Assembly: GCA_029531795.1 (NCBI GenBank)
Contig: CM055954.1
Location: forward strand, 106,584-170,583
Length of the DNA stretch: 64,000 nt
Reading direction: 5' to 3'
Source: Sclerotinia nivalis
Lineage: Eukaryota; Ascomycota; Leotiomycetes; Helotiales; Sclerotiniaceae
Shown here: positions 1-64,000 of the stretch, in pieces
How the letters are laid out: each line of letters begins with the position of its first letter
Position numbering within the stretch: the stretch's first letter is position 1
The notes under the pieces: generated by a model
What the model was told of the DNA's origin: nothing
Databases searched by the model: none
The model's input: only the letters and a program-made list of their open reading frames with translations
Position numbers and translations under genes: made by a program

Positions 1-315
1 CTTATGAGCTCAAAAAGAAGGGGTGAGCTTAATCCTTTATATGATAAATCTCATAGCGATGAAGCTAAAGAGCTAATGAGACAAAAAGCGTTAGGTAGAA
101 AGTACTCTGAAGAGACCAAATTATTAATGAGTACAAAGCGTGGAAATCCTGTAAACATATATGAAAAGTTTTCATCTGAAGGGTTTAAATTAATAGGTAG
201 TTTTGTTTCAGCAAGAAGAGCTGGTAAATTTTTAGAAATTAGTGGTAGTACTGTTATAAGTTATATGAGATCTGGGGCGGTATTTAAAGACAGATATAAA
301 TTTTCATCTAAGTAA
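1..315 (+). CDS. GIY-YIG homing endonuclease, C-terminal part
   Basis: Open frame from the window edge to TAA at 313-315. Only the C-terminal modules are inside: a NUMOD3-like segment (GELNPLYDKSHSDEAKELM, then KALGRKYSEETK) followed by a NUMOD1-like helix-turn-helix segment (FVSARRAGKFLEISGSTV). These are the DNA-binding modules that follow the GIY-YIG nuclease domain in intron-encoded fungal endonucleases. The nuclease domain itself is off the window, so catalytic integrity cannot be judged. Confidence 0.75.
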   Translation, partial: LMSSKRRGELNPLYDKSHSDEAKELMRQKALGRKYSEETKLLMSTKRGNPVNIYEKFSSEGFKLIGSFVSARRAGKFLEISGSTVISYMRSGAVFKDRYKFSSK

Positions 316-601
316 TGATGAAAGAATATTATAATAACTATGAGTAAGTTTAATTTCACTATATGCTGTAAACTCCTAAAGCCTTAGATACCTTAAAGAA
401 AATAAAAATAGACTTTGTCGGTGATAACTCTGAAGGATGAAGGCGGCGGGCGCTTCGCACGTGCGCCCGCCACAATGGATTATTAGCAGGGAACCTAGGG
501 TAAGTACCTTAGTAGGATCCTTAGAGACTATACGTGAAGACCATGAGGTAAGACATAGTCCGGTTAAGTATGAAAATACTTAAGTTTTGACACTAATAGA
601 G
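1..601 (+). other. cox2 group I intron, 3' part (cut by window edge)
   Basis: Intron sequence running up to the first visible cox2 exon. After the endonuclease ORF (ending at 315) there are group I core pieces: TAGCAGGGAACCTAGGG near 484, the P7 5' side in GAGACTATACGTGAAG near 525, and the P7 3' side GACATAGTCC near 553. The 3' boundary is set by where cox2 coding resumes (TTA ATA TGA ACA, 602 on) and by a G as last intron base. The 5' splice site lies outside the window. Confidence 0.8.
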
Positions 602-679
602 TTAATATGAACAATTACTCCTGCCATAATTTTAATTTTAATCGCCTTTCCATCTTTTAAATTATTATACTTAATGGAT
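602..679 (+). CDS. cox2: cox2 internal exon, cytochrome c oxidase subunit 2
   Basis: First cox2 exon visible. It reads (L I) W T I T P A I I L I L I A F P S F K, then L L Y L M D, the second transmembrane helix of COX2; the tryptophan is TGA. Upstream exons with the N-terminus and first helix are outside the window. The exon ends in T at 679 and the next exon resumes at codon GAA (3074), giving ...[16 protein letters not shown]2 carries the binuclear CuA centre that takes electrons from cytochrome c at the inner membrane. Confidence 0.93.
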
Positions 680-962
680 TAAAATTTTAGTCCACCGTGC
701 AAACTCATAATTGTGCGGTTAAAGAGGATTAATTTCAAGGAAGACTGAAAAACTATTCAGTTTATTTGAAGCGAAGCTTGTTATTAAAAGTAGATCTTTA
801 GCTAAAGCGGATGACAAACAAGAACGTTCAACGACTAGAAGATAAACCTTATCTACAAGAATAATCTTCCTATGCTTTCACCACAGCATATTCATGGTTT
901 TATTTTTAAAAAAAGTATGTTGTACATGGTAGCTAGAGTATCCTCCGTTAATGAATTTAAGT

Positions 963-1060
963 TTAATAAGCCGGTTTCACCTTTTTTTTTTTTATTTATA
1001 ATTTTATTATTACGTAATAGATTTCTTATCATTATAAAAAAAATAAAAAAAATTAGGGGG
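963..1060 (+). repeat. AT-rich TTACGTAA element
   Basis: Runs from a T-rich start through AATTTTATTATTACGTAATA to an A-rich end AAAAAAATAAAAAAAATTAG. Almost the same stretch occurs at ~18735-18822 inside nad5 intron 3. It shares the pyrimidine-start, purine-end plan and the TTACGTAA centre with the other elements listed in this window, but the border arms are less regular. Confidence 0.7.
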
Positions 1061-1358
1061 TCTCTGCTTTTACCTTTCTTCTGCTCTTGTTATAAATAGA
1101 TTAGATAATAAAAGTAAATAGGCCAAAAAGCTATCCAGACTTATAAAGCATGGATGGGGCTAAGATTACTTAGTATTATTACAACTTGAAATTAGTTTTC
1201 AAGGGGCCAATGAATTACGGCCCACCTTGCCTAAGGTAAAAAAAAAAAATAAAACCTACTTATTATAACGAAGACATAGTCTGATCCATATTGAGAGATA
1301 TGGAATTAAAGAATAAATTCTTTAATTAACATAAGTGATAGTTAGTAAGAGCTCTACA

Positions 1359-2855
1359 ATGTCAGCTTCTCCTGCTACGCAGGGTTGCATGAATGGTAGA
1401 CCTAAATTAATAATATTAAAAAAATATACTTGCTCATATATAAGAAGGCATATCAACCAAACCATACCTCAATTATTTTCAATAGGGCCTGCATTAAATA
1501 TAATATATCCTGGTCTGCATTGTTTAACTAGCAACACTACCAGTAAAGTATTTAGACCTACCTTTTTAGTGAGAGGATTTAATTCAGCCAGAGTAACAAG
1601 CACGATAGAAGGTGGACAAGAAATAGATACTTCGCCCCTTATCCTCCGGATTAGGGGGGGGATGAGTAATTTTTACAAGTGATTAGGTGGTTTTACAGAC
1701 GCAGAGGGTTATTTCTATATAGTAATTAGCCGAAGTTGTGCCTTTAGATTCCAGATTAATTTACATAAAGATGATATAGATGTGCTATATTATATTCATA
1801 GAACACTAGGATTTGGAGAAGTTCGATCCTATAATAATTTTTCGTCTTTTACTGTAACAAGACTTAAAGATATTGCACTATTACTTAAGATTTTTGCTAA
1901 ATATCCACTTCAGGGTTCAAAATGGCTTAATTATAGAGACTTTTCTAAAGCTTTTGAGCTCTATACTAACTCTGATGGTGGGGCTGGGGTTGCGCCCAAT
2001 ACATTAAAAGAAATTTTAAGAATTAAAAACGGTATGAACCGGTTAAGATCTGATTTTATAATGCCAAATTATAAAGAAATCCGCATAACTCCTTACTGAT
2101 TACTAGGGTTTATAGAAGGAGAAGGTTGTTTTAGCATAAATAAACGTAACAATTTTCGATTAGACTTCAGTTTATGTCAGTCTTCTACAAACCTTCAATT
2201 ATTGGAAAAGATAAGAATTTATCTTGATAATCTCCCTAGTGAAGGAAGTAGCGATGGTAATTATGTAGGCGCTTTTGGTATTTCTAAGGTAAGAGCTAAT
2301 AACCCTAATCACCAGCCTACTACTAGAATTGAGACCGCTCGTATCCCGTATATAACTAATGTTTTTATTCCTTTCTTAGAAAATCTTACTTGACGAAGTA
2401 AAAAGCGGTTGGATTTTCAAGATTGAAAGAATATCTTATTGTTAAAAGAGCAAGGCCATCATTTCTCAGAACAAGGTGTTAAATTAATAGATCTTATTTT
2501 AAGTCAAATGAATAACAACAGACTTTCCACGGTTTCTAGCCACCCCACAGTAGACAGAGCGCTTTTACTAGCTGAAATTAACCACTTACTTCAAGAACCG
2601 TCAAACTTCGGCTTAAGGGACGGTAAAAAATGAATAATTTCATTGAATAAATATTATAACTCTTCTCGTGCAAACATTTGTGTAATCATTACTGATGAAA
2701 ATGGTAATAATCTACATTCGTTTGATTCCTTGGGGGACTGTGCTAAATTTTTAAACGTGCACCCTAGTACTGTTTCCAAGAGAGTAATTAAAGGTATACC
2801 TTTTTTATTAGAAAATAAACAAGCCTATATTAAAAAAGAGGAAGTTAATAATTAG
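1359..2855 (+). CDS. LAGLIDADG homing endonuclease with C-terminal NUMOD1-like domain
   Basis: One frame of about 498 codons, continuous when TGA (1680, 2097, 2391, 2631) is read as Trp. First motif LGGFTDAEGYF, second motif LLGFIEGEGCF, both with the acidic residue needed for metal binding. After the second domain come a linker (ALLLAEINHLLQEPSNFG) and a NUMOD1-like tail (SFDSLGDCAKFLNVHPSTV). The frame opens after TAA at 1332; ATG at 1359 is chosen over GTG at 1335. A GC-rich run CCCCTTATCCTCCGGATTAG near 1637 lies in the coding sequence and matches a palindrome in the large repeat elements, suggesting an in-frame insertion. Otherwise it looks intact. Confidence 0.85.
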
Positions 2856-3073
2856 GCATATTTTTATCTCTTTTGGAGGATAAACAAAGTTTGTGTTGCT
2901 TTGCCTTTCCCAGCACTATATGTGAGAGGTGCATGTATGTTTATAGAGCCAGCCTGGAAATAATTGTAGATGTAAATAGGTTGTTTTAGTCTAAGTTGTA
3001 ATCTAAAAGTTATTACACATAAGATATAAATGACAGTGAAAATATTAACATAAAGTATGTTATAACACATATG

Positions 3074-3249
3074 GAAGTGAGCGATCCCGCCATGTCTGTA
3101 TTAGCAGAGGGTCACCAGTGATATTGAAGTTATCAATACCCTGACTTTTTAAATACAGACAATGAGTTTATAGAATTTGATTCCTACTTAGTACCAGAAT
3201 CTGACTTAGAGGAGGGAGGATTGAGAATGTTAGAAGTAGATAATAGAGT
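3074..3249 (+). CDS. cox2: cox2 exon
   Basis: Reads [20 protein letters not shown] and continues to [10 protein letters not shown]. It contains the aromatic stretch WYWSY conserved in COX2 and thought to feed electrons from cytochrome c to CuA. The Trp codons include TGA. The exon ends inside or just after the valine codon GTG/GTT; the exact splice base (3248-3250) is ambiguous because the same bases occur at both ends of the intron. Confidence 0.93.
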
Positions 3250-3734
3250 GAAAAAGCCTTAAGCAAGCTTTAATGGCTCTTAAGTAATCAAACTCCGGGT
3301 AAATCCTAAGAGCTCAGAGTACTAACCTTTAACCTAAAAGGGTAAGAAAAGGGGCCAAACTAATCATTTGGGTATAGTAACAAGTTCTGAGATTTGACGA
3401 AAGTTAGAATGGATGTTCGCGGATCTAAATCACCTATTTTTCTTAGTAAATATAGCTTGGCACTTAGCTGAGCTTCATTACGATTAATGTGTAAAAGAGC
3501 AACGAGTAGACGGTTACTCGCCATATATTAGGTTCAAACCTCGAGCACCTCAGAAAGTGAGGGTAGATATATGGTGTAAGGTGTACTCTAATAGCCTATT
3601 ATTTTTTTTTTTTTGGCTGCTACGCAGACTTAATTTATGGTCTGCTACTAATAAATTAAGACCGTCAATTAAAGATAGACTAAAAAATCGGAAACGAGGC
3701 GTTATGTCTTTAGCTTGCACCTAAAAATCGGTAA

Positions 3735-4776
3735 ACCTCTCAAGGTAAAAGAAGATTAAAGCATGTATATATTCTTGGATTAAAATATGTTAGACCTAAT
3801 ATTACTAAAAGGGTCAAACATTCTTTTTCTTGATATGCTTTAGGTATAAGAAAGTATAGCGCGCCTGGTGTCGGTCCTGAACCATCTAATTTAAGTCCGT
3901 GATTTGTCACAGGTTTCACAGATGCAGAGGGTTGTTTTTCTATCACAGTATATAAGGATTCTACGCGTACTACAGGTTGAAGAGTCTGTGCTGAATTTCT
4001 AATCGGGCTTCATAGAAAAGACGTAGGGATTTTAAGAAAAATTCAAGCTTGTTTAGGAGGCATAGGGCGGATAGGTAAATTTGCTAAAGATGCTTATGCT
4101 TTAAGGGTAAATACTATAGGTGAAATGGTAAAAATAATTCATCATTTTGATAGATACCCTTTAATTTCTCAGAAACATGCAGATTATCTTCTTTGAAGAG
4201 AGGTTATTATGATGATGAAGCGAAAGGAGCATATAACTCAGGAAGGGCTTTTAACTATTCTTAGTTTGAGAGCTTCTTTGAATTTAGGTTTATCTGAGGC
4301 TTTAAAAACAGCTTTCCCTAATATCATACCCGTTATTAGACCTAAAGTCGATAACTTAGCTGTTCCACATGGTGAATGATTAGCTGGGTTTACATCAGGT
4401 GAGGGTTGTTGTTTTTTTGGTTTTTGTAAGTAAATCTTTAACACATGCATTAGGTTTTCGAGCCCAACTAGTATTCCAAATAACTCAACACTCTCGTGAT
4501 AAGATACTAATTGAAAGTTTAATATCTTATTTAGGTTGCGGTAGATTAGTAACTAGTTCTGATGGTAAAGTACAGTTCAGAGTAGAAAAATTTTCGGATA
4601 ATTCAGATAAAATTCTGGAATTTTTTGGCAGTCGTACGATTCGAGGAGTAAAATCCGAGGATTTTAAAGATTGATCTGCTGTGGCTAAATTAATGCGAAG
4701 TGGGGAGCATTTGACTCCAGAAGGGCTGGATAAGATTGTAAAAATAAAAGCGGGTATGAACAAAGGAAGAGCTTAA
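3735..4776 (+). pseudogene. LAGLIDADG endonuclease, frameshifted
   Basis: Frame opens after TAA at 3732 and reads, with TGA as Trp, WFVTGFTDAEGCFSI then a full first domain to WLAGFTSGEGCC around 4405. In the T/G-rich run near 4405-4425 the frame is lost: the N-terminal frame hits TAA at about 4432, while the rest of the second domain (LVFQITQHSRDKILIESL...MNKGRA) continues one frame over to TAA at 4774-4776. A one-base-equivalent change in the second LAGLIDADG motif explains this. Paralogous intron ORFs in the window show what the uninterrupted order should be. Probably inactive unless the site is edited or shifted. Confidence 0.8.
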
Positions 4777-4809
4777 TTTTTCATTATCTTCACTTCCCTT
4801 TGCATATTT

Positions 4810-5015
4810 CACCTTTATTTCCTTTTTTTTGTCCTTCATGCAAGACCAGTACTGGTCTTGCATGAAGGTAGAAATAATTTTATTATTGCATATATAGATT
4901 AATTATATAGTTTTTTCCCTTTTTTTTTTTTTATTATTATACAATACTATTTACGTAATAGTTATATATTTATAACTAAAAAAAAGGGAAAAAACGAATA
5001 AAAAAAAGGAAAAAT
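4810..5015 (+). repeat. Composite: element B nested in an element-A-like palindromic unit
   Basis: The outer unit begins TTTATTTCCTTTTTTTT and ends AAAAAAAGGAAAAATTT. Inside it are the 36-bp palindrome (4833-4868) and a complete inner unit (~4911-4994) bordered by TTTTTTCCCTTTTTTTT and AAAAAAAAGGGAAAAAA with TTTACGTAATAG at its centre. The same inner-in-outer arrangement, without the 36-bp palindrome, recurs at ~62205-62360. It lies in the 3' part of a cox2 intron after the ORF. Confidence 0.8.
4833..4868. repeat. 36-bp palindrome, copy 1
   Basis: Perfect palindrome CCTTCATGCAAGACCAGT / ACTGGTCTTGCATGAAGG. Identical or near-identical copies occur at 28210, 30812 (degenerate), 32952, 40137, 41878, 43012 (TGTACA centre), 47195, 50547, 57390, 58147, 59432, 61118 and 62011. 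Would form an 18-bp hairpin or cruciform. Confidence 0.95.
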
Positions 5016-5397
5016 TTTAAAGGAATAAAAATTCTACCGCTATTCTTCCTGCCCAGTGAAGCAGGAAGCTGGAGTGTACTACGATTCTAACAGAAAATTA
5101 GTATAATTTCGATGTAGGGTTTCTAATATAATACCGATGGGTAAGAACTTGCTAATTCGAAGGATAAGGGAAACTATAAAAGTTATATATTCTTCTGGCA
5201 ACCTTTTCACTTAAGGAAATTAAGTTTTTATAACCTGTGGTCCGCAGTCCTCCTTACAAATTAATGATGGATCTGTAAGATAGAAAAAAAAATATATATT
5301 AACGGAAACGAGGCGTTATATTCTCAGCTTATACCTAAAGGTTAAGATATTAAAGTTAATATCTGATATACTCATGGAAAAGAGAACCAAGACATGT

Positions 5398-5495
5398 TAT
5401 CCTACCTGAATTAACACACGTAAGATTTATTGTTACAGCAGCTGATGTTATACATTCTTTCGCCTGTCCTGCTTTAGGTATTAAATGTGATGCAT
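5398..5495 (+). CDS. cox2: cox2 exon
   Basis: Reads [20 protein letters not shown] then [12 protein letters not shown]. It contains the histidine of the HSFA motif, the first CuA ligand. It ends with T at 5495, which joins AC at 7317 to make a Tyr codon (DAY-PGRLNQ), a phase-1 junction that also satisfies the usual U-before / G-at-end rule of group I introns. Confidence 0.93.
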
Positions 5496-5912
5496 AAAAA
5501 AAATTAAGTGTAGGCTACTTATTAATTGTGCAATAAAGAAGAGCCAAACTCCGGGGAAGCCCTAAAGCTATAGTAACCAAAGTCACCCAGGAAGCTGGGA
5601 GACCGGCCTGATTAATGACTCAGGGTATGGTAACATCACTAGAGATGACAGTAATGTAAATGGGTTATCGTGGATCTAAACCAGAATTTGTCTGTAAAAG
5701 AGCAACGAGTAGACGGTTCTTCAACTTTTATAGTTGTAAGGTGTACTCTAGTCGTCGGGAAATCCGGTTCTAGGAAGAAATCAAGTAGATAGGCTTATCT
5801 ATCTATAAAGTAAACCTAAATTAAAGTTACTACAACAGCCTTGGCCTAACAACTATTTAGGATAAAGTTGTAATTCGATCCTTATTCAAACCATGTGTTT
5901 AAGGATATAAAC

Positions 5913-7246
5913 ATGGTAAAATCTAGAATAGCCGTGGTTATGGGTATTATCCTTTTAGTTATATCCTTAAATTCTTTAATGTACTTATATAGAGTCACAA
6001 AACTGTTACCAACCTTAGAAGATAAATTTAGTATAGGTAGACAGGTACGACCTAGTATAGGTAATAAACTACATGGAATGCCACGGGCCTCTTATATATT
6101 AAACGCAAAAGTGGAACGGTTTAAACCCCGTTTGCAAAGTGTAAGTGCTTTAAACTCCGTGAGATTTGAGTCGAATGCAGCTACATCTCTTTACAATAGT
6201 AAAACATCTCGTTCCCAACTTCTAGTTCAAGAACATATAGTCAAAGGTAACCCTACTAATAGCGAAGTTATTAATAGTGTTTTACTTAATCAAAAAGTTG
6301 CTATATCTCAAAAAGAGCTAGATGAACTTTTAAGCCTTCCAAGCGTAAAATTCGATTTACCTTTTTCTTATGAAACATACCCTTCATTACTAGCGTTAAT
6401 AAGAAAACCACGTTCTAACCGTAGTAATACAGGAGTCTATATTTTTACTCATAAATCGCCCCTCATTTCTCTCTCTCCTCCTCAACTAGTTGAGGAGGTA
6501 AGAGAGAAAAAGGGGGAGGGACAGGTAATAAATACGTAGGTTCAAGTAATGACTTAGCTAGAAGATTTAAACAATATTTTTACAAACATCTATTGTTTGC
6601 TAATAAAAGTTATGGATTATTAATGCCTTTGATTAACCAAGAAGGATTAAGTGCATTTAACTTACAAGTTATTGTAGTATCTTCTACTTATCCTAAATAT
6701 TCACACTGCTTTTTAGAACAATACTTTTTATTAGACAAAAGTTTTAACTTAAATACTCAAAGAATTGTTAATTTTAGAGTTAACCAAGGACTTAAAGTGT
6801 TTTTATACGATTTAGATTGTAAAACTTTATATTATTCAAGTAACTCTTTAAATGCCTTCTGTGCGGATTTAGGTATACACAGCTCATCTTATAGAAAATG
6901 TATATCAAGCGGTGTTCCTTACTTAGGTTTATTTGTTATTTCAAATAATTTAATAGAGGATGCAGTACCAGCTAGTTTAACTGAATCTGAAGTGGGTGAG
7001 TTATTAGCTAAACGTAGAAAAGAAAATTTAGATAAGCAAGCTATAGATTTAGGTAAAGTCATAGAAGTATTTGACAAAGATACCAATGAAAGAAAAACTT
7101 ACCCTTCTACTTATAAAGTTGCATATAGATTAGGTACTACTAGAACTACAATTAGAAGCTATATTAGTAAAGGTAAAGCATATAAGAATCGTTACTACTT
7201 AAAATTTACTGATAGTAGTAAATATGGCTTCGCTAGGAAATTATAA
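5913..7246 (+). pseudogene. GIY-YIG homing endonuclease split by a 65-bp palindromic insertion
   Basis: ATG at 5913 (frame open from GTG 5895). The N-terminus has a hydrophobic stretch (IAVVMGIILLVISLNSLMYL). The nuclease domain starts GVYIFTHK and should continue TGNKYVGSSNDLARRF, but bases ~6456-6520 between them are a foreign palindrome (see repeat at 6457). The insert is not a multiple of three, so the original frame stops at 6537-6539 and the remainder, ending with NUMOD1-like FCADLGIHSSSY and VAYRLGTTRTTI segments, lies in another frame to 7246. Removing 65 bases restores one continuous GIY-YIG reading frame. The insertion falls inside the catalytic module, between the GIY and YVG halves. 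Confidence 0.88.
6457..6516. mobile_element. Palindromic element Q, copy 1
   Basis: Runs CGCCCCTCATTTC ... CCTCCTCAACTAGTTGAGGAGG ... AAAAAGGGGG; arms pair CCCCT(N)TCTCTCTC with GAGAGAAAAAGGGG around a perfect 22-bp centre. A second copy sits at 12496-12554 in the cox2-nad4L spacer, almost identical base for base. This copy interrupts the GIY-YIG ORF. Confidence 0.9.
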
Positions 7247-7316
7247 GATATTATGTAATCATGATATTATACGCTGGCAGATTTATTAGGCGACGTTAGG
7301 TCGAAGTTGTAGCACG

Positions 7317-7375
7317 ACCCAGGGAGATTAAATCAAGTGTCTGTTCTTATAAATAGAGAAGGAACATTCTATGGT
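7317..7375 (+). CDS. cox2: cox2 exon
   Basis: Short exon of 59 nt reading (Y)PGRLNQVSVLINREGTFYG. The 3' end is GGT (7375); the next exon begins with CAA at 9594, so the intron splits FYG from QCSEICG, immediately before the CuA-binding loop. Both neighbouring introns carry GIY-YIG ORFs. Confidence 0.92.
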
Positions 7376-7908
7376 CTTATGAACAATGGCCAAAACTGTA
7401 GTGAACCTATGGTTACAAATCATCAAATTGCGGGAAACCCCTAAAGAAATCTTAACCAAGTAAGTATGGTAACATAACTTATGGCACAGGTAATGACTCG
7501 TGGTTATTTTTTGGGTTATTTATTTGATAAATAACCCAAAAAATTAGGTAAAATCAAGATTTATTATTCAATGGGCAATCCGCAGCCAAGTGCCAAATAT
7601 ATAATATTTGGTATGCAGTTCATCGACTAGACGGTGGTTGGTATTATTAGTTTTAATAATGCTTAAGATATAGTCAGACCCCACCTGAAAAGGTGCAGAA
7701 AAATATTTTAGTGGGTATTCATGATATTTTTTGTTAAATAGATATATATTAATTCGTTAATTATATTTAGGGATCTCTACAATAGTTTGCTAAACTTATT
7801 TTAATGTAAAAAAAAATCAAATTTAATATAACACACATGAAGCATTTGTCTTTCATATCCTATATCCCCACTACAGTGGGAAGCTACGGAGAAAGACTAT
7901 TGTAGTAT

Positions 7909-9216
7909 TTGCAAGATAAGATTAGTAGAAGTATTTATAATAATCCGTTTATATTTGATAAACGTATTGGATTAGGTTCTATAGCAGCTATATCTTTAAC
8001 TAGATATTTTAGTTCAAGTAGATCTTTTAGTTCAATTAGAACTTTGGTAAATAATCCAGAGTCTTTAGCGTTAGAGCATATCAATAGCGGAAAACCTACT
8101 ACTTCATTAATTATCAATAAAATATTATTGAATCAAAATTTATTAGTTACTGACTCTAAACTAGAAGAACTATTAAAAGTTAAAGGTGTAGAACTGGATC
8201 TTCCTATATCTACACCTGAAAATCAAAAACTTTTAGCTGAATTAACGGGTAAATCTCAATATAAAGGTTTTTCAGGTATATATATCTTTATACATAAAAA
8301 TACAGGTCATAAGTACGTAGGTTCATCTAATTTGTTAAGACGTAGAATGGATTACTATTTTAAAGGAGATTTCCCTTTAATGGGTAAATTTTTACCCTTA
8401 CTCCTGAAAGATGGGGAAAAAGCTTTTAAATTAATTGTATTTAAATTAGATAGTAATATATTTAGTAATCAAGACGCTTTAATATTAGAACAGTATCATT
8501 TATTAAATAAAGAATTCAACTTGAATACATTAAGAGTTGTTAATGCAGGATCTTCAAAAGGTGATCCTGTCTATGTTTATGATTTAACATGTAGTACTCT
8601 TTATTATCATGCTAAATCTAATATTGAGTTAAAAAGAGTGTTAAAAATACATACTGAAACTAGTAAAAGTTATGTAGATTCTAAGTTACCATATCTTAAT
8701 AAATTCTTACTATTAAGCTATCCTATACCTACAGCTCTAACAAGCAATCTTTCGGTGGATGAATTAGTAGATATGATGCAAAAAGAAAGACGTGATAGCT
8801 ATATTTTAGGTACCCGTAGAAGTATTTCAGTAGAATTAGAAATTAAAGAAGGAAATACATTTGTAGATTATAGAGGCCAAAATTTAAATTTTGATTCTTT
8901 AACATCTTGTATTGAATATTTAAGTAAATTAGGTTTAACTATTAAAAGAGACACTATTACTAGATATATAAACAATGAAAAAGTGTTTCATAATTTCTTA
9001 TGTAAGTACTCAAATAAAGTTTTACCTGATAATTTTGAAGAAGTAGGTTTAATTATTGATGAATATAAAAAATTAAAAGTAGATACAGAGTTAGGTTTAT
9101 TCAAAGTTAATGGAAAGAATAAACCTATTTGAGTTTTTCCTGTCGGCCTAAGGCCGACAGGAAAAACTCAAATGACCCCCAGAGGCCTGCGGCCTCCCTC
9201 CGGGGGGCTATTTTAG
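7909..9216 (+). CDS. GIY-YIG homing endonuclease, C-terminus altered by insertion
   Basis: Frame opens after TAG at 7903; the first candidate start is TTG 7909. The GIY-YIG domain is intact: GIYIFIHKNTGHKYVGSSNL (residues ~123-142), then RRRMDYYF and EQYHLLNKEFNLN with the conserved Glu/Asn. TGA at 9130 reads as Trp, after which the frame enters a palindromic insertion and stops at 9214-9216. A NUMOD1-like tail (FESITDTIKFFNTLNIKLDR) continues in another frame from ~9218 to 9325, so the original C-terminal DNA-binding segment has been cut off by the insertion. Its nuclease domain is the best preserved of the cox2 GIY-YIG ORFs. Confidence 0.82.
9131..9210. repeat. GC-rich palindromes inserted in GIY-YIG ORF
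   Basis: GAGTTTTTCCTGTCGGCC / (TAA) / GGCCGACAGGAAAAACTC is an almost perfect 39-bp inverted repeat, followed directly by AGAGGCCTGCGGCCTC and CCCTCCGGGGGGC hairpins. Coding similarity of the ORF to NUMOD1 resumes right after, in another frame. Confidence 0.85.
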
Positions 9217-9338
9217 TAAAAGGAAAAAATTTTGAGAAAAATTTTGAAAGTATTACAGATACAATTAAATTCTTTAATACTTTAAATATTAAATTAGATA
9301 GAAAAACTATATATCTTCGTTTAAAATGGCTCCGCCTA

Positions 9339-9432
9339 CCCCCTTTTTTTTCCCTTTTTTTTATTATTATACAATACTATTTACGTAATAATTATATATT
9401 TATAACTAAAAAAAAGGGAAAAAATAGGGGGG
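9339..9432. repeat. Element B (pyrimidine/purine-bordered), copy
   Basis: Bordered by CCCCCTTTTTTTTCCCTTTT on the left and AAAAGGGAAAAAATAGGGGG on the right, with an inner palindromic centre TATTTACGTAATA. Near-identical units at ~4911, ~9791, ~47066, ~60073 and ~62251. Confidence 0.85.
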
Positions 9433-9593
9433 GTTGGAAAAATATATAAAGATTATTATTTTGCTTATAAATAACTAGCTTTCGCTTGGCTCGCCTAGCT
9501 AAAGCAAGGCGGAGCCTAGATAAAAATATTATCTTTTACATATATAGCAATATAAATTAGCCCATTACATTAGATAAACGTGGAGTTATTTCG

Positions 9594-9692
9594 CAATGTT
9601 CAGAAATATGTGGTATATTACACTCGAGCATGCCTATAGTTATTGAATCGGTAAGTATTGAAAAATTCTTATCATGATTAGAAGAACAATAA
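9594..9692 (+). CDS. cox2: cox2 last exon
   Basis: Thirty-two codons plus [23 protein letters not shown] then SIEKFLSWLEEQ. It holds the CuA loop C-x-E-x-C-x3-H-x2-M with all five expected ligand positions. Trp near the end is TGA. Start follows G at 9593 and the stop is at 9690-9692. Confidence 0.95.
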
Positions 9693-9790
9693 TTTAAATT
9701 ATACAGTATAGAATTATTTTTTTTATGTAGGCCGGCTTGTCTATGCCTCCTTTTATTATATAGGAGTAAAAAAAAAGGTTTCTCACCTAT

Positions 9791-9883
9791 CCCCCTTTTT
9801 TTTCCCTTTTTTTTATTATTATACAATACTATTTACGTAATAATTATATATTTATAACTAAAAAAAAGGGAAAAAATAGGGGG
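9791..9883. repeat. Element B, copy
   Basis: Same borders and centre as the copy at 9339: CCCCCTTTTTTTTCCC ... TATTTACGTAATA ... AAAAAAAGGGAAAAAATAGG. Only ~450 bp separate the two copies, which flank the last cox2 exon. Confidence 0.88.
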
Positions 9884-10003
9884 AAGGGGGGTGCCTGCTA
9901 TACGAAGTAATGCAGACAAAGAAGCAAAGCAGGTTTACACTATACATGGTAAGTATAAATAAAGTTCCTAATCCACTTTAATTAATGAAAACAATTATTA
10001 ATT

Positions 10004-10120
10004 AAAGGCTAGAATAAACATGTTATAATAGTATTTATGATTAAAGCCAGGAATTATTTAGTATAGATAGATAGCTATCTTGAAGGTAGATAATTATGTT
10101 AATGGGCGGGATGGGGCCCT
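10004..10120 (+). repeat. Structured repeat R, copy 1
   Basis: Shares a series of blocks with 12198-12314: AAACATGTTAT, a GGA(A/G)TTATTTAGTA block, GCTATCTTGAAGGTAGATAA (hairpin TATCT-TGA-AGGTAGATA), TTATGTTAA and GGGGCCC(C)TT. The blocks are conserved while the spacing sequence differs, as in a structured RNA or intron remnant. Confidence 0.65.
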
Positions 10121-10984
10121 TGAATGTTTAGGTTTTAGTTGGTTTATTTATAAGTAATAGCTCTTTCTACTACGTAAGCGAAGAGCTGTAAAAAAAAAAG
10201 CAGCAGAGACTTATTATTGAAAAGCATGAGAAGGTTGCTTCATTAGCTAGCCAAGAGATCCATGACTTGCTCCTGTCCCTTTTTTTTTTTTAATATTTAT
10301 TCTAAATAAAGTTAATTTATTGATTAAAAAAGCCGGCTTCGCTGGCAGGGATTTACTTCGATTGAAATTGGTATAAAGCCTATTATAGACGGAGACTATA
10401 AATTTATGGTTGATAGTCACGCTGTGTGGGCGGGTATATTGCTCCCTCCGGGACTGTGTTAAATAGAAACATAGAGAAGGGGCCGCCTGATTACTTATTG
10501 TTCCTTTATTTCATAAGAGCGGTGTTTATTTAAAAGATTTAAAATATTAAATTCCAATTACATCCCTTATTCCATGTCTCTATACTCTTATTTTATTAGG
10601 TAGAGTTGATTTTCAAGTATTACGCACAGTCTTATATAACTTTATTTGGATATAGTTTGGTTTTACCTAGCCTACTACGGCGCTAGCTCTAAATATATCT
10701 TGTATTGGTGTGCTATAATAGGCTGTTTTTAATATTGTCTCCATATTTGTATAAATTTTACTATATATAATATAAATAAATAGATATATGCTATTATATA
10801 ATAATGTAATGTTATGTAATTGTAAACAAGAATAATGTTTATTAAACTATTAAATACTTAACTAGGTTATAAGTAAAAAAAATTGGGCATTAAAATAAAA
10901 ATTCTTCTTTTTAAGCTACGTATATGTTACAGGGTTTTTAATAGAAATATAACCACTGCGAAGCCATCGTCATAAACTTAAAAA

Positions 10985-11245
10985 CAGAACTTATATATGG
11001 CTAAACTGTCCCGTAAGAGTATGCTGCCCCTGCTCTTACAAATAAAAAAAAAACTAATTCTTACTCTTTGCTGGAAACTCCTTTTTAATAGGACAATCAG
11101 CAGAAACCTGCTGTATATATTTATACAGTAGGGTTTTTCAGAGACTATATGTAAGATATCCTAGAATTATTAAATAAAAAGGATAAAGAGATAGTCCGCC
11201 CTTAATAGTGATATTAAGCTAACAATATGTGACAATAAGTTCTGG
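10985..11245 (+). other. Orphan group I intron core
   Basis: Contains the ordered core segments TTGCTGGAAACTCC (~11067), GACAATCAGCAGAAACCTGC (~11093), TTCAGAGACTATATGTAAG (~11136) and GAGATAGTCCGCC (~11190). These match the cores of the cox3 introns (for example 47830-47925 and 50210-50360). No exon of a known gene is visible on either side, and no endonuclease ORF follows. It may be a relic, or the intron of the unknown ORF downstream. Confidence 0.6.
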
Positions 11246-11630
11246 TTTAAGATTTATGCTAAGAGTTTTTAAGTGAGCTTTTTATATTGTGGCTGGTCCG
11301 GGAGGACTTGTCCTTACGGACAAGTCCGCAAGGACTAGTTTTTTTAATAGTGAGGAAATGTTTTTTTATTTTATATATAGTATATTCTTATTAAATATGC
11401 TGGATTTTTAGCTATTAAACTTTTTTAGTAACTTTTATATTCTTGAAGTATTATATTTACTGGGTTCTTTCTTTATATACTTTGTATATATCGCTTATAG
11501 ATTAAAGTTATATTTACTTTGAAGTTTTTATGTAAAACTTGTTAGTAGTAATAAATATAATATTTATATTATAAATATAAAGAATTTATTTCCAAAAATT
11601 CCTTCAAGTTATAAAATTGTTATTTGAAGT

Positions 11631-12125
11631 ATGCCGCCTTATCTAAGAGAGTTTATGCCTGAATTCAGAGCTTTTACTGCTCAAACTGCATTAGGTACTG
11701 TCTTAGCTATGCATGACAATGCAATGGTTCAGCTAGATACTTTGGACAAAGACAATCAATTAGCAGTTTTACAAGGAGTAAGAAGTAGTTTGGATAGCGC
11801 ATTAAAAGATTCTTGCGCAGAAGCTAACGCAATATCTTTTATAAATAATCCGGAATACCGGGAAACGCAGGTATATCATGATATGTATAGAGAGTCTTCT
11901 ACTTTTTATACTAGCCCTGAATTTGCCTCCGCAAAAGAGGCAGCACTTGATATCAAGTTAAGAATAATTCAACTACATAAGGAGGGTATAACTAATCAGG
12001 ATTCTTTTAAACTAGGTAGTGATGGTAGTCAAATTCTTAAACAAATTCAAAGTCACTTTCCGGATGCTTGAAAACAACCTGAAAGAAGGTGGAATAACAC
12101 CTATTCAAAGAATGTACCTGTTTAA
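11631..12125 (+). CDS. Unknown ORF with probable N-terminal membrane segment
   Basis: ATG at 11631 to TAA at 12123-12125, with TGA at 12069 read as Trp (164 codons). The frame stays open upstream to TAG at 11409, so a longer product starting at a non-ATG codon is possible; that extension is strongly hydrophobic (YLLGSFFIYFVYIAYRLKLY) and would be one or two membrane helices. The main body is hydrophilic and helix-rich (ALGTVLAMHDNAMVQLDTLD). No LAGLIDADG, GIY-YIG, polymerase or respiratory-subunit motif is seen. It lies between cox2 and nad4L, after an orphan group I core. Not recognised; a plasmid-derived or lineage-specific gene is possible. Confidence 0.55.
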
Positions 12126-12197
12126 CGCAGAAATTAATACTTGCTTATATGTGTCTGCTTCGTATGACACAGAAGAAAAAAAAAGCCTTTATTAACT

Positions 12198-12314
12198 AAG
12201 GCTAACCTAAACATGTTATGATGATAAAGAGTATTAAACTAGGAGTTATTTAGTAAAGATAGACAACTATCTTGAAGGTAGATAATTATGTTAAGGGGCG
12301 CAGACGGGGCCCCT
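12198..12314 (+). repeat. Structured repeat R, copy 2
   Basis: See copy at 10004. Conserved blocks AAACATGTTAT, GGAGTTATTTAGTA, CTATCTTGAAGGTAGATAAT, TATGTTAAGGGG and GGGGCCCCTTAA occur in the same order. Confidence 0.65.
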
Positions 12315-12495
12315 TAAAATACTCTTTATATAAATAGATTAACCAAAAATATGTAGGTATGAATCAAATAATTATAGACAGAATCTTGTGCTCTCATCCT
12401 GGCCTGTAAGTTTAAATTATGTACTCGACAGGTTTTAAAACAGTTTGGACTTAAATTGCCTTATACAATAATTGTCAATAGAAAATCGCGCCCTG

Positions 12496-12554
12496 CGCCC
12501 CTCATTTCTCTCTCTCCTCCTCAACTAGTTGAGGAGGTAAGAGAGAAAAAGGGG
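12496..12554. mobile_element. Palindromic element Q, copy 2
   Basis: Same as 6457-6516: CGCCCCTCATTTC ... CCTCCTCAACTAGTTGAGG ... GAGAGAAAAAGGGG, about 75 bp upstream of the nad4L start. Confidence 0.88.
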
Positions 12555-12629
12555 ATATAATAATAAATATAAATATTTTGTAATGATGAAGAGCTTTATA
12601 TTAAATGATTAACAATAATAATAAATAAA

Positions 12630-12868
12630 ATGAGTTTATCCTTAATACTTTTTTTAATAGGAATTTTAGGTTTTGTTTTAAATAGAAAAAATATTATATT
12701 AATGCTTATATCAATTGAAATAATGTTATTAGCTATTACGTTCCTAATTTTGATAAGTTCCCTGAGCTTTGATGATATATTAGGCCAAACCTATGCAATA
12801 TATATTATAGCAATAGCTGGTGCAGAATCGGCTATAGGTTTAGGTATTCTAGTTGCTTTTTATAGATT
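12630..12868 (+). CDS. nad4L: nad4L exon 1, NADH dehydrogenase subunit 4L
   Basis: ATG at 12630; reads MSLSLILFLIGILGFVLNRK then a second and third membrane helix with the conserved glutamate in IEIMLLAITF and AIAGAESAIGLGILV. Ends AGA TT, joined to A AGA GGA AGT at 14383 to give [12 protein letters not shown]. The joined protein has 89 residues, the usual length. It is a proton-channel subunit of complex I. Confidence 0.95.
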
Positions 12869-13976
12869 AAACTCTTCTCTTTTTTTATCCTGTCTATCCC
12901 GTGGCCATACAACTTATTCGAAAACCGTCAACAAGTTTAGCTTTAAAAGAATAGCAAGATGCTATTATACAATGGCTAAGAATAACTATACTACTAACCA
13001 AGCTAAAAATTATTCAATTGATCCTTGATTTATTACTGGGCTTTTCGATGCTGAGAGTTCTTTTGTTGTAACAATTTTAAAAAATCCGAGGTACAAAACA
13101 GGATGGAACGTTCAAGCTAGAGTTCAAATAAAAATGCATGAAAAGGATAGAGTTTTAATCCAGTCAATTCAAGAATTTTTCGGAGCTATAGGTTATGTAT
13201 CTAAACTTAATAATAGTTCAGCCGTAGAGTTTAGAGTTAGTACTTTAAAAGATTTAGTTGACGTAATTCTTCCTCATTTGGATAACTACCCTTTAATTAC
13301 CAAAAAACGTTCAGACTATCTATTATTTAAACAAATTGTTTTACTTATGTTAAATAAAGAACATAATACTTTAGAAGGTATACAAAAAACAGTTAATATT
13401 AGAGCCTCTCTTAATACAGGTTTATCTAAAGATTTAAAAGAAGCATTCCCTATGACTATTCCAGTTACACTAAACCTGGAAAGCATAATTAAAAATAATA
13501 ACTTACATCCGGAATGAGTAGCAGGGTTTTCTACTGGAGAATCTAACTTTTTTATTGCTGTTCAAAAATCTAAAACTAAGAGTGGTTTATCTACTTCTTT
13601 ACGTTTTTCAATAGCTCAACATTCCAGAGATCTCTTATTATTAGAAAGCTTTGTTAATTTCTTTGGAAGTGGCTTTGTAATGAATTATAAAAAACGTTTA
13701 GTATGTGAATTTATTATTACAAAAATTGATCACATAGTTGAACATATAATTCCTTTTTTTGATAAACACCCAATATTAGGGTCAAAGCACTTAAATTTCT
13801 TAGATTTTAAGAGTGCGGCGTATATTATTAAAAATAAAGAACACTTGAATGAAGATGGGCTAGGTTTAGAAGAAATTTTACAGTTAAAAAGAAGAATTAC
13901 ATTACTTTACTCGAATAAGGCTATGAATAATCACAGTATTGTAGACGGCACAGAGAAATCAGATCAAAAAAGGTAG
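12869..13976 (+). CDS. LAGLIDADG endonuclease fused in frame to nad4L exon 1
   Basis: The nad4L frame runs straight into the intron and stays open (TGA 13026 and 13515 as Trp) to TAG at 13974-13976. After ~50 residues of linker the first domain reads WFITGLFDAESSFVV and the second WVAGFSTGESNFFIA. Such exon-fused endonucleases are normally released by proteolysis of the unspliced product. Motif 1 is FDAESSF and motif 2 STGESNF, so the acidic residues are Glu in place of the usual Asp/Glu-Gly pair; activity uncertain. The reading frame itself is intact. Confidence 0.85.
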
Positions 13977-14382
13977 AGTAAACCTCTGTCTAGTCATATT
14001 TTCAATATGGCAAAACCTTCAAATTGCGGGAAAGTCTTAAAGACAAATCTACCAAGTTAATACAGTAATGTGATTAATGGGACAGGTAATGACTCGTTGT
14101 ACGGTAAAAACGATTTGTATGAAGAAATGAAATAGATCATCCGCAGCCAAACACCAAAAACTACTGCTCGTTCAAGTGGATGGTGCGCAGTTCATCGACT
14201 AAATGTAGGTTGGTAAATAATTATATACGACTCTACTTTTTTTTTATAAAAAAAAGTTTTGAAGAAAAGATTGGACAAAAATTATTTGCTTAAGGTATAG
14301 TCAGGCATAACCGAAAAGTTATGGGAATACCCTAGCCAACCTAAGGGAATAAATAAAATTCCTAAGGTAAAGGGGGAAAACG
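12869..14382 (+). other. nad4L group I intron with LAGLIDADG ORF
   Basis: Interrupts the Leu codon near the nad4L C-terminus. Core lies downstream of the ORF: AAATTGCGGGAAAGTCTTAA near 14020, ATCATCCGCAGCCAAACACC near 14134, TTCATCGACTAAATG near 14190 and AGGTATAGTCAGGC near 14292. Ends in G at 14382. Confidence 0.87.
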
Positions 14383-14413
14383 AAGAGGAAGTATCGCAAT
14401 AGAATATAAATAA
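14383..14413 (+). CDS. nad4L: nad4L exon 2
   Basis: Thirty-one bases encoding the end (L)RGSIAIEYK and TAA. The last A of TAA is the first base of the nad5 ATG (TAATG), the one-base nad4L/nad5 overlap typical of ascomycete mtDNA and a sign of co-translation from one transcript. Confidence 0.95.
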
Positions 14414-14736
14414 TGTATTTAGCTATAATAACTTTACCTTTATTAGGATCAATAGTTGCCGGATTTTTAGGTAGAAAAGTCGGAGTTAGCGGAGCACAAT
14501 TTATTACATGTTCAAGTGTAATTGTAACAACCTTACTAGCAATCGTAGCTTTTTTTGAAGTAGGTTTAAATAACATACCTGTGTCAATAAACCTTTTTAG
14601 ATGAATAGATAGTGAATCACTAAATGTTTTATGAGGTTTCCATTTTGATAGTTTAACAGTGTCGATGCTTTTACCGGTTTTAATCGTTTCTTCTTTAGTG
14701 CATATTTATTCTATAGGATATATGAGCCATGATCCT
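14413..14736 (+). CDS. nad5: nad5 exon 1, NADH dehydrogenase subunit 5
   Basis: ATG at 14413. Reads [20 protein letters not shown] to [14 protein letters not shown], covering the first three membrane helices. 324 nt, phase 0. ND5 is the distal proton-pumping antiporter-like subunit of complex I. Ends CCT with the next exon starting CAT AAT (HDP-HNQRFF). Confidence 0.95.
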
Positions 14737-16098
14737 CGAGGTTGCGTTAGGGGAAAACGCATCTATGGGGATAAATTGTCAAACTCCGGGGATCTCCTAA
14801 AGCTTAAGGTACCAAGCTATAACTGAAAAGTTATAAGTGGCTGAAATAATTACTCAGGTATGGTAATAAGCCTTAAGATGAGTGAAAGCAAAATGGATTA
14901 TCGCGGATCTAAATTAATAATACTAAATAGTATTAGCGTAAAAGAGCAAAGAGTAGACGGCAGTTGATCGATTAAGCCACATTTAATCAATTTAAGGTGT
15001 ACTCTAGGAGGTTTCGAAAGAAACAGGGGTGTAAAACTCGGATTCAACATGCAACAAGGTTGAAACTCCTATGTCAAGGTCCCATCTAAACAATTCGATT
15101 TAAAAGAATTCTCTACCTGTGATTCTACTCACGCTTGCGCAGTAAATCCTGGGGTCTGATCTGGTTTAATAGATGGTGAGGGTTCATTTGGTATAACGGT
15201 AGATAGAAGTAAAACACGTAAATTAGGTTGACGTGCTCTACTAAAGTTTCAATTAGGTTTACATACAAAAGATCTTAATTTATTATATCTATTACAACAA
15301 CATTTGGGTGGTATTGGTTCTATTCATTTAGCTCAAAAGCGAGATATAGTTAATTATTCAATAGACTCAATTGAAGATTTAAATAAACTTATTCTTTATT
15401 TAGATAAATACCCGTTATTAACTCAAAAAGCAGCGGACTTTTTATTATTTAAACAAGCGGTAAAACTTGTAAATAATAAAGCTCATCTTACTGTTGAAGG
15501 TTTAAATCAAATAGTAAATATCAAAGCATCGATGAATTTAGGTCTATCTGAGATGTTAAAATCAGAGTTTACTGGATATACTCCGGTTGAAAGACCTGTA
15601 ATAAATTCGGATAATGTTTATTTAGACCCTGATTGGATTTCAGGATTTGTCAGTGCTGAGGGGAACTTTGATGTTCGTATGCCATCAACGAATAGTAAAT
15701 TAGGTTATCGAGTACAATTGAGATTTAGAATATCTCAACATAGTAGAGATCTTAGACTAATGGAAAAATTAGTTGAATATTTTGGGTCAGGAAAGGTATA
15801 CAAATATGGTGGCAAGTCTGCTGTTAGTTTAACAATATTGGACTTTACAGATATTACCAATGTAATTGTTCCATTTTTCAATAAAAACCCTATTATAGGT
15901 ATAAAACTCTATGATTATCTTGATTGATGTAAAATTCATAGTTTAATGGTTAATCGTGCTCATCTTACGATTGAAGGTATACAATCCATTAGAGAGATAA
16001 AATCTGGTATGAACACAGGTAGAGGTTTTTAAGATAAATAACCTTTGTTAATATCAAACACCCAATAAATCAGTTGCAGGATAAATTTGACTTAAAAG
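14737..16098 (+). other. nad5 intron 1, group I with LAGLIDADG ORF
   Basis: Core first: TCAAACTCCGGGGATCTCC near 14778, TGGATTATCGCGGATCTAAA near 14892, GTAAAAGAGCAAAGAGTAG near 14938, AAGGTGTACTCTAGG near 14993. ORF follows. Ends in G at 16098. Confidence 0.88.
15049..16032 (+). CDS. LAGLIDADG homing endonuclease (nad5 intron 1)
   Basis: ATG at 15049 to TAA at 16030-16032, TGA codons at 15091, 15157, 15229 and 15925 read as Trp. Two domains: GLIDGEGSFGITV and WISGFVSAEGNFDV. Each domain ends in the usual KASMNLGLS / SGMNTGR tail. No frame break seen, so a candidate functional two-domain enzyme with maturase potential. Close in layout to the rns intron ORFs at 34013 and 38025. Confidence 0.88.
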
Positions 16099-16344
16099 CA
16101 TAATCAACGATTCTTTAGTTATTTAAGTTTATTCACTTTCATGATGATTGTGCTAGTAACAGCAAACAATTTCCTACTAATGTTCGTAGGTTGAGAGGGT
16201 GTTGGAATTTGTAGTTATCTTTTAGTAAGTTTCTGATTTACTAGAATAGCAGCAAATCAAAGTTCTATCTCTGCTTTATTAACTAACAGAGTGGGTGATT
16301 GTTTTTTAACTGTAGGTATGTTTGCTATATTATGAAGTTTTGGT
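16099..16344 (+). CDS. nad5: nad5 exon 2
   Basis: 82 codons: [20 protein letters not shown] ... [19 protein letters not shown] ... [15 protein letters not shown] to LWSFG. Contains the conserved [12 protein letters not shown] motif. Ends GGT; next exon begins AAT ATA GAT (NIDYATVF). Confidence 0.95.
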
Positions 16345-17322
16345 AGAAACTCAAAATTGTTAAAAGTTTTTTTAAATAGATTAAATAAAAATCAAATCCA
16401 GGAGATACTCCCTTATAGACAAGTTAGAATCAATTCGGGTTATACGGTATCGGCTAACCTTTTTATGGCCTCTTATTTAGCTGGTTTAATTGAAGGTGAT
16501 GGGCATATAGCTGTGCATGATAAAAATTCTTCATCTAAAAAATTCCGTCCTAAAATTATTATCACATTCAATTTAGCTGATAAACCTTTAGCGGATAAAT
16601 TATCTGCAGTATTGAAAGTAGGTAAAGTAATCAGTAAACCAAGTGCTGGTCATGTTATATTACAAATTTTAGCTAAAGATGAAGTTTTAAAAATAATTAA
16701 TTTAATTAATGGTTATATGCGTACACCTAAAATAGAAGCTTTACATAGAGCTATTGCTTGAATTAATGAAAAGGATAGTAGCTCTATACCTTGTTTAGGT
16801 TTAGATTTATCAGCTATTGATAGTAATAGTTGATTGGCTGGTTTTACAGACGCAGACGGTAATTTCTCTATAACTGTTACTGACGTAAAAAAAAAGGGTA
16901 TTTTTAGGAATAAAAGAGTGCAAACTTTTTTCCGTATAGAAGTAAAACAGAACTATTCAAGAGAAGTTACCGAAGCTCAAGGTGGTGGTGGTTATTTGGC
17001 AAGCCACATTTTAACTAAAATTACTGCCTTTTTTACTGTAAATCTGTATACTAGAACTAGATATGTAGAAGACAAGGTTTATTATTCTTTTATGGCGATA
17101 GCTCATAATTCCAGAAGTCATGAAATAGTTCGTAAATATTTTGATGCTTTCCCTTTATATTCTTCAAAATACTTAGCCTATAAGGATTGATGCTATGTTC
17201 AAGATCTACTAAAAGTTCCTTTAAACAAAGAAGGTTTGGATAAGGTTAATGAAATCAAAGCTCAATTTAACAGTAAGCGGAAGGTATTTGATTTTTCACA
17301 TTTAGATTCTTTAACGTTTTAA
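16345..17322 (+). CDS. LAGLIDADG endonuclease fused in frame to nad5 exon 2
   Basis: In frame with exon 2 and open to TAA at 17320-17322 (TGA 16759, 16831, 17188 as Trp). Motif 1 YLAGLIEGDGHIAV, motif 2 WLAGFTDADGNFSI. The family differs from the GEGSF type: it has the GYMRTPKIEALH signature between domains, also present in the cox3 intron 1 and 2 ORFs. A glycine run (AQGGGGYLASH) sits inside the second domain. Intact frame. Confidence 0.87.
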
Positions 17323-18200
17323 ATATTGCCGTGGGCGGTAGTAATACTGCTCTGATTATATAACTATTAGCGGGAAACTCCTAAAATCTTTTTATAGGAT
17401 ACTGTGGGTACTACTTTTTTATCTTGGTTTTATTTTTTATCTTTGTTTTCTTATTTTGCCTAGCTTGTGCTATACTCCCTAATCTTGGTTATATTATTTT
17501 GTAAAATAATCCTGATTTGAATAAGAAGCTTCTATACACTGCTTTATTTTTTTCCTTTTTTTATTATATATATTTTCTTATTACGTAAATAGTATTATAT
17601 AATAATCAAAAGTTTCCTGCCTAAAAAAAAAATATTCTATTTTTTTTTTTAGCTTGCTTATTTTTTCTTTTGTCCTTCGGACAAAGAAAAGGGCTCCGCC
17701 CAAAGCTGAAACTGGGCGGAGCCCAGGGAAAAATTTTGGAAGCAAGGATAGAATTAAGGAAACTACATGAAGACTAATGCAAGATATTGCTAGAAGCATA
17801 CACAGACGATAAAAATTAAAAAGAATGAACTTATAGACTGGTGTGCAGCTTTTTTTTTTAAGGAAAAGAGAAAGAGTACATACTATTATATCAGTGAAAT
17901 GGACAATCCGCAGGAAATGAAGTTAAAAATTCTTATAGAATACAAGGAAGCTTAAATTAAAAACATAAAGCTTGTTTATATGTATTCTTAGGTTTAAATT
18001 TAAAGTAAGATCCTCAGAGACTACACGTTATACCCCATGCTTGCTATTAATTAGCAGCCGGCTGCATATATTTTTTTTTCAAAAAATAAAGCCAGCACGG
18101 GTGAAGATATAGTCCAATTTATAGTTGAAAAGCTATTAGGGAGGCTTGCCAAGCTAAGATATAATAAAAAAGTTGTTAGTAAAGCAAGCTCCTAAAATTG
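16345..18200 (+). other. nad5 intron 2, group I with LAGLIDADG ORF
   Basis: ORF in the 5' half, core after it: ATTAGCGGGAAACTCC near 17367, GGACAATCCGCAGGAAATG near 17902, CTCAGAGACTACACG near 18013, GAAGATATAGTCC near 18103. Between the first and second core segments a reverse-oriented TTACGTAA element (~17544-17620) and a hairpin GGGCTCCGCCCAAAGC.../GGGCGGAGCCC near 17690-17725 are inserted into what should be a loop. Ends in G at 18200. Confidence 0.85.
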
Positions 18201-18374
18201 AATATAGATTATGCTACAGTATTTTCATTAGCTCCTTTTGTTAGTGAAAACATTGTTACAATTATAGGTATTTGCTTATTAATTGGTGCTATGGCTAAAA
18301 GTTCTCAAGTTGGATTACATGTCTGGTTACCGATGGCTATGGAAGGTCCTACACCAGTTTCTGCATTAATACAT
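18201..18374 (+). CDS. nad5: nad5 exon 3
   Basis: 58 codons: [20 protein letters not shown] ... [19 protein letters not shown] to PVSALIH. Includes the conserved lysine in AKSSQVGLH that lies in the proton path of antiporter-like subunits. Ends CAT at 18374; the next coding bases are the micro-exon. Confidence 0.95.
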
Positions 18375-18904
18375 AAAAAAGTGAGAATAGGTTAATCACT
18401 CTTGTGTACAAGAACCAAATTCCGGGGACACCCTAAAGCCCTAGTAACCAAAGTCAGCTAGGAAACAGCTAGACCGGCCTGATTAATGACTCAGGGTATG
18501 GTAATATCACTAGAGATTGCAGTAATGTAAATGGGTTATCGCGGATCTAAATCAGAATTTGTCTGTAAAAGAGCAACGAGTAGACGGTTCTTCAACTATA
18601 TACCTGTGTGTTTATAGCTGTAAGGTGTACTCTAGTCAGCGGGAAACCGGCTCTTGGACGAAATTAAGTAATTCAAGATTAAAGTTACTGCAATAGCCTT
18701 TCCGTAAAGTTATTTACATATTATTAGTTTTTCACCTTTTTTTTTTATTTTTTTTTAATTATAATTTTATTATTACGTAATAGATTTCTTATCATTATAA
18801 AAAAAATAAAAAAAATTAGGGGGGCTCCGACTCAATAAGCGAGAGTTATTACTTAGAAAAATACTACTTTTATGAGTTAATAAGAAGGATAAATTTGTAG
18901 TTCG
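18375..18904 (+). other. nad5 intron 3, group I without ORF
   Basis: 530 nt. Core: CCAAATTCCGGGGACACCC near 18415, GGTTATCGCGGATCTAAATC near 18534, CTGTAAAAGAGCAACGAG near 18563, AAGGTGTACTCTAG near 18621. The stretch 18413-18605 is almost the same as in cox2 intron 5496-7316. No ORF; an AT-rich TTACGTAA element (~18735-18822) occupies the place where ORFs sit in relatives. Confidence 0.85.
18735..18822 (+). repeat. AT-rich TTACGTAA element
   Basis: Same sequence as ~963-1060 in a cox2 intron: T-rich start, ATTATTACGTAATAGATTTC centre, AAAAAAATAAAAAAAATTAG end. Confidence 0.72.
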
Positions 18905-18918
18905 GCTGCTACTATGGT
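18905..18918 (+). CDS. nad5: nad5 exon 4, a 14-nt micro-exon
   Basis: GCT GCT ACT ATG GT, encoding A-A-T-M and two bases of the V codon. It fills exactly the gap between exon 3 (...PVSALIH) and exon 5 ([14 protein letters not shown]) to give the invariant ALIHAATMVTAGVYLL. Flanked by G at 18904 (intron end) and preceded/followed by group I introns. Confidence 0.92.
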
Positions 18919-19865
18919 AAAAAAACACTATTTTAGTTCTAAAACAAATGGTAAATTACATCCTTGATTTATCACTGGTTATACCGATGGAGAAGGTAGC
19001 TTTTCTGTTCGTTTACGTACAAAATCTAATAGTCAGTTTGGTTTTAATTTAAGTATTGTATACTCTATATGTGCGGAGATAAATCCTTTAAACTTAAATT
19101 TGTTGGAGCAAATTAAGGAGTATTTTGGTGGAGTAGGTTCAATTAGCAGGTCAGCTAATATGTATTATTATGAGATATCTTCTATTAAATCTCTTGTAAA
19201 TGTTCGTGAACATTTTGAAGAATTCCCTCTTCAAACTACTAAATATGTTCATTTCAAACTATGGTGTCAAGTTATGGATATTATTGAAAGAAAAGAACAT
19301 TTAACAGTATTAGGCTTTAACAAAGTATTATCTATAAAATCTTTATTCCCTAGAGGATTACCTGCTAAACTATTAGAAGTTTATTCTAAAGAAGATATTA
19401 TACCTTTAACTAAACCGGTGTTTGAACCCAGTATTATTAAACTAGATCATAATTGAATAGCTGGGTTCGTACAAGCTGAAGGAACCTTTGGGTTAAACTA
19501 TACTAAACAACCAAGAATGAAATTAGGGTATACATGTCAACCTCAGTTTCGTGTTACTCAACATGAGCGTGATTTAATGGTTTTAAAAAGAATCATTTAT
19601 TCAATGGGTTGTGGTACTATAGTAAAACCATCTGGAGATAGAGACAGATATACTATATCTGTCGCAAATATCTCAGATTTAGTTAATTTTGTAATACCTT
19701 TATTTAAAGACTACCCTATTTATGGTGCAAAACACCTAGATTTTTTGGATTTTTGCAGCGAAGCGGGGGGTTTATATTCTAAAAGACAAATTACATTTAA
19801 CTCCAGAAGGATTAAAAGCTTTGAAGGATTTAGCCTACGCCATGAATACACACAGAGAGTATTAG
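18919..19865 (+). pseudogene. LAGLIDADG endonuclease, frameshifted near its C-terminus
   Basis: In frame with the micro-exon (AATMV-KKHYFSS). Motif 1 WFITGYTDGEGSFSV, motif 2 WIAGFVQAEGTFGL; TGA 18964 and 19454 as Trp. Near 19755 a short GC-rich run (GCAGCGAAGCGGGGGG) interrupts DFLDFC; beyond it the expected tail VYILKDKLHLTPEGLKALKD ... MNTHREY continues in another frame to TAG at 19863-19865. A small insertion is the likely cause. Only the last ~40 residues are affected. Confidence 0.8.
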
Positions 19866-20164
19866 TGATCATGTATTTAGGTTATTTTTTATTTTTTAGA
19901 ATTTACCCCCTTATTTTACCTGTTTTAGAACGCATAGTGCTTACAGTTTGCCGTTGATTGTTGTGAATCAATCAATTATTATATCACTATTTGCTGGAAA
20001 AGCTTTACATCGAGTTTATATATATTTTCGCAGCACTGCGTTATAAGATGTATAATAAAATCTCGTGCCAACCCCTCTTAATTGATGAGGGTTGAATGGC
20101 CAATCAGCAGGTAACATTATTTAGCGTTAATAATGGAACCTCAGAGACTGTATGTGATATAACT

Positions 20165-21040
20165 TTTAAATTTAATAATTATTTAAACCAAAATGTTTTA
20201 CATAAAAAAAAAATCGATAAAAGATTTTTAGAGTGATTTATTGGTTTTACAGAAGGAAAATTTTGTTTTATTGTGTTAAATAATAAAATATATTTTGACA
20301 TTAGTGTAAATATAAAGGATATACAAGTTCTTTATTATATTAAAAAAGAACTGGGTTTTGGGAAAATCTTAATAAACAAAGATTCAGGTGAAGGTTATGA
20401 AGGTGCGCCTGCTTTATTTTTTGAAAAAAAATATATGCAGACGGCATCTTTTTATGTTACAAATTTTTATAATTTTTATAGACTAGTTACTTTATTTAAT
20501 GGTAATTTGTGTACAATTAATAAAAAACAAGAATTTAAATTTTGATTAAATATTTTTAATAATCAATATTCCAACTTTTTATTTTCCCTTGATATGCAGG
20601 GGGAAAAAGAGGTAATCTTCAGAGATAGTGTTATAAAACCTAGTTTAACTACTGCTTGATTATCTGGTTATATAGATGCTCTTGCTAGTTTTACAGGTAG
20701 AATAGAAAACAGTAAGCAACTTAGTTTAAGAACTCCTTATTTGACATTTTTTATCTTTCAAAATGAATTTTATATTTTAAATGTTATTAGTGAAATGCTA
20801 AATATTAGTATAAAAAGTATAAAACATAATAAAGATAAGGATGGTTGAATACTAAGTATTTCTTCTTTTAATAAGCTTAAACTAATAATAAACTATTTAA
20901 AAAGGTATCCTTTAAAAACTAGTAAGTCACTAGTTTTCACTAAATGATGTAAAATATATAGCATTGTTTTTAATAAACAACATCTCAATAAAATTGGTTT
21001 AGATAAAATTAATTCCTTAACAAAAGAAATTAATAAATAA
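20165..21040 (+). CDS. Diverged LAGLIDADG-like ORF inside the intron core
   Basis: Open frame (TGA 20234, 20543, 20657, 20846, 20945 as Trp) to TAA at 21038-21040; no ATG near the start. It keeps the two-domain plan, but the motifs have decayed: WFIGFTEGKFCFIV for motif 1 and WLSGYIDALASFTG for motif 2. The ending KQHLNKIGLDKINSLTKEIN matches the family C-terminus. The loss of motif acidic residues argues for a maturase-only or dying protein. Confidence 0.7.
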
Positions 21041-21179
21041 ATTTAAAAGTTAAAGATCCAGTCCGATCCTTAGGTATACTTAAGGTGTGTTATTCAAGAG
21101 CAAGGAGGATGAAATATATACTTTTTATTATTTAATATATATTTTTGTAATGCTCGTTAAAGAATAACCAACATAAATG

Positions 21180-22371
21180 AACAGCAGGTGTATATTTACT
21201 AATGCGTACTAGTCCTTTAATAGAATACAGTTCAACTGTATTAATATTATGCTTATGATTAGGGGCTATAACTACTGTATTTAGTAGCCTTATTGGATTA
21301 TTTCAACAAGATATTAAAAAAGTTATTGCCTATTCTACTATGAGCCAATTAGGTATGATGGTAATAGCAGTAGGTTTATCGTCATATAACCTTGCCTTAT
21401 TCCACTTAGTTAATCACGCTTTTTACAAAGCATTATTATTCCTAGGTGCCGGGGCTGTAATTCATTCAGTTGCGGATAACCAAGATTTTAGAAAATATGG
21501 AGGGTTAAGACCCTTCTTGCCTTTAACTTATTCTGTGATGTTAATAGCAAGCCTTAGCTTAGTTGCTTTCCCGTTTATGACCGGGTTCTATAGTAAAGAT
21601 TTTATTTTAGAATCTGCATATGGACAGTTTTACTTTAGCGGTACAGTTGTTTACTTTATAGCTACGATTGGTGCTATGTTTACGACTTTATATAGTGTGA
21701 AAGTATTATATATTACTTTTTTAGGGCCGGCTTTAGGTCCCATGACTAATTATAATAATGCACATGAAGGTAATTTATTTATGAGTTTACCCTTAGTAAT
21801 TTTAGCCTTATTCTCTATATTCTTCGGTTATATGACTAAAGATATTTTTATAGGTTTAGGGTCTGGTTTCTTTACGGATAATTCTATATTTATTCATCCA
21901 ACACATGAAATTATGCTAGATACGGAATTTGCTGTACCAACCTTCTTTAAACTTTTACCTTTGGGTCTTACATTATGTCTTAGTACATTAGCCGTTATCA
22001 TATCGGAATTTTACCCTGGATTGATTGTGAGATTTAAGTTCACAAGATTTGGTTACAACTTATTTGGGTTCTTTAATCAAAGATTCTATGTAGAAATGTT
22101 CTATAATAATTTTATTACAAATAAAGTGTTACACCTAGGTGGTCTAACAACTAAGGTTTTAGATAAAGGAAGTGTAGAGCTTGTTGGTCCTTACGGACTA
22201 GAGAAAGTGTTATTAAGCCTTAGCCAGAATATAGACAAGCTAAGTACTGGTATTGTTACTAGTTATGCCTTGTATGTTTTAGTTGGTCTGGTTTCTTTTA
22301 TGTTTATTTTTTACTTAAATGAAAGTTGATATAGTTTAATTATATTAATTGGTTTAGGACTCTTGAGTTTA
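21180..22371 (+). CDS. nad5: nad5 exon 5 with first C-terminus
   Basis: Starts A ACA GCA GGT ([14 protein letters not shown]) after G at 21179. Holds [19 protein letters not shown] and [16 protein letters not shown], key ND5 motifs, then the C-terminal helices to [12 protein letters not shown]. There is no stop: the frame continues as an endonuclease (22372-23568). Assembled nad5 to this point is ~650 codons, the usual length. The C-terminal ~210 residues are repeated in diverged form at 23821-24463. Confidence 0.92.
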
Positions 22372-23568
22372 AATCACAATAACCCTGATTTAGACATGGA
22401 AAGACGTTCTGTACAACATCCTATTAAATCTAGTCACGTGGCATTAAATAAAGCTAACGCGTCTGGTTTAATTGGTAGGAAAGTACATGTAAATGGAGGT
22501 AATAATCTGTTTCATGTAAATAATACTCCTGGACGAAATTACAGTACGTCAGCTGCACTACCTGTTGTTATGTATTCTTACCCCTCAAGGGATAGAAAAC
22601 AAATATATGCAGATAATAAAGAACGTTCTGGTATATATCTATGAGAGAATAAACTGAATCAAAAAGTTTATGTGGGTTCCTCTCAGGATTTGAGGAAGAG
22701 AATCAAGGATTATTTTGATAATACTAATTTAAATAGTTCCAAAGGTTCTATTATATGTAAAGCATTAATTAAACATGGTCATGACAGTTTTAATCTAAAG
22801 ATTTTAGAATATTGCTCTCTTGAGGACCTGTTGGTAAGAGAGCAATACTATATTGATACTCTCAAACCTGAATATAATATTTTAAGTTTTGCGGGTAATT
22901 CACGTGGATACATCCACACTGAGGCAAGTAAAGAACTAATGAGCATAGGTCGTAAGGGTTGGGAATATACATCAGATGAATTAGCTAATTTTAGTTCTGA
23001 AAGTGTTAGAAATAAATCGACTGTGCTAACTAATTCTGTCACTGGTGAGACGCTTACATATCCCTCTATGAAGAGTGCGGCAGAGTTTTTAGGTACAAGT
23101 GCTACTACGTTGAGAAGCTATTTATCTAAAAACCTTCCTTATAATGACTACGTTATTAGCGTAAATGAGGGAGATGAGCTCTCATCAAAGCCACAGTCTC
23201 TTTTATTAACGAATATACAAGATTCTAGTACTAAAGAGTTTTCTACGATTAAGGATGCAGCAGTTTTTTTAGAAGTAAGTCGTTCAAGTTTAAGTTATGC
23301 TTTAAACAAACCAAATAGTGGGGAACAAAATGGCTGTAAAATCGGTGATTATCTCGTGACCAGAATAGAGAGTGAAGTGAATTACATCAGACCAGGAAGC
23401 GTGTCAGTAGAAGTTACAGACTTAGAGAATAATACAACTAATGTTTATCCTTCTATAACCTTAGCTGGACAAGCTATTGGAGTTTCAAAGGCTAGTGTAA
23501 GTCAGTATATAAGGGGTAAACAAGCTACACCGTATAAAGGTAGATATATCTTAAAATACATAAGCTAA
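22372..23568 (+). CDS. GIY-YIG endonuclease fused to the nad5 C-terminus
   Basis: Same frame as nad5 exon 5, to TAA at 23566-23568. After ~80 linker residues, the nuclease domain reads SGIYLWENKLNQKVYVGSSQ, then LRKRIKDYF, ALIKHGHDSFNLKILEYC and REQYYIDTLKPEYNIL: the GIY, YVG, Arg, His and Glu/Asn positions are all present. Three NUMOD1-like repeats follow (PSMKSAAEFLGTSATTLRSY, STIKDAAVFLEVSRSSLSYA, PSITLAGQAIGVSKASVSQY). No group I core is recognisable between this ORF and the second nad5 C-terminus. Intact and a strong candidate for an active mobile endonuclease. Confidence 0.9.
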
Positions 23569-23820
23569 CTACATTAGTAGCTTGTGTAGGTAAAAGTTTG
23601 TTTATAGAGCAAACTTCAGTTTACAATTAGCCCGCTTCTAGCGAAGCAAAAAAAATTTGTTTTTGTACGCTTTACTATGTGGTGATTAAGACTTAAACGT
23701 GAGTTATAGAATTAATCGGGTGGTGGTGGGTAACTACTAGGTAAGTGAATGCTAAAACAAATAAGGGTTCTAAGTATAAGGATAAACATGCTTTGCAGAA
23801 GGTGGTGTATTTAGGAGTCG
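23569..23820. other. Junction between GIY-YIG ORF and second nad5 C-terminus
   Basis: 252 bases without coding similarity. Contains a G-rich block GTGGTGATTAAG ... CGGGTGGTGGTGGGTAACTA (23677-23739) that recurs at 25759-25830, and GCGAAGC microhairpin sequence near 23640. No group I or II core identified. Confidence 0.5.
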
Positions 23821-24463
23821 ACCTCTTATAAATTATAAGAATGCTCACGAGGGTGACTTGTTTTTAAGTATTCCGTTAATTATATTAGCTTTATTCTCTA
23901 TTTTCTTTGGTTACATTACTAAAGATATTTTTATTGGGTTAGGTTCAGGTTTCTTTGCAGATAATAGTATATTTATTCATCCAACACATGAAATTATGCT
24001 TGACACAGAGTTCGCAGTGCCTACATTATTTAAATTGTTGCCATTGGTATTTACTTTATCTTTAAGTGCGCTCGCTATAATCTTATCGGAATTTATTCCG
24101 ACTGCTTTAGTTCACTTCAAATTTACGAGACTAGGGTATAACCTTTTTGGGTTTTTTAACCAACGTTTTTTTATCGAAATGTTCTATAATAAATATGTTA
24201 CTAATTTTATCTTAAACACAGGGGGTATAACTACTAAGTTTCTGGATAAAGGTTCAGTAGAGATGATTGGGCCTTATGGTTTAGAAAAAGGTTTAATGGC
24301 TTTAAGTAATAATATTAACAGATTAAGTACAGGAGTAGTAACAACCTATGCTTTATACGTACTAGTAGGTTTAATTTTCTTTATGATTTTACCTTATGTA
24401 GCTGTTTTTGATAACAGTTTAGTTATATTAATGCTTTTTGGTTTGTTAAGTCTATGTTTTTAA
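23821..24463 (+). pseudogene. nad5: Second, diverged nad5 C-terminus
   Basis: From ~23828 reads [20 protein letters not shown], then [27 protein letters not shown] and so on to [14 protein letters not shown] and TAA at 24461-24463. It parallels 21750-22371 residue for residue but with many synonymous and some amino-acid differences, and unlike the first copy it ends in a proper stop. No start or splice signal found. The layout matches a displaced resident C-terminus after capture of a foreign C-terminus plus endonuclease. Whether it is ever expressed (for example by splicing) is open. Confidence 0.85.
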
Positions 24464-24550
24464 TTCTTATAGGAAACAAGCCGGTTTTACCTTAAAATAT
24501 CAGACCTTTAGTTATTGTTGAAGGTGATCATTCGTTATTTGTAATGCCTT

Positions 24551-24757
24551 TATTTTTGCCTTTTTTTTTTTTTATTATAGTTTAATTACTGCGTCCGGAG
24601 GACGTAGAGATTAAACAAGACGGAGCCGGCTAGTTTAATTACTACGTCCCTTATCCTCCGGATTAGGGGGGGGGACGTAGAAATTGAACAAGGCGGAGCC
24701 TAGTTTAATTACTACGTGGTGATTAAATTATAATTCTAAAAAAAAAGGCAAAAATAA
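24551..24757 (+). repeat. Element C, copy 1
   Basis: T-rich border TATTTTTGCCTTTTTTTT, A-rich border AAAAAAAAAGGCAAAAATAA. Interior has three TTTAATTAC(T/A)(A/G)CGT units separated by GGAGGACGTAG, AAGACGGAGCCGGC and CCTTATCCTCCGGATTAGGG palindromes. Same orientation at 60263; reverse complement at 50735 and 53536; a shorter copy at 25483. Confidence 0.85.
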
Positions 24758-25482
24758 AGGCAAAGAAAATCTTCTAATTTTCTATTAGTATTTAGCTTAA
24801 ATGAGACTTATATAGATCTAGCCTTATTTAGGCTATTAGGGATTTTATTTGTAACTTATCTGGTAATTTACCAGTAGACGTAATTATAGTAGTGTTGTAA
24901 ATCTTTCTTTAAGTAAAGCTGTAAACAACTCTAAACTCACAGCCCTTATTAAAATTACAAATTCTGTTTTAAGAATCTTATTCATAAGATTCTTAATCAG
25001 ATGAATAATTGTTTATCCACTAGCTCTAAAAAAGTAAGTTGTGTCTACACGGAACTTTTACAGTGGGAAGTAGATAAACTTTTAGCAGCACCCTCTAATT
25101 TATAGACTAAAGAAGAATGTAGAACCGTTATTAAATCTTAAAATATTATTCTAGTAGAGGCAGTATTAAGTGGAACTTCGGTATGGAAAAGGATCAGTTC
25201 TTGAGACCTTTGGACCTTTAGTGCAAGAAATATTTAGGAATATCTCCTTTAGTTGTTAGTAGGAAATTAAAGGATAAATCTTCTATTATAGTTAATAATA
25301 GAACTCTATAGGGAGAAAGGTTTCTGAATTCGTATAATGGCTCTTTTGGTTATCTTCATATATTTATTAATGATGCGTGTTTCTCTCTCTCTTTCTATCC
25401 TAAGTTACTACAGGTAGCTTAGCTTTTTTGTGCTGTTAGGCAGCCTATAAAAAAAAATAAAAAAAAAAGAATAGTTTCGGCC

Positions 25483-25633
25483 TTTATTTTTTCCTTTTTT
25501 TTTAATAAATAGTTTAATTACTACCCCCCCCCCCCTAATCCGGAGGATAAGGGGGGCAGAAATTAAACAACGCTCCGCTTAGTTTAATTACTACGTAGTA
25601 ATTTATTTATAATTATAAAAAAAAGGAAAAAAT
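25483..25633 (+). repeat. Element C, short copy
   Basis: Starts TTTATTTTTTCCTTTTTT, has ATAGTTTAATTACTACC, then CTAATCCGGAGGATAAGGGG, AATTAAACAACGCTCCGC and TTTAATTACTACGTAGTAA, and ends AAAAAAAAGGAAAAAATT. It lacks one internal unit and its (C)n run is expanded. Confidence 0.8.
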
Positions 25634-26420
25634 TTAGCAAGCGTGCTGAAACCTGCTCCTTTCCCTCCGGGAGCGGAATGTATTTTTTATTTATTTATTA
25701 TTCTTATATCCTTTTTTTTTTCTTTTTTTTTTATTGGAGTTGTCTTTGTATATTCTCTTGTGTGGTGGTTAAGTCTAATTTACATTAAATTGTTGTAAAA
25801 GAATTAGCCGGGTGGTGGTGGGTAACCCACAGGATTTATACTCTGTTAAAGATTTATACCTGACTTTATGGATTAACCATTGCAAAGCAGGGCCTTTTGT
25901 TAACTATGTGTATTATTACTAAGAATATTATTTGATAAAGCAATATTCTTAAATAAAGCAGTATACTTAATCCTGCTGAGATAAAGAAGAAAGCAAAAAA
26001 AAAAAATACCTATCTTTACAAAGCCAAGGGATTTAGATATTAAAAACAATAAATACTGTCTTCATATTTTGTGCATTAATAAACTAAATAAAAATAAATT
26101 GGTTTACACCGTTTTTTTTTTTACTTTATATATTTTATAATGTTTTTTTACAATCTAACCTATGTGGATGTTTCTATTAACAAATCCTTATCTATGATAA
26201 GTATATCACTTCTTTGCGGAGCACAATATTTCTTTGCGATACTTTTCAATGTATGGTTAAAACGCCTATGGTTTTGCGTATTTGTCTGATAATAAACTTT
26301 TATACCATTTCCCCCTGCTAGCGAAGCAGGCTGGGGGGGTACAAAAAAAAAAGGCCCAAGTGTATATATTGAATTTGTATGAAATAGCACAGCTAAACCG
26401 GAGACAGCCTATCACCTTTA

Positions 26421-26502
26421 TTTTTTCCCCTTTTTTTAATTATAAATATTTTCTTATTACGTAAATAGTATTATATAATAATAAAAAAAGGGGAAAAAAT
26501 TA
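26421..26502 (-). repeat. Element-B-like unit, reverse orientation
   Basis: TTTATTTTTTCCCCTTTTTT ... TTCTTATTACGTAAATAGTATT ... AAAAAAAGGGGAAAAAATT. The reverse complement of its interior matches the ATAATACTATTTACGTAATA centre of element B. Confidence 0.75.
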
Positions 26503-28209
26503 GATAAGAGAATAAAATTTATATGATTGAGAATACGTATCAAAGTAGATCAGCAGAAGCGCTAATAAAGGTGGAATAGTAATAAAGACCTCTATGATAG
26601 AGTATACTCTGTCATAAAGTTCACCATAAGCAAGTCTGATGAAAGTATAATAGTCTCTGCGAAGCCGGGCGTTAAGTTGAGATAGAGATATTCATTTTAA
26701 ATGTTGATACCTGAAAGTGAATCGTGGCCACATTAATTAATATTTGTATAAAAAAGTATACTATCTGCTTATTTTATTGCATAATATATTATAATGATAT
26801 ATGATGTCTATGTATTAGTAATAATAAAATAGGGAATATTATATATTTCTCTTATGGATTAAATATAAACGTAGGATATAATGTAACATAGTTAACATTC
26901 GACCTAACTATGCCAAGTTCCATGTTCATGTTAAAGAGGTTTAAATGCCTCTTTTTTGTAAAACAAGATCTATTCAATTTCTGGGCAGACGTCTGGAGAG
27001 AGTTTATGCTAACTTTAGTATATTTTTAATGTTCACCTGTGAAGGGGAGAATGGAATTTATATTTAAATTGGTTTTCGCCTCACTTTGGTATAACGGCAG
27101 TCTAGTGAGTGATAGAGACAATTTTGTTTTTATGCTAATAGTTTTAGTCTAATCTAATTTAACAGTTAAATTTGAATAGTATACAAATATTTACTTTATT
27201 TTATAGCCTATTATAGCGAATGAATGATAATTATAGCTACTTCAATAAAATGATGATTATTGAATATTAATTTTAATTCCACCCCTAGGCTCTGCCTAGC
27301 TTCAGCTAGGCAGAGCCTAGCTGGAAGCTAGAGAGATATTGAAATATTTAAACGCTTGTTTTACCTGCGAAGCAGGGGTGTGCAAAAAATAAGGCAAGTA
27401 ATTTATCACACTTTATTGGCGCTGGTGTTTAGTTTTTTTTAGTTCTCTGCTTTGCTATTTCTACCTATTGTATATAGTAGATATAAAAGGTGTACTTTAT
27501 CTGATAAAGATTGAGGAAGGAGAGTTAGTCGTATATAATATAAGTTGTTCAGAGGTTTCTATTCTTTTTTATTATAAGTATTTACTTTTAGATTTTTAAT
27601 ATGATTGCATCTTTTTATTGTATGATACTTATAATAGAAAAAATTTTATATGCTTAATTTATTTGAAGTCTTTTTAACAATTGTGATGCGCCTAGACCTT
27701 GGGTCTATATTTTCAAGATAATGCAATACGGCATTATAAAAAAAAAAGAAGAGTAGAATGTCTTTTTATTCTTTAATACTTTTTTTATTCTCTTTTTTTT
27801 TTTATTTAGGAAGGTTTACTTGAATTACATTAAATTTAATAAAAATTGTGTACAAGAGCAACCATACTTTTTTTATATATTAATTCTTATTATAATAATT
27901 TTATTATAATTATTTTTTAGAAATTAAATTAGTAATCCAATCAAATAGATTGGATTAATTCTCTACTATCGTCGTTAAATTGTTTGGGATATATAATAAT
28001 AATCAGAAGAATCTATTTTAGTTTTTAGGTAGGTTTAAGCTCTTTTGAATTTAAATTGGATTAAAACTATGAATAAAGGTATTATTTAAACCGTAAGAAA
28101 GAATTTTCTTGTAAGTTGCTATTGTTTTTCTTTTGTCTTGCTCTTATTGTTATTGTAGGTATTTTAGCTGTATTTTTAGCTTGATGGCTTTTATTTCTGT
28201 ATAGTTTAC

Positions 28210-28245
28210 CCTTCATGCAAGACCAGTACTGGTCTTGCATGAAGG
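28210..28245. repeat. 36-bp palindrome, copy 2
   Basis: Exact copy of the palindrome at 4833, free in the spacer and not bordered by the poly-pyrimidine/purine arms of element A. Confidence 0.93.
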
Positions 28246-28969
28246 CAGATAAACGTTGGATAATCGTCCTATTTTAGATGAACAAATTGGTATAATAAAT
28301 AATTATGCTAGTATAGACCTTAAAAAGCTTAATTACATTCTTTTTTTTTTTTAGTCCCTAAAAAATATACTTTACTATCTGCCTATGGGTGGAGGTAAAA
28401 ACGGATAAGTGAATATGATTCTAGGGTGTGACGTATATTAGCACATAAGTCATAATGGTAAGATTAATTAACCTCTAAGTACATAGTGAGTAGAAGTTGG
28501 CTTTTGTTTTTTCGTATACTTTTATAAGAGAATTAAGGTTTATATTGATTTATATGTAAACATTTGCTTATATTTTTATTCGTAAATAATTAGAAATGGG
28601 AGAAGAAGATTTTTCTATTAAAGCCCTATAAATAAGCTATGCTTATCTTTTGGGTGGAATACCTGGTATCTTATATAAACTCAAAGGATAGCACTTATCT
28701 TCTAGGTCTTATATACAAATAAGATTAATACTTTTACATTTATATTTGTGAACCTTAGCCACTACTGGCTAGGGCGAAGCCCCAGCAAGCATTTGAAATA
28801 TTAATCCCCTAGATCGGTTTAAGATAGAATGATGAATTTAGGAAAAAAAAAAGTTTTCTGTTTTAAAAAGTCCACTTAAACCTCATACTTTTGTAAGTTT
28901 ACCTGTACAATCTGCTATAGAGGGTTTTTTTGTGTTAATTTAGAGTAATATTTTTTTTTTGTTACATAT

Positions 28970-29240
28970 AGTATAGGTACTATATATACATATAGTATAG
29001 GAAAGTCCGAAGCTTGTAAAACTAAAACTCATATTGAAGAGAGTAAAAGTAAAAATTTTGGTATTAAAGAGAAAATAAAGTCCATCTTTTTATAGTTATA
29101 ATTATAACTAAATGTATTAATAAAAAAGATATATGTATCTTTTTTATTATAGGCAGTCGAAGAAGGTAGTGAAATCACAAGCCTAGGTTAGGCCTTCTTT
29201 TAGTTTAATAACTAAGACAGGATCCGGCTTAAATGTATCA
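28970..29240 (+). ncRNA. rnpB: Mitochondrial RNase P RNA (probable)
   Basis: The two conserved strands of helix P4 are present in the right order: GTATAGGAAAGTCCGAAGC near 28994-29012 (compare the universal GAGGAAAGTCC) and AAGACAGGATCCGGCTTAAA near 29213-29232 (compare ACAGAANCCGGCTTA). AAG-U-CCG pairs with CGGCTT as expected with the bulged U. Between them AGAAGGTAGTGAAATCACAAG resembles the conserved internal region. The size (~270 nt, AT-rich, reduced) suits ascomycete mitochondrial rnpB. It sits ~120 bp upstream of rns. Ends are estimates. Confidence 0.75.
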
Positions 29241-29359
29241 AAAAGTAATAACAACTTTATGTTAACTATATTTATATAATTATTAATTAAATTTAATTAA
29301 TATTTGGTGAATATTTTATTAGTAATGGTATAGAAATTATATAGTATATAAATTATATA

Positions 29360-29731
29360 CCATAAAATTTTTTTTGAGTTTGATGGTGGCTCTGAATGAA
29401 CGCTGTCCAAGTGCTTGACACATGCTAATCGAACGTCTAATTTAACAATGTGGCGTTAAGTCACTAATTTAATTAGAAGTGGTGTACAGGTGAGTATTTA
29501 ATATTTTGGCTGCCTTAAAGTAAGGTAAAATACCTTATAAAAATATGAAGAAGAAAGGAAGTAAATTTCCGCTTTAAGAGGACAATAAATATTTCGGATA
29601 GGTAGTAGTTAAGGTAATGACTTAACTAGCTTGAAATTCCGTAGTCGAGACTGAGAGGTCGATCGATCACATTGGGTCTGAAAAAACCCCAATACGTATA
29701 GTACAGCAGTGGGGAATATTGGTCAATGGCC
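29360..29731 (+). rRNA. rns: rns exon 1, small-subunit rRNA 5' domain
   Basis: Starts near GAGTTTGATGGTGGCTCTGA and includes GAACGCTGTCCAAGTGCTTG, ACTGAGAGGTCGATCGATCA and GCAGTGGGGAATATTGGTCA. It breaks after CAATGGCC, equivalent to E. coli position 379, where a GTGCG group II 5' end follows. Exon 2 resumes TAACGGCTGAACCAGC, restoring the expected hairpin. Confidence 0.93.
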
Positions 29732-30811
29732 GTGCGCTGTCTAATAATATATACGCTTGTTTCATATAACTCATTACTTATTACCATTTTAACACTAGAA
29801 CAAATCTATTTCAGATCTAATTGAAATTGATTTCCAACTATAATGCTGAATGATTAATATAATAATAGTTTAACTCCGAAACCAGATTATTTTCTTATAT
29901 CTGTAAAGCATCAAATTTATCCTCGGCTTAAATGGGTGTCTCCATAGGCCTTGTAAACCTGGTGACAGGGAGGGGAGTGTAGCATATTTGAAAAGTGAGA
30001 AGGCAGGATCCCAGGATGTAGGGACTGAAGAAACGACAACTTTCTTGCGAGCTAGGAGATTCATGGTTTAAAGAAGAGGATGAAGGTCTGGAGGACCACC
30101 AGAGTGGATATACCATTATAATACATCAACACGCCACTAGTATTTTATTTGATCATCAGGCCGTGGATCATCTATAGAAATAAATACTGCCTACTTACGC
30201 AAAGTAAATAAACCATCTATAAAAAACCTAACAATCTCATGGACGTATATATTAGAATTCAGGATATCTTGACAAATCAACATTATTAGTGTTTCTAATA
30301 ATGTTATCATACCTATTATTTCTCTCTTCCAGAGATTATCTTTCACTCCTTTTAATTTTAGTAATGCAAACCTTTTATCTTTGATCTTTTCTCTTTTTTG
30401 ATATTTAATTTTTAACAATTTCCTATATTACTAACGATCCTAAGGTGAAGTAAAATAACTTGGCGGCTGATTGTCGTGCAATTAATAGGACTGGCGGGGC
30501 TAGCACCCCCTATAGTATCTATTCCCGAAAGTCAATTTACCTCAATACCTGAAGATTCGGGAGTCCTTTAAGCTTAGGCCACGAATATTGATATGACTGT
30601 ACTTTGTAACTAATTTATCGTGTACACTCGAGTCCAAGTATGAAGTATTCACAAGATACTCTCCCCTTGAAATCCGCAAATAAGCATAAAGATTACCTTA
30701 TTATAGGGATAACTGAAGGAAGGGACTGTTTACTGAGATAAAAGGCCTTAGTAACAATCCATACGCACCGGTCTTAAACAAACTCTGGGGGATTAATATT
30801 AGCAAAATTTG

Positions 30812-30847
30812 CCTTCATGCAAGTCCAACTCTGGTCCTGCATGAAGG
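30812..30847. repeat. 36-bp palindrome, degenerate copy 3
   Basis: CCTTCATGCAAGTCCAACTC / TGGTCCTGCATGAAGG: several changes have broken the symmetry, so this is an older copy. It lies in the group II intron upstream of the RT ORF. Confidence 0.85.
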
Positions 30848-31047
30848 GTAAAACCTTAAAATTCTTGCAATACGTTTTGTAATCGATCTTAGAACATATA
30901 TAGAAGTTACCTTTAATTCTGACTCCCACTTTAGTACTCAATCAATAATAATAAATTCAAGCTAGAAATACATCATATAACTTAAACAACGCAAATTTTA
31001 TCTCTCCAATCAACTTAGAAATAAATGATGGGAATGTTGCCTCAAAA

Positions 31048-32916
31048 ATGGATCTTAAGATTCTTATCAAGGACATGATTAAAACTGATGAAATGGGTAG
31101 ATGTACCAATGCCTTTAAAATCCTTAGCAACCCTCAAATCCTTTTACAAGCTTACAATAATATAAAAAGTAAGCCAGGTAATATGGTTCCTGGATCAGAT
31201 AATGTTACACTAGATGGTATAAGCTCTAAGGAGTTAGTAACCAGTTCTAGAAATCTATTAAATGAATCCTATAAACCTAACCCTGTTAGAAGAGTATTTA
31301 TCCCGAAAGCTAACGGTAAACTTCGACCTTTGGGTATCAGTTCACCTAGGGATAAAATAATACAACAAGCCCTCCTATTTGTATTAGAAACAATATTAGA
31401 ACCTAAATTCTCAGACTTATCTCATGGATTCAGACCTAATAGAGGTTGTCATACAGCTCTAAGAAATATCAGAGACTGAAAAGGTGTCCCCTGATTTATT
31501 GAAGGAGATATCAAAGGCTTCTTCGACAATATTGACCACCAGATACTGGCTAATTTACTACTAAAACATTTCAACGAAGCAAGGCTAATACATCTCTATT
31601 GGAAATTTGTAAAAGCAGGCTACGTGGAATGGGATAACAAGAAATTCCAATTTGTTGCATCTGAAGTCGGAGTCCCTCAAGGAAGCATCATTAGTCCTAT
31701 TCTATCAAATTTAATTCTGCATGAACTAGATAAATACATCGAATCCATTATTGATAAGAGTAATAATCTGAATAAAAACATTAAACCATATATAGCTAAT
31801 ACAGCTTATAATAAACTAACTATGAGAATTTCTCGTATGAAAGGAAGACTGAATATTATCAAAGCCAAGGGTGAAAGACATCTTAAATCTTACACTGAAC
31901 TATATAAAAAATATATTAGAGACATAAAAGATAGAAAACGCCTTAAATCCTTAGTACCAAACCCTAAAAGCAAGCCTCATATCAAATACGTCAGATATGC
32001 GGACGATTGACTAATAGGAGTATGGGGTAACAGAAAGTTCGCATCCGATCTGAGAGATTCTATACAGAATTTTTTATCAGAATTAAAACTGGAACTATCC
32101 TTCGAAAAGACACTGATAACTAATTCTAGATCTCAACGAGCCAAATTTTTAGGTGTATACATAAAGAGAACCGCGTCCAACATTGGTGCTGCTTTTATGA
32201 TGAAGAGCAAAACAACTAATGAGCCTAATAGAAGAACACCCTACCCCGGAGGGGAGGGTAACCTTTGAATGACAGCTCCGATTTTAGAAATAGTAAAGAA
32301 ACTTGAAAAAAACAAATTTCTAACAACATCTAAATCACGATGAAACCCAAAGCCTATATCGAAATTCATTATGCTTCCTACAAGAGATATAATTCTTAGA
32401 TACAAATCAATTTTTAATGGTTACCTTAATTACTACAGCTTTGCGGACAATAAACCGCGGTTGAATAAGATACATTGAATACTGAAGGAAAGTCTTAGAA
32501 AAACTCTATGTAGAAAATTACAAATAAGCAAAAAAATGTTTTTACGTAAGTTTGGGAAGGACATCTTAGTTACTACTTATAAGAAGAACAAGACTAAATA
32601 TACAAACTTTTCAATTCCAGCCCTTGAACGTTCCCCTATGTTTTTCCTAGGTGGCTCAAGATTCACGGATCCTCTGGATATAGTTAGGTGAAAAATATCT
32701 ACAATCAATCCCTTCGAGAAAGTATGCTCTAGCTGTGGGTCAACCTCAGACATAGAAATGCATCATATTAAACATATCAGAACAATTAATTTAAAACTTG
32801 AGTCATTTGATAAAAAAATGGCTAGCATCAATCGTAAACAAGTTCCTCTATGTAGAAACTGTCATAATTTGGTACACGCAGGTAAATATCAGGGACTGTC
32901 CCTTAAACACTTATAA
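31048..32916 (+). CDS. Group II intron reverse transcriptase/maturase with HNH domain
   Basis: ATG at 31048 to TAA at 32914-32916, 622 codons, with TGA read as Trp throughout. RT motifs in order: RRVFIPKANGKLRPLGI, KIIQQALLFVLE, SHGFRPNRGCH, FIEGDIKGFFDNIDH, VGVPQGSIISPILSN, and the catalytic VRYADDW (YADD at residues 317-320). Then FLGVYIKR and the maturase/thumb region, and a C-terminal HNH zinc-type endonuclease: CSSCG (560), HHIKH, CRNCHNLVHAG (602). All catalytic residues are present and there is no frame break, so the intron may still be a mobile retroelement. The RT insertion between motifs is long and lysine-rich. Confidence 0.93.
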
Positions 32917-32951
32917 AATCAATTTACACGTCAATTATTAAAATTATATTG

Positions 32952-32987
32952 CCTTCATGCAAGACCAGTACTGGTCTTGCATGAAGG
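32952..32987. repeat. 36-bp palindrome, copy 4
   Basis: Perfect copy 35 bp after the stop of the RT/maturase ORF, within domain IV of the group II intron. Confidence 0.93.
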
Positions 32988-33452
32988 GTAGAAAAAGAAA
33001 GATTAAAGATAATAACTTTGCATCATATTACCTATGACACTAAAATTTTAGGAAGAGAAAAGAAGATTAATAATAAAAATACTGGTAATCATTCGATAAC
33101 TAGATGTCAAGAAGTCAGAGACTCCATAGTACCTTTTAGAATGGAACTAACTTAGGAAAGGGAGTCAGCCAGATTTACATATAGAATAAACTCATTGCAG
33201 CATGGAATACATGTTATTCACCTATCTACCATGAGTCCCTTTTCAATCAAAAACATAATCCTTTAATATCCGTTAAGGTTATTAGATATTAATAAATTGG
33301 TATACATTAATTAAGTTCTATAAAATCGGAACATATAATTAACATTAATATCCGTTTCTCTTCACGTAGGAAAATCTGGGGGAGAGCCGTATGCATTGAA
33401 AGGTGCACGTACGGTTCGGAAGGGGGTTCACTATACTGGGTTCCTACCTTAT

Positions 33453-33694
33453 TAACGGCTGAACCAGCAACTTGGGGGAATGTATAGCTCCGGCTAACTA
33501 TATTTAGTTTTTTACTATAACAATAAAAAATGTAAATATTTTATATATTGAAAAAATATAGTATCGATTTTGTCGAATAAAGTTCTAGATAGAATACTGA
33601 TTATGACTATTTTCTATCTATATGTCTTGACCAAATTACGTGCCAGCAGTCGCGGTAATACGTAGAAGACTAGTGTTATTCATCTTTAATAGGT
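33453..33694 (+). rRNA. rns: rns exon 2
   Basis: TAACGGCTGAACCAGCAACT to the 530 loop GTGCCAGCAGTCGCGGTAAT and CTTTAATAGGT. Breaks after the equivalent of E. coli 569; next exon starts TTAAAGGGTACCTAGACGG. It contains a long AT-rich insertion in a variable helix (33505-33630). Confidence 0.92.
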
Positions 33695-35074
33695 GCTTTG
33701 TGGTGTAGGATCTCACATATGTGCCTAAAATTACCAAACTCCGGGGACATCCTAAAGCTTCTGATACCAAGCTATAGTCGAAAGGCTATACGTGGCTGAA
33801 GTAATTACTCAGGTTTTTTATTAGATTGTTGATTAAATAATCTAATAGATAAGGTAACAAGTCAGAAGATGATCGAAAGAGAAATGGATTATCGCGGATC
33901 TAAATCAGTAATATCCCAAAATATTACTGTAAAAGAGCAACGAGTAGACGGTAGTTGATACATTAAACCTGTCCCTAAAAACAAGGAATTAATGTGTTTA
34001 AGGTGTACTCTAATGGGCTTCGAAAGAAGTTATCAAATCAGAATCCTTTCTAAGGAATTACATAAAAAAGATAGAAGGTTCTATTCTACTTCAAATATTT
34101 ACGTTAATAAGAATATCAATCCTTGATTTTTGACTGGGTTTATAGATGGTGAAGGATGTTTTAGAATTTCTTTAACTAAAGTCACTAGAGCTATAGGTTG
34201 AAGAGTACAACTCTTTTTCCAAATAAACTTACACGAGAAAGATATAGCATTGTTAGAAAATATACGTGACTACTTTGGCGTAGGAATGATACATAAATCT
34301 GGGACAAATCTCGTCCAATATAGAATACAGACTTTTGACGAATTATCTATTCTAATTAATCATTTGAATGATTACCCATTAGTTTCTAAAAAAAAATGAG
34401 ACTTTGAACTATTTAAACAAGCTCATGAATTAGTTAAGATGAATGAGCATTTAAATAAAGAAGGTATTTTAAAAATAGTTTCTCTTAAAGCATCTTTAAA
34501 TTTAGGACTATCTGAAGCATTGAAATTAGCATTTCCTAATGTAAAGAATGCCACGAAACTTACATCTAGTACTGTAAGTATTCCTGATCCTCATTGATTT
34601 TCAGGGTTTACTTCAGCTGAGGGTTGTTTCATGGTAGGTATTGCTAAATCTAAAGAGTCTACGACAGGATATCAAGTATATTTATCTTTTATAGTTACTC
34701 AACACGTTCGTGATGAATTATTATTAAAGTGTTTGGTTGATTATTTTAGTTGTGGAAGATTAGCCAGAAAGAGAGATGTTTATGAGTATCAGGTTTCCAA
34801 GTTTTCAGATGTAGAAAAGTTTATAGATTTTTTCGATAAATACCCTATCCTTGGAGAAAAGTCCAAGGACTATTTAGATTTTCGTACGGTGTCAGGAATA
34901 ATGAGATCAAAAGATCATTTAACTGAAGTAGGTGTTGCCAAAGTACGAATAATTAAACAGGGTATGAATAGAGGTCGGTAATTTTATTATAGGCAATTGG
35001 ATGAGATTTTCTCTCTTAATTCTAAGATAAATTTGCTAGGTCAGCATTTACGCCTATAGATGCTGATTGCCGTG
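33695..35074 (+). other. rns intron 2 (site 569), group I with LAGLIDADG ORF
   Basis: Core: CCAAACTCCGGGGACATCC near 33729, GGATTATCGCGGATCTAAAT near 33887, CTGTAAAAGAGCAACGAG near 33929, AAGGTGTACTCTAATGGGC near 34000. A hairpin with TTTATTAGATTG and CAATCTAATAG-like arms enlarges one loop (33816-33852). Ends in G at 35074. Confidence 0.9.
34013..34981 (+). CDS. LAGLIDADG homing endonuclease (rns intron 2)
   Basis: ATG at 34013 lies in the S segment of the intron core (ACTCTAATGGGC) and the frame runs to TAA at 34979-34981, TGA as Trp. Motif 1 WFLTGFIDGEGCFRI, motif 2 WFSGFTSAEGCFMV, and the standard endings ASLNLGLS and QGMNRGR. No break. Overlap of ORF start and ribozyme core is common for this family. 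Confidence 0.88.
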
Positions 35075-35420
35075 TTAAAGGGTACCTAGACGGTAAAATT
35101 AGTCTAAAATATGATACGGTTTTACTAGAGTTATATATAAGGAGGTGAGTATTTAAGGAGTAGAGTTGAAATTCAGTCATACCTTAAGGACTGGTAATGG
35201 CGAAAGCAACCTTTTATCTAATAACTGACGTTGAGGGACGAAGGCTCGGGTAGCGAACAGGATTAGATACCCTGGTAGTCCAAGCAGAAAATTATGAATG
35301 CCATAGATTAGAATATTTTTAGTTTATAAATGAAAGTGCAAGCATTCCACCTCAAGAGTAATGTGGCAACGCAGGAACTGAAACCATTAGACCGTTTCTG
35401 AAACCAGTAGTGAAGTATGT
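35075..35420 (+). rRNA. rns: rns exon 3
   Basis: TTAAAGGGTACCTAGACGG, then GGATTAGATACCCTGGTAGTC (790 loop) to AGTAGTGAAGTATGT. Breaks after the equivalent of E. coli 952. Confidence 0.93.
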
Positions 35421-37437
35421 GTGCGACAAGAAGCGGATATTAGTAATGTGGTGCGATCCCACTAGGCATTCTCTACCTAACACTACCTACACATGCTAGT
35501 CAGTAATGACTAGTGTGAAGCTGTAGGGACAAAGTAGCCTGTCTTAAATGACAATGCAAATACAAAAAGTTCTAAATGTATTTTCAGGAGCTAGTGTAAG
35601 TAAGACAAGGAGAGCGAAAGTCAAGGTAGCTATGACGCTTCGAAAGACTACTTATATTCTATATATCTATATGGAGTGTGAATTTGTGGAAGGGAATAGA
35701 TTTTACGTACTAATCTATTAGAGAAACCAAATTTCCACCGGAGTAAAGCTATCCTCCTAAATCTTACATAAATTGTGCTAATATCTGAACTTGGTAACCC
35801 CTTTATCTTCAGCTATAAACGAAGTGTTTTATAACTTATCTACCCTACTTCGTAGGGGTAGATATTGTAAAGCTATGCTTAAATATAGAAGAGGCAATAT
35901 ATAAGGTTTGGGTTTTCCAATGCCGAAGTTGTTGTATCGGGTAAAGGGAAGAGGAGAAGTTAAAAAGCAAAGGCCTAATATAAGATTTCGATCGAAGTTT
36001 TTCTTATATTATGGATAGAATTTTATATATATATTTTTAGCCCTATTTTATTGTTGTTGTACCTTTCTAGGTAGCTTATATGTTTAAAAACATATTATTC
36101 TTTGTATGCATAAGACTTTGTATGCATAAGACTAAACGCAATCCCTTTTTTCTTGTCTGTTTATTTGTCTATCCATTAGGTGGAAGACCGTCTTTGTTTA
36201 AATATTAATAAAAAAAAAAATAAAAAAAAAAAAATGACTAAACCCAGTAACATAATATCTATTAACCCTAATAAAATCTTTGGGCTCGCCCCAGCAAATA
36301 AACTGGATTTATGATTTCTTACTGGAATATCTGATGCTGAAGGTAGCTTTGGGATCAATATTTCAAAAGACTCGTCTCGGAAATCTGGTTATATTGTAAC
36401 GCACTTTTTTATGATGGGTTTAAATATAAAGGATAGGCCTATATTAGAAAGTATAAAATCCACATTAGGAGTGGGTGAGATATATTTACATCCTCAAGAT
36501 AATACTTGCAGATATAAAGTTAGTAATATCGATCAATTACTAAATGTAGTTATACCGCACTTTGAGGCTTATCCTTTAGTAACTCAGAAGGAATTTGACT
36601 TTAAGATTTTTCAAGAAATTCTTAAGTTGGTAAAAGACAAATCACACCTTACTTCGGAAGGTTTACAAGAAATTGTGAACTTAAAGTCGGCTATGAATTT
36701 GGGATTATCTGATAACTTATCGGAGGGATTCCCAAATACTAAGCCTTATCCTCGTGTTTCTATTAAGTTTAAAGGAATACCAGACCCGAACTGACTAATA
36801 GGTTTTATACAAGGCGAAGCTTGCTTTTATGTAAGCGTATATAAGTCACCAAAATCTAAAATAGGTTCGGCAGTTCAATTGGTCTTTAAGTTGACTCAAC
36901 ATTTAAGAGACATTGAACTTATTAAAGGTATAGTCGAATACTTAAATTGTGGCCGGGTAGAAGTAAGAGCAACACAAGCTTGTGATTTGACTGTTACATC
37001 CATTAGATGGTTTGAGAGTAAAATATTCCCCCTTTTAATTAACAGTTGTCTAACTGGAACTAAACTGTTAGACTTCCAAGACTTTCATAAAGTGTATAAT
37101 ATTATGAAAGTAAAAGGCCATTTAACCGTAGATGGCTTTAATGAGATACTTAAAATTAAAGAAGGTATGAACACAGGGCGTAAATAACAATAAAAAAAAT
37201 AAAAAAAGATGTATATCTAAAGTTTCTTTTATTTTGTGTAACAATACAAAATAGAAAGGCAGACTTAACATGCGGCAAAATCTGATGAAAGGGACTAATA
37301 GTATGTTGTCTTATAAGACCCTTTTGTTTGCGGCGATGGCTGCTAGGTGTAAACCAAAGATTTTTGTTTGAGCCGTATGCGATGAAAGTCGCACGTACGG
37401 TTCTTGAAGGGGGAAAGCCCGAGAGGGCCTACCTATC
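35421..37437 (+). other. rns intron 3 (site 952), group II with LAGLIDADG ORF
   Basis: Begins GTGCGACAAGAAGCGG. Domain V at ~37371-37404 (GAGCCGTATGCGATGAAAGT ... CGTACGGTTCTTG) and domain VI GGGGGAAAGCCCGAGAGGGC with end CCTACCTATC. It has no RT; a LAGLIDADG ORF occupies the domain III/IV region. A 17-bp direct repeat TTTGTATGCATAAGACT lies at ~36101-36134. Such LAGLIDADG-bearing group II introns are known from fungal rns. Confidence 0.9.
36234..37187 (+). CDS. LAGLIDADG endonuclease inside a group II intron
   Basis: ATG at 36234 follows a long poly-A tract; TAA at 37185-37187; TGA 36315 and 36792 as Trp. Motif 1 WFLTGISDAEGSFGI, motif 2 WLIGFIQGEACFYV, endings SAMNLGLS and EGMNTGR. Frame intact. 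The protein belongs to the same family as those in the neighbouring group I introns, showing that the endonuclease moved into a group II ribozyme. Confidence 0.9.
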
Positions 37438-37664
37438 TTGACTATTTAATTCGTCGTTACGCGAAAAACCTTACCACAATTTGTATAGTATCCCTGAAAA
37501 GATACTACAAGCGTTGCACGGTTGTCTTCAGTTAATGTCGTGAGATATTGGTTAATTCCATTAAATTAACGGAAACCCTTGCTTTATTTGCAAAATTTAT
37601 AAATAAAGCAGTTCACCAGTATATCGGAAATGATAACAGGGACCAAGACAAATCATCATGGCCT
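37438..37664 (+). rRNA. rns: rns exon 4
   Basis: TTGACTATTTAATTCGTCGT, AAAAACCTTACCACAATTTG, GTTAATGTCGTGAGAT and ACAAATCATCATGGCCT. Ends at the equivalent of E. coli ~1210. Confidence 0.92.
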
Positions 37665-39020
37665 GCCGAGCGTTGTAGGAATTCGCTTACGCGGGTAAAA
37701 TTGCCAAACTCCGGGGACACCCTAAAGCTTCTGGTACCAAGCTATAGCCGAGAGACTATATGTGGCTGAAGTAATTATTCAGGTATGGTAATAAGTCAGA
37801 AGGTAATCGAAAGTGCAAAGGGTTATCGCGGATCTAAGTCAGATAATATATCTGTAAAAGAGCAACGAGTAGACGGTAGTTGATGCATTAATCCAGCAGT
37901 ATGTAAAAAATTAATGCATTTTAGGTGTACTCTAACGGGTTCTGAAAGGAATTATCAAGTCAGAATCCTTTCTAACCAAATAAATATAGCAAGATTAACC
38001 ACTATATCTACGCCTTCTAACAAGATGAGCCCTTGATTTTTAACAGGGTTTGTGGATGCAGAAGGTTCTTTCTCAATATTAATTCAACATAATATTAAAT
38101 ATAAAACCAGTTGAAGAGTTAAACCTATTTTTGCTATTGGGCTACATGAAAAAGATGTTGCTCTATTAGAAGAGATTCAATTTACAATGGGTGTAGGTAA
38201 GATACATAAACATGGTAAAGATTCTGTTCAATATAGAGTAGAGTCTATTAAGGAATTACAAGTTATCCTCGACCATTTTGATAAGTATCCCCTTATGACA
38301 GCCAAGGCAGCTGACTATGCTTTATTTAAAAAAGCATTTAATGTGATAAAAGATGGAGAACATTTAAATAAAAATGGTTTATTGGAAATAGTAGGGATTA
38401 AGGCCTCTCTTAATCTAGGTTTAAATACTAGTTTAAAGGAAGCCTTTCCAGACGTTGTTATGTTTAATAGACCAGAATATACATTTAAAGGTCCTCTACA
38501 ACCGTTATGAGTAGCAGGGTTCATAAGTGGAGATGGTAGCTTTAATGTAAAAACTAGTAGTTCTATCTCAAGTAAACAAGGTAACAGAATTCAATTAAGA
38601 TTTGGGGTAGGTTTAAATATTGGGGATAAGGGACTTATCCTTGGTCTGGCTTCTTTCTTTAACTTAGAATATGGTAAACATGTACATACTACAAATGATT
38701 CTGTACATCTTGAAATTTCAAAATTTACAGACATTGTTGGTATAATAATACCATTTTTTGATAAATACCCTGTACAGGGTATAAAGGGTTTAGATTTCGC
38801 GGATTTCAATAAAGTGGCATCAATTATGGTAAATAAAGGGCATTTGACCCTAGATGGTTATAATAATATTAGGAGTATTAAAGAGGGAATGAATAAAAAT
38901 AGATTATAGTTAAAATACTAGTTGTCTATGATAAGGGACGCTTTTGATTTAGATTGACTTTTAAACCCGCAGGCTTAAGGTTAATGCATATTTATTTGTA
39001 CGGCAAATTTGATCGCTGTG
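37665..39020 (+). other. rns intron 4 (site ~1210), group I with LAGLIDADG ORF
   Basis: Core: TTGCCAAACTCCGGGGACAC near 37701, GGTTATCGCGGATCTAAGTC near 37820, CTGTAAAAGAGCAACGAG near 37852, TTAGGTGTACTCTAACGGG near 37921. Laid out like rns intron 2, including similar spacing from splice site to core. Ends in G at 39020. Confidence 0.88.
38025..38909 (+). CDS. LAGLIDADG homing endonuclease (rns intron 4)
   Basis: First in-frame ATG at 38025; the frame is open further upstream through the core, as in rns intron 2. TAG at 38907-38909. Motif 1 WFLTGFVDAEGSFSI, motif 2 WVAGFISGDGSFNV; endings ASLNLGLN and EGMNKNR. TGA as Trp. Intact. Confidence 0.88.
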
Positions 39021-39341
39021 AAATATTGTGGGCTATAGACGTGCCACATATTCCTATACAAAGAGATGCAAAAATGTGAATTTAAGCTAATCTCAAAAAG
39101 TAGGATAAAACATGGATTGTAGTCTGAAATTCGACTACATGAATAAGGAATTACTAGTAATCGTGAATCACCACGTCACGGTGGATTTAATCTCAGATAG
39201 GTACTAACTACTCGTCAGGCGCCGAAAGAAGTATGTGCAATAAGTTTGGCTAACTATTCTAATTTAATTCTAGATAAATAGGTCTAGTTATTATAGTGGA
39301 AGGTTTTCGTATGCGTGACTTTAATTGGTGTTAAGTCGAAA
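39021..39341 (+). rRNA. rns: rns exon 5
   Basis: AAATATTGTGGGCTATAGAC, ATTACTAGTAATCGTGAATC, TACTAACTACTCGTCAGGCG and TTAAGTCGAAAAC. The 3' limit falls in the conserved AAGTCGTAACAAGG region, so the decoding-site end of the rRNA is interrupted. The exact splice base was not resolved. Confidence 0.85.
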
Positions 39342-39894
39342 ACCAAAAAAAGAAATTGAGACCTTCTTTAACGTTTCAAAAAATGCCAAACTCCGGGGAC
39401 CCCCTAAAGCAGTTACTGCCAAGTCTACTGGATGAAAAAATAAAGAGTAAATGGCCTTTCGTAATGGAAAGGGTACGGCAATAATTCGTAACTGATTAAT
39501 CGAAAGATTGAATGGGCAATCGCGGATCTAAATGGACTTTAAATATATCATAATACGGCATACTATCTCCACTATGGCAATATATGATTGATAAATCTTA
39601 AAAGAGCAACGAGCAGATGGTATTTGTAGGTCCACTGGTGACTATTGCAACTACCTTTGGGTATGTGCAATAGTCTACCGAAAAGGATAAATAGTTAATT
39701 ATTCCTGCTTGTTATGCAAGAGGTATGTTTGAGAGACATATCTTTAGTATTTAGGTTTAAGTATATTTACCCTAGTCTAGGTGTTGTATTACACCAAGGT
39801 GGGATATTAAGGTGTGTTCTATATACAGTATAAATACTGATAAATAAATAAACTTCGTCTCAGACCTACATACATTACATTTGTACATGGTCGA
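39342..39894 (+). other. rns intron 5 near the 3' end, group I without ORF
   Basis: Core: GCCAAACTCCGGGGACC near 39385, GGGCAATCGCGGATCTAAAT near 39513, CTTAAAAGAGCAACGAGCAG near 39598, TTAAGGTGTGTTCTA near 39808. No ORF. Boundaries are approximate (about +/-15) because the flanking rRNA is purine-rich. Confidence 0.75.
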
Positions 39895-39946
39895 AGAAGG
39901 AAAAAAGGATATGGTTCGTGTAGTGGAAATTGCACGGGATTAATTA
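39895..39946 (+). rRNA. rns: rns exon 6, 3' end
   Basis: AAGGATATGGTTCGTGTAGT then GGAAATTGCACGGGATTAAT resembles the 3' terminal helix and tail after AACAAGG. Limits approximate. Confidence 0.6.
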
Positions 39947-39992
39947 ATATTAACAATAAAAAAGGGCAGTATGGCTCCGCCGTACTGCCTCA

Positions 39993-40067
39993 AGTCTAGG
40001 TTTGGAGCAGAGATCTCTTCTGCAAGTAAGAGATCTCTTAAATCTGGTTCGAATCCGGGATAGGCTC
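39993..40067 (+). tRNA. trnC: tRNA-Cys(GCA), probable but irregular
   Basis: Acceptor AGTCTAG / ATAGGCT (six pairs), T arm CTGG-TTCGAAT-CCGG, and loop TCTGCAAG with anticodon GCA. AGTCTA is a usual start for fungal mitochondrial trnC. The anticodon stem is extended by a perfect 10-11 bp inverted repeat (GAGATCTCTT / AAGAGATCTC), and the D arm is hard to fold. May be functional with odd arms or decayed. Immediately upstream is a hairpin GGCAGTATGGC / GCCGTACTGCC. Confidence 0.5.
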
Positions 40068-40127
40068 ATGAAAAAAACAATAAACTTAAATATTGAAAGC
40101 GAATTTGGATCTTTTCTAATTTTTTCC

Positions 40128-40220
40128 TTTTTTTGCCCTTCATGCAAGACCAGTACTGGTCTTGCATGAAGGTAGAAATAATTTTATTGTTACGTTATAG
40201 ATTTATTATAATTATAAAAA
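40128..40220. repeat. Element A with 36-bp palindrome, copy 5
   Basis: Border TTTTCCTTTTTTTGCC, palindrome 40137-40172, then GTAGAAATAATTTTATTGTT, ACGTTATAGATTTATTATAA and border AAAAAAAAGGCAAAAAAAAA. The same unit occurs at ~41866, ~47180 and ~61996. Confidence 0.88.
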
Positions 40221-40269
40221 AAAAGGCAAAAAAAAATAAGAGAAATAAAAGTGTCTGGGCACCGAAGGG

Positions 40270-41021
40270 GGTGCCAAAAATTTATTTGGATTTAAATGAT
40301 AAAAATACAACTTACAGTAAGAAGAAGAGGTCCGGTGTTTATCGTTGAATTAACAAGATAAACGGTGCCTCTTATATAGGTAGTAGTACGAATTTTACTA
40401 GAATACTTCGAGGTTATTTCTCTCCCTAGTTCTTAGAAAAAGAAGTAATTAAAAACCAAAGCATTATCTATAGAGCTTTATTAAAATATGGCTACTCTAA
40501 TTTTACCCCCCTTCGGAGGAAATTATAGAATATAGCGAGAGTGCTGATATAATTAAAAGAGAACAATACTACTTAGATTTCTTTAAACCTGAGTACAATA
40601 TCTGTCTTATAGCTGGTTCTAGTTTAGGTCGTGTAACTAGTGTTGAAACTCGTTTAAATTACGTAATGCTTTATTAGTTAGATTACATAACAATTTAAGT
40701 GATATTTCATTAAGAGAATATACATTATATACTCTTGCATAAATATTAGATGCATTGGCATCAAATATAACTAAATTGTTGAAAAATTTTAAGCAAATTA
40801 TGGCTGGAAGTGAAAGCAAAGTTACAATGGAAACTCGTACTAAGATATTAGCTTCGATTAAAACACCGTAAGCTGTAATAGTTACAGATTTAACTAGTGG
40901 TGTTACTACTACATACCTTTCGGCTAGAATAGCTGCAAATGCATTAGGTATAAGTAATTCTATAGTAATGGATAAATTAAATAATAAAAATACGAAAGTC
41001 TATAAGGCTGATCTAAAATAG
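40270..41021 (+). pseudogene. Free-standing GIY-YIG endonuclease relic
   Basis: Reads RSGVYRWINKINGASYIGSS (40330-40385), so the GIY and YIG halves are present. Then TAG interrupts near 40428, a GC block CCCCCCTTCGGAGG near 40506 shifts the frame, and REQYYLDFFKPEYNICLIAG follows in another frame. Two NUMOD1-like scraps near 40890-41010 (LSARIAANALGISNSIVM) end it. It lies downstream of rns and outside any recognisable intron. Relative of the nad5-fused GIY-YIG ORF. Confidence 0.8.
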
Positions 41022-41339
41022 AAAGTGGGAGACCTAGCCGAGGCTAGAACTGATTAAGGTTAACAATACATAAAAGGGGAAATAGTTGTGCTATTAAAAA
41101 TCCATTAGTAAGATTACTAGTATTCTCATACTTAATATAAAATAAATAAGGTATTATTTATTTTTTTGCGTTTATAAGCAAGGTATAAAGTTGGTATAAC
41201 AAATGTTGCTTAATTTTATTTATATTTAAGACCTAGCCTTATTTCTTAGTTAGCAAGGGATATACTTTAAATTTTTATTTTCTTTTATTTTTTTATTAGT
41301 ATAAATTTATACTAATAAATATTAATTTATGCTAGTTAA

Positions 41340-41424
41340 AGGAAACTTCCATAATTGGTAAGATGGGTTGAGCTGTAAACTCAATAGTATTGTACTTTTA
41401 AGAGTTCGAATCTCTTGTTTCCTA
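41340..41424 (+). tRNA. trnY: tRNA-Tyr(GTA)
   Basis: Acceptor AGGAAAC / GTTTCCT, D arm CCAT-AATTGGTA-AGATGG, anticodon loop CTGTAAA in stem TTGAG / CTCAA, long variable arm as in class II tRNAs, T arm AAGAG-TTCGAAT-CTCTT. All arms pair. Confidence 0.95.
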
Positions 41425-41636
41425 TTAATAGTAACTTTTTATTATATAATAAATAATTATTTATATTTTAATAAATATATTTAAATGACAGATATAAAAT
41501 TTATAAGCTTTGAAACATATACGTAATAGGGAAAGACCTTGGGGGGGGGGGGGTTGAAAATGGCTACCTCTACTTTATTTCTTTTTTTTTTTTAATAAAT
41601 AATTTTATTAATATAAATATAGCTTTATTATCTCAA

Positions 41637-41682
41637 ATTATTTGGCAGTGTAACAAGCTTGTTTACACTGCCAAATAATTTT
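41637..41682. repeat. Long inverted repeat (hairpin)
   Basis: AATTATTTGGCAGTGTAA then CAAGCTTG then TTACACTGCCAAATAATT: two perfectly complementary 18-base arms, with the palindromic CAAGCTTG between them extending the symmetry. Not one of the repeat families above. Confidence 0.85.
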
Positions 41683-41865
41683 TTATTAACCAAGTTTTAT
41701 ATTGTTAAATGGTCAAATTTAGTAAAATAGATATCTTTTAATGTCGTAGGACTAAGAGGCCTTTTTTATATAATATTTTTCAGGTATCCTTTATTATGCT
41801 AACTATGATCTTTAGCTATGTATAAAGAGTTGAAAAGCACTATCTCTATTCTCCTTTATTTTTTC

Positions 41866-41973
41866 CTTTTTTTTTGCCCTTCATGCAAGACCAGTACTGG
41901 TCTTGCATGAAGGTAGGAATAATTTTATTGTTACGTTATAGATTTATTATAATTATAAAAAAAAGGCAAAAAA
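41866..41973. repeat. Element A with 36-bp palindrome, copy 6
   Basis: TTATTTTTTCCTTTTTTTTT, GCC, palindrome 41878-41913, GTAGGAATAATTTTATTGTT, ACGTTATAG and AAAAAAAAGGCAAAAAAAAA. Same unit as at 40128. Confidence 0.9.
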
Positions 41974-42127
41974 AAAATAAGGGATGAGGAATATATTTAA
42001 CTTTATGTTTTTTTCGCTAGTAATTTAGTAAATAATGTCAAATGGTTTATATATAATTCATAAAACAAAATATTGTTTTAAAGCTTACTTATACTGTATG
42101 TATGGATGTATGGATGTTTTACAGAAC

Positions 42128-42179
42128 TCTATCCCTATCCCTATCCCCCGGGGGATAGGGATAGGGATAGGGATAGGGG
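42128..42179. repeat. Hexamer palindrome (ATCCCT)n/(AGGGAT)n
   Basis: Three ATCCCT-type units, a CCCCCGGGGG centre and four GGATAG-type units, forming a hairpin whose purine arm could alternatively fold as a G-quadruplex. Confidence 0.85.
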
Positions 42180-42389
42180 CTAGTCCCCATATATTTTTGC
42201 GTATTATTAGTTTATTTGCTATATATATTAATTAAATTATATCTAATTTAAACTAAATATAAGGAGGTATCTATACTTATACTAAGCTTGGTCATTGTAA
42301 AAAAAAATATCAAGCTTTATTTTGGCTAGGTTTTTTAATAAAAATTTAGAAGGCAGAAGAGATTTTTTTTTTTTATACTTATATATTCA

Positions 42390-42462
42390 AGCCTTTATAG
42401 CTCAACGGTAGAGCGAAATACTGTTAATATTTTGATAGATGTTCGATTCATCTTGAGGGCTA
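42390..42462 (+). tRNA. trnN: tRNA-Asn(GTT)
   Basis: Acceptor AGCCTTT / GAGGGCT, D arm GCTC-AACGGTA-GAGC, anticodon loop CTGTTAA in AAATA / TATTT, T arm GATGT-TCGATTC-ATCTT. Confidence 0.93.
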
Positions 42463-42483
42463 TGTATAAAGTATATGTATTAA

Positions 42484-42555
42484 TACGCGTTAGCCAAATG
42501 GTAAGGCATTGTGTTTCGGCCACAAAGATTACAGGTTCAAGTCTTGTACGCGTTT
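42484..42555 (+). tRNA. trnR: tRNA-Arg(TCG)
   Basis: Acceptor based on ACGCGT / ACGCGT (first pair T-T), D arm GCC-AAATGGTAA-GGC, anticodon loop TTTCGGC in TTGTG / CACAA, T arm ACAGG-TTCAAGT-CTTGT. Reads CGN codons. Confidence 0.88.
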
Positions 42556-42738
42556 AAAATTATGTATCTTTTTTTTTTCTAAAATAAAGAGGTATCGCCC
42601 CCTGGGGCCCCTCCGGGGGGATTAATATTTTAATTTAAAATATTGTTAAGGTAGACTAATTACACGTACTAACCATGCAATATTAAGGTATGATATTAAA
42701 AATATCAGCTTAATGTTTTTATTATAAAAAAAAATTAG

Positions 42739-42810
42739 AAAACGTTTAGTCTAAGTATAAGCCTTGTCTTTCAGCCACAAATATTACAAGTTCAAGTCTT
42801 GTACGCGTTT
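42739..42810 (+). pseudogene. trnR copy with anticodon TCA and ruined D arm
   Basis: The 3' half matches trnR (42484) almost exactly from GCCTTGT to GTTCAAGTCTTGTACGCGTT. The anticodon loop is TTTCAGC, so TCG has become TCA; the D stem no longer pairs and the 5' acceptor strand AAACGTT pairs poorly. Most likely a duplicated, decaying tRNA. Confidence 0.75.
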
Positions 42811-43011
42811 AAACTATAGTCATACTAAAAAAAAGTAATAAAATGAAAAAAGTTAGAAAAGTATGACATATTTTTTTTCGGCCTCATCCGTAGGTCAGGA
42901 AAATCTATCCTCCTTTAATATAGTTTAATTCTTATTCCTTTTTATAAAGAACAGTTATAGGTACAATTTTTAGATAGTTTAACCATGATAGAACAAAATT
43001 TAATAATCTAG

Positions 43012-43047
43012 CCTTCATGCAAGACCTGTACAGGTCTTGCATGAAGG
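43012..43047. repeat. 36-bp palindrome, variant copy 7
   Basis: CCTTCATGCAAGACCTGT / ACAGGTCTTGCATGAAGG: centre CTGTACAG in place of CAGTACTG, with both arms changed together so symmetry is kept. Confidence 0.92.
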
Positions 43048-43122
43048 CAAAAGAAAGTAAAAAAAAAATTTTTTTTTATATAGGACTGGTCTAGTGGAGG
43101 TATAATTTTTATATAATTTATC

Positions 43123-43244
43123 ATGATTAATTTAATTCTTTTATGAGAAACTTTCACTAATAGTTTTAGGGCAGAAATGTTGGATGTTGCTTCATTATTT
43201 GCTATTTTTTGTGCAATACTTGTTATTGTTAGTAAAAATCCTGT
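43123..43244 (+). CDS. nad6: nad6 exon 1, NADH dehydrogenase subunit 6
   Basis: ATG at 43123: MINLILLWETFTNSFRAEML then DVASLFAIFCAILVIVSKNP. First membrane helix of ND6. TGA Trp at 43144. The splice point is within the GTG after CCT (43243-43245); joining to GTA TCC GCA at 44697 gives KNPVVSALFLIG as in other fungi. Confidence 0.9.
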
Positions 43245-44696
43245 GTTATTATGGGATAAATTATCAAACTCCGGGGACCTCCTAAAGCTTATGATACCAA
43301 GCCGTTCATGAAAATGAATGAGTGGATGGGTTAATCACTCATGTATGGTAATAACTCAGTTGATAATCGAAAGATTAATGGATTATCGCGGATCTAAGTC
43401 AGCAATGTTTAAAGTTGTTGTAAAAGAGCAACGAGTATATGGTAGTTATTTTGGATCAGTTAATCCGAAATTAAGATGTACTCTAACGGGTCTCGAGAGA
43501 GACTATCTAATTAAATATTCTTGTGGGCTTTGCTCACCCACACGGGTGAGCGTAGCGATGGCACGGGTATCTAACCAAATAAGTAGGTCGGTTTTATATT
43601 CTTCTTTAAGAACTAAACCGGAAATTAATTTAAATACTAACCCTGCGCAAACTAAACCATTAGGTAAGATGGATCCCTTTTTTTTAACGGGGTTTACAGA
43701 TGGAGAAGGCTCGTTTAGCCTACAAATCAGATCCAGCGATAATTACACATCTAAATGAAAAGTTCAATATAGCTTTCAAGTAGGTATACATACAAAAGAT
43801 ATTGCCATATTAGAAAGTATACAACTTACTTTAGGTGTAGGTAAGATCTATACAATGGGGAAAGAGGGTGTACAATTTAGAGTAGAGTCTCTTAAAGATT
43901 TATCTGTAGTAATAAACCATTTTAATGAATATCCTTTACAAACAAAAAAGCAGCTTGATTTTAAATTATTTAAGTTAGCTTTATCGTGTGTAAAGAATAA
44001 AGAACATTTAACTCCAGAAGGGTTAAAAAAGTTAATAACTATTAAAGCTTCAATGAATAAAGGTCTTACTGGTGAGTTAAAAGCTTTATTTGCAGACATT
44101 ACTCCTATTACTAAGCCTGAGCCAGATACAGGATTAATTATATATCCTCAATGATTGGCAGGCTTTATCTCGGCTGAGGGTTGTTTTAGCGTTTTCATAA
44201 CTAAATCTCAGTATGTTAAACAGGGATATCAAGTACAATTGAGATTTAGATTAACTCAACACATACGGGACGTACAACTACTGGAGAGTTTAGTTAGCTA
44301 TTTAGGCGGTACAGTAGTTAAATACAGAGATGCGGCTGATCTACAAGTTATTAAACTTTCAGTCCTTATTGATAAGGTATTGCCTTTACTTGAAAAACAT
44401 CCTGTACAAGGAGTAAAATTTAAAGATTATTGCGACTTTATAAAAGTAGTCGAAATAGTAAAGAATAAAACTCATTTGACCGCTGAAGGGTTGTCTCTAG
44501 TACAAAAAATAAAAGCTGGGATGAGCACAGGTAGATTGTAAGTTTGTGAGGCAGTGTTAATTATGTGGGGTAATCGTATTCCCTTTCGCCCTGGCCTATG
44601 GTCTAGTATCTAGGCCGTAGGCCAGGTGTATTTAAATTAATTTTTTTTTTTTTTTTTTTATCTATTTATTAGTATGATCTATTTGGTTTTGTGATA
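43245..44696 (+). other. nad6 intron, group I with LAGLIDADG ORF
   Basis: Core: TCAAACTCCGGGGACCTCC near 43264, TGGATTATCGCGGATCTAAG near 43379, GTAAAAGAGCAACGAGTATA near 43420, TTAAGATGTACTCTAACGG near 43470. A hairpin GCTCACCC-ACAC-GGGTGAGC (~43531-43550) is inserted just before the ORF. A 19-base T tract precedes the 3' end. Splice bases uncertain by about 2-5. Confidence 0.82.
43558..44541 (+). CDS. LAGLIDADG homing endonuclease (nad6 intron)
   Basis: ATG 43558; the frame is open upstream to 43318 through the core. TAA at 44539-44541; TGA 43756 and 44152 as Trp. Motif 1 FFLTGFTDGEGSFSL, motif 2 WLAGFISAEGCFSV, endings ASMNKGLT and AGMSTGR. Intact. Confidence 0.87.
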
Positions 44697-45224
44697 GTAT
44701 CCGCACTATTTTTAATTGGTTTATTTTTAAGTATTTCTTGTTATCTTATAATGCTTGGTATTAATTTTATTGGTCTGTCTTATTTATTAGTATACGTAGG
44801 GGCTGTATCTATTCTGTTTCTATTTATTTTAATGTTAATAAATGTTAGAATAAGTGAGTTATTAACTGACACCAGCAATAGTATACCTTTAGCTATTATT
44901 ATTTCTATTTCTTTTTATTCTTCTGTACATTCTACAATACCCTATAGTATTGTACCTTTTACTAGCTATATTTCAAATATAAGTAATACATTTAATGATA
45001 TATTAGATATAATACTATTATATATTAATAATGGTATAATATCTTTTACTAGTAATTTTACTAATACTAGTTTTACTACTACTAATATTTGAGATGGTAA
45101 TTTGTCAGAAACTAGTCATATAACAAGCATAGGTAATATTCTTTACACTAGTCATAGTATATGGTTAATAATAACTAGTATCATACTTTTATTAGCAATG
45201 GTAGGTTGTATCGTTATTACTTTA
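44697..45224 (+). CDS. nad6: nad6 exon 2 with first C-terminus
   Basis: VSALFLIGLFLSISCYLIML, YVGAVSILFLFILMLINVRI, a Thr/Ser/Asn-rich loop (FTSNFTNTSFTTTNIW, with TGA Trp at 45090), then the last helix HSIWLIITSIILLLAMVGCI and VITLK. No stop follows; the frame runs into a LAGLIDADG ORF. The last-helix segment is repeated at 46294-46422. Confidence 0.92.
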
Positions 45225-46277
45225 AAAAATGACAATTATAAAGAAACGTCCAATGGTGCCTTATCTAAAGATAAGGCACCATCTAATAATTTAAAAGGTG
45301 TAGTCTCTTCCTACCCCCTGCAAAGCGGGGTCAAAAGTAATCTTAAAAGAGGTTATTCTACACTAGCTATTGATAATAGTACTTTAAAGGAAGGTTTAAA
45401 TTTGGATCCTTGATTTATGACTGGTTTGTCTGATGCAGAAGGATGTTTTTCAGTTAGTGTTTCAAGAAATAGTAATTACAAATTAGGCTGAAGAGTATTA
45501 GCTAGTTTTACTATAGGTCTTGGAAAAAAAGACCAGGCATTATTGGAACTTATTAAGAATTACTTTGGTGTGGGGGTTATTTATGATACACATAGTGCTA
45601 ATGTATCTCAGTACCGTGTCCAACTTGTAAAGGATCTAGATGTTATATTTAAACATTTTGATAAATATCCTTTAGTTACCAAGAAGAGAGAAGATTACAT
45701 ACTATTTAGAGAGATCTTAGAAATAATTAAGTCTAAGGATCACCTTACTGACGAAGGATTTGTAAAACTTCTCTCGTTAAAGAATAGCATGAATTTAGGA
45801 CTTTCCTTGGAATTAAAAAAAAGCTTCCCTGATTTAGAGCAAATTGCTAGAACGGAAGTAAAAGATACAATTGAGCACAATCCCCAATGAGTGTCGGGGT
45901 TTACAACTGGAGAGGGTTGTTTTGCGGTTTCGGTTGAGAGTGCGGCAACAACAGCTTTGAAGTATACAGCTAGAACTCGGTTTATTCTTACTCAGCATAA
46001 ACGTGACTATCTTTTGATGGAGAGTTTTAAAGAATATTTTCAATGTGGTAGTGTTGTACTATCTAAGGACGTAGCTACTTTTATGGTTAATAACTTATCA
46101 GAGCTTAATAAAAATATTTTGCCCTTCTTCAATAAATACCCAATTATGGGTAAAAAGCAATTAGACTATTTAGACTTTACTAATGTTGTTAATTTAAAAC
46201 TTAATAAAAGCCATTTAACGGTGGAAGGTTTAAATGAGATTCGTTCTATTGTAAATAATATGAATTCAAAAAGATAG
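45225..46277 (+). CDS. LAGLIDADG endonuclease fused to the nad6 C-terminus
   Basis: Continuous with nad6 exon 2 (frame 0) to TAG at 46275-46277, TGA 45411, 45489 and 45888 as Trp. After a ~60-residue linker: motif 1 WFMTGLSDAEGCFSV, motif 2 WVSGFTTGEGCFAV, endings NSMNLGLS and NNMNSKR. Only 16 bases separate its stop from the second nad6 C-terminus, so there is no room for a ribozyme. This is an endonuclease gene attached to a protein gene, not an intron ORF. Frame intact. Confidence 0.9.
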
Positions 46278-46293
46278 AATGTAAACAAGTTTT

Positions 46294-46422
46294 CCCAATA
46301 CTAGTTATAGTATATGACTAATATTAACATCTATTATTTTACTTCTTTCTATGGTAGGAGCCATAGTTATAACTATAAAACAAAGAGAAGTTAAAAGAGA
46401 AGTAAATAGTATGAATACCTAG
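46294..46422 (+). pseudogene. nad6: Second, diverged nad6 C-terminus
   Basis: Reads PNTSYSIWLILTSIILLLSM then VGAIVITIKQREVKREVNSM, N, T and TAG at 46420-46422 (TGA Trp at 46315). It aligns to HSIWLIITSIILLLAMVGCI VITLK of the first copy and adds the charged tail and stop that the first copy lacks. No start codon or splice signal of its own. Interpreted as the resident 3' end displaced by the endonuclease unit. Confidence 0.85.
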
Positions 46423-46692
46423 TATAAAAATTTATTTAAGTGATAGTAAAATAAATTTTAAAGGATTAGTAGTAAAATTAAGACTTATCTTTTTTTTTTA
46501 TCTGGAGTAACTTTAACTATAATCTTGCCCTTACTCATGATCCCTGATCAGGGATCAGATAAAGCCGCTATATTAACATTTTCAGTTAAATTGGTGAATA
46601 ATAATTAAGTATCTAAGGTAGATTCTTTTAGTATAAAAGAGTGTTAAATACCCTAAAACTATGCCACTAGGCACTGTCGTTACAGTGCCCCC

Positions 46693-46764
46693 AAGGGATT
46701 AGCTCAATGGTAGAGCAACCGTTTTACACACGGTAGGTTAGGTGTTCAAGTCACCTATTCCTTA
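46693..46764 (+). tRNA. trnV: tRNA-Val(TAC)
   Basis: Acceptor AAGGGAT / ATTCCTT, D arm GCTC-AATGGTA-GAGC, anticodon loop TTTACAC in ACCGT / ACGGT, T arm AGGTG-TTCAAGT-CACCT. Confidence 0.95.
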
Positions 46765-47065
46765 ATCATAACCCGTATTAATATAACTAATTGTATTAAA
46801 TGTTAGATTAATAAGGTGTTGAATTTGCAACTAAAATTATACACTATTGTGTGCAAAATATAACATATATTAAATTAAGTATTACCTATCTATTTATTGA
46901 TGACTATTTGTAATATATATTTTTTTTTACTTCCGGCCCCAGGTAAAGGGTAAGTTAATGCTTTTAGCCAAAATATAAAAGTATTAACTTCAGACTGTAC
47001 TTAGATATGATGTTTTTTTTTTTCTTAAAAATATTGGAAGCTCTAGCAAGTTTCTTTCCCCCTTT

Positions 47066-47158
47066 CCCCCTATTTTTTCCCTTTTTTTTATTATTATACA
47101 ATACTATTTACGTAATAATTATATATTTATAACTAAAAAAAAGGGAAAAAAATAGGGG
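47066..47158. repeat. Element B, copy
   Basis: CCCCCTATTTTTTCCCTTTT ... CTATTTACGTAATA ... AAAAAAAAGGGAAAAAAATAGGGG. Followed by the linker GGGGACAGAAGCAGCCCC, which also follows the copy at 60073. Confidence 0.88.
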
Positions 47159-47179
47159 ACAGAAGCAGCCCCTTTTTTT

Positions 47180-47294
47180 TTCTTTTTTTTTTGCCCTTCA
47201 TGCAAGACCAGTACTGGTCTTGCATGAAGGTAGAAATAATTTTATTGTTACGTTATAGATTTATTATAATTATAAAAAAAAGGCAAAAAAAAAA
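47180..47294. repeat. Element A with 36-bp palindrome, copy 8
   Basis: TTTTCTTTTTTTTTTGCC, palindrome 47195-47230, GTAGAAATAATTTTATTGTT, ACGTTATAG and AAAAAAAAGGCAAAAAAAAA. Same unit as at 40128. Confidence 0.9.
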
Positions 47295-47523
47295 TAAAGC
47301 TGGGACCGGGTAAAATTTGCCCTATTTTAATTTTAAATTTAAAGTAAACTATATGTAGGTTATAATTAATATTTGATGCGATTAACTACCATTAAAAGAT
47401 TAGGACTAAATTAGGGTATTTGTTATGAAAAAAATAAAAAAAAAATATATAATATTATGTGAGCTACGAACCTAAAAAAAAAAGAAACTATTTAAAACAA
47501 ATTTATAATTAGACTAGCTTCCC

Positions 47524-47558
47524 GCTAGGCTTGCCTAGCTGAAGCTAGGCAAAGCCTA
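47524..47558. repeat. Palindrome T, copy
   Basis: CTAGGCTTTGC-type arms around CTAGCTGAAGCTAG. Relatives at 27287-27321 (GCTCTGCCTAGCTTCAGCTA...) and 55503-55536 (GCTCCGCCTCGCTTTAGCGA...). Confidence 0.8.
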
Positions 47559-47680
47559 GTGTGTATTTTTTTATGTCTTAACATAGACACCAAAATCTTT
47601 TTTATATTGAAACGACTCTTTTTTTTTTTATGGTGTAGTATAATTATATATTATAATAATTAATGAAGAAAGATAAAAGA

Positions 47681-47791
47681 ATGACAATTTTAACAAGAAG
47701 TAATTTTCAAGCTCACCCTTTCCATTTGGTATCACCATCACCTTGACCTCTATTTACATGTATTGCACTATTAACATTAACAACTACTGGT
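47681..47791 (+). CDS. cox3: cox3 exon 1, cytochrome c oxidase subunit 3
   Basis: ATG 47681: MTILTRSNFQAHPFHLVSPS then PWPLFTCIALLTLTTTG. 37 codons, phase 0. An upstream in-frame ATG at 47663 would add six basic residues; the inner ATG gives the usual fungal N-terminus. COX3 is a seven-helix structural subunit of complex IV. Confidence 0.94.
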
Positions 47792-48928
47792 AAACCCTTT
47801 AATATGCCAGTCAATTTTCAAACTATGTGCTGGAAAATCCTATTGCTTATAACAGTAATAATAGGACTATCAGCAGGAAACCTACTAAATAATATTTTTT
47901 TAGGGTTCTTCAGAGACTATACGTTTAAATTTCTCTTTTGTGTCACGTATGTATTTATGTCTATTTTGTTTTGTCTATTAATAAAAACATCAACTAATAA
48001 TTATAAGGATGCTACTAGCTATCTTAGTTCCTATAAAGATGAAACAAGTAATGTTTCATCTAATATAAATAAGAGTAGGCTTTCACATTACTTAGCTGGT
48101 TTAATTGAAGCTGATGGTGCTATAATAACACCTAAAAGCGAAAGATCGCCCAAAGGTAGACTGTGTTATCCTTCTATCCAAATTGTGTTTGATTCACGTG
48201 ATATGTCTTTAGGTTTAATGATTCAAAACACATTAGGCCACGGTTCTCTTTCAAAAAAAAAAGGAGCTAATGCTTATGTTTTAACATTTAACATCAAAGA
48301 AAGCATTGTGTTAATTGTGTCTTTAATAAATGGGTGTATGAGAACACCTAAAATTAAAGCATTACATGATTTAATAGACTGAATGAAAGTATCAGAATAC
48401 TCTGATGCAATTATACCTAAGTTACCTTTAAATTGTGAACCTTTGGGTTCTAATCCCTGGTTTGCGGGATTTATAGATGGGGATGGCCATTTTTCGGTAA
48501 GAGCTAGTAGCTCAAAAACTAAACGAGTTAATCCCGTAGTTGGGTGTAGACTTGAATTGGTACAAAGACAAATATACCACAATGGTTTAAGTAATTATGA
48601 ATTTATGCATGAAATAGCTAAATTCTTAAGTAGTAAACTAGGTGTTGTAAGAAGTGATTCAGCTCAACCTCAATACAGGGTAAGAACTATCAATTTAGCT
48701 AGTAATATGATATTATCAAGCTATTTTACTAAATACCCATTATTTAGTAGTAAGCATTTGAACTACTTAGACTTTTTAAAAGTCTTAGAGCTTCAAAAAG
48801 CAAACAGACTTAATCCAGGAGATGTCAATTATTTAAACAAAGTAAGAGAAATAAAAGAAGGAATGAATAACAAAAGAACTCTTTTCTTTTGAGATCATTT
48901 ACGTGATTTTTACAAATTAGAGAAATAA
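47792..48928 (+). CDS. LAGLIDADG endonuclease fused to cox3 exon 1
   Basis: Frame of exon 1 continues to TAA at 48926-48928, TGA 48380 and 48890 as Trp. The first ~60 codons overlap the ribozyme core. Motif 1 YLAGLIEADGAIIT, motif 2 WFAGFIDGDGHFSV, with the inter-domain signature NGCMRTPKIKALHDLID also seen in the nad5 intron 2 ORF. Intact. Confidence 0.87.
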
Positions 48929-49094
48929 GATCTAGTCCTATCCTATGCGTAAGTGTAGGCGTATATACCTCAAAAGTCCTTAGTTTAACAAACTAATCCT
49001 TAATCGTTTGTTGATGGCGCAAGCTCGGACTTTTTTGAAGCTAGGATCCATTAACCTAGCTATGGGAGTCAATCCAGTATATCAAAATTTTGTG
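47792..49094 (+). other. cox3 intron 1, group I with LAGLIDADG ORF
   Basis: Core segments lie at the very start, inside the ORF: TGTGCTGGAAAATCC near 47826, GGACTATCAGCAGGAAACC near 47863, TTCAGAGACTATACG near 47909, with the P7 partner AAGATCTAGTCC at ~48927. Ends in G at 49094. Confidence 0.87.
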
Positions 49095-49202
49095 GTATTA
49101 ACAATGCATGGTTTTAGTAATGCAAACTATTTTTTAACTATAGCTTTTATATCTGTTGTTTCTTCAATGTCGTTTTGATGAAGAGATGTTATATCAGAGG
49201 GT
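49095..49202 (+). CDS. cox3: cox3 exon 2
   Basis: 36 codons: VLTMHGFSNANYFLTIAFIS then VVSSMSFWWRDVISEG. Trp codons are TGA. Ends GGT; coding continues ACA TAC TTA at 52220. Confidence 0.94.
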
Positions 49203-50141
49203 AAAATGTTCTTCAAAAGTACTATACTGTCTAATGATAATTTGAATATAGCTAAAGCTATCCCTATCAAAGATATAGAGAAAGCTTTAAATGTTTATAA
49301 AGCTAATAATAACAATTCTATACTACTTACAAAGAATAATTTAGGTCATTATTTAGCTGGCCTGTTAGAGGGAGATGGTCATATATCTATTCCTGCTTTA
49401 GGTGATACAACTTTAAACCGAGTACTTAACTCTAGAATAGTCTTTACTTCACATACTAACAATTTAGGTATGTACGCCTTTATCCAATCAGAGTTAGGTA
49501 ATGTAGGACGTTTTCAAATTACAGGTGAAAATATTCTTCGTTATATTATTGGAGATAAGGCTGGAATTATGCTTTTTATTAACTTAATACATGGTAAACT
49601 TAGAACACCTAAGAACAAAAGATTTAATGATCTAATTAAAGTATTTAATGCTAAATATTCTTTAGGCATATCAGAAAGTTTATTAGATAATTCCAACTTT
49701 ACAAACAATAGTTGATTTACAGGCTTTACGGAAGCTGATGGACATTTTGGTATTAAATATGTTGAAAGCAAAGCTAAATCAGATACTCGTAAAAGGTCTG
49801 TTAGTGAAAATATTAGCCTAAAATTTAGATTAGATCAGCGTTCATATGACAAGCCTACATCTTCTTCTATGAAACCTTTTATGGAAAGTTTAGCTTTATT
49901 TTTGTCTTGTAACCTTAAAAGTTATACTAACAATAAAGGTTCAGAAGCATTATCTCTAAGTGTATTATCTATAGATGGTGTTAAATTTCTTATAGATTAT
50001 TTTAATAAATATCCCTTATTGGGTGATAAGTCTAATAATGACTTTAATAAATGAGAGATTGTCTATAATATGATTATTTCTAAGGAACATATTACTGAAC
50101 AAGGTAGACTAAAGATTAGATCTTTGATAGGAAAATTATAA
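49203..50141 (+). CDS. LAGLIDADG endonuclease fused to cox3 exon 2
   Basis: In frame with exon 2, open to TAA at 50139-50141, TGA 49713 and 50052 as Trp. Motif 1 YLAGLLEGDGHISI, motif 2 WFTGFTEADGHFGI, HGKLRTPKNKRFNDLI signature between them. Intact. Confidence 0.85.
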
Positions 50142-50383
50142 ATAAAAGCTATATAAAGATTATAAAGACAGTATTGTTACATTTATGTGCCCTCTTAAAA
50201 TTTAACTAATTGCTGGAAACTCTTGTTATAACTAGACAATCAGCAGGAAACCAACGGATGGATAAATATCCTAGTAGGATCTACAGAGACTACACGTTAA
50301 AAATTAATACGTTAACTTAGTATATTTAACCTATTAATTAAGATATAGTCCAATTAGTTTATTTATAAGTGGTTGCCTTTTTT
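49203..50383 (+). other. cox3 intron 2, group I with LAGLIDADG ORF
   Basis: Core after the ORF: TTGCTGGAAACTC near 50209, GACAATCAGCAGGAAACC near 50236, CTACAGAGACTACACG near 50281, AAGATATAGTCC near 50339. Directly after the core comes ACATGCCTAGGTAATCATAC, a copy of the start of exon 3. Confidence 0.8.
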
Positions 50384-50404
50384 ACATGCCTAGGTAATCA
50401 TACG
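50384..50404 (+). pseudogene. cox3: Extra copy of cox3 exon 3 start
   Basis: ACA TGC CTA GGT AAT CAT ACG = T-C-L-G-N-H-T, against T-Y-L-G-N-H-T at 52220. It follows an intron core directly. Either a real mini-exon or a stranded exon fragment left by insertion of the block 50405-52219. Confidence 0.65.
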
Positions 50405-50494
50405 AAAAATAAAAATTTAAACCTGACACAATTTAATTTTAAATTCCCTTTACCTGTTTATCGGCTTTTTAACAGGTCACCCAAATTTTTTCCT

Positions 50495-50600
50495 TTTTTT
50501 TTATAATCATATTCAATCTATATATGCAATAATAAAATTATTTCTACCTTCATGCAAGACCAGTACTGGTCTTGCATGAAGGACAAAAAAAAGGAAAAAA
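50495..50600 (-). repeat. Element A with 36-bp palindrome, reverse orientation, copy 9
   Basis: TTTTTTCCTTTTTTTTATAA ... ATATGCAATAATAAAATTAT, TTCTA, palindrome 50547-50582, then GACAAAAAAAAGGAAAAAAT. It is the reverse complement of the outer unit at 4810, including its TATTATTGCATATA stretch. Confidence 0.85.
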
Positions 50601-50734
50601 TAAGGGTAAAGGAGAGTTAGGTTAAACTAACAGTTAGAAAATTTAGCAATGGTGCTACTAATCAATTAGGTTATTATCTTGCAGGCCTAATAGAAGGAGA
50701 CGGATCAATTATACTTCCCCTTTTACCACTACTG

Positions 50735-50940
50735 TATTTTTGCCTTTTTTTTTAGAATTATAATTTAATTACCACGTAGTAATTAAACTAGGCTCCGCCT
50801 TGTTCAATTTCTACGTCCCCCCCTAATCCGGAGGATAAGGGACGTAGTAATTAAACCAGCCGGCTCCGTCTTGTTTAATTTCTACGTCCTCCGGACGTAG
50901 TAATTAAACTATCTATTAAAAAAAAAAAGGAAAAAATAAA
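50735..50940 (-). repeat. Element C, reverse copy
   Basis: Reverse complement of 60263-60477 and 24551-24757: TATTTTTGCCTTTTTTTTTA, AATTACCACGTAGTAATTAA, AGGCTCCGCCTTG, CCTAATCCGGAGGATAAGGG, TCCTCCGGACGTAG, AAAAAGGAAAAAATAAAG. Even the outer flank TACCACTACTG matches the flank CAGTAGTGATA of the copy at 60263. Confidence 0.87.
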
Positions 50941-51751
50941 GATAAAAGGGGGTAGGGCAGAAAAGGGGAAAAAGAAAAAATTTCTCCTAAGATAGTTTTT
51001 AACCTACGGAAGCAATTTTTTTTTCTTTTTTTTTTTTGTTTTAATATATTTTTATTTATATATAAATATTATTTTTATAAAAAAAAAAAGAAAAAAAAAA
51101 GGGTAAGAATGGCGTTCCTATGTATGAAAAATTACAAAAAATCCTTGGTACAGGGGCTATCTATATCGAGAAAAGGGGTGTTTGTAGATATAGTATTACT
51201 AACGCTGAGGCGGTAATATCTATTGTTAACCAGATAAATGGAAAATTCCGTACCCCTAAGATACTAGCTTTATATAAAGCTATAGATAACTTGAATAAGT
51301 GGCGAAATGTTGATCTAGTTAAACTGCCATTAGATACTAGTAGCCTAGATTCTAATGCATGATTAGCAGGCTTCCAATTTTTTTCCTTTTTTTATAATTA
51401 TAATTAATCTATATATGCAATAATAAAATGATAAAAAAAAAAGGCAAAAAAAGGACACAGATGGTCATTTCTCTATTAAATTAACAGGTAGTTACGCATC
51501 AGATGACCCCGAAAGCCGTGGGAGAGTGTAATGCGTGTTCTCCTTAGCTCAAAGTGAGCTTAATAGAGTAACTAGAGAGTCTAATATACCATTTATGACT
51601 ACGTTGGCTGAATTTTTTTCAAGTTAAATTAGTTAATAGAATATATAATTCTCCATACTTTAAGGCGCCAGCCAAAGGTATCTAGTTTTTGCTCAGTCTG
51701 ACAGAAAACATTATGTTATAACTTCCTATCTAGCTAAGTACCCTTTAATGT

Positions 51752-51816
51752 CTAGTTTTGTGGGACAAAACTTGTTTTTGTCCCTTACAACAAGTTTTGA
51801 GGAACGAAAAACTAGT
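51752..51816. mobile_element. Element P, copy 1, flanked by CTAGT repeats
   Basis: CTAGT at 51752-51756 and again at 51812-51816, exactly 60 bases apart. Between them ACAAAACTTGTTTTTGT and AACAAGTTTTGAGG are related inverted halves. Removing one 60-base unit restores the endonuclease reading YPLMSS-KHLNYL. The insertion keeps the frame. Confidence 0.82.
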
Positions 51817-52219
51817 AAACACCTTAATTACTTATCTTTTAATAAGGGGTTAGCTTATTTAGGTCGTAGGTTAACTAGAGAAGAGATACTTGAATTACGA
51901 GCTATTAAAGTTTCTATGAACAACAAACGTACGTATTATAATTGAGACCATCTGGATAATTTTTATACTTAGTGTATAAGCCTAATTGATTATTAGTTAG
52001 CTTTTTTAATTAGGAAGATCTATACTTTCTTTTTTATCGCATAATCCTAAGAATGTCTTAGGATTCTGGTTTTTCTAGATTGATTCCCTCTAGAACATAT
52101 AGCTTTTTATATTACCTATCACTAAATTAAAAAATATTTTTTTTTTCATTAGTAATAATAAGGTATTAAGTTAAATAACTAGAGATGTGCATGTGCAGCC
52201 CTTTTTTACATACATACAG

Positions 52220-52447
52220 ACATACTTAGGTAACCACACTCTGTCTGTACAAAGAGGATTAAATATGGGTGTTGCTTTATTTATAGTCTCAGAAGCATTA
52301 TTTTTCTTAGCTATATTTTGAGCGTTTTTTCATAGTGCTTTATCACCAACTATAGAATTAGGTGCTCAATGACCACCTATGGGTATAGAAGCTGTTAACC
52401 CCTTTGAATTACCTTTACTTAATACAGTAATATTATTATCATCAGGT
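52220..52447 (+). CDS. cox3: cox3 exon 3
   Basis: 76 codons: [40 protein letters not shown] and [20 protein letters not shown], the most conserved part of COX3 including the Glu in the SEALFF helix. TGA Trp. Start after G at 52219; ends GGT. Confidence 0.95.
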
Positions 52448-52487
52448 GTCTGCCTGAAATGAAAAAGCATATTAAAAATAAAAAAAG

Positions 52488-53183
52488 ATAGATGTTAATT
52501 CCTTTGACCCTTTCATTTTGTCTTCTAGTAAAGTACCATATACTAAACGAATAGGTCCTCATAACCATGATATATTATGTTTACTAATAGGATCTCTTTT
52601 AGGTGATGGTACAATGGAAAGAGATGGTAATGGATCACGGTTTTGTTTTTACCAGAAAGGAGAACATATAGAGTATATAATTTGATTACATAGTGTTTCA
52701 TTAAAACATGGTTATTGTAAAGAAAACATACCTCAAATTCAGAGTAGAATAATAAACGGTAAATTAAATTATTACTGTAGATTTAGAACCTTTACATATA
52801 GTTCTTTTAATTGAATATACGATGATTTTTATCCTATGAGTCCCTCAGGGCAAAAGGGTAAAAAAGTTGTTCCTGATTGAATAGAAGAATATTTATCTCC
52901 TATGGCTTTAGCTATATGAATTATGGACGATGGAGGATGAATTAAAGATAGAGGTCTCAAATTATCTACAAATTGTTTTACTTTAAAAGAAGTAAAATTA
53001 TTAGTTTCAATCTTAGAAAAGAAGTATAGTTTAAGTGTTGCTATACATTCCGCAGGAGCTATAGATCAATATAATATATATTTTCCTAAGAAAAATTTAC
53101 CAGTTTTAATACCGTTAGTTTTACCTCATATGCATCCTTATTTCTTATACAAATTAAACATGGTTAAACCTAGCATATCTTAA
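52488..53183 (+). CDS. LAGLIDADG_2-type endonuclease (cox3 intron 3)
   Basis: Open frame with nine or more TGA codons read as Trp, ending TAA at 53181-53183. Motif 1 CLLIGSLLGDGTMERDGNG, motif 2 LAIWIMDDGGWIKDRG, then FTLKEVKLLVSILEKKYSL and LPHMHPYFLYKL. This is a different LAGLIDADG lineage from all other ORFs in the window. No ATG at the start; ATA at 52488 is a guess. Frame intact. It is invisible under the standard code. Confidence 0.82.
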
Positions 53184-53535
53184 ATATTTTTTTTTTATTC
53201 TTTTTTATAGTCCTATTATAAATAATGTGCAATTTTCATAAAAAAACATTAGATTAAAAGCTATGCTTTAGCAAAGCTGAAATATATAATAGAATATCTT
53301 TATATAGATATTGATAATTTAACTATTATTGGCAATACTGATGAAAACGGTCAACGACTAATATTATAAGTTAAGACCGTTGGCCTTATGAAAGGTCACT
53401 ACAGACTGGTTCGTCGGTAGGTGGCTGAAATGCTGCTTAATGTACAGTGGGAATCTCTTTCTTCTAAAAAAATGAGTAGGAAGAACACAAGGTTTTATAT
53501 TAAATTTACAAATCATAAGTAATTATCGACCTAAA

Positions 53536-53665
53536 TTTTTTCCTTTTTTTTATAATTATAAATAAATTACTACGTAGTAATTAAACTAGCCGGCTCCGTC
53601 TTGTTTAATTTCTACGTCCTCCGGACGTAGTAATTAAACTATTTATTAAAAAAAAGGAAAAAATA
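53536..53665 (-). repeat. Element C, short reverse copy
   Basis: TTTTTTCCTTTTTTTTATAA, AAATTACTACGTAGTAATTA, AGCCGGCTCCGTCTTG, TCCTCCGGACGTAG and AAAAAAAAGGAAAAAATAAA. One internal unit shorter than the copy at 50735. Confidence 0.83.
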
Positions 53666-53781
53666 AAGGGAGGCTGCTTCTGTCCCCCTATAAAAATAGG
53701 GGGAAAGAGGGTAAATATACAATTAATATAAAATACAGGGGTAATAGAAAAAAAAAAATAAAGCTATTATTTTGAGATTTG

Positions 53782-53884
53782 GTTACAGTAACATACGCTC
53801 ATCATTCTTTAATACAAGGAAACAGAAGCGGAGCTTTAGATGGTTTAGTTGCTACAGTACTATTAGCTCTAGTATTTACCGGCT
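53782..53884 (+). CDS. cox3: cox3 exon 4
   Basis: VTVTYAHHSLIQGNRSGALD then GLVATVLLALVFTG and the first base of a Leu codon. Ends GGC T; exon 5 begins TA CAA, giving G-L-Q-G-V-E. Confidence 0.94.
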
Positions 53885-54132
53885 TAGACATTAGTTGTAT
53901 GTCTTTTTTCAGTGTTGGTTTTACCGTTAAAGGGTGACCCTTAAGTAATAACTATAGTTCGGCCACAGTGGATGAACCAAAGCTTTCCCCTTACAGGGTT
54001 GCGGGGTTTGCGGATGCAGAATCAAGCTTTAGTTTGAAAGTATCTAAAAGTAGTTCCACTCGTTCAGGTTGACACTTAATGCCTGGACTTAGTCATAAAA
54101 GATTATACTCTACTGTTAATCTACAACCGTAG
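53885..54132 (+). pseudogene. N-terminal LAGLIDADG fragment fused to cox3 exon 4
   Basis: In frame with exon 4: EPKLSPYRVAGFADAESSFS then LKVSKSSSTRSGWHLMPGL and stop TAG at 54130-54132. This is motif 1 of an endonuclease almost like that in cox3 intron 5 (GFADAESSFSLKLSRKSSSR), cut off after ~30 residues and followed at once by a different complete ORF. Confidence 0.8.
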
Positions 54133-55098
54133 GTTGATCCTTATTGAGTAACAGGGTTTTGTGATGGAGAGTCATGTTTTAGTCTGAGAGTGGCTAAGAA
54201 AAGTACATCTAAAGTAGGATGAGGGGTTACACCTGAATTTAGAATCCTTTTACACATAAAGGATGTAATTATGTTAAGAAAAATACACTCCTTTTTTGGT
54301 GTAGGTACAATCTATATGAGAGAAAGTAACAATACGGTAACATACGTGGTTCAATCTTTACGAGATATAACTAATATAATTATACCTCACTTTGACAAAT
54401 ATCCTTTAATAACTCAAAAGAGGGCAGACTATCTTCTATTTAAACAAGGTGTTAATTTATTAAATTTAAAGGTTCACTCTGAAGTAGAGGGTATACGGGA
54501 GATTTTAAGTCTTAAAGGGTCAATGAATAAAGAAGGGCTATCCGATATGCTAAAGATTAACTTTCCAGCGATTCTTCCTGTTACACGCCCAGTAATTAGT
54601 TTTGAAGGTATACCAAACCCCAATTGGTTTGCAGGTTTTGTAGACGGTGAAGGTAGTTTTTCTGTGGACACAACCAAAGCTAAAACCGATGGAAGTTTTT
54701 ACACTCAAATAAGTTTCTCTGTCTCTCAACATGTAAGAGATGAGCTTTTATTAACTAAATTCGTTGACTATCTGGGGTGCGGAAGAATTGTGAAAGCTTC
54801 CAATAGACTGGATGGAGTTCTATTTATTGTAAGTAAATTTACGGATATTCAAAAAAAGGTCATTCCTTTTTTTCATAGCTACCCTTTATTAGGGGTAAAG
54901 TCTATGGATTATCGGGATTTCTGTCTTATAGCTAAGATTATAGAAGACAAATTACATTTAACTCCTGAAGGCTTTAAGAAGATAAATTCTTTAAAATCTG
55001 GAATGAATAGTTCTAGGCTTCGCCTAGCTTTAGCTAGTTTTGGCGGGGCAAAACTCGTTTTTGTCCCTCAAAACAAGTTTTGAGGAACGAAAAACTAG
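54133..55098 (+). CDS. LAGLIDADG homing endonuclease (cox3 intron 4)
   Basis: Starts after TAG 54130 with no ATG before its own motif 1 WVTGFCDGESCFSL; motif 2 WFAGFVDGEGSFSV; ending SGMNSSRL. Close relative of the cox3 intron 5 ORF. Its last ~25 codons (ASFGGAKLVFVPQNKF and on to TAG 55096-55098) come from element P inserted at the 3' end. Translation start is unclear (possibly at ATG 54271, which would lose motif 1). Confidence 0.78.
55034..55098. mobile_element. Element P, copy 2
   Basis: CTAGTTTTGGCGGGGCAAAA, CTCGTTTTTGTCCCTCAAAA, CAAGTTTTGAGGAACGAAAA, ACTAG. Matches copy 1 (51752) at most positions; copy 3 at 62469-62523 is shorter. Confidence 0.83.
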
Positions 55099-55657
55099 AA
55101 TATATAATTAATTATGAGTAGGTATTTGGCTAAGCCAGCACGAAAAAAGCATATATATAGGCCTTTGCTTAAAGTTATGCATAAATAAATTAGTAAGCTC
55201 TGAATCGCATTTTATGCACGAAGTTAGGCAAATGTACAAAGTAAATTGCATGAAAATCTTGTAACATTTAGCTCTGGGCGCTGAAATTGTAGCTAATACA
55301 CTTTAAGCGTAAAGTGTTAATTAATCTAATAGCAAGACAATATGCAGCCAACTTTTATTAAATATTACAAAGAATATTTAAAAAGTAGGTTCAACGACTC
55401 ATAAATAGGATAAAACAATTTAGCACTTCTGTTTTATCAAGGACCGCGGTTTTATTTAACTCTGGATACTGACCTTTAGACAGGATGCTTTTTTTTTTAT
55501 TCTAGGCTCCGCCTCGCTTTAGCGAGGCAAGCCTAGCACAGCTGTTTATTTAAAAACTTTGGTATACACATAACGATATTATTGTATATATTACATAGTC
55601 TGAACAATAATGAAAATTATTGAAATAAGGATTAAACGCTTTATGATAACAATATTG

Positions 55658-55747
55658 TACAAGGTGTAGAATACACTGTTTCTTCATTCACTATAAGTGA
55701 TGGTGCATTTGGATCATGTTTTTATTTTGGTACCGGCTTCCACGGCT
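55658..55747 (+). CDS. cox3: cox3 exon 5
   Basis: (L)QGVEYTVSSFTISDGAFGSC then FYFGTGFHG and T of a Leu codon. Ends GGC T at 55747, joined to TA CAT GTT at 59004 to give GFHGLHVMIGT, the expected sequence. As in exon 4, the splice follows GGCT. Confidence 0.93.
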
Positions 55748-56835
55748 TTCCTCTACATATATTTTTTTTTTATCATAATAATAGTAATAATAATTATACT
55801 TCTACTTTATTGATAAATACTCCTGGGCGCCAGCCACGGTTAATAGGAGCTCCAAATTATATGCCAATAAATTTAAAGAACAAAGTATTATATTTCAGTA
55901 CTGCCTTGCCTTTAAATACAATAGAACCGGAGTTTTCCCCTTATTGAATTACTGGTTTTGCAGACGCTGAGTCTAGTTTTAGTCTTAAGTTATCTAGAAA
56001 AAGTTCCTCAAGGTCTGGGTGGCACATAATTCCTGAATTTAGAATAGAGTTACATAGCAGAGATATTTTATTGTTAAGAAAAGTACAGTCTTATTTTGGT
56101 ATAGGTTTTATTAGCGAACGTCTTGATTTATATAAAGCAGTATATAGTGTTCAATCTTATCGAGATATAGCTAGTGTGATTATACCACATTTTGATAAAT
56201 ATCCTTTGATAACTCAAAAAAAAGCGGACTACCTTTTATTTAGACAAGCTATTAATTTATTAAATTTAAATGTACAATCAAATATAGAGGGAATTCGTAG
56301 TATTATAGGTATTAAAGCATCAATGAATTTAGGGTTATCCGACACATTGTTACTTCAATTCCCTACTGTTATACCAGCCGTTCGTCCAGTAGTTAGTTTT
56401 GAAGGTATAGCTGATCCTAACTGACTAGCTGGTTTCGTAGATGGAGAGGCTTGTTTTTATGTTAATACCAAAAAAGCTAAAGCTTATTTGACAGGTTTTC
56501 AGGTTATTATGACTTTTTCTATATCTCAACACTGCGTAGCAGGGGATGAGCTTTTGTTTAATAAATTTATTGGCTATTTGGGGTGCGGTAAGATTGAGAA
56601 AGTTTCGACTAGACCAAATGAAGTTAGATTTGTTGTATATAAATTTAGTGACATTATTAATAAAATAATACCTTTTTTCCAAAACTATCCTTTACATGGT
56701 ATAAAGTTACAGGATTTCAAAGATTTCTGTAAGATAGCTAATATTATGGAAAGCCAAGATCATTTAACTCTTGAAGGTCTAAAAAAAATCAAGTCTATTA
56801 AATCTGGAATGAATACAGGTAGAATTAATAGTTAA
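55748..56835 (+). CDS. LAGLIDADG endonuclease a fused to cox3 exon 5
   Basis: In frame with exon 5, open to TAA at 56833-56835, TGA 55945 and 56422 as Trp. Motif 1 WITGFADAESSFSL, motif 2 WLAGFVDGEACFYV, ending SGMNTGRINS. A small insert HCVAG replaces HVR in the SQH(V)RDELL signature. Motif 1 has ESS in place of EGS. Intact frame. Confidence 0.85.
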
Positions 56836-57389
56836 TTTATTATAAATTAAAAAAAGTTTATATGGTACGTGTAGGCCCTATTTAAATTTGAGCTTAAAGC
56901 TAATTAAATTTTAATGTCTTGAATTATATAGAAAATATGGTTAATTGCATGAAACTCTTGATATTATTAAGGTAAATAAACAAGATGATATGCAGCCAAA
57001 TATTTATTAAATATTGCAAGTAATATTTAGTGATAAAGGTTCAACGACTAATAAAAATAGGAAGATGAGACGTGTATTTTTAAATTATACTATACAATAT
57101 AGCGCATATTGTAGAGATGACATAGTCTGAACAACAATGAAAATTGTTGAAAATAAGGGTTTGCTATTAGTCCTTATTTTAATTCACATTATTAATTATT
57201 AGATTACGTATTAAATAGTGATAAGGGTTAACAATAAGTGTAGCCCCATTTATACTTGTTTGTGTTTTACTTAAAACAAAATTTTATAACCTTGAAAGTT
57301 CTCAGTTTCACATTAATGTTGAAAGAACCAATAAATTATTAATTACTATTCCTTCTGCCCTGCCTCCCTCTCATCGAACGTAGTGATAC

Positions 57390-57425
57390 CCTTCATGCAA
57401 GACCAGTACTGGTCTTGCATGAAGG
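57390..57425. repeat. 36-bp palindrome, copy 10
   Basis: Perfect copy just upstream of endonuclease b in cox3 intron 5, without element-A borders. Confidence 0.93.
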
Positions 57426-57437
57426 CAGAGGGAGTAT

Positions 57438-58740
57438 AGAGATAAAGAAGCTAATTCATATTATTTACAAACTAATTTTTTAGAATGATTTGCAGGATTT
57501 GCAGATGCAGAAGCTAATTTTAATATTAAAATTACAGGGCTAACTGAAAGTACCCGCTCCGCTAAGAATGTCCAGTTTACATTTCAAATAGGTTTACATA
57601 AGGATGATGAACCAGTATTAAATTATATTATGAATAATTTAAAATGTGGACATATTTCAAAATCAAAAGATAGAATAAATTTTTTTGTAAATGATCAGAA
57701 TTCTTTATTACATGTAATATTACCTATATTTGACTTCGTGAATCTTAATAGTTCAAAGTATCATCATTTTGTAATATTTAAAAAGGCAGTTACTTTACTA
57801 AGAGATAAAAGTCATTTATCTGATAAAGGTAAATTAGAAATAATTAAATGTAAAAACCAAATGAGTAATATGTCTGGTCAATGGGTACCAAGTTCTATTA
57901 ACAGTAAAATTAAAATTACTAAATTTTGATTAGCAGGGTTTATTGATGGAGAAGGGTCATTTTCAACTAATAAATTTGTACCTAGCCACGCGCGGCTTGC
58001 CGTGACGGCAAGCCTGATAAAAAAAACTTCAAACTTCGTTTTTTTTTATAAGGCGGCTAGATTTAAATTAGAAAATCATATTAAAGAGTTAGAATTATTT
58101 AATAAAATTAAGGAGTTCCTTAATGTAGGTAATATGTTAATTTCTGCCTTCATGCAAGACCAGTACTGGTCTTGCATGAAGGGTAGAGAATAGATAGATT
58201 TAATAGTAACCCTACTATAGTATTAGAAGTTAATAAAATAAAAGAACTTAAAGAAGTGTTAATTCCATTGATATATGATAATAATACTATTCTTTTAAAA
58301 ACTTTAAGGTCTGAAGATTTCTCTTTATGATTAAATTTAATTAATATTTATTATAAAGGTTATCATACTATACCTGAAGGTAAATATGTATTTGATGCTA
58401 TTAAATTACATATTAACAAGTATAGAATGACAACTAATATTTCTTTACTTGATAATGTGCAACGTATTTCCATTTATGAAATAGAAAATCTATTATCTAA
58501 ACTTTATTTAATAGACAGTCCCCCTTCGGTGAAATTAAACAGGGAGTTAGATACTATAGAAATACTGATAAACTAGTAAGTGAAGCTATAAATCTTGTTG
58601 TTATAGATACTAGTGGTAATAATACTATTTATTCTAGTATATCTGATTGTGCTAAAAATCTAAAGATAGGAAGGAATAAAATTAAACAGTGTTTAAGTTC
58701 AGGTGAATCATATAAAGGTTATAAGTTTGTTTTAAGTTAA
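57438..58740 (+). pseudogene. LAGLIDADG endonuclease b with NUMOD1 tail, broken by palindromes
   Basis: Motif 1 WFAGFADAEANFNI, motif 2 WLAGFIDGEGSFST (57928). Then a GC palindrome GGCTTGCCGTGACGGCAAGCC (~57995), FKLENHIKELELFNKIKEFL, and the 36-bp palindrome at 58147 which ends the frame. Beyond it the protein resumes (VLEVNKIKELKEVLIPLIYD ... NVQRISIYEIENLLSKLY), a CCCCCTTCGG block near 58522 shifts it again, and a NUMOD1-like tail SSISDCAKNLKIGRNKIK ends at TAA 58738-58740. Same domain plan as the cox2 ORF at 1359. Confidence 0.82.
58147..58182. repeat. 36-bp palindrome, copy 11, inside an ORF
   Basis: Perfect copy within the second domain of endonuclease b; the coding frame stops 10 bases after it (TAG at 58191-58193). 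Confidence 0.93.
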
Positions 58741-59003
58741 TATATAGACTTATTTTTGAAAATAGAGTCAATAGCAAAAAAATCTTATTAGATATTAAGA
58801 TAATTTGCTGCCAAGTGTATATTGTTAGGCAATATATATAGGTCCAACGACTAGCTAACAAATATTATGTTACTTTAGTTTTCAAAGTAAAAGAATGGCA
58901 TTAAACTCTACATATGAAATGTTAAACTTCGACAATATATAAGTTTAATTAAATTAATATGAATACATAGTCTAAACAATAATGTGGGTTATTGAAACAT
59001 TTG

Positions 59004-59173
59004 TACATGTTATGATCGGTACAGCTTTCATAGCTGTGGGTTTATGACGTGTTTTGGCTTACCATTCCACAGATAATCATCATCTGGGAATGGAGGCAAG
59101 TATACTATATTGACATTTTGTGGATGTGGTATGACTTTTTTTATATATTTCTATATACTACTGGGGTTCATAG
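59004..59173 (+). CDS. cox3: cox3 last exon
   Basis: (L)HVMIGTAFIAVGLWRVLAYH, STDNHHLGMEASILYWHFVD, VVWLFLYISIYYWGS and TAG at 59171-59173. Contains the conserved HFVDVVWLFLY final helix. TGA Trp codons at several sites. Confidence 0.95.
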
Positions 59174-59431
59174 TATATAAAGAATATTAAAATAAATATC
59201 CTTATTTATATTATTTCATTAATATTTGCGGTGTTATTTTAATAGCTGTATGTTTCTACGAAGTTCTTACTTAGCTTATTATGTGTCCAAGTGAAGAGGG
59301 TGGCCCTAGTGAACCTAGTGGACCGGCCCTAGTGAACCTAGTGGACCGGCCCAGGTGGATCCGGGGACTGGTTTAGAGAAAAGGAAGATATATGGCAGGA
59401 AATTAAAGAAGATGCAAGAGACTTATACTAC

Positions 59432-59467
59432 CTTTCATGCAAGACCAGTACTGGTCTTGCATGAAAG
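59432..59467. repeat. 36-bp palindrome, variant copy 12
   Basis: CTTTCATGCAAGACCAGT / ACTGGTCTTGCATGAAAG: outer pair changed on both arms, symmetry kept. Copy 13 at 61118 shares the change. Confidence 0.92.
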
Positions 59468-60072
59468 CAGAGGATGTAGAATGTTTTAGATAAAGAGGAG
59501 GCTCGGACAAAGAGCAGGTATATAGAAAAGATGATAATCTATTAAATAATCTTTACCATTATTCCTTTTTATTTTGGGCGGAGCCCCAGAGTCCAGTAAA
59601 CTACTAATTAGTTATAGATACGTAGCTTATCCCTTAGAAGTATTTTAGGGTTAAACCCCGCTAACTATAAGGAAAACCCGGGAGAAAGCATAAATTAAGA
59701 CTGGCTCTATGTACGTGTAGGCACTAATTTGTGATAAAGCCCCTTACTTCTTTAACTAGCTAGCTTAGTAAATATATATGCCAAAATAAACATATATGTT
59801 TTATTGAATAAGCAAGAATGTTATATTTAATACTAATAATTAATATAAAAATAAACTTTTTATCTTTATTATTTGGTTATAAAAGGCATATACTTTTTGC
59901 TTATCTCTTATCCATTTTGCCTAGTAAGGAGTCTAAGTATGAATAATAGTATACTTTTATTATATAATTATGATTATTAATTTATAATCAATTTATTAAT
60001 TAATTATAAATTATAATTTATAATAAGTACACTTTTTAAATATTATAGAATAATAATATTATTCACCCGCCT

Positions 60073-60153
60073 TATTTTTTCCCTTTTTTTAGTTATAAAT
60101 ATTTACGTAATAATTATATATTTATAACTAAAAAAAAGGGAAAAAAAAAGGGG
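60073..60153. repeat. Element B, shortened copy
   Basis: TTATTTTTTCCCTTTTTTTA, ATATTTACGTAATAATTA, TTTATAACTAAAAAAAAGGG and GAAAAAAAAAGGGGG, followed by GACAGAAGCAGCCCCC as at 47158. It lacks the TACAATAC segment of the left half. Confidence 0.83.
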
Positions 60154-60262
60154 GACAGAAGCAGCCCCCTTTTTTTTTTTATTTTTGTCCGCCCACCTGT
60201 TTAGACTATTCGCTATACCTGCCCTGTTCCCTGACACTCTAATAAACTTCCATTCCCCTTTA

Positions 60263-60477
60263 TTTTTTCCTTTTTTTTTTTAATAGTTTAATTACTACGT
60301 CCGGAGGACGTAGAAATTAAACAAGACGGAGCCGGCTAGTTTAATTACTACGTCCCTTATCCTCCGGATTAGGGGGGGGGGGACGTAGAAATTGAACAAG
60401 GCGGAGCCTAGTTTAATTACTACGTGGTAATTAAATTATAATTCTAAAAAAAAGGCAAAAATACAGTAGTGATAAAA
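60263..60477 (+). repeat. Element C, copy
   Basis: TTTATTTTTTCCTTTTTTTT, TTTAATTACTACGTCCGGAG, AGACGGAGCCGGC, CCTTATCCTCCGGATTAGGG, AAGGCGGAGCCTAG, AAAAAAAGGCAAAAATACAG. Same order as 24551-24757. Confidence 0.88.
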
Positions 60478-61023
60478 GGGGGGGAAATAAAATTTAAAGG
60501 TAGATTTTAAAAGATTAATTTATTTTAAAAATAAAATATAGTCGAGGGTTATTAACATATCAGAAAAACTTCCTTATTTATAAAGGAAATCTTTATTTAT
60601 AAAGGAAATCTCTATTTAAATAGAAAAGGGAGTAGACTAAATTATATATAAATTTAAATATAACCCTACAGCAGCAGCTTAGCGTGCGTGCTTGTTTTCA
60701 ACTCTCATATTTATCTTGACTATATATTAAGCAGCGCTAATTTTTAAGTTTATTACTAAATTTATACAATATTAGTTCTAATGTTTATTAGTAATACATA
60801 GTAAAAAATAAAAATACCAAAAGATAAACATGTCATTATACGTTTCTTCAGCAAAAATAACTTATTTACCCTTATGTTGGCATTTTTATTATTATACGTA
60901 GCTCAAAAAAATATTAAATAATTTTTATTTTTAATTACTTGATGTCTATTTTTTTTTTCTTATGGCCTGGTTAAGTATTAAATACTGTTTTAATAAACAT
61001 TGCACTTGTGCAGTGTTTATTAA

Positions 61024-61094
61024 CTCTTATTAGCTCAATGGTAGAGCAGGATATTTCTAATATCTAGATCTAAGTTCGAGTCTTGGATAAGAAT
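61024..61094 (+). tRNA. trnR: tRNA-Arg(TCT)
   Basis: D arm GCTC-AATGGTA-GAGC, anticodon loop TTTCTAA in GGATA / TATCT, T arm CTAAG-TTCGAGT-CTTGG. Acceptor pairs six of seven. Reads AGR codons. Confidence 0.9.
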
Positions 61095-61117
61095 AATATA
61101 TTACTAAGCTTACTCTG

Positions 61118-61153
61118 CTTTCATGCAAGACCAGTACTGGTCTTGCATGAAAG
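61118..61153. repeat. 36-bp palindrome, variant copy 13
   Basis: CTTTCATG-type copy, 24 bp downstream of trnR(TCT), not within element A. Confidence 0.92.
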
Positions 61154-61211
61154 GTAGTAATATATTTTTTTTTCGCTAATTAGGAGATAATATACTAAAA
61201 AAATAATAAAC

Positions 61212-61283
61212 AATATACTAGTTTAAAGGTAAAATACGAGACTTTTAATCTTTGTTATATGGGTTCGAATCCCATAGGTCTTA
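61212..61283 (+). tRNA. trnK: tRNA-Lys(TTT), acceptor stem poorly paired
   Basis: D arm GTTT-AAAGGTA-AAAT, anticodon loop CTTTTAA with TTT, T arm ATGGG-TTCGAAT-CCCAT. The 3' acceptor strand AGGTCTT finds only partial complement in the 5' strand AATATAC. Otherwise a typical fungal trnK core. Confidence 0.8.
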
Positions 61284-61330
61284 AATCTAAAAACTATTTT
61301 TTTTTGATTATTTTACAATTAAAAAAATAA

Positions 61331-61401
61331 ACGGCCATAGGTTAATGGTAGACCTTTCGTCTTCCAAACGATTTGTGTCGATTCGAATTCGGCTGGCCGT
61401 A
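61331..61401 (+). tRNA. trnG: tRNA-Gly(TCC)
   Basis: Acceptor ACGGCCA / TGGCCGT, D arm AGGT-TAATGGTAG-ACCT, anticodon loop CTTCCAA in TTCGT / ACGAT, T arm with TCGAATT loop. The last base is close to trnD, two bases away. Confidence 0.94.
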
Positions 61402-61402
61402 A

Positions 61403-61475
61403 GGGTTAATATTCTAATTGGTAAGAACCTTCTTTGTCATAGAAGTGTATATCGGATCGAGACCGGTTTAACCCG
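61403..61475 (+). tRNA. trnD: tRNA-Asp(GTC)
   Basis: Acceptor GGGTTAA / TTAACCC, D arm around TTCT-AATTGGTA-AGAA, anticodon loop TTGTCAT in CTTCT / AGAAG, T arm ATCGG-ATCGAGA-CCGGT. Confidence 0.94.
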
Positions 61476-61506
61476 TATACTTATATATAATAATTAAAAG
61501 TATTTA

Positions 61507-61586
61507 GGAAAAGTTGTTATTGGTAAAACGAGATATTTGCTAAATATTGTGTTCTACACCTGGATGTTCGAATCATCTCTTTTCCG
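61507..61586 (+). tRNA. trnS: tRNA-Ser(GCT)
   Basis: Acceptor GGAAAAG / CTTTTCC, anticodon loop TTGCTAA in ATATT / AATAT, variable arm TGTGTTCTACACC, T arm GGATG-TTCGAAT-CATCT. Confidence 0.93.
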
Positions 61587-61630
61587 ATATAATATAAATT
61601 ATAAACAGTATACTTTAATATTAAAATATA

Positions 61631-61701
61631 AAGAGCATAGTTTAATGGTAAAATTTGAAGCTTCAAACTTCACCTTCTCAGTTCAAATCTGAGTGCTCTT
61701 G
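61631..61701 (+). tRNA. trnW: tRNA-Trp(TCA)
   Basis: Acceptor AAGAGCA / TGCTCTT, anticodon loop CTTCAAA in TGAAG / CTTCA, T arm CTCAG-TTCAAAT-CTGAG. The UCA anticodon reads UGA and UGG, in keeping with the many in-frame TGA codons at conserved Trp positions. Confidence 0.95.
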
Positions 61702-61995
61702 ATACTTTATAACTCCTTTTAATTAAGCATAATATCACCCGAGTTAAGTATATAAATCCTTTAAAAGAACTGCTTCTATACCTACCACTACGGATTAGGG
61801 GGGCTGCATGTGTGTTACACAAGCCATCATGGCTTGCGCAGGGGAAAACTAAAGAAAAAAAAAAATAAAGCCTTTTACTTAATTAATCCATAATATATTA
61901 TAGATTAAATTAGTAATCCTATCAAATTGATAGGATTAATTGTCTATTTCTTAGTTAAAATCAAATTTTTCTTGTCTCTTTCCAGCCCCCTTTTT

Positions 61996-62112
61996 TCCTT
62001 TTTTTTTTGCCCTTCATGCAAGACCAGTACTGGTCTTGCATGAAGGTAGAAATAATTTTATTGTTACGTTATAGATTTATTATAATTATAAAAAAAAGGG
62101 CAAAAAAAAAAT
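61996..62112. repeat. Element A with 36-bp palindrome, copy 14
   Basis: TTCCTTTTTTTTTTGCC, palindrome 62011-62046, GTAGAAATAATTTTATTGTT, ACGTTATAG, AAAAAAAGGGCAAAAAAAAA then TACAGCAGCCC, a flank like the TACAGTAGTG next to element C. Confidence 0.88.
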
Positions 62113-62204
62113 ACAGCAGCCCTATACGGGCTGCTGCTTCACCCTGCACCTTAAACCGTATATATTTTAAGATATGAGGGCGGCTTCGCTTTATGTTTTT
62201 CCTT

Positions 62205-62360
62205 TTTTTTAATAAGTAATTTTATTATTATATATATAGATTAATTATCTAGTTTTTTCCCTTTTTTTTTTTTTTATTATACAATACTATTTACGTAATA
62301 GTTATATATTTATAACTAAAAAAAAAGGGAAAAACGAATAAAAAAAAGGAAAAAATTTAG
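62205..62360. repeat. Composite: element B nested in an outer unit
   Basis: Outer TTTTTCCTTTTTTTTAATAA ... CGAATAAAAAAAAGGAAAAA; inner TTTTTTCCCTTTTTTTTTTT ... TTTACGTAATAG ... AAAAAAAGGGAAAAACGAAT. Same nesting point (AATTATnTAGTTTTTTCCC) as at 4911. Confidence 0.82.
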
Positions 62361-62468
62361 GGCACGAGATAAAAAAGTAAAGCCAGCACTAAAAACTCAT
62401 ATAATCTCTTAAATTTACAGCTTAATATCTACTATCATTCTTACTCAATAATGGAAATATGGTTTAAA

Positions 62469-62523
62469 CTAGTTTAGGGAAAACTTAAACTTGTTTTTCC
62501 AAAACAAGTTTTGAAAAAACTAG
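62469..62523. mobile_element. Element P, copy 3
   Basis: CTAGTTTAGGGAAAACTTAA, ACTTGTTTTTCCAAAACAAG, TTTTGAAAAAACTAG. Bordered by CTAG on both sides as in copies 1 and 2; interior shows compensating changes. Confidence 0.78.
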
Positions 62524-62596
62524 AAAACTTATATATTAAATAATTTTAACCTTTAACTTCTAGAAAAAAAAATATTAATGAAATTTTAATTATAAA

Positions 62597-62716
62597 ATGA
62601 GAATTTTTAAAAGTCATCCTTTATTAAAATTGGTTAACTCTTATATGATCGATTCACCACAACCAAGTAACCTAAGTTATTTATGAAATTTTGGTTCTTT
62701 ATTAGCTGTTTACTAG
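62597..62716 (+). pseudogene. cob: cob 5' fragment (apocytochrome b)
   Basis: ATG 62597: [20 protein letters not shown] then [17 protein letters not shown], the standard COB N-terminus, with TGA Trp. After codon ~37 the similarity ends abruptly and TAG follows at 62714-62716. A full gene would need ~385 codons. No intron core follows and tRNA genes come next, so this is a truncated duplicate rather than a first exon. Confidence 0.85.
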
Positions 62717-63470
62717 AGAACATAGAGTAATACCTGTCGAAGGAGGTATATATAAAGAATCAGAGATATTAAATAGGAATAAAATGGTTTATGAACAATA
62801 TATGAGAAAATCTATAACATGCGTGTTGCAGATATTTCGCTATGTTGCGTTGAAGTCATAAAAAGAAGACTTACAGTAAGATTGGGATAAATTGTCGATG
62901 TAGAAGCAAGCACTTATAGAGACCATGATACTTATACTGCACTACTTCTTCTACTGCATAAACTAAATCTACTTCTACTACATCTGCTGCTTATACTCTT
63001 CCTACTTCTACTACATCTACTTCTATTTCGCCATCTTTTACTTCAACTATAGATTTACAAATGAAATGCCAAGTATATTTTACGATATAGATTAATTTCC
63101 TTATCAATTAATGAGCCAATAGCAAAGTTATTTTGACATAGAGTTAGTTTTAACTTTAAGTTTAATATTACTATGTTTTATTCTTAATATAACTGAACTA
63201 TATGTTTATTAGTTAGCTATTTATTTTTACTAGTAATAGCTATAGTTGTAAATATATGATCTTTAATGTCATTCTTTGCCAAACAAGTTGTTTAAGTTCT
63301 TGTTTATCATAACATATTCTTTAGTTAGTTGTTATATAAATATTCTAAATATTACCTCTTACTATTATAAGGAGGAGATTTATGTTATATAATGTAAATT
63401 AAAGCCCCTTAATATAACAGGTTATATAAATAAGGTTAATTAACCTTGTTTATATAATTTTAAGGTAATA
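62717..63470. other. Spacer after cob fragment with Ser/Thr-type trinucleotide repeat
   Basis: 62940-63060 is dominated by ACTTCTACTACATCT-like repeats that would encode Ser/Thr if translated, but stops interrupt. 62718-62850 reads PVEGGIYKESEILNRNKM in one frame, unassigned. 63390-63460 has inverted repeat AAGGTTAATTAACCTT. Confidence 0.5.
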
Positions 63471-63542
63471 GGTTCCTTAGCTTAATTGGTAAAGCGTATT
63501 CTTGATAAGGATATGTTCGGAGTTCAAGTCTCTGAGGAATCA
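63471..63542 (+). tRNA. trnI: tRNA-Ile(GAT)
   Basis: Acceptor GGTTCCT / AGGAATC, D arm GCTT-AATTGGTA-AAGC, anticodon loop TTGATAA in ATTC / GGAT, T arm CGGAG-TTCAAGT-CTCTG. Confidence 0.94.
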
Positions 63543-63654
63543 TTTTAAGTGCATTATGCTTAATTATATTATGCTGAATAATATCTTAAATTTAATCTTT
63601 AACTTATTAATATTAACTAGTTAATAGCTAATATATAACTATATGCTATTATAA

Positions 63655-63740
63655 AGAGAATTGGCCGAGTGGTTTAAGGCGGTAAGCTTGAAACTTATTA
63701 GATTTAATAGATCACATCCGTTCAAATCGGATATTCTCTG
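63655..63740 (+). tRNA. trnS: tRNA-Ser(TGA)
   Basis: Acceptor AGAGAAT / ATTCTCT, anticodon loop CTTGAAA, long variable arm (TAGATTTAATAGATCA), T arm ATCCG-TTCAAAT-CGGAT. Reads UCN. Confidence 0.94.
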
Positions 63741-63757
63741 TACTAAAAAAAAAAATA

Positions 63758-63830
63758 CGGGTTAGAGCCAGGTTGGTTAGGCGCCTCATTTGGGTTGAGG
63801 AATTGTTATGTTCGAATCATAATAACCCGA
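63758..63830 (+). tRNA. trnP: tRNA-Pro(TGG)
   Basis: Acceptor CGGGTTA / TAACCCG, D arm GCC-AGGTTGGTTA-GGC, anticodon loop TTTGGGT in CCTCA / TGAGG, T arm TTATG-TTCGAAT-CATAA. Last gene before the window edge; rnl would be expected next in Leotiomycetes. Confidence 0.95.
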
Positions 63831-64000
63831 AATATATTGCTAATAATATTGATTATTATTAGTAATGTGATAGATATCAAACAATGTTTCTATACAAGGA
63901 AATATTTTTTGTATAGGCAAGTATATAAAGAAACTATTAGGAATATCTTGCTATGTATTAAAGAGAGTTTTTTAATTTGTGTATTTCATTAATATTAAAT

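Follow-up and report, generated by a model that had tools for sequence, protein, structure and literature searches.

A foreign-type 3′ end fused to a GIY-YIG endonuclease in mitochondrial nad5 of Sclerotinia nivalis: a probable endonuclease-borne replacement of a gene end

The 3′ end of nad5 in the mitochondrial DNA (mtDNA) of Sclerotinia nivalis is present twice, which raises the question of which end is resident, where the other came from and how it entered the gene. The window, i.e. the whole stretch of 64,000 nucleotides that was analysed, forms the end of contig C31, which is 170,583 bases long and belongs to a 50.3-Mb assembly. It is of the fungal mitochondrial type, with TGA read as tryptophan and with nad4L-nad5, rns, nad6 and tRNAs present. 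A single open frame (21151-23568, stop codon 23566-23568) joins the last resident nad5 exon to a first copy of the nad5 end (copy 1), which leads by way of a linker to a GIY-YIG/NUMOD1 endonuclease (Table 1). Copy 1 is in phase with upstream nad5 and the endonuclease ORF lies between both ends; the second (copy 2) terminates in GLLSLCF followed by a stop codon. A first-pass annotation had already described the C-terminus as occurring twice, once fused to an intact GIY-YIG ORF and once with a normal stop, and this is borne out. Its start for the region, 21750, was slightly late, the foreign-like part beginning with the preceding residues GPALG.

Table 1. Features of the duplicated nad5 3′ end and of the other duplicated gene ends. 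Positions are those of the window, except where C31 is given.
Feature	Position	Strand	Basis
Last resident nad5 exon, 180 residues (AGVYLL...ITFL)	21184..21723, start approximate	+	100% to P0135 over 180 residues
Junction residues GPALG replacing usual TNPNG; proposed recoded target	21724..21738	+	Junction survey of relatives
Copy 1, foreign-type nad5 3′ end, without stop codon	21739..22371	+	Identity to relatives; clade 100/100
Linker from nad5 to GIY-YIG domain, with RNYST at 22534-22548	22372..22626	+	Coordinates; also in P0121 to that protein's end
GIY-YIG endonuclease with NUMOD1 (GIY-YIG 22627-22878; NUMOD1 about 23404-23511)	22627..23565	+	Pfam, relatives
Element tail, non-coding, 253 bases	23569..23821	+	Final 11 in-frame residues recur in P0003; no Rfam group I match
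Copy 2, displaced resident nad5 3′ end, intact, own stop	23822..24463	+	98.6% of 213 residues to P0135; Sclerotiniaceae clade 95/90
nad4 duplicate ends	C31 ORFs 58100-60682 and 62618-63598		79% of 299
nad1 duplicate ends	C31 80659/85128		91% of 115
atp6 duplicate ends	C31 91511/93760		85% of 68
nad3 duplicate ends	C31 ORFs 101927-102400 and 104127-104537		82% of 91
nad6 duplicate ends	C31 151730/152883		67% of 36

The fused frame encodes 805 residues. Pfam places an intact GIY-YIG domain (PF01541) at residues 493-576, scoring 49.2 bits against a cut-off of 22.6, and a single NUMOD1 stretch (PF07453) at 752-787, where three NUMOD1 motifs had originally been read. Relatives of the GIY-YIG ORF (48 of 48 matches listed) include P0194 (93%), P0195 (94%) and P0196-P0200 (40-60%). 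Protein searches with nad5 listed the best 120 of 2347 and the best 120 of 5561 matches, the latter after scoring the 7999 best candidates; full ND5-GIY fusions fall outside the length limits of this second nad5 search (5561 matches) and of the GIY-YIG search. The named close matches of nad5 are Sclerotiniaceae (Botrytis, Monilinia, Ciborinia and Sclerotinia). Two listed proteins, P0229 under 'Streptococcus agalactiae' (GIY/NUMOD-type) and P0058 under 'Rickettsiales MAG' (fungal-type nad5), seem to be contaminants of fungal mitochondrial origin. All relatives were compared as proteins; at the DNA level, copy 1 gave 0 matches in the viral and genome contig sets. Within the 50.3-Mb assembly, with copy 2 as query and the best candidates scored, no third or nuclear nad5 end was found beyond the two known places. 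A 32-base motif recurs with 88% identity in the element tail (23703-23734) and downstream of nad5 (25795-25826), and is perhaps a 3′ flank signal.

The two copies are well diverged. They share 438 of 606 aligned bases (blastn, E 4e-90), and in a codon alignment 153 of 211 codons specify the same residue, 76 of these by a different codon. Fourfold third positions differ at 32 of 44 sites, in keeping with the many silent differences reported earlier. Base composition is uninformative on origin (GC3 0.245 in copy 1, 0.239 in copy 2 and 0.244 upstream). Uninterrupted nad5 proteins ending in GLLSLCF were found in P0001, P0002, P0132 and P0135. Of these P0135, with 652 residues at the protein level, matches the upstream exon and copy 2 as given in Table 1 and copy 1 at 73% of 212 residues. 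Read along the fused frame, identity to P0135 is 156/156 before the junction and then 120/152 after it. Because P0135 matches both exon and copy 2, and because identity drops at the junction, copy 2 is taken as the old end and copy 1 as the newcomer. Copy 1 is 93-94% identical to P0121 and P0123, and 88% identical to P0125 of Botrytis cinerea.

Trees were built on the residues from the junction to the motif GPYGLE (quick tree, 195 rows; careful tree, 55 rows, after 56 had been picked and P0158 dropped for its long branch); the 55 columns beyond GPYGLE are weakly resolved. Copy 1 falls in a seven-row clade with P0121 to P0124, B. cinerea P0125 and P0128, and copy 2 in a 16-row clade with Monilinia, Ciborinia, S. 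borealis and P0135 (support in Table 1). On sequence grounds, copy 2 is the resident end and copy 1 is of separate origin, which agrees with the foreign source that the first-pass annotation had thought likely for one of them.

Most probably, an endonuclease-borne foreign nad5 end has replaced the resident one, carried by an intron-less mobile element of the Allomyces atp6/Glomus kind. Such an element would have entered nad5 between TNPNG and the following P as a cassette that opens with an entire foreign nad5 3′ end, continues with a GIY-YIG endonuclease and closes with the 253-base tail. The endonuclease would cut an uninterrupted nad5 near TNPNGP, and repair off an element-bearing mtDNA would copy the cassette in. 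The cassette would supply nad5 with a working end, the old end staying downstream without a start. No splicing would be needed, because the cassette brings its own working end. Moreover, the altered junction, GPALG in place of TNPNG, could shield the product from re-cutting by its own enzyme. Recombination between the two ends may later delete the endonuclease and leave a mosaic nad5. Two features count against replacement: copy 2 is fully open with no visible decay, and the fused frame would add about 400 residues to ND5.

The intact state of copy 2 would be expected if the stretch between exon and copy 2 were a spliced intron holding an extra exon copy, so that copy 2 is the end in use. Joining GGT (21738) to CCT (23822) keeps the frame and the residue count, and there is a precedent in Tremella nad4-i2, one of six such predicted introns, which cDNA showed to be real (PMC7315562). 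However, no group I match appeared at E<=10 in 21650-23850 or in the tail region 23540-23850 (RF00028), and group II matches were likewise absent at E<=10 in 21650-23850 and in the tail alone, while three intron cores of nad5 do match the group I model, at 14686-15026 (E 2.7e-7), 17967-18137 (E 1.6e-4) and 18358-18719 (E 7.5e-6). The sensitivity of the scan is limited, since in a 14-kb stretch it caught the first of these and missed the other two; those appeared in short stretches, in which the element was scanned too. With no match in these stretches, a group I or II intron was rejected as the identity of the element. Group I introns usually end in G, with U before the intron. Here the frame-keeping cut between GGT and CCT would end the removed piece in A, and other cuts shift the length by one residue. 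We consider a spliced intron unlikely.

Among 193 listed nad5-type relatives, the junction reads xxP[NAS]G in 150, GPA[LS]G in 14, SP[AV]LG in 16 and TPALG in 1, with 12 not parsed. One of the 14 GPA[LS]G proteins, P0155, groups in the tree with the SP[AV]LG sequences. In P0121, copy 1 is followed by most of the linker, where the listed protein stops. P0003 carries the last 11 residues of the element tail before the resident end of another species, i.e. the same 3′ junction. The B. cinerea protein P0125 resembles copy 1 as far as GPYGLE (146/152) and the resident type beyond it, where 37/39 residues agree with Monilinia and 23/39 with copy 1. Recombination between both ends of an invaded gene would leave such a pattern. 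The order is reversed in P0129, which is resident-like first and copy-1-like past GPYGLE (33/39). In Rutstroemia P0131 and P0134, and likewise in P0010, P0130 and P0153, the only change is the altered site GPASG, and all five share the pattern of P0009 where copy 1 and Monilinia differ. After GPASG, P0130 equals P0009 (152/152 and 39/39), a protein with an ordinary TSPNG.

Copy 2 itself is Monilinia-like to GPYGLE (152/152) and not after it (22/39). GPYGLE (about 22187-22204) is a second, recurrent breakpoint, at which kinship switches in B. cinerea, in P0129 and in copy 2/P0135. Because the tail of copy 2 is unlike Monilinia, this breakpoint needs more than the nad5 element, and not all mosaicism stems from it. 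The relatives look like stages: genes never invaded, a gene with the same insertion junction, a mosaic gene from which the element has gone (B. cinerea) and genes with a recoded site only (Rutstroemia). These stages come from different species, and we infer their order in time.

Comparison of the mtDNA with itself, listing alignments of at least 14 residues (shorter duplicated ends are missed at this threshold), revealed duplicated 3′ ends in six genes, namely nad1, nad3, nad4, nad5, nad6 and atp6; the resident copy was assigned for nad5 only. Both nad4 and nad1 have a LAGLIDADG domain behind copy 1. In nad3, Pfam finds NUMOD1, and a GIY-YIG part broken over frames was recognised by eye. In atp6 no endonuclease ORF lies between the copies, and a LAGLIDADG ORF follows copy 2. 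The first-pass annotation had seen two endonuclease classes at work in adjacent complex I genes. A second class is indeed found in nad6, with its LAGLIDADG-type ORF, and the duplicated ends extend to six genes; however, the directly adjacent nad4L has a plain group I intron (13965-14323) followed by a last exon encoding RGSIAIEYK, and a capture of the same sort is not supported there.

Individual loci add detail. In nad6 (window 44673-46407) the LAGLIDADG-type ORF, read from the frame, is in phase, and the second 36-residue end (67%) lies at about 46300. The nad1 region (C31 80206-85499, L016) holds a fused end, a LAGLIDADG ORF, a GIY-YIG ORF, additional short nad1 pieces with another LAGLIDADG ORF (83182-84831) and a last nad1 end, an arrangement that looks like captures in series. 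In nad4 (C31 58100-63598, L015) the gene runs into a fused LAGLIDADG ORF, and its displaced end opens with 30 identical residues and seems to retain an intron with its own LAGLIDADG ORF. Between the atp6 ends, an ORF of NPGPRG repeats (C31 92354-92947, L017) gave a weak Pfam collagen match below the cut-off.

The duplicated ends bear on whether the endonuclease ORF is a mere bystander to a recombination or introgression between mtDNAs that swapped the 3′ end of nad5. The atp6 duplicate, without an endonuclease ORF between its copies, and the mosaic breakpoints at GPYGLE, away from the junction, would suit such an exchange. However, an endonuclease ORF or its remains follows copy 1 in five of the six duplicated ends, P0003 repeats the 3′ junction of the element, and plain recombination would replace the old end rather than keep it behind an inserted element. 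A bystander role is accordingly given a low probability, somewhat below that of the intron. That nad5 duplicated its own end locally and the copies then diverged, as the tandem layout with 2083-base spacing might suggest, is hardly credible: copy 1 has kin in other species, and constraining it to group with copy 2 and its three identical rows carries a cost of 83 log units, a sister pairing ruled out by the AU test under the model used (p 4.4e-33), in agreement with the earlier view that this is not a recent local duplication. The AU test did not reject a position of the copy-1 clade next to the Sclerotiniaceae ends (p 0.213), and the copy may accordingly have come from a close relative or from one outside the sample.

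Endonuclease-borne replacement would further entail use and translation of a hybrid message, and release or trimming of ND5, which might be freed from the endonuclease at RNYST in the linker. Within the stretch of up to 90 residues that precedes the endonuclease motif, R-x-[YF]-[SA]-[ST] is found in 9 of the mtDNA's 24 such ORFs, against 0.24 expected from shuffles and 1 in stretches of the same length behind the endonuclease motif. Among GIY-YIG relatives it is found in 4 of 20 (0.11 expected, 0 behind the endonuclease motif). A looser form, R-x-[YFL]-[SA], was found in 11 of 24, against 2.74 expected. Part of this excess is selected, because the motif was spotted in the same sequences before it was tested there. 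It also appears 8 times in the 20,819 residues of 73 ORFs outside endonuclease patterns, some of which look like decayed endonuclease ORFs. The motif presumably resembles the sites of mitochondrial matrix peptidases, and R-x-[YF]-S-T before the endonuclease domain could be a protease site that releases the endonuclease. The C-terminus of ND5 is expected to face away from the matrix, which counts against the fused frame and against trimming at RNYST. As a tentative generalisation, and one more likely wrong than right, complex I 3′ ends of these fungi may be traded between species as endonuclease cassettes that bring a full replacement end and an altered, uncuttable target, need no splicing and are lost by recombination, leaving resistant mosaics such as the B. 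cinerea nad5 relic, with the endonuclease cut off at R-x-Y/F-S-T by a mitochondrial protease.

Replacement of gene ends by endonuclease-borne copies is a known, rarely documented route to mitochondrial genes that are mosaics of several species. The present data suggest that Botrytis cinerea nad5, as published, is a mosaic too, and that nad genes of Sclerotiniaceae should be split at such breakpoints before use in trees. The five further genes of the same mtDNA offer replicates, and with the altered target, self-protection in an element that has no intron could be tested directly in the laboratory. In a literature search, mostly of titles and the openings of abstracts, no report was recognised of this element in nad5, of mosaicism in B. 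cinerea nad5 or of fused homing endonucleases being released by a protease.

Among the closest known systems is the atp6 hybrid of Allomyces macrogynus (Paquin, 1994), in which a foreign gene end was reportedly brought into a resident mitochondrial gene by an endonuclease element. The nad5 element differs from it in gene, host and endonuclease. The mobility of the Allomyces element was tied to its endonuclease by biochemistry, as related in PMC3630166. That report describes mobile-ORF hybrids in atp6, atp9, cox2 and nad3 of Glomus sp., with hybrid transcripts detected by RT-PCR; the 'general mobility route' suggested by the first-pass annotation is thus one already described, for Glomus and for the Allomyces atp6 cited there. 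As in nad5, an inserted foreign C-terminus lies in phase with the gene and has an endonuclease ORF behind it (GIY-YIG in atp9), and the resident C-terminus, closest to that of a relative, lies downstream; the Glomus atp6 insert also lacks a stop codon (PMC3630166). Unlike the Glomus cases, the present one concerns nad5 in another host, is known from sequence and has relatives with apparent loss states.

Part of nad5 is likewise duplicated in Tremella fuciformis, whose 'introns with N-terminal duplication' include nad5-i1 and vary within the species. There the extra part is found in cDNA, and a gain-and-loss model ends in a replaced gene part; Tremella differs in being a basidiomycete with variation inside one species (PMC7315562). 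The element SPAM9 of Ceratocystis cob also alters a neighbouring exon, and protection from self-cutting was proposed for it, but the exon stretches are 29 and 24 bp there (PMC8208691), against a 640-base gene end here. In Endoconidiophora the C-termini of cob and atp6 are duplicated close to endonuclease ORFs (PMC6279837), and extra truncated copies of atp6 or atp9 are noted in S. borealis and B. cinerea (PMC4162613). Taken together, the nad5 layout, as read from the sequence, equals that of the Glomus and Allomyces mobile-ORF hybrids and fits the gain-and-loss model from Tremella; its set of relatives is unusually full.
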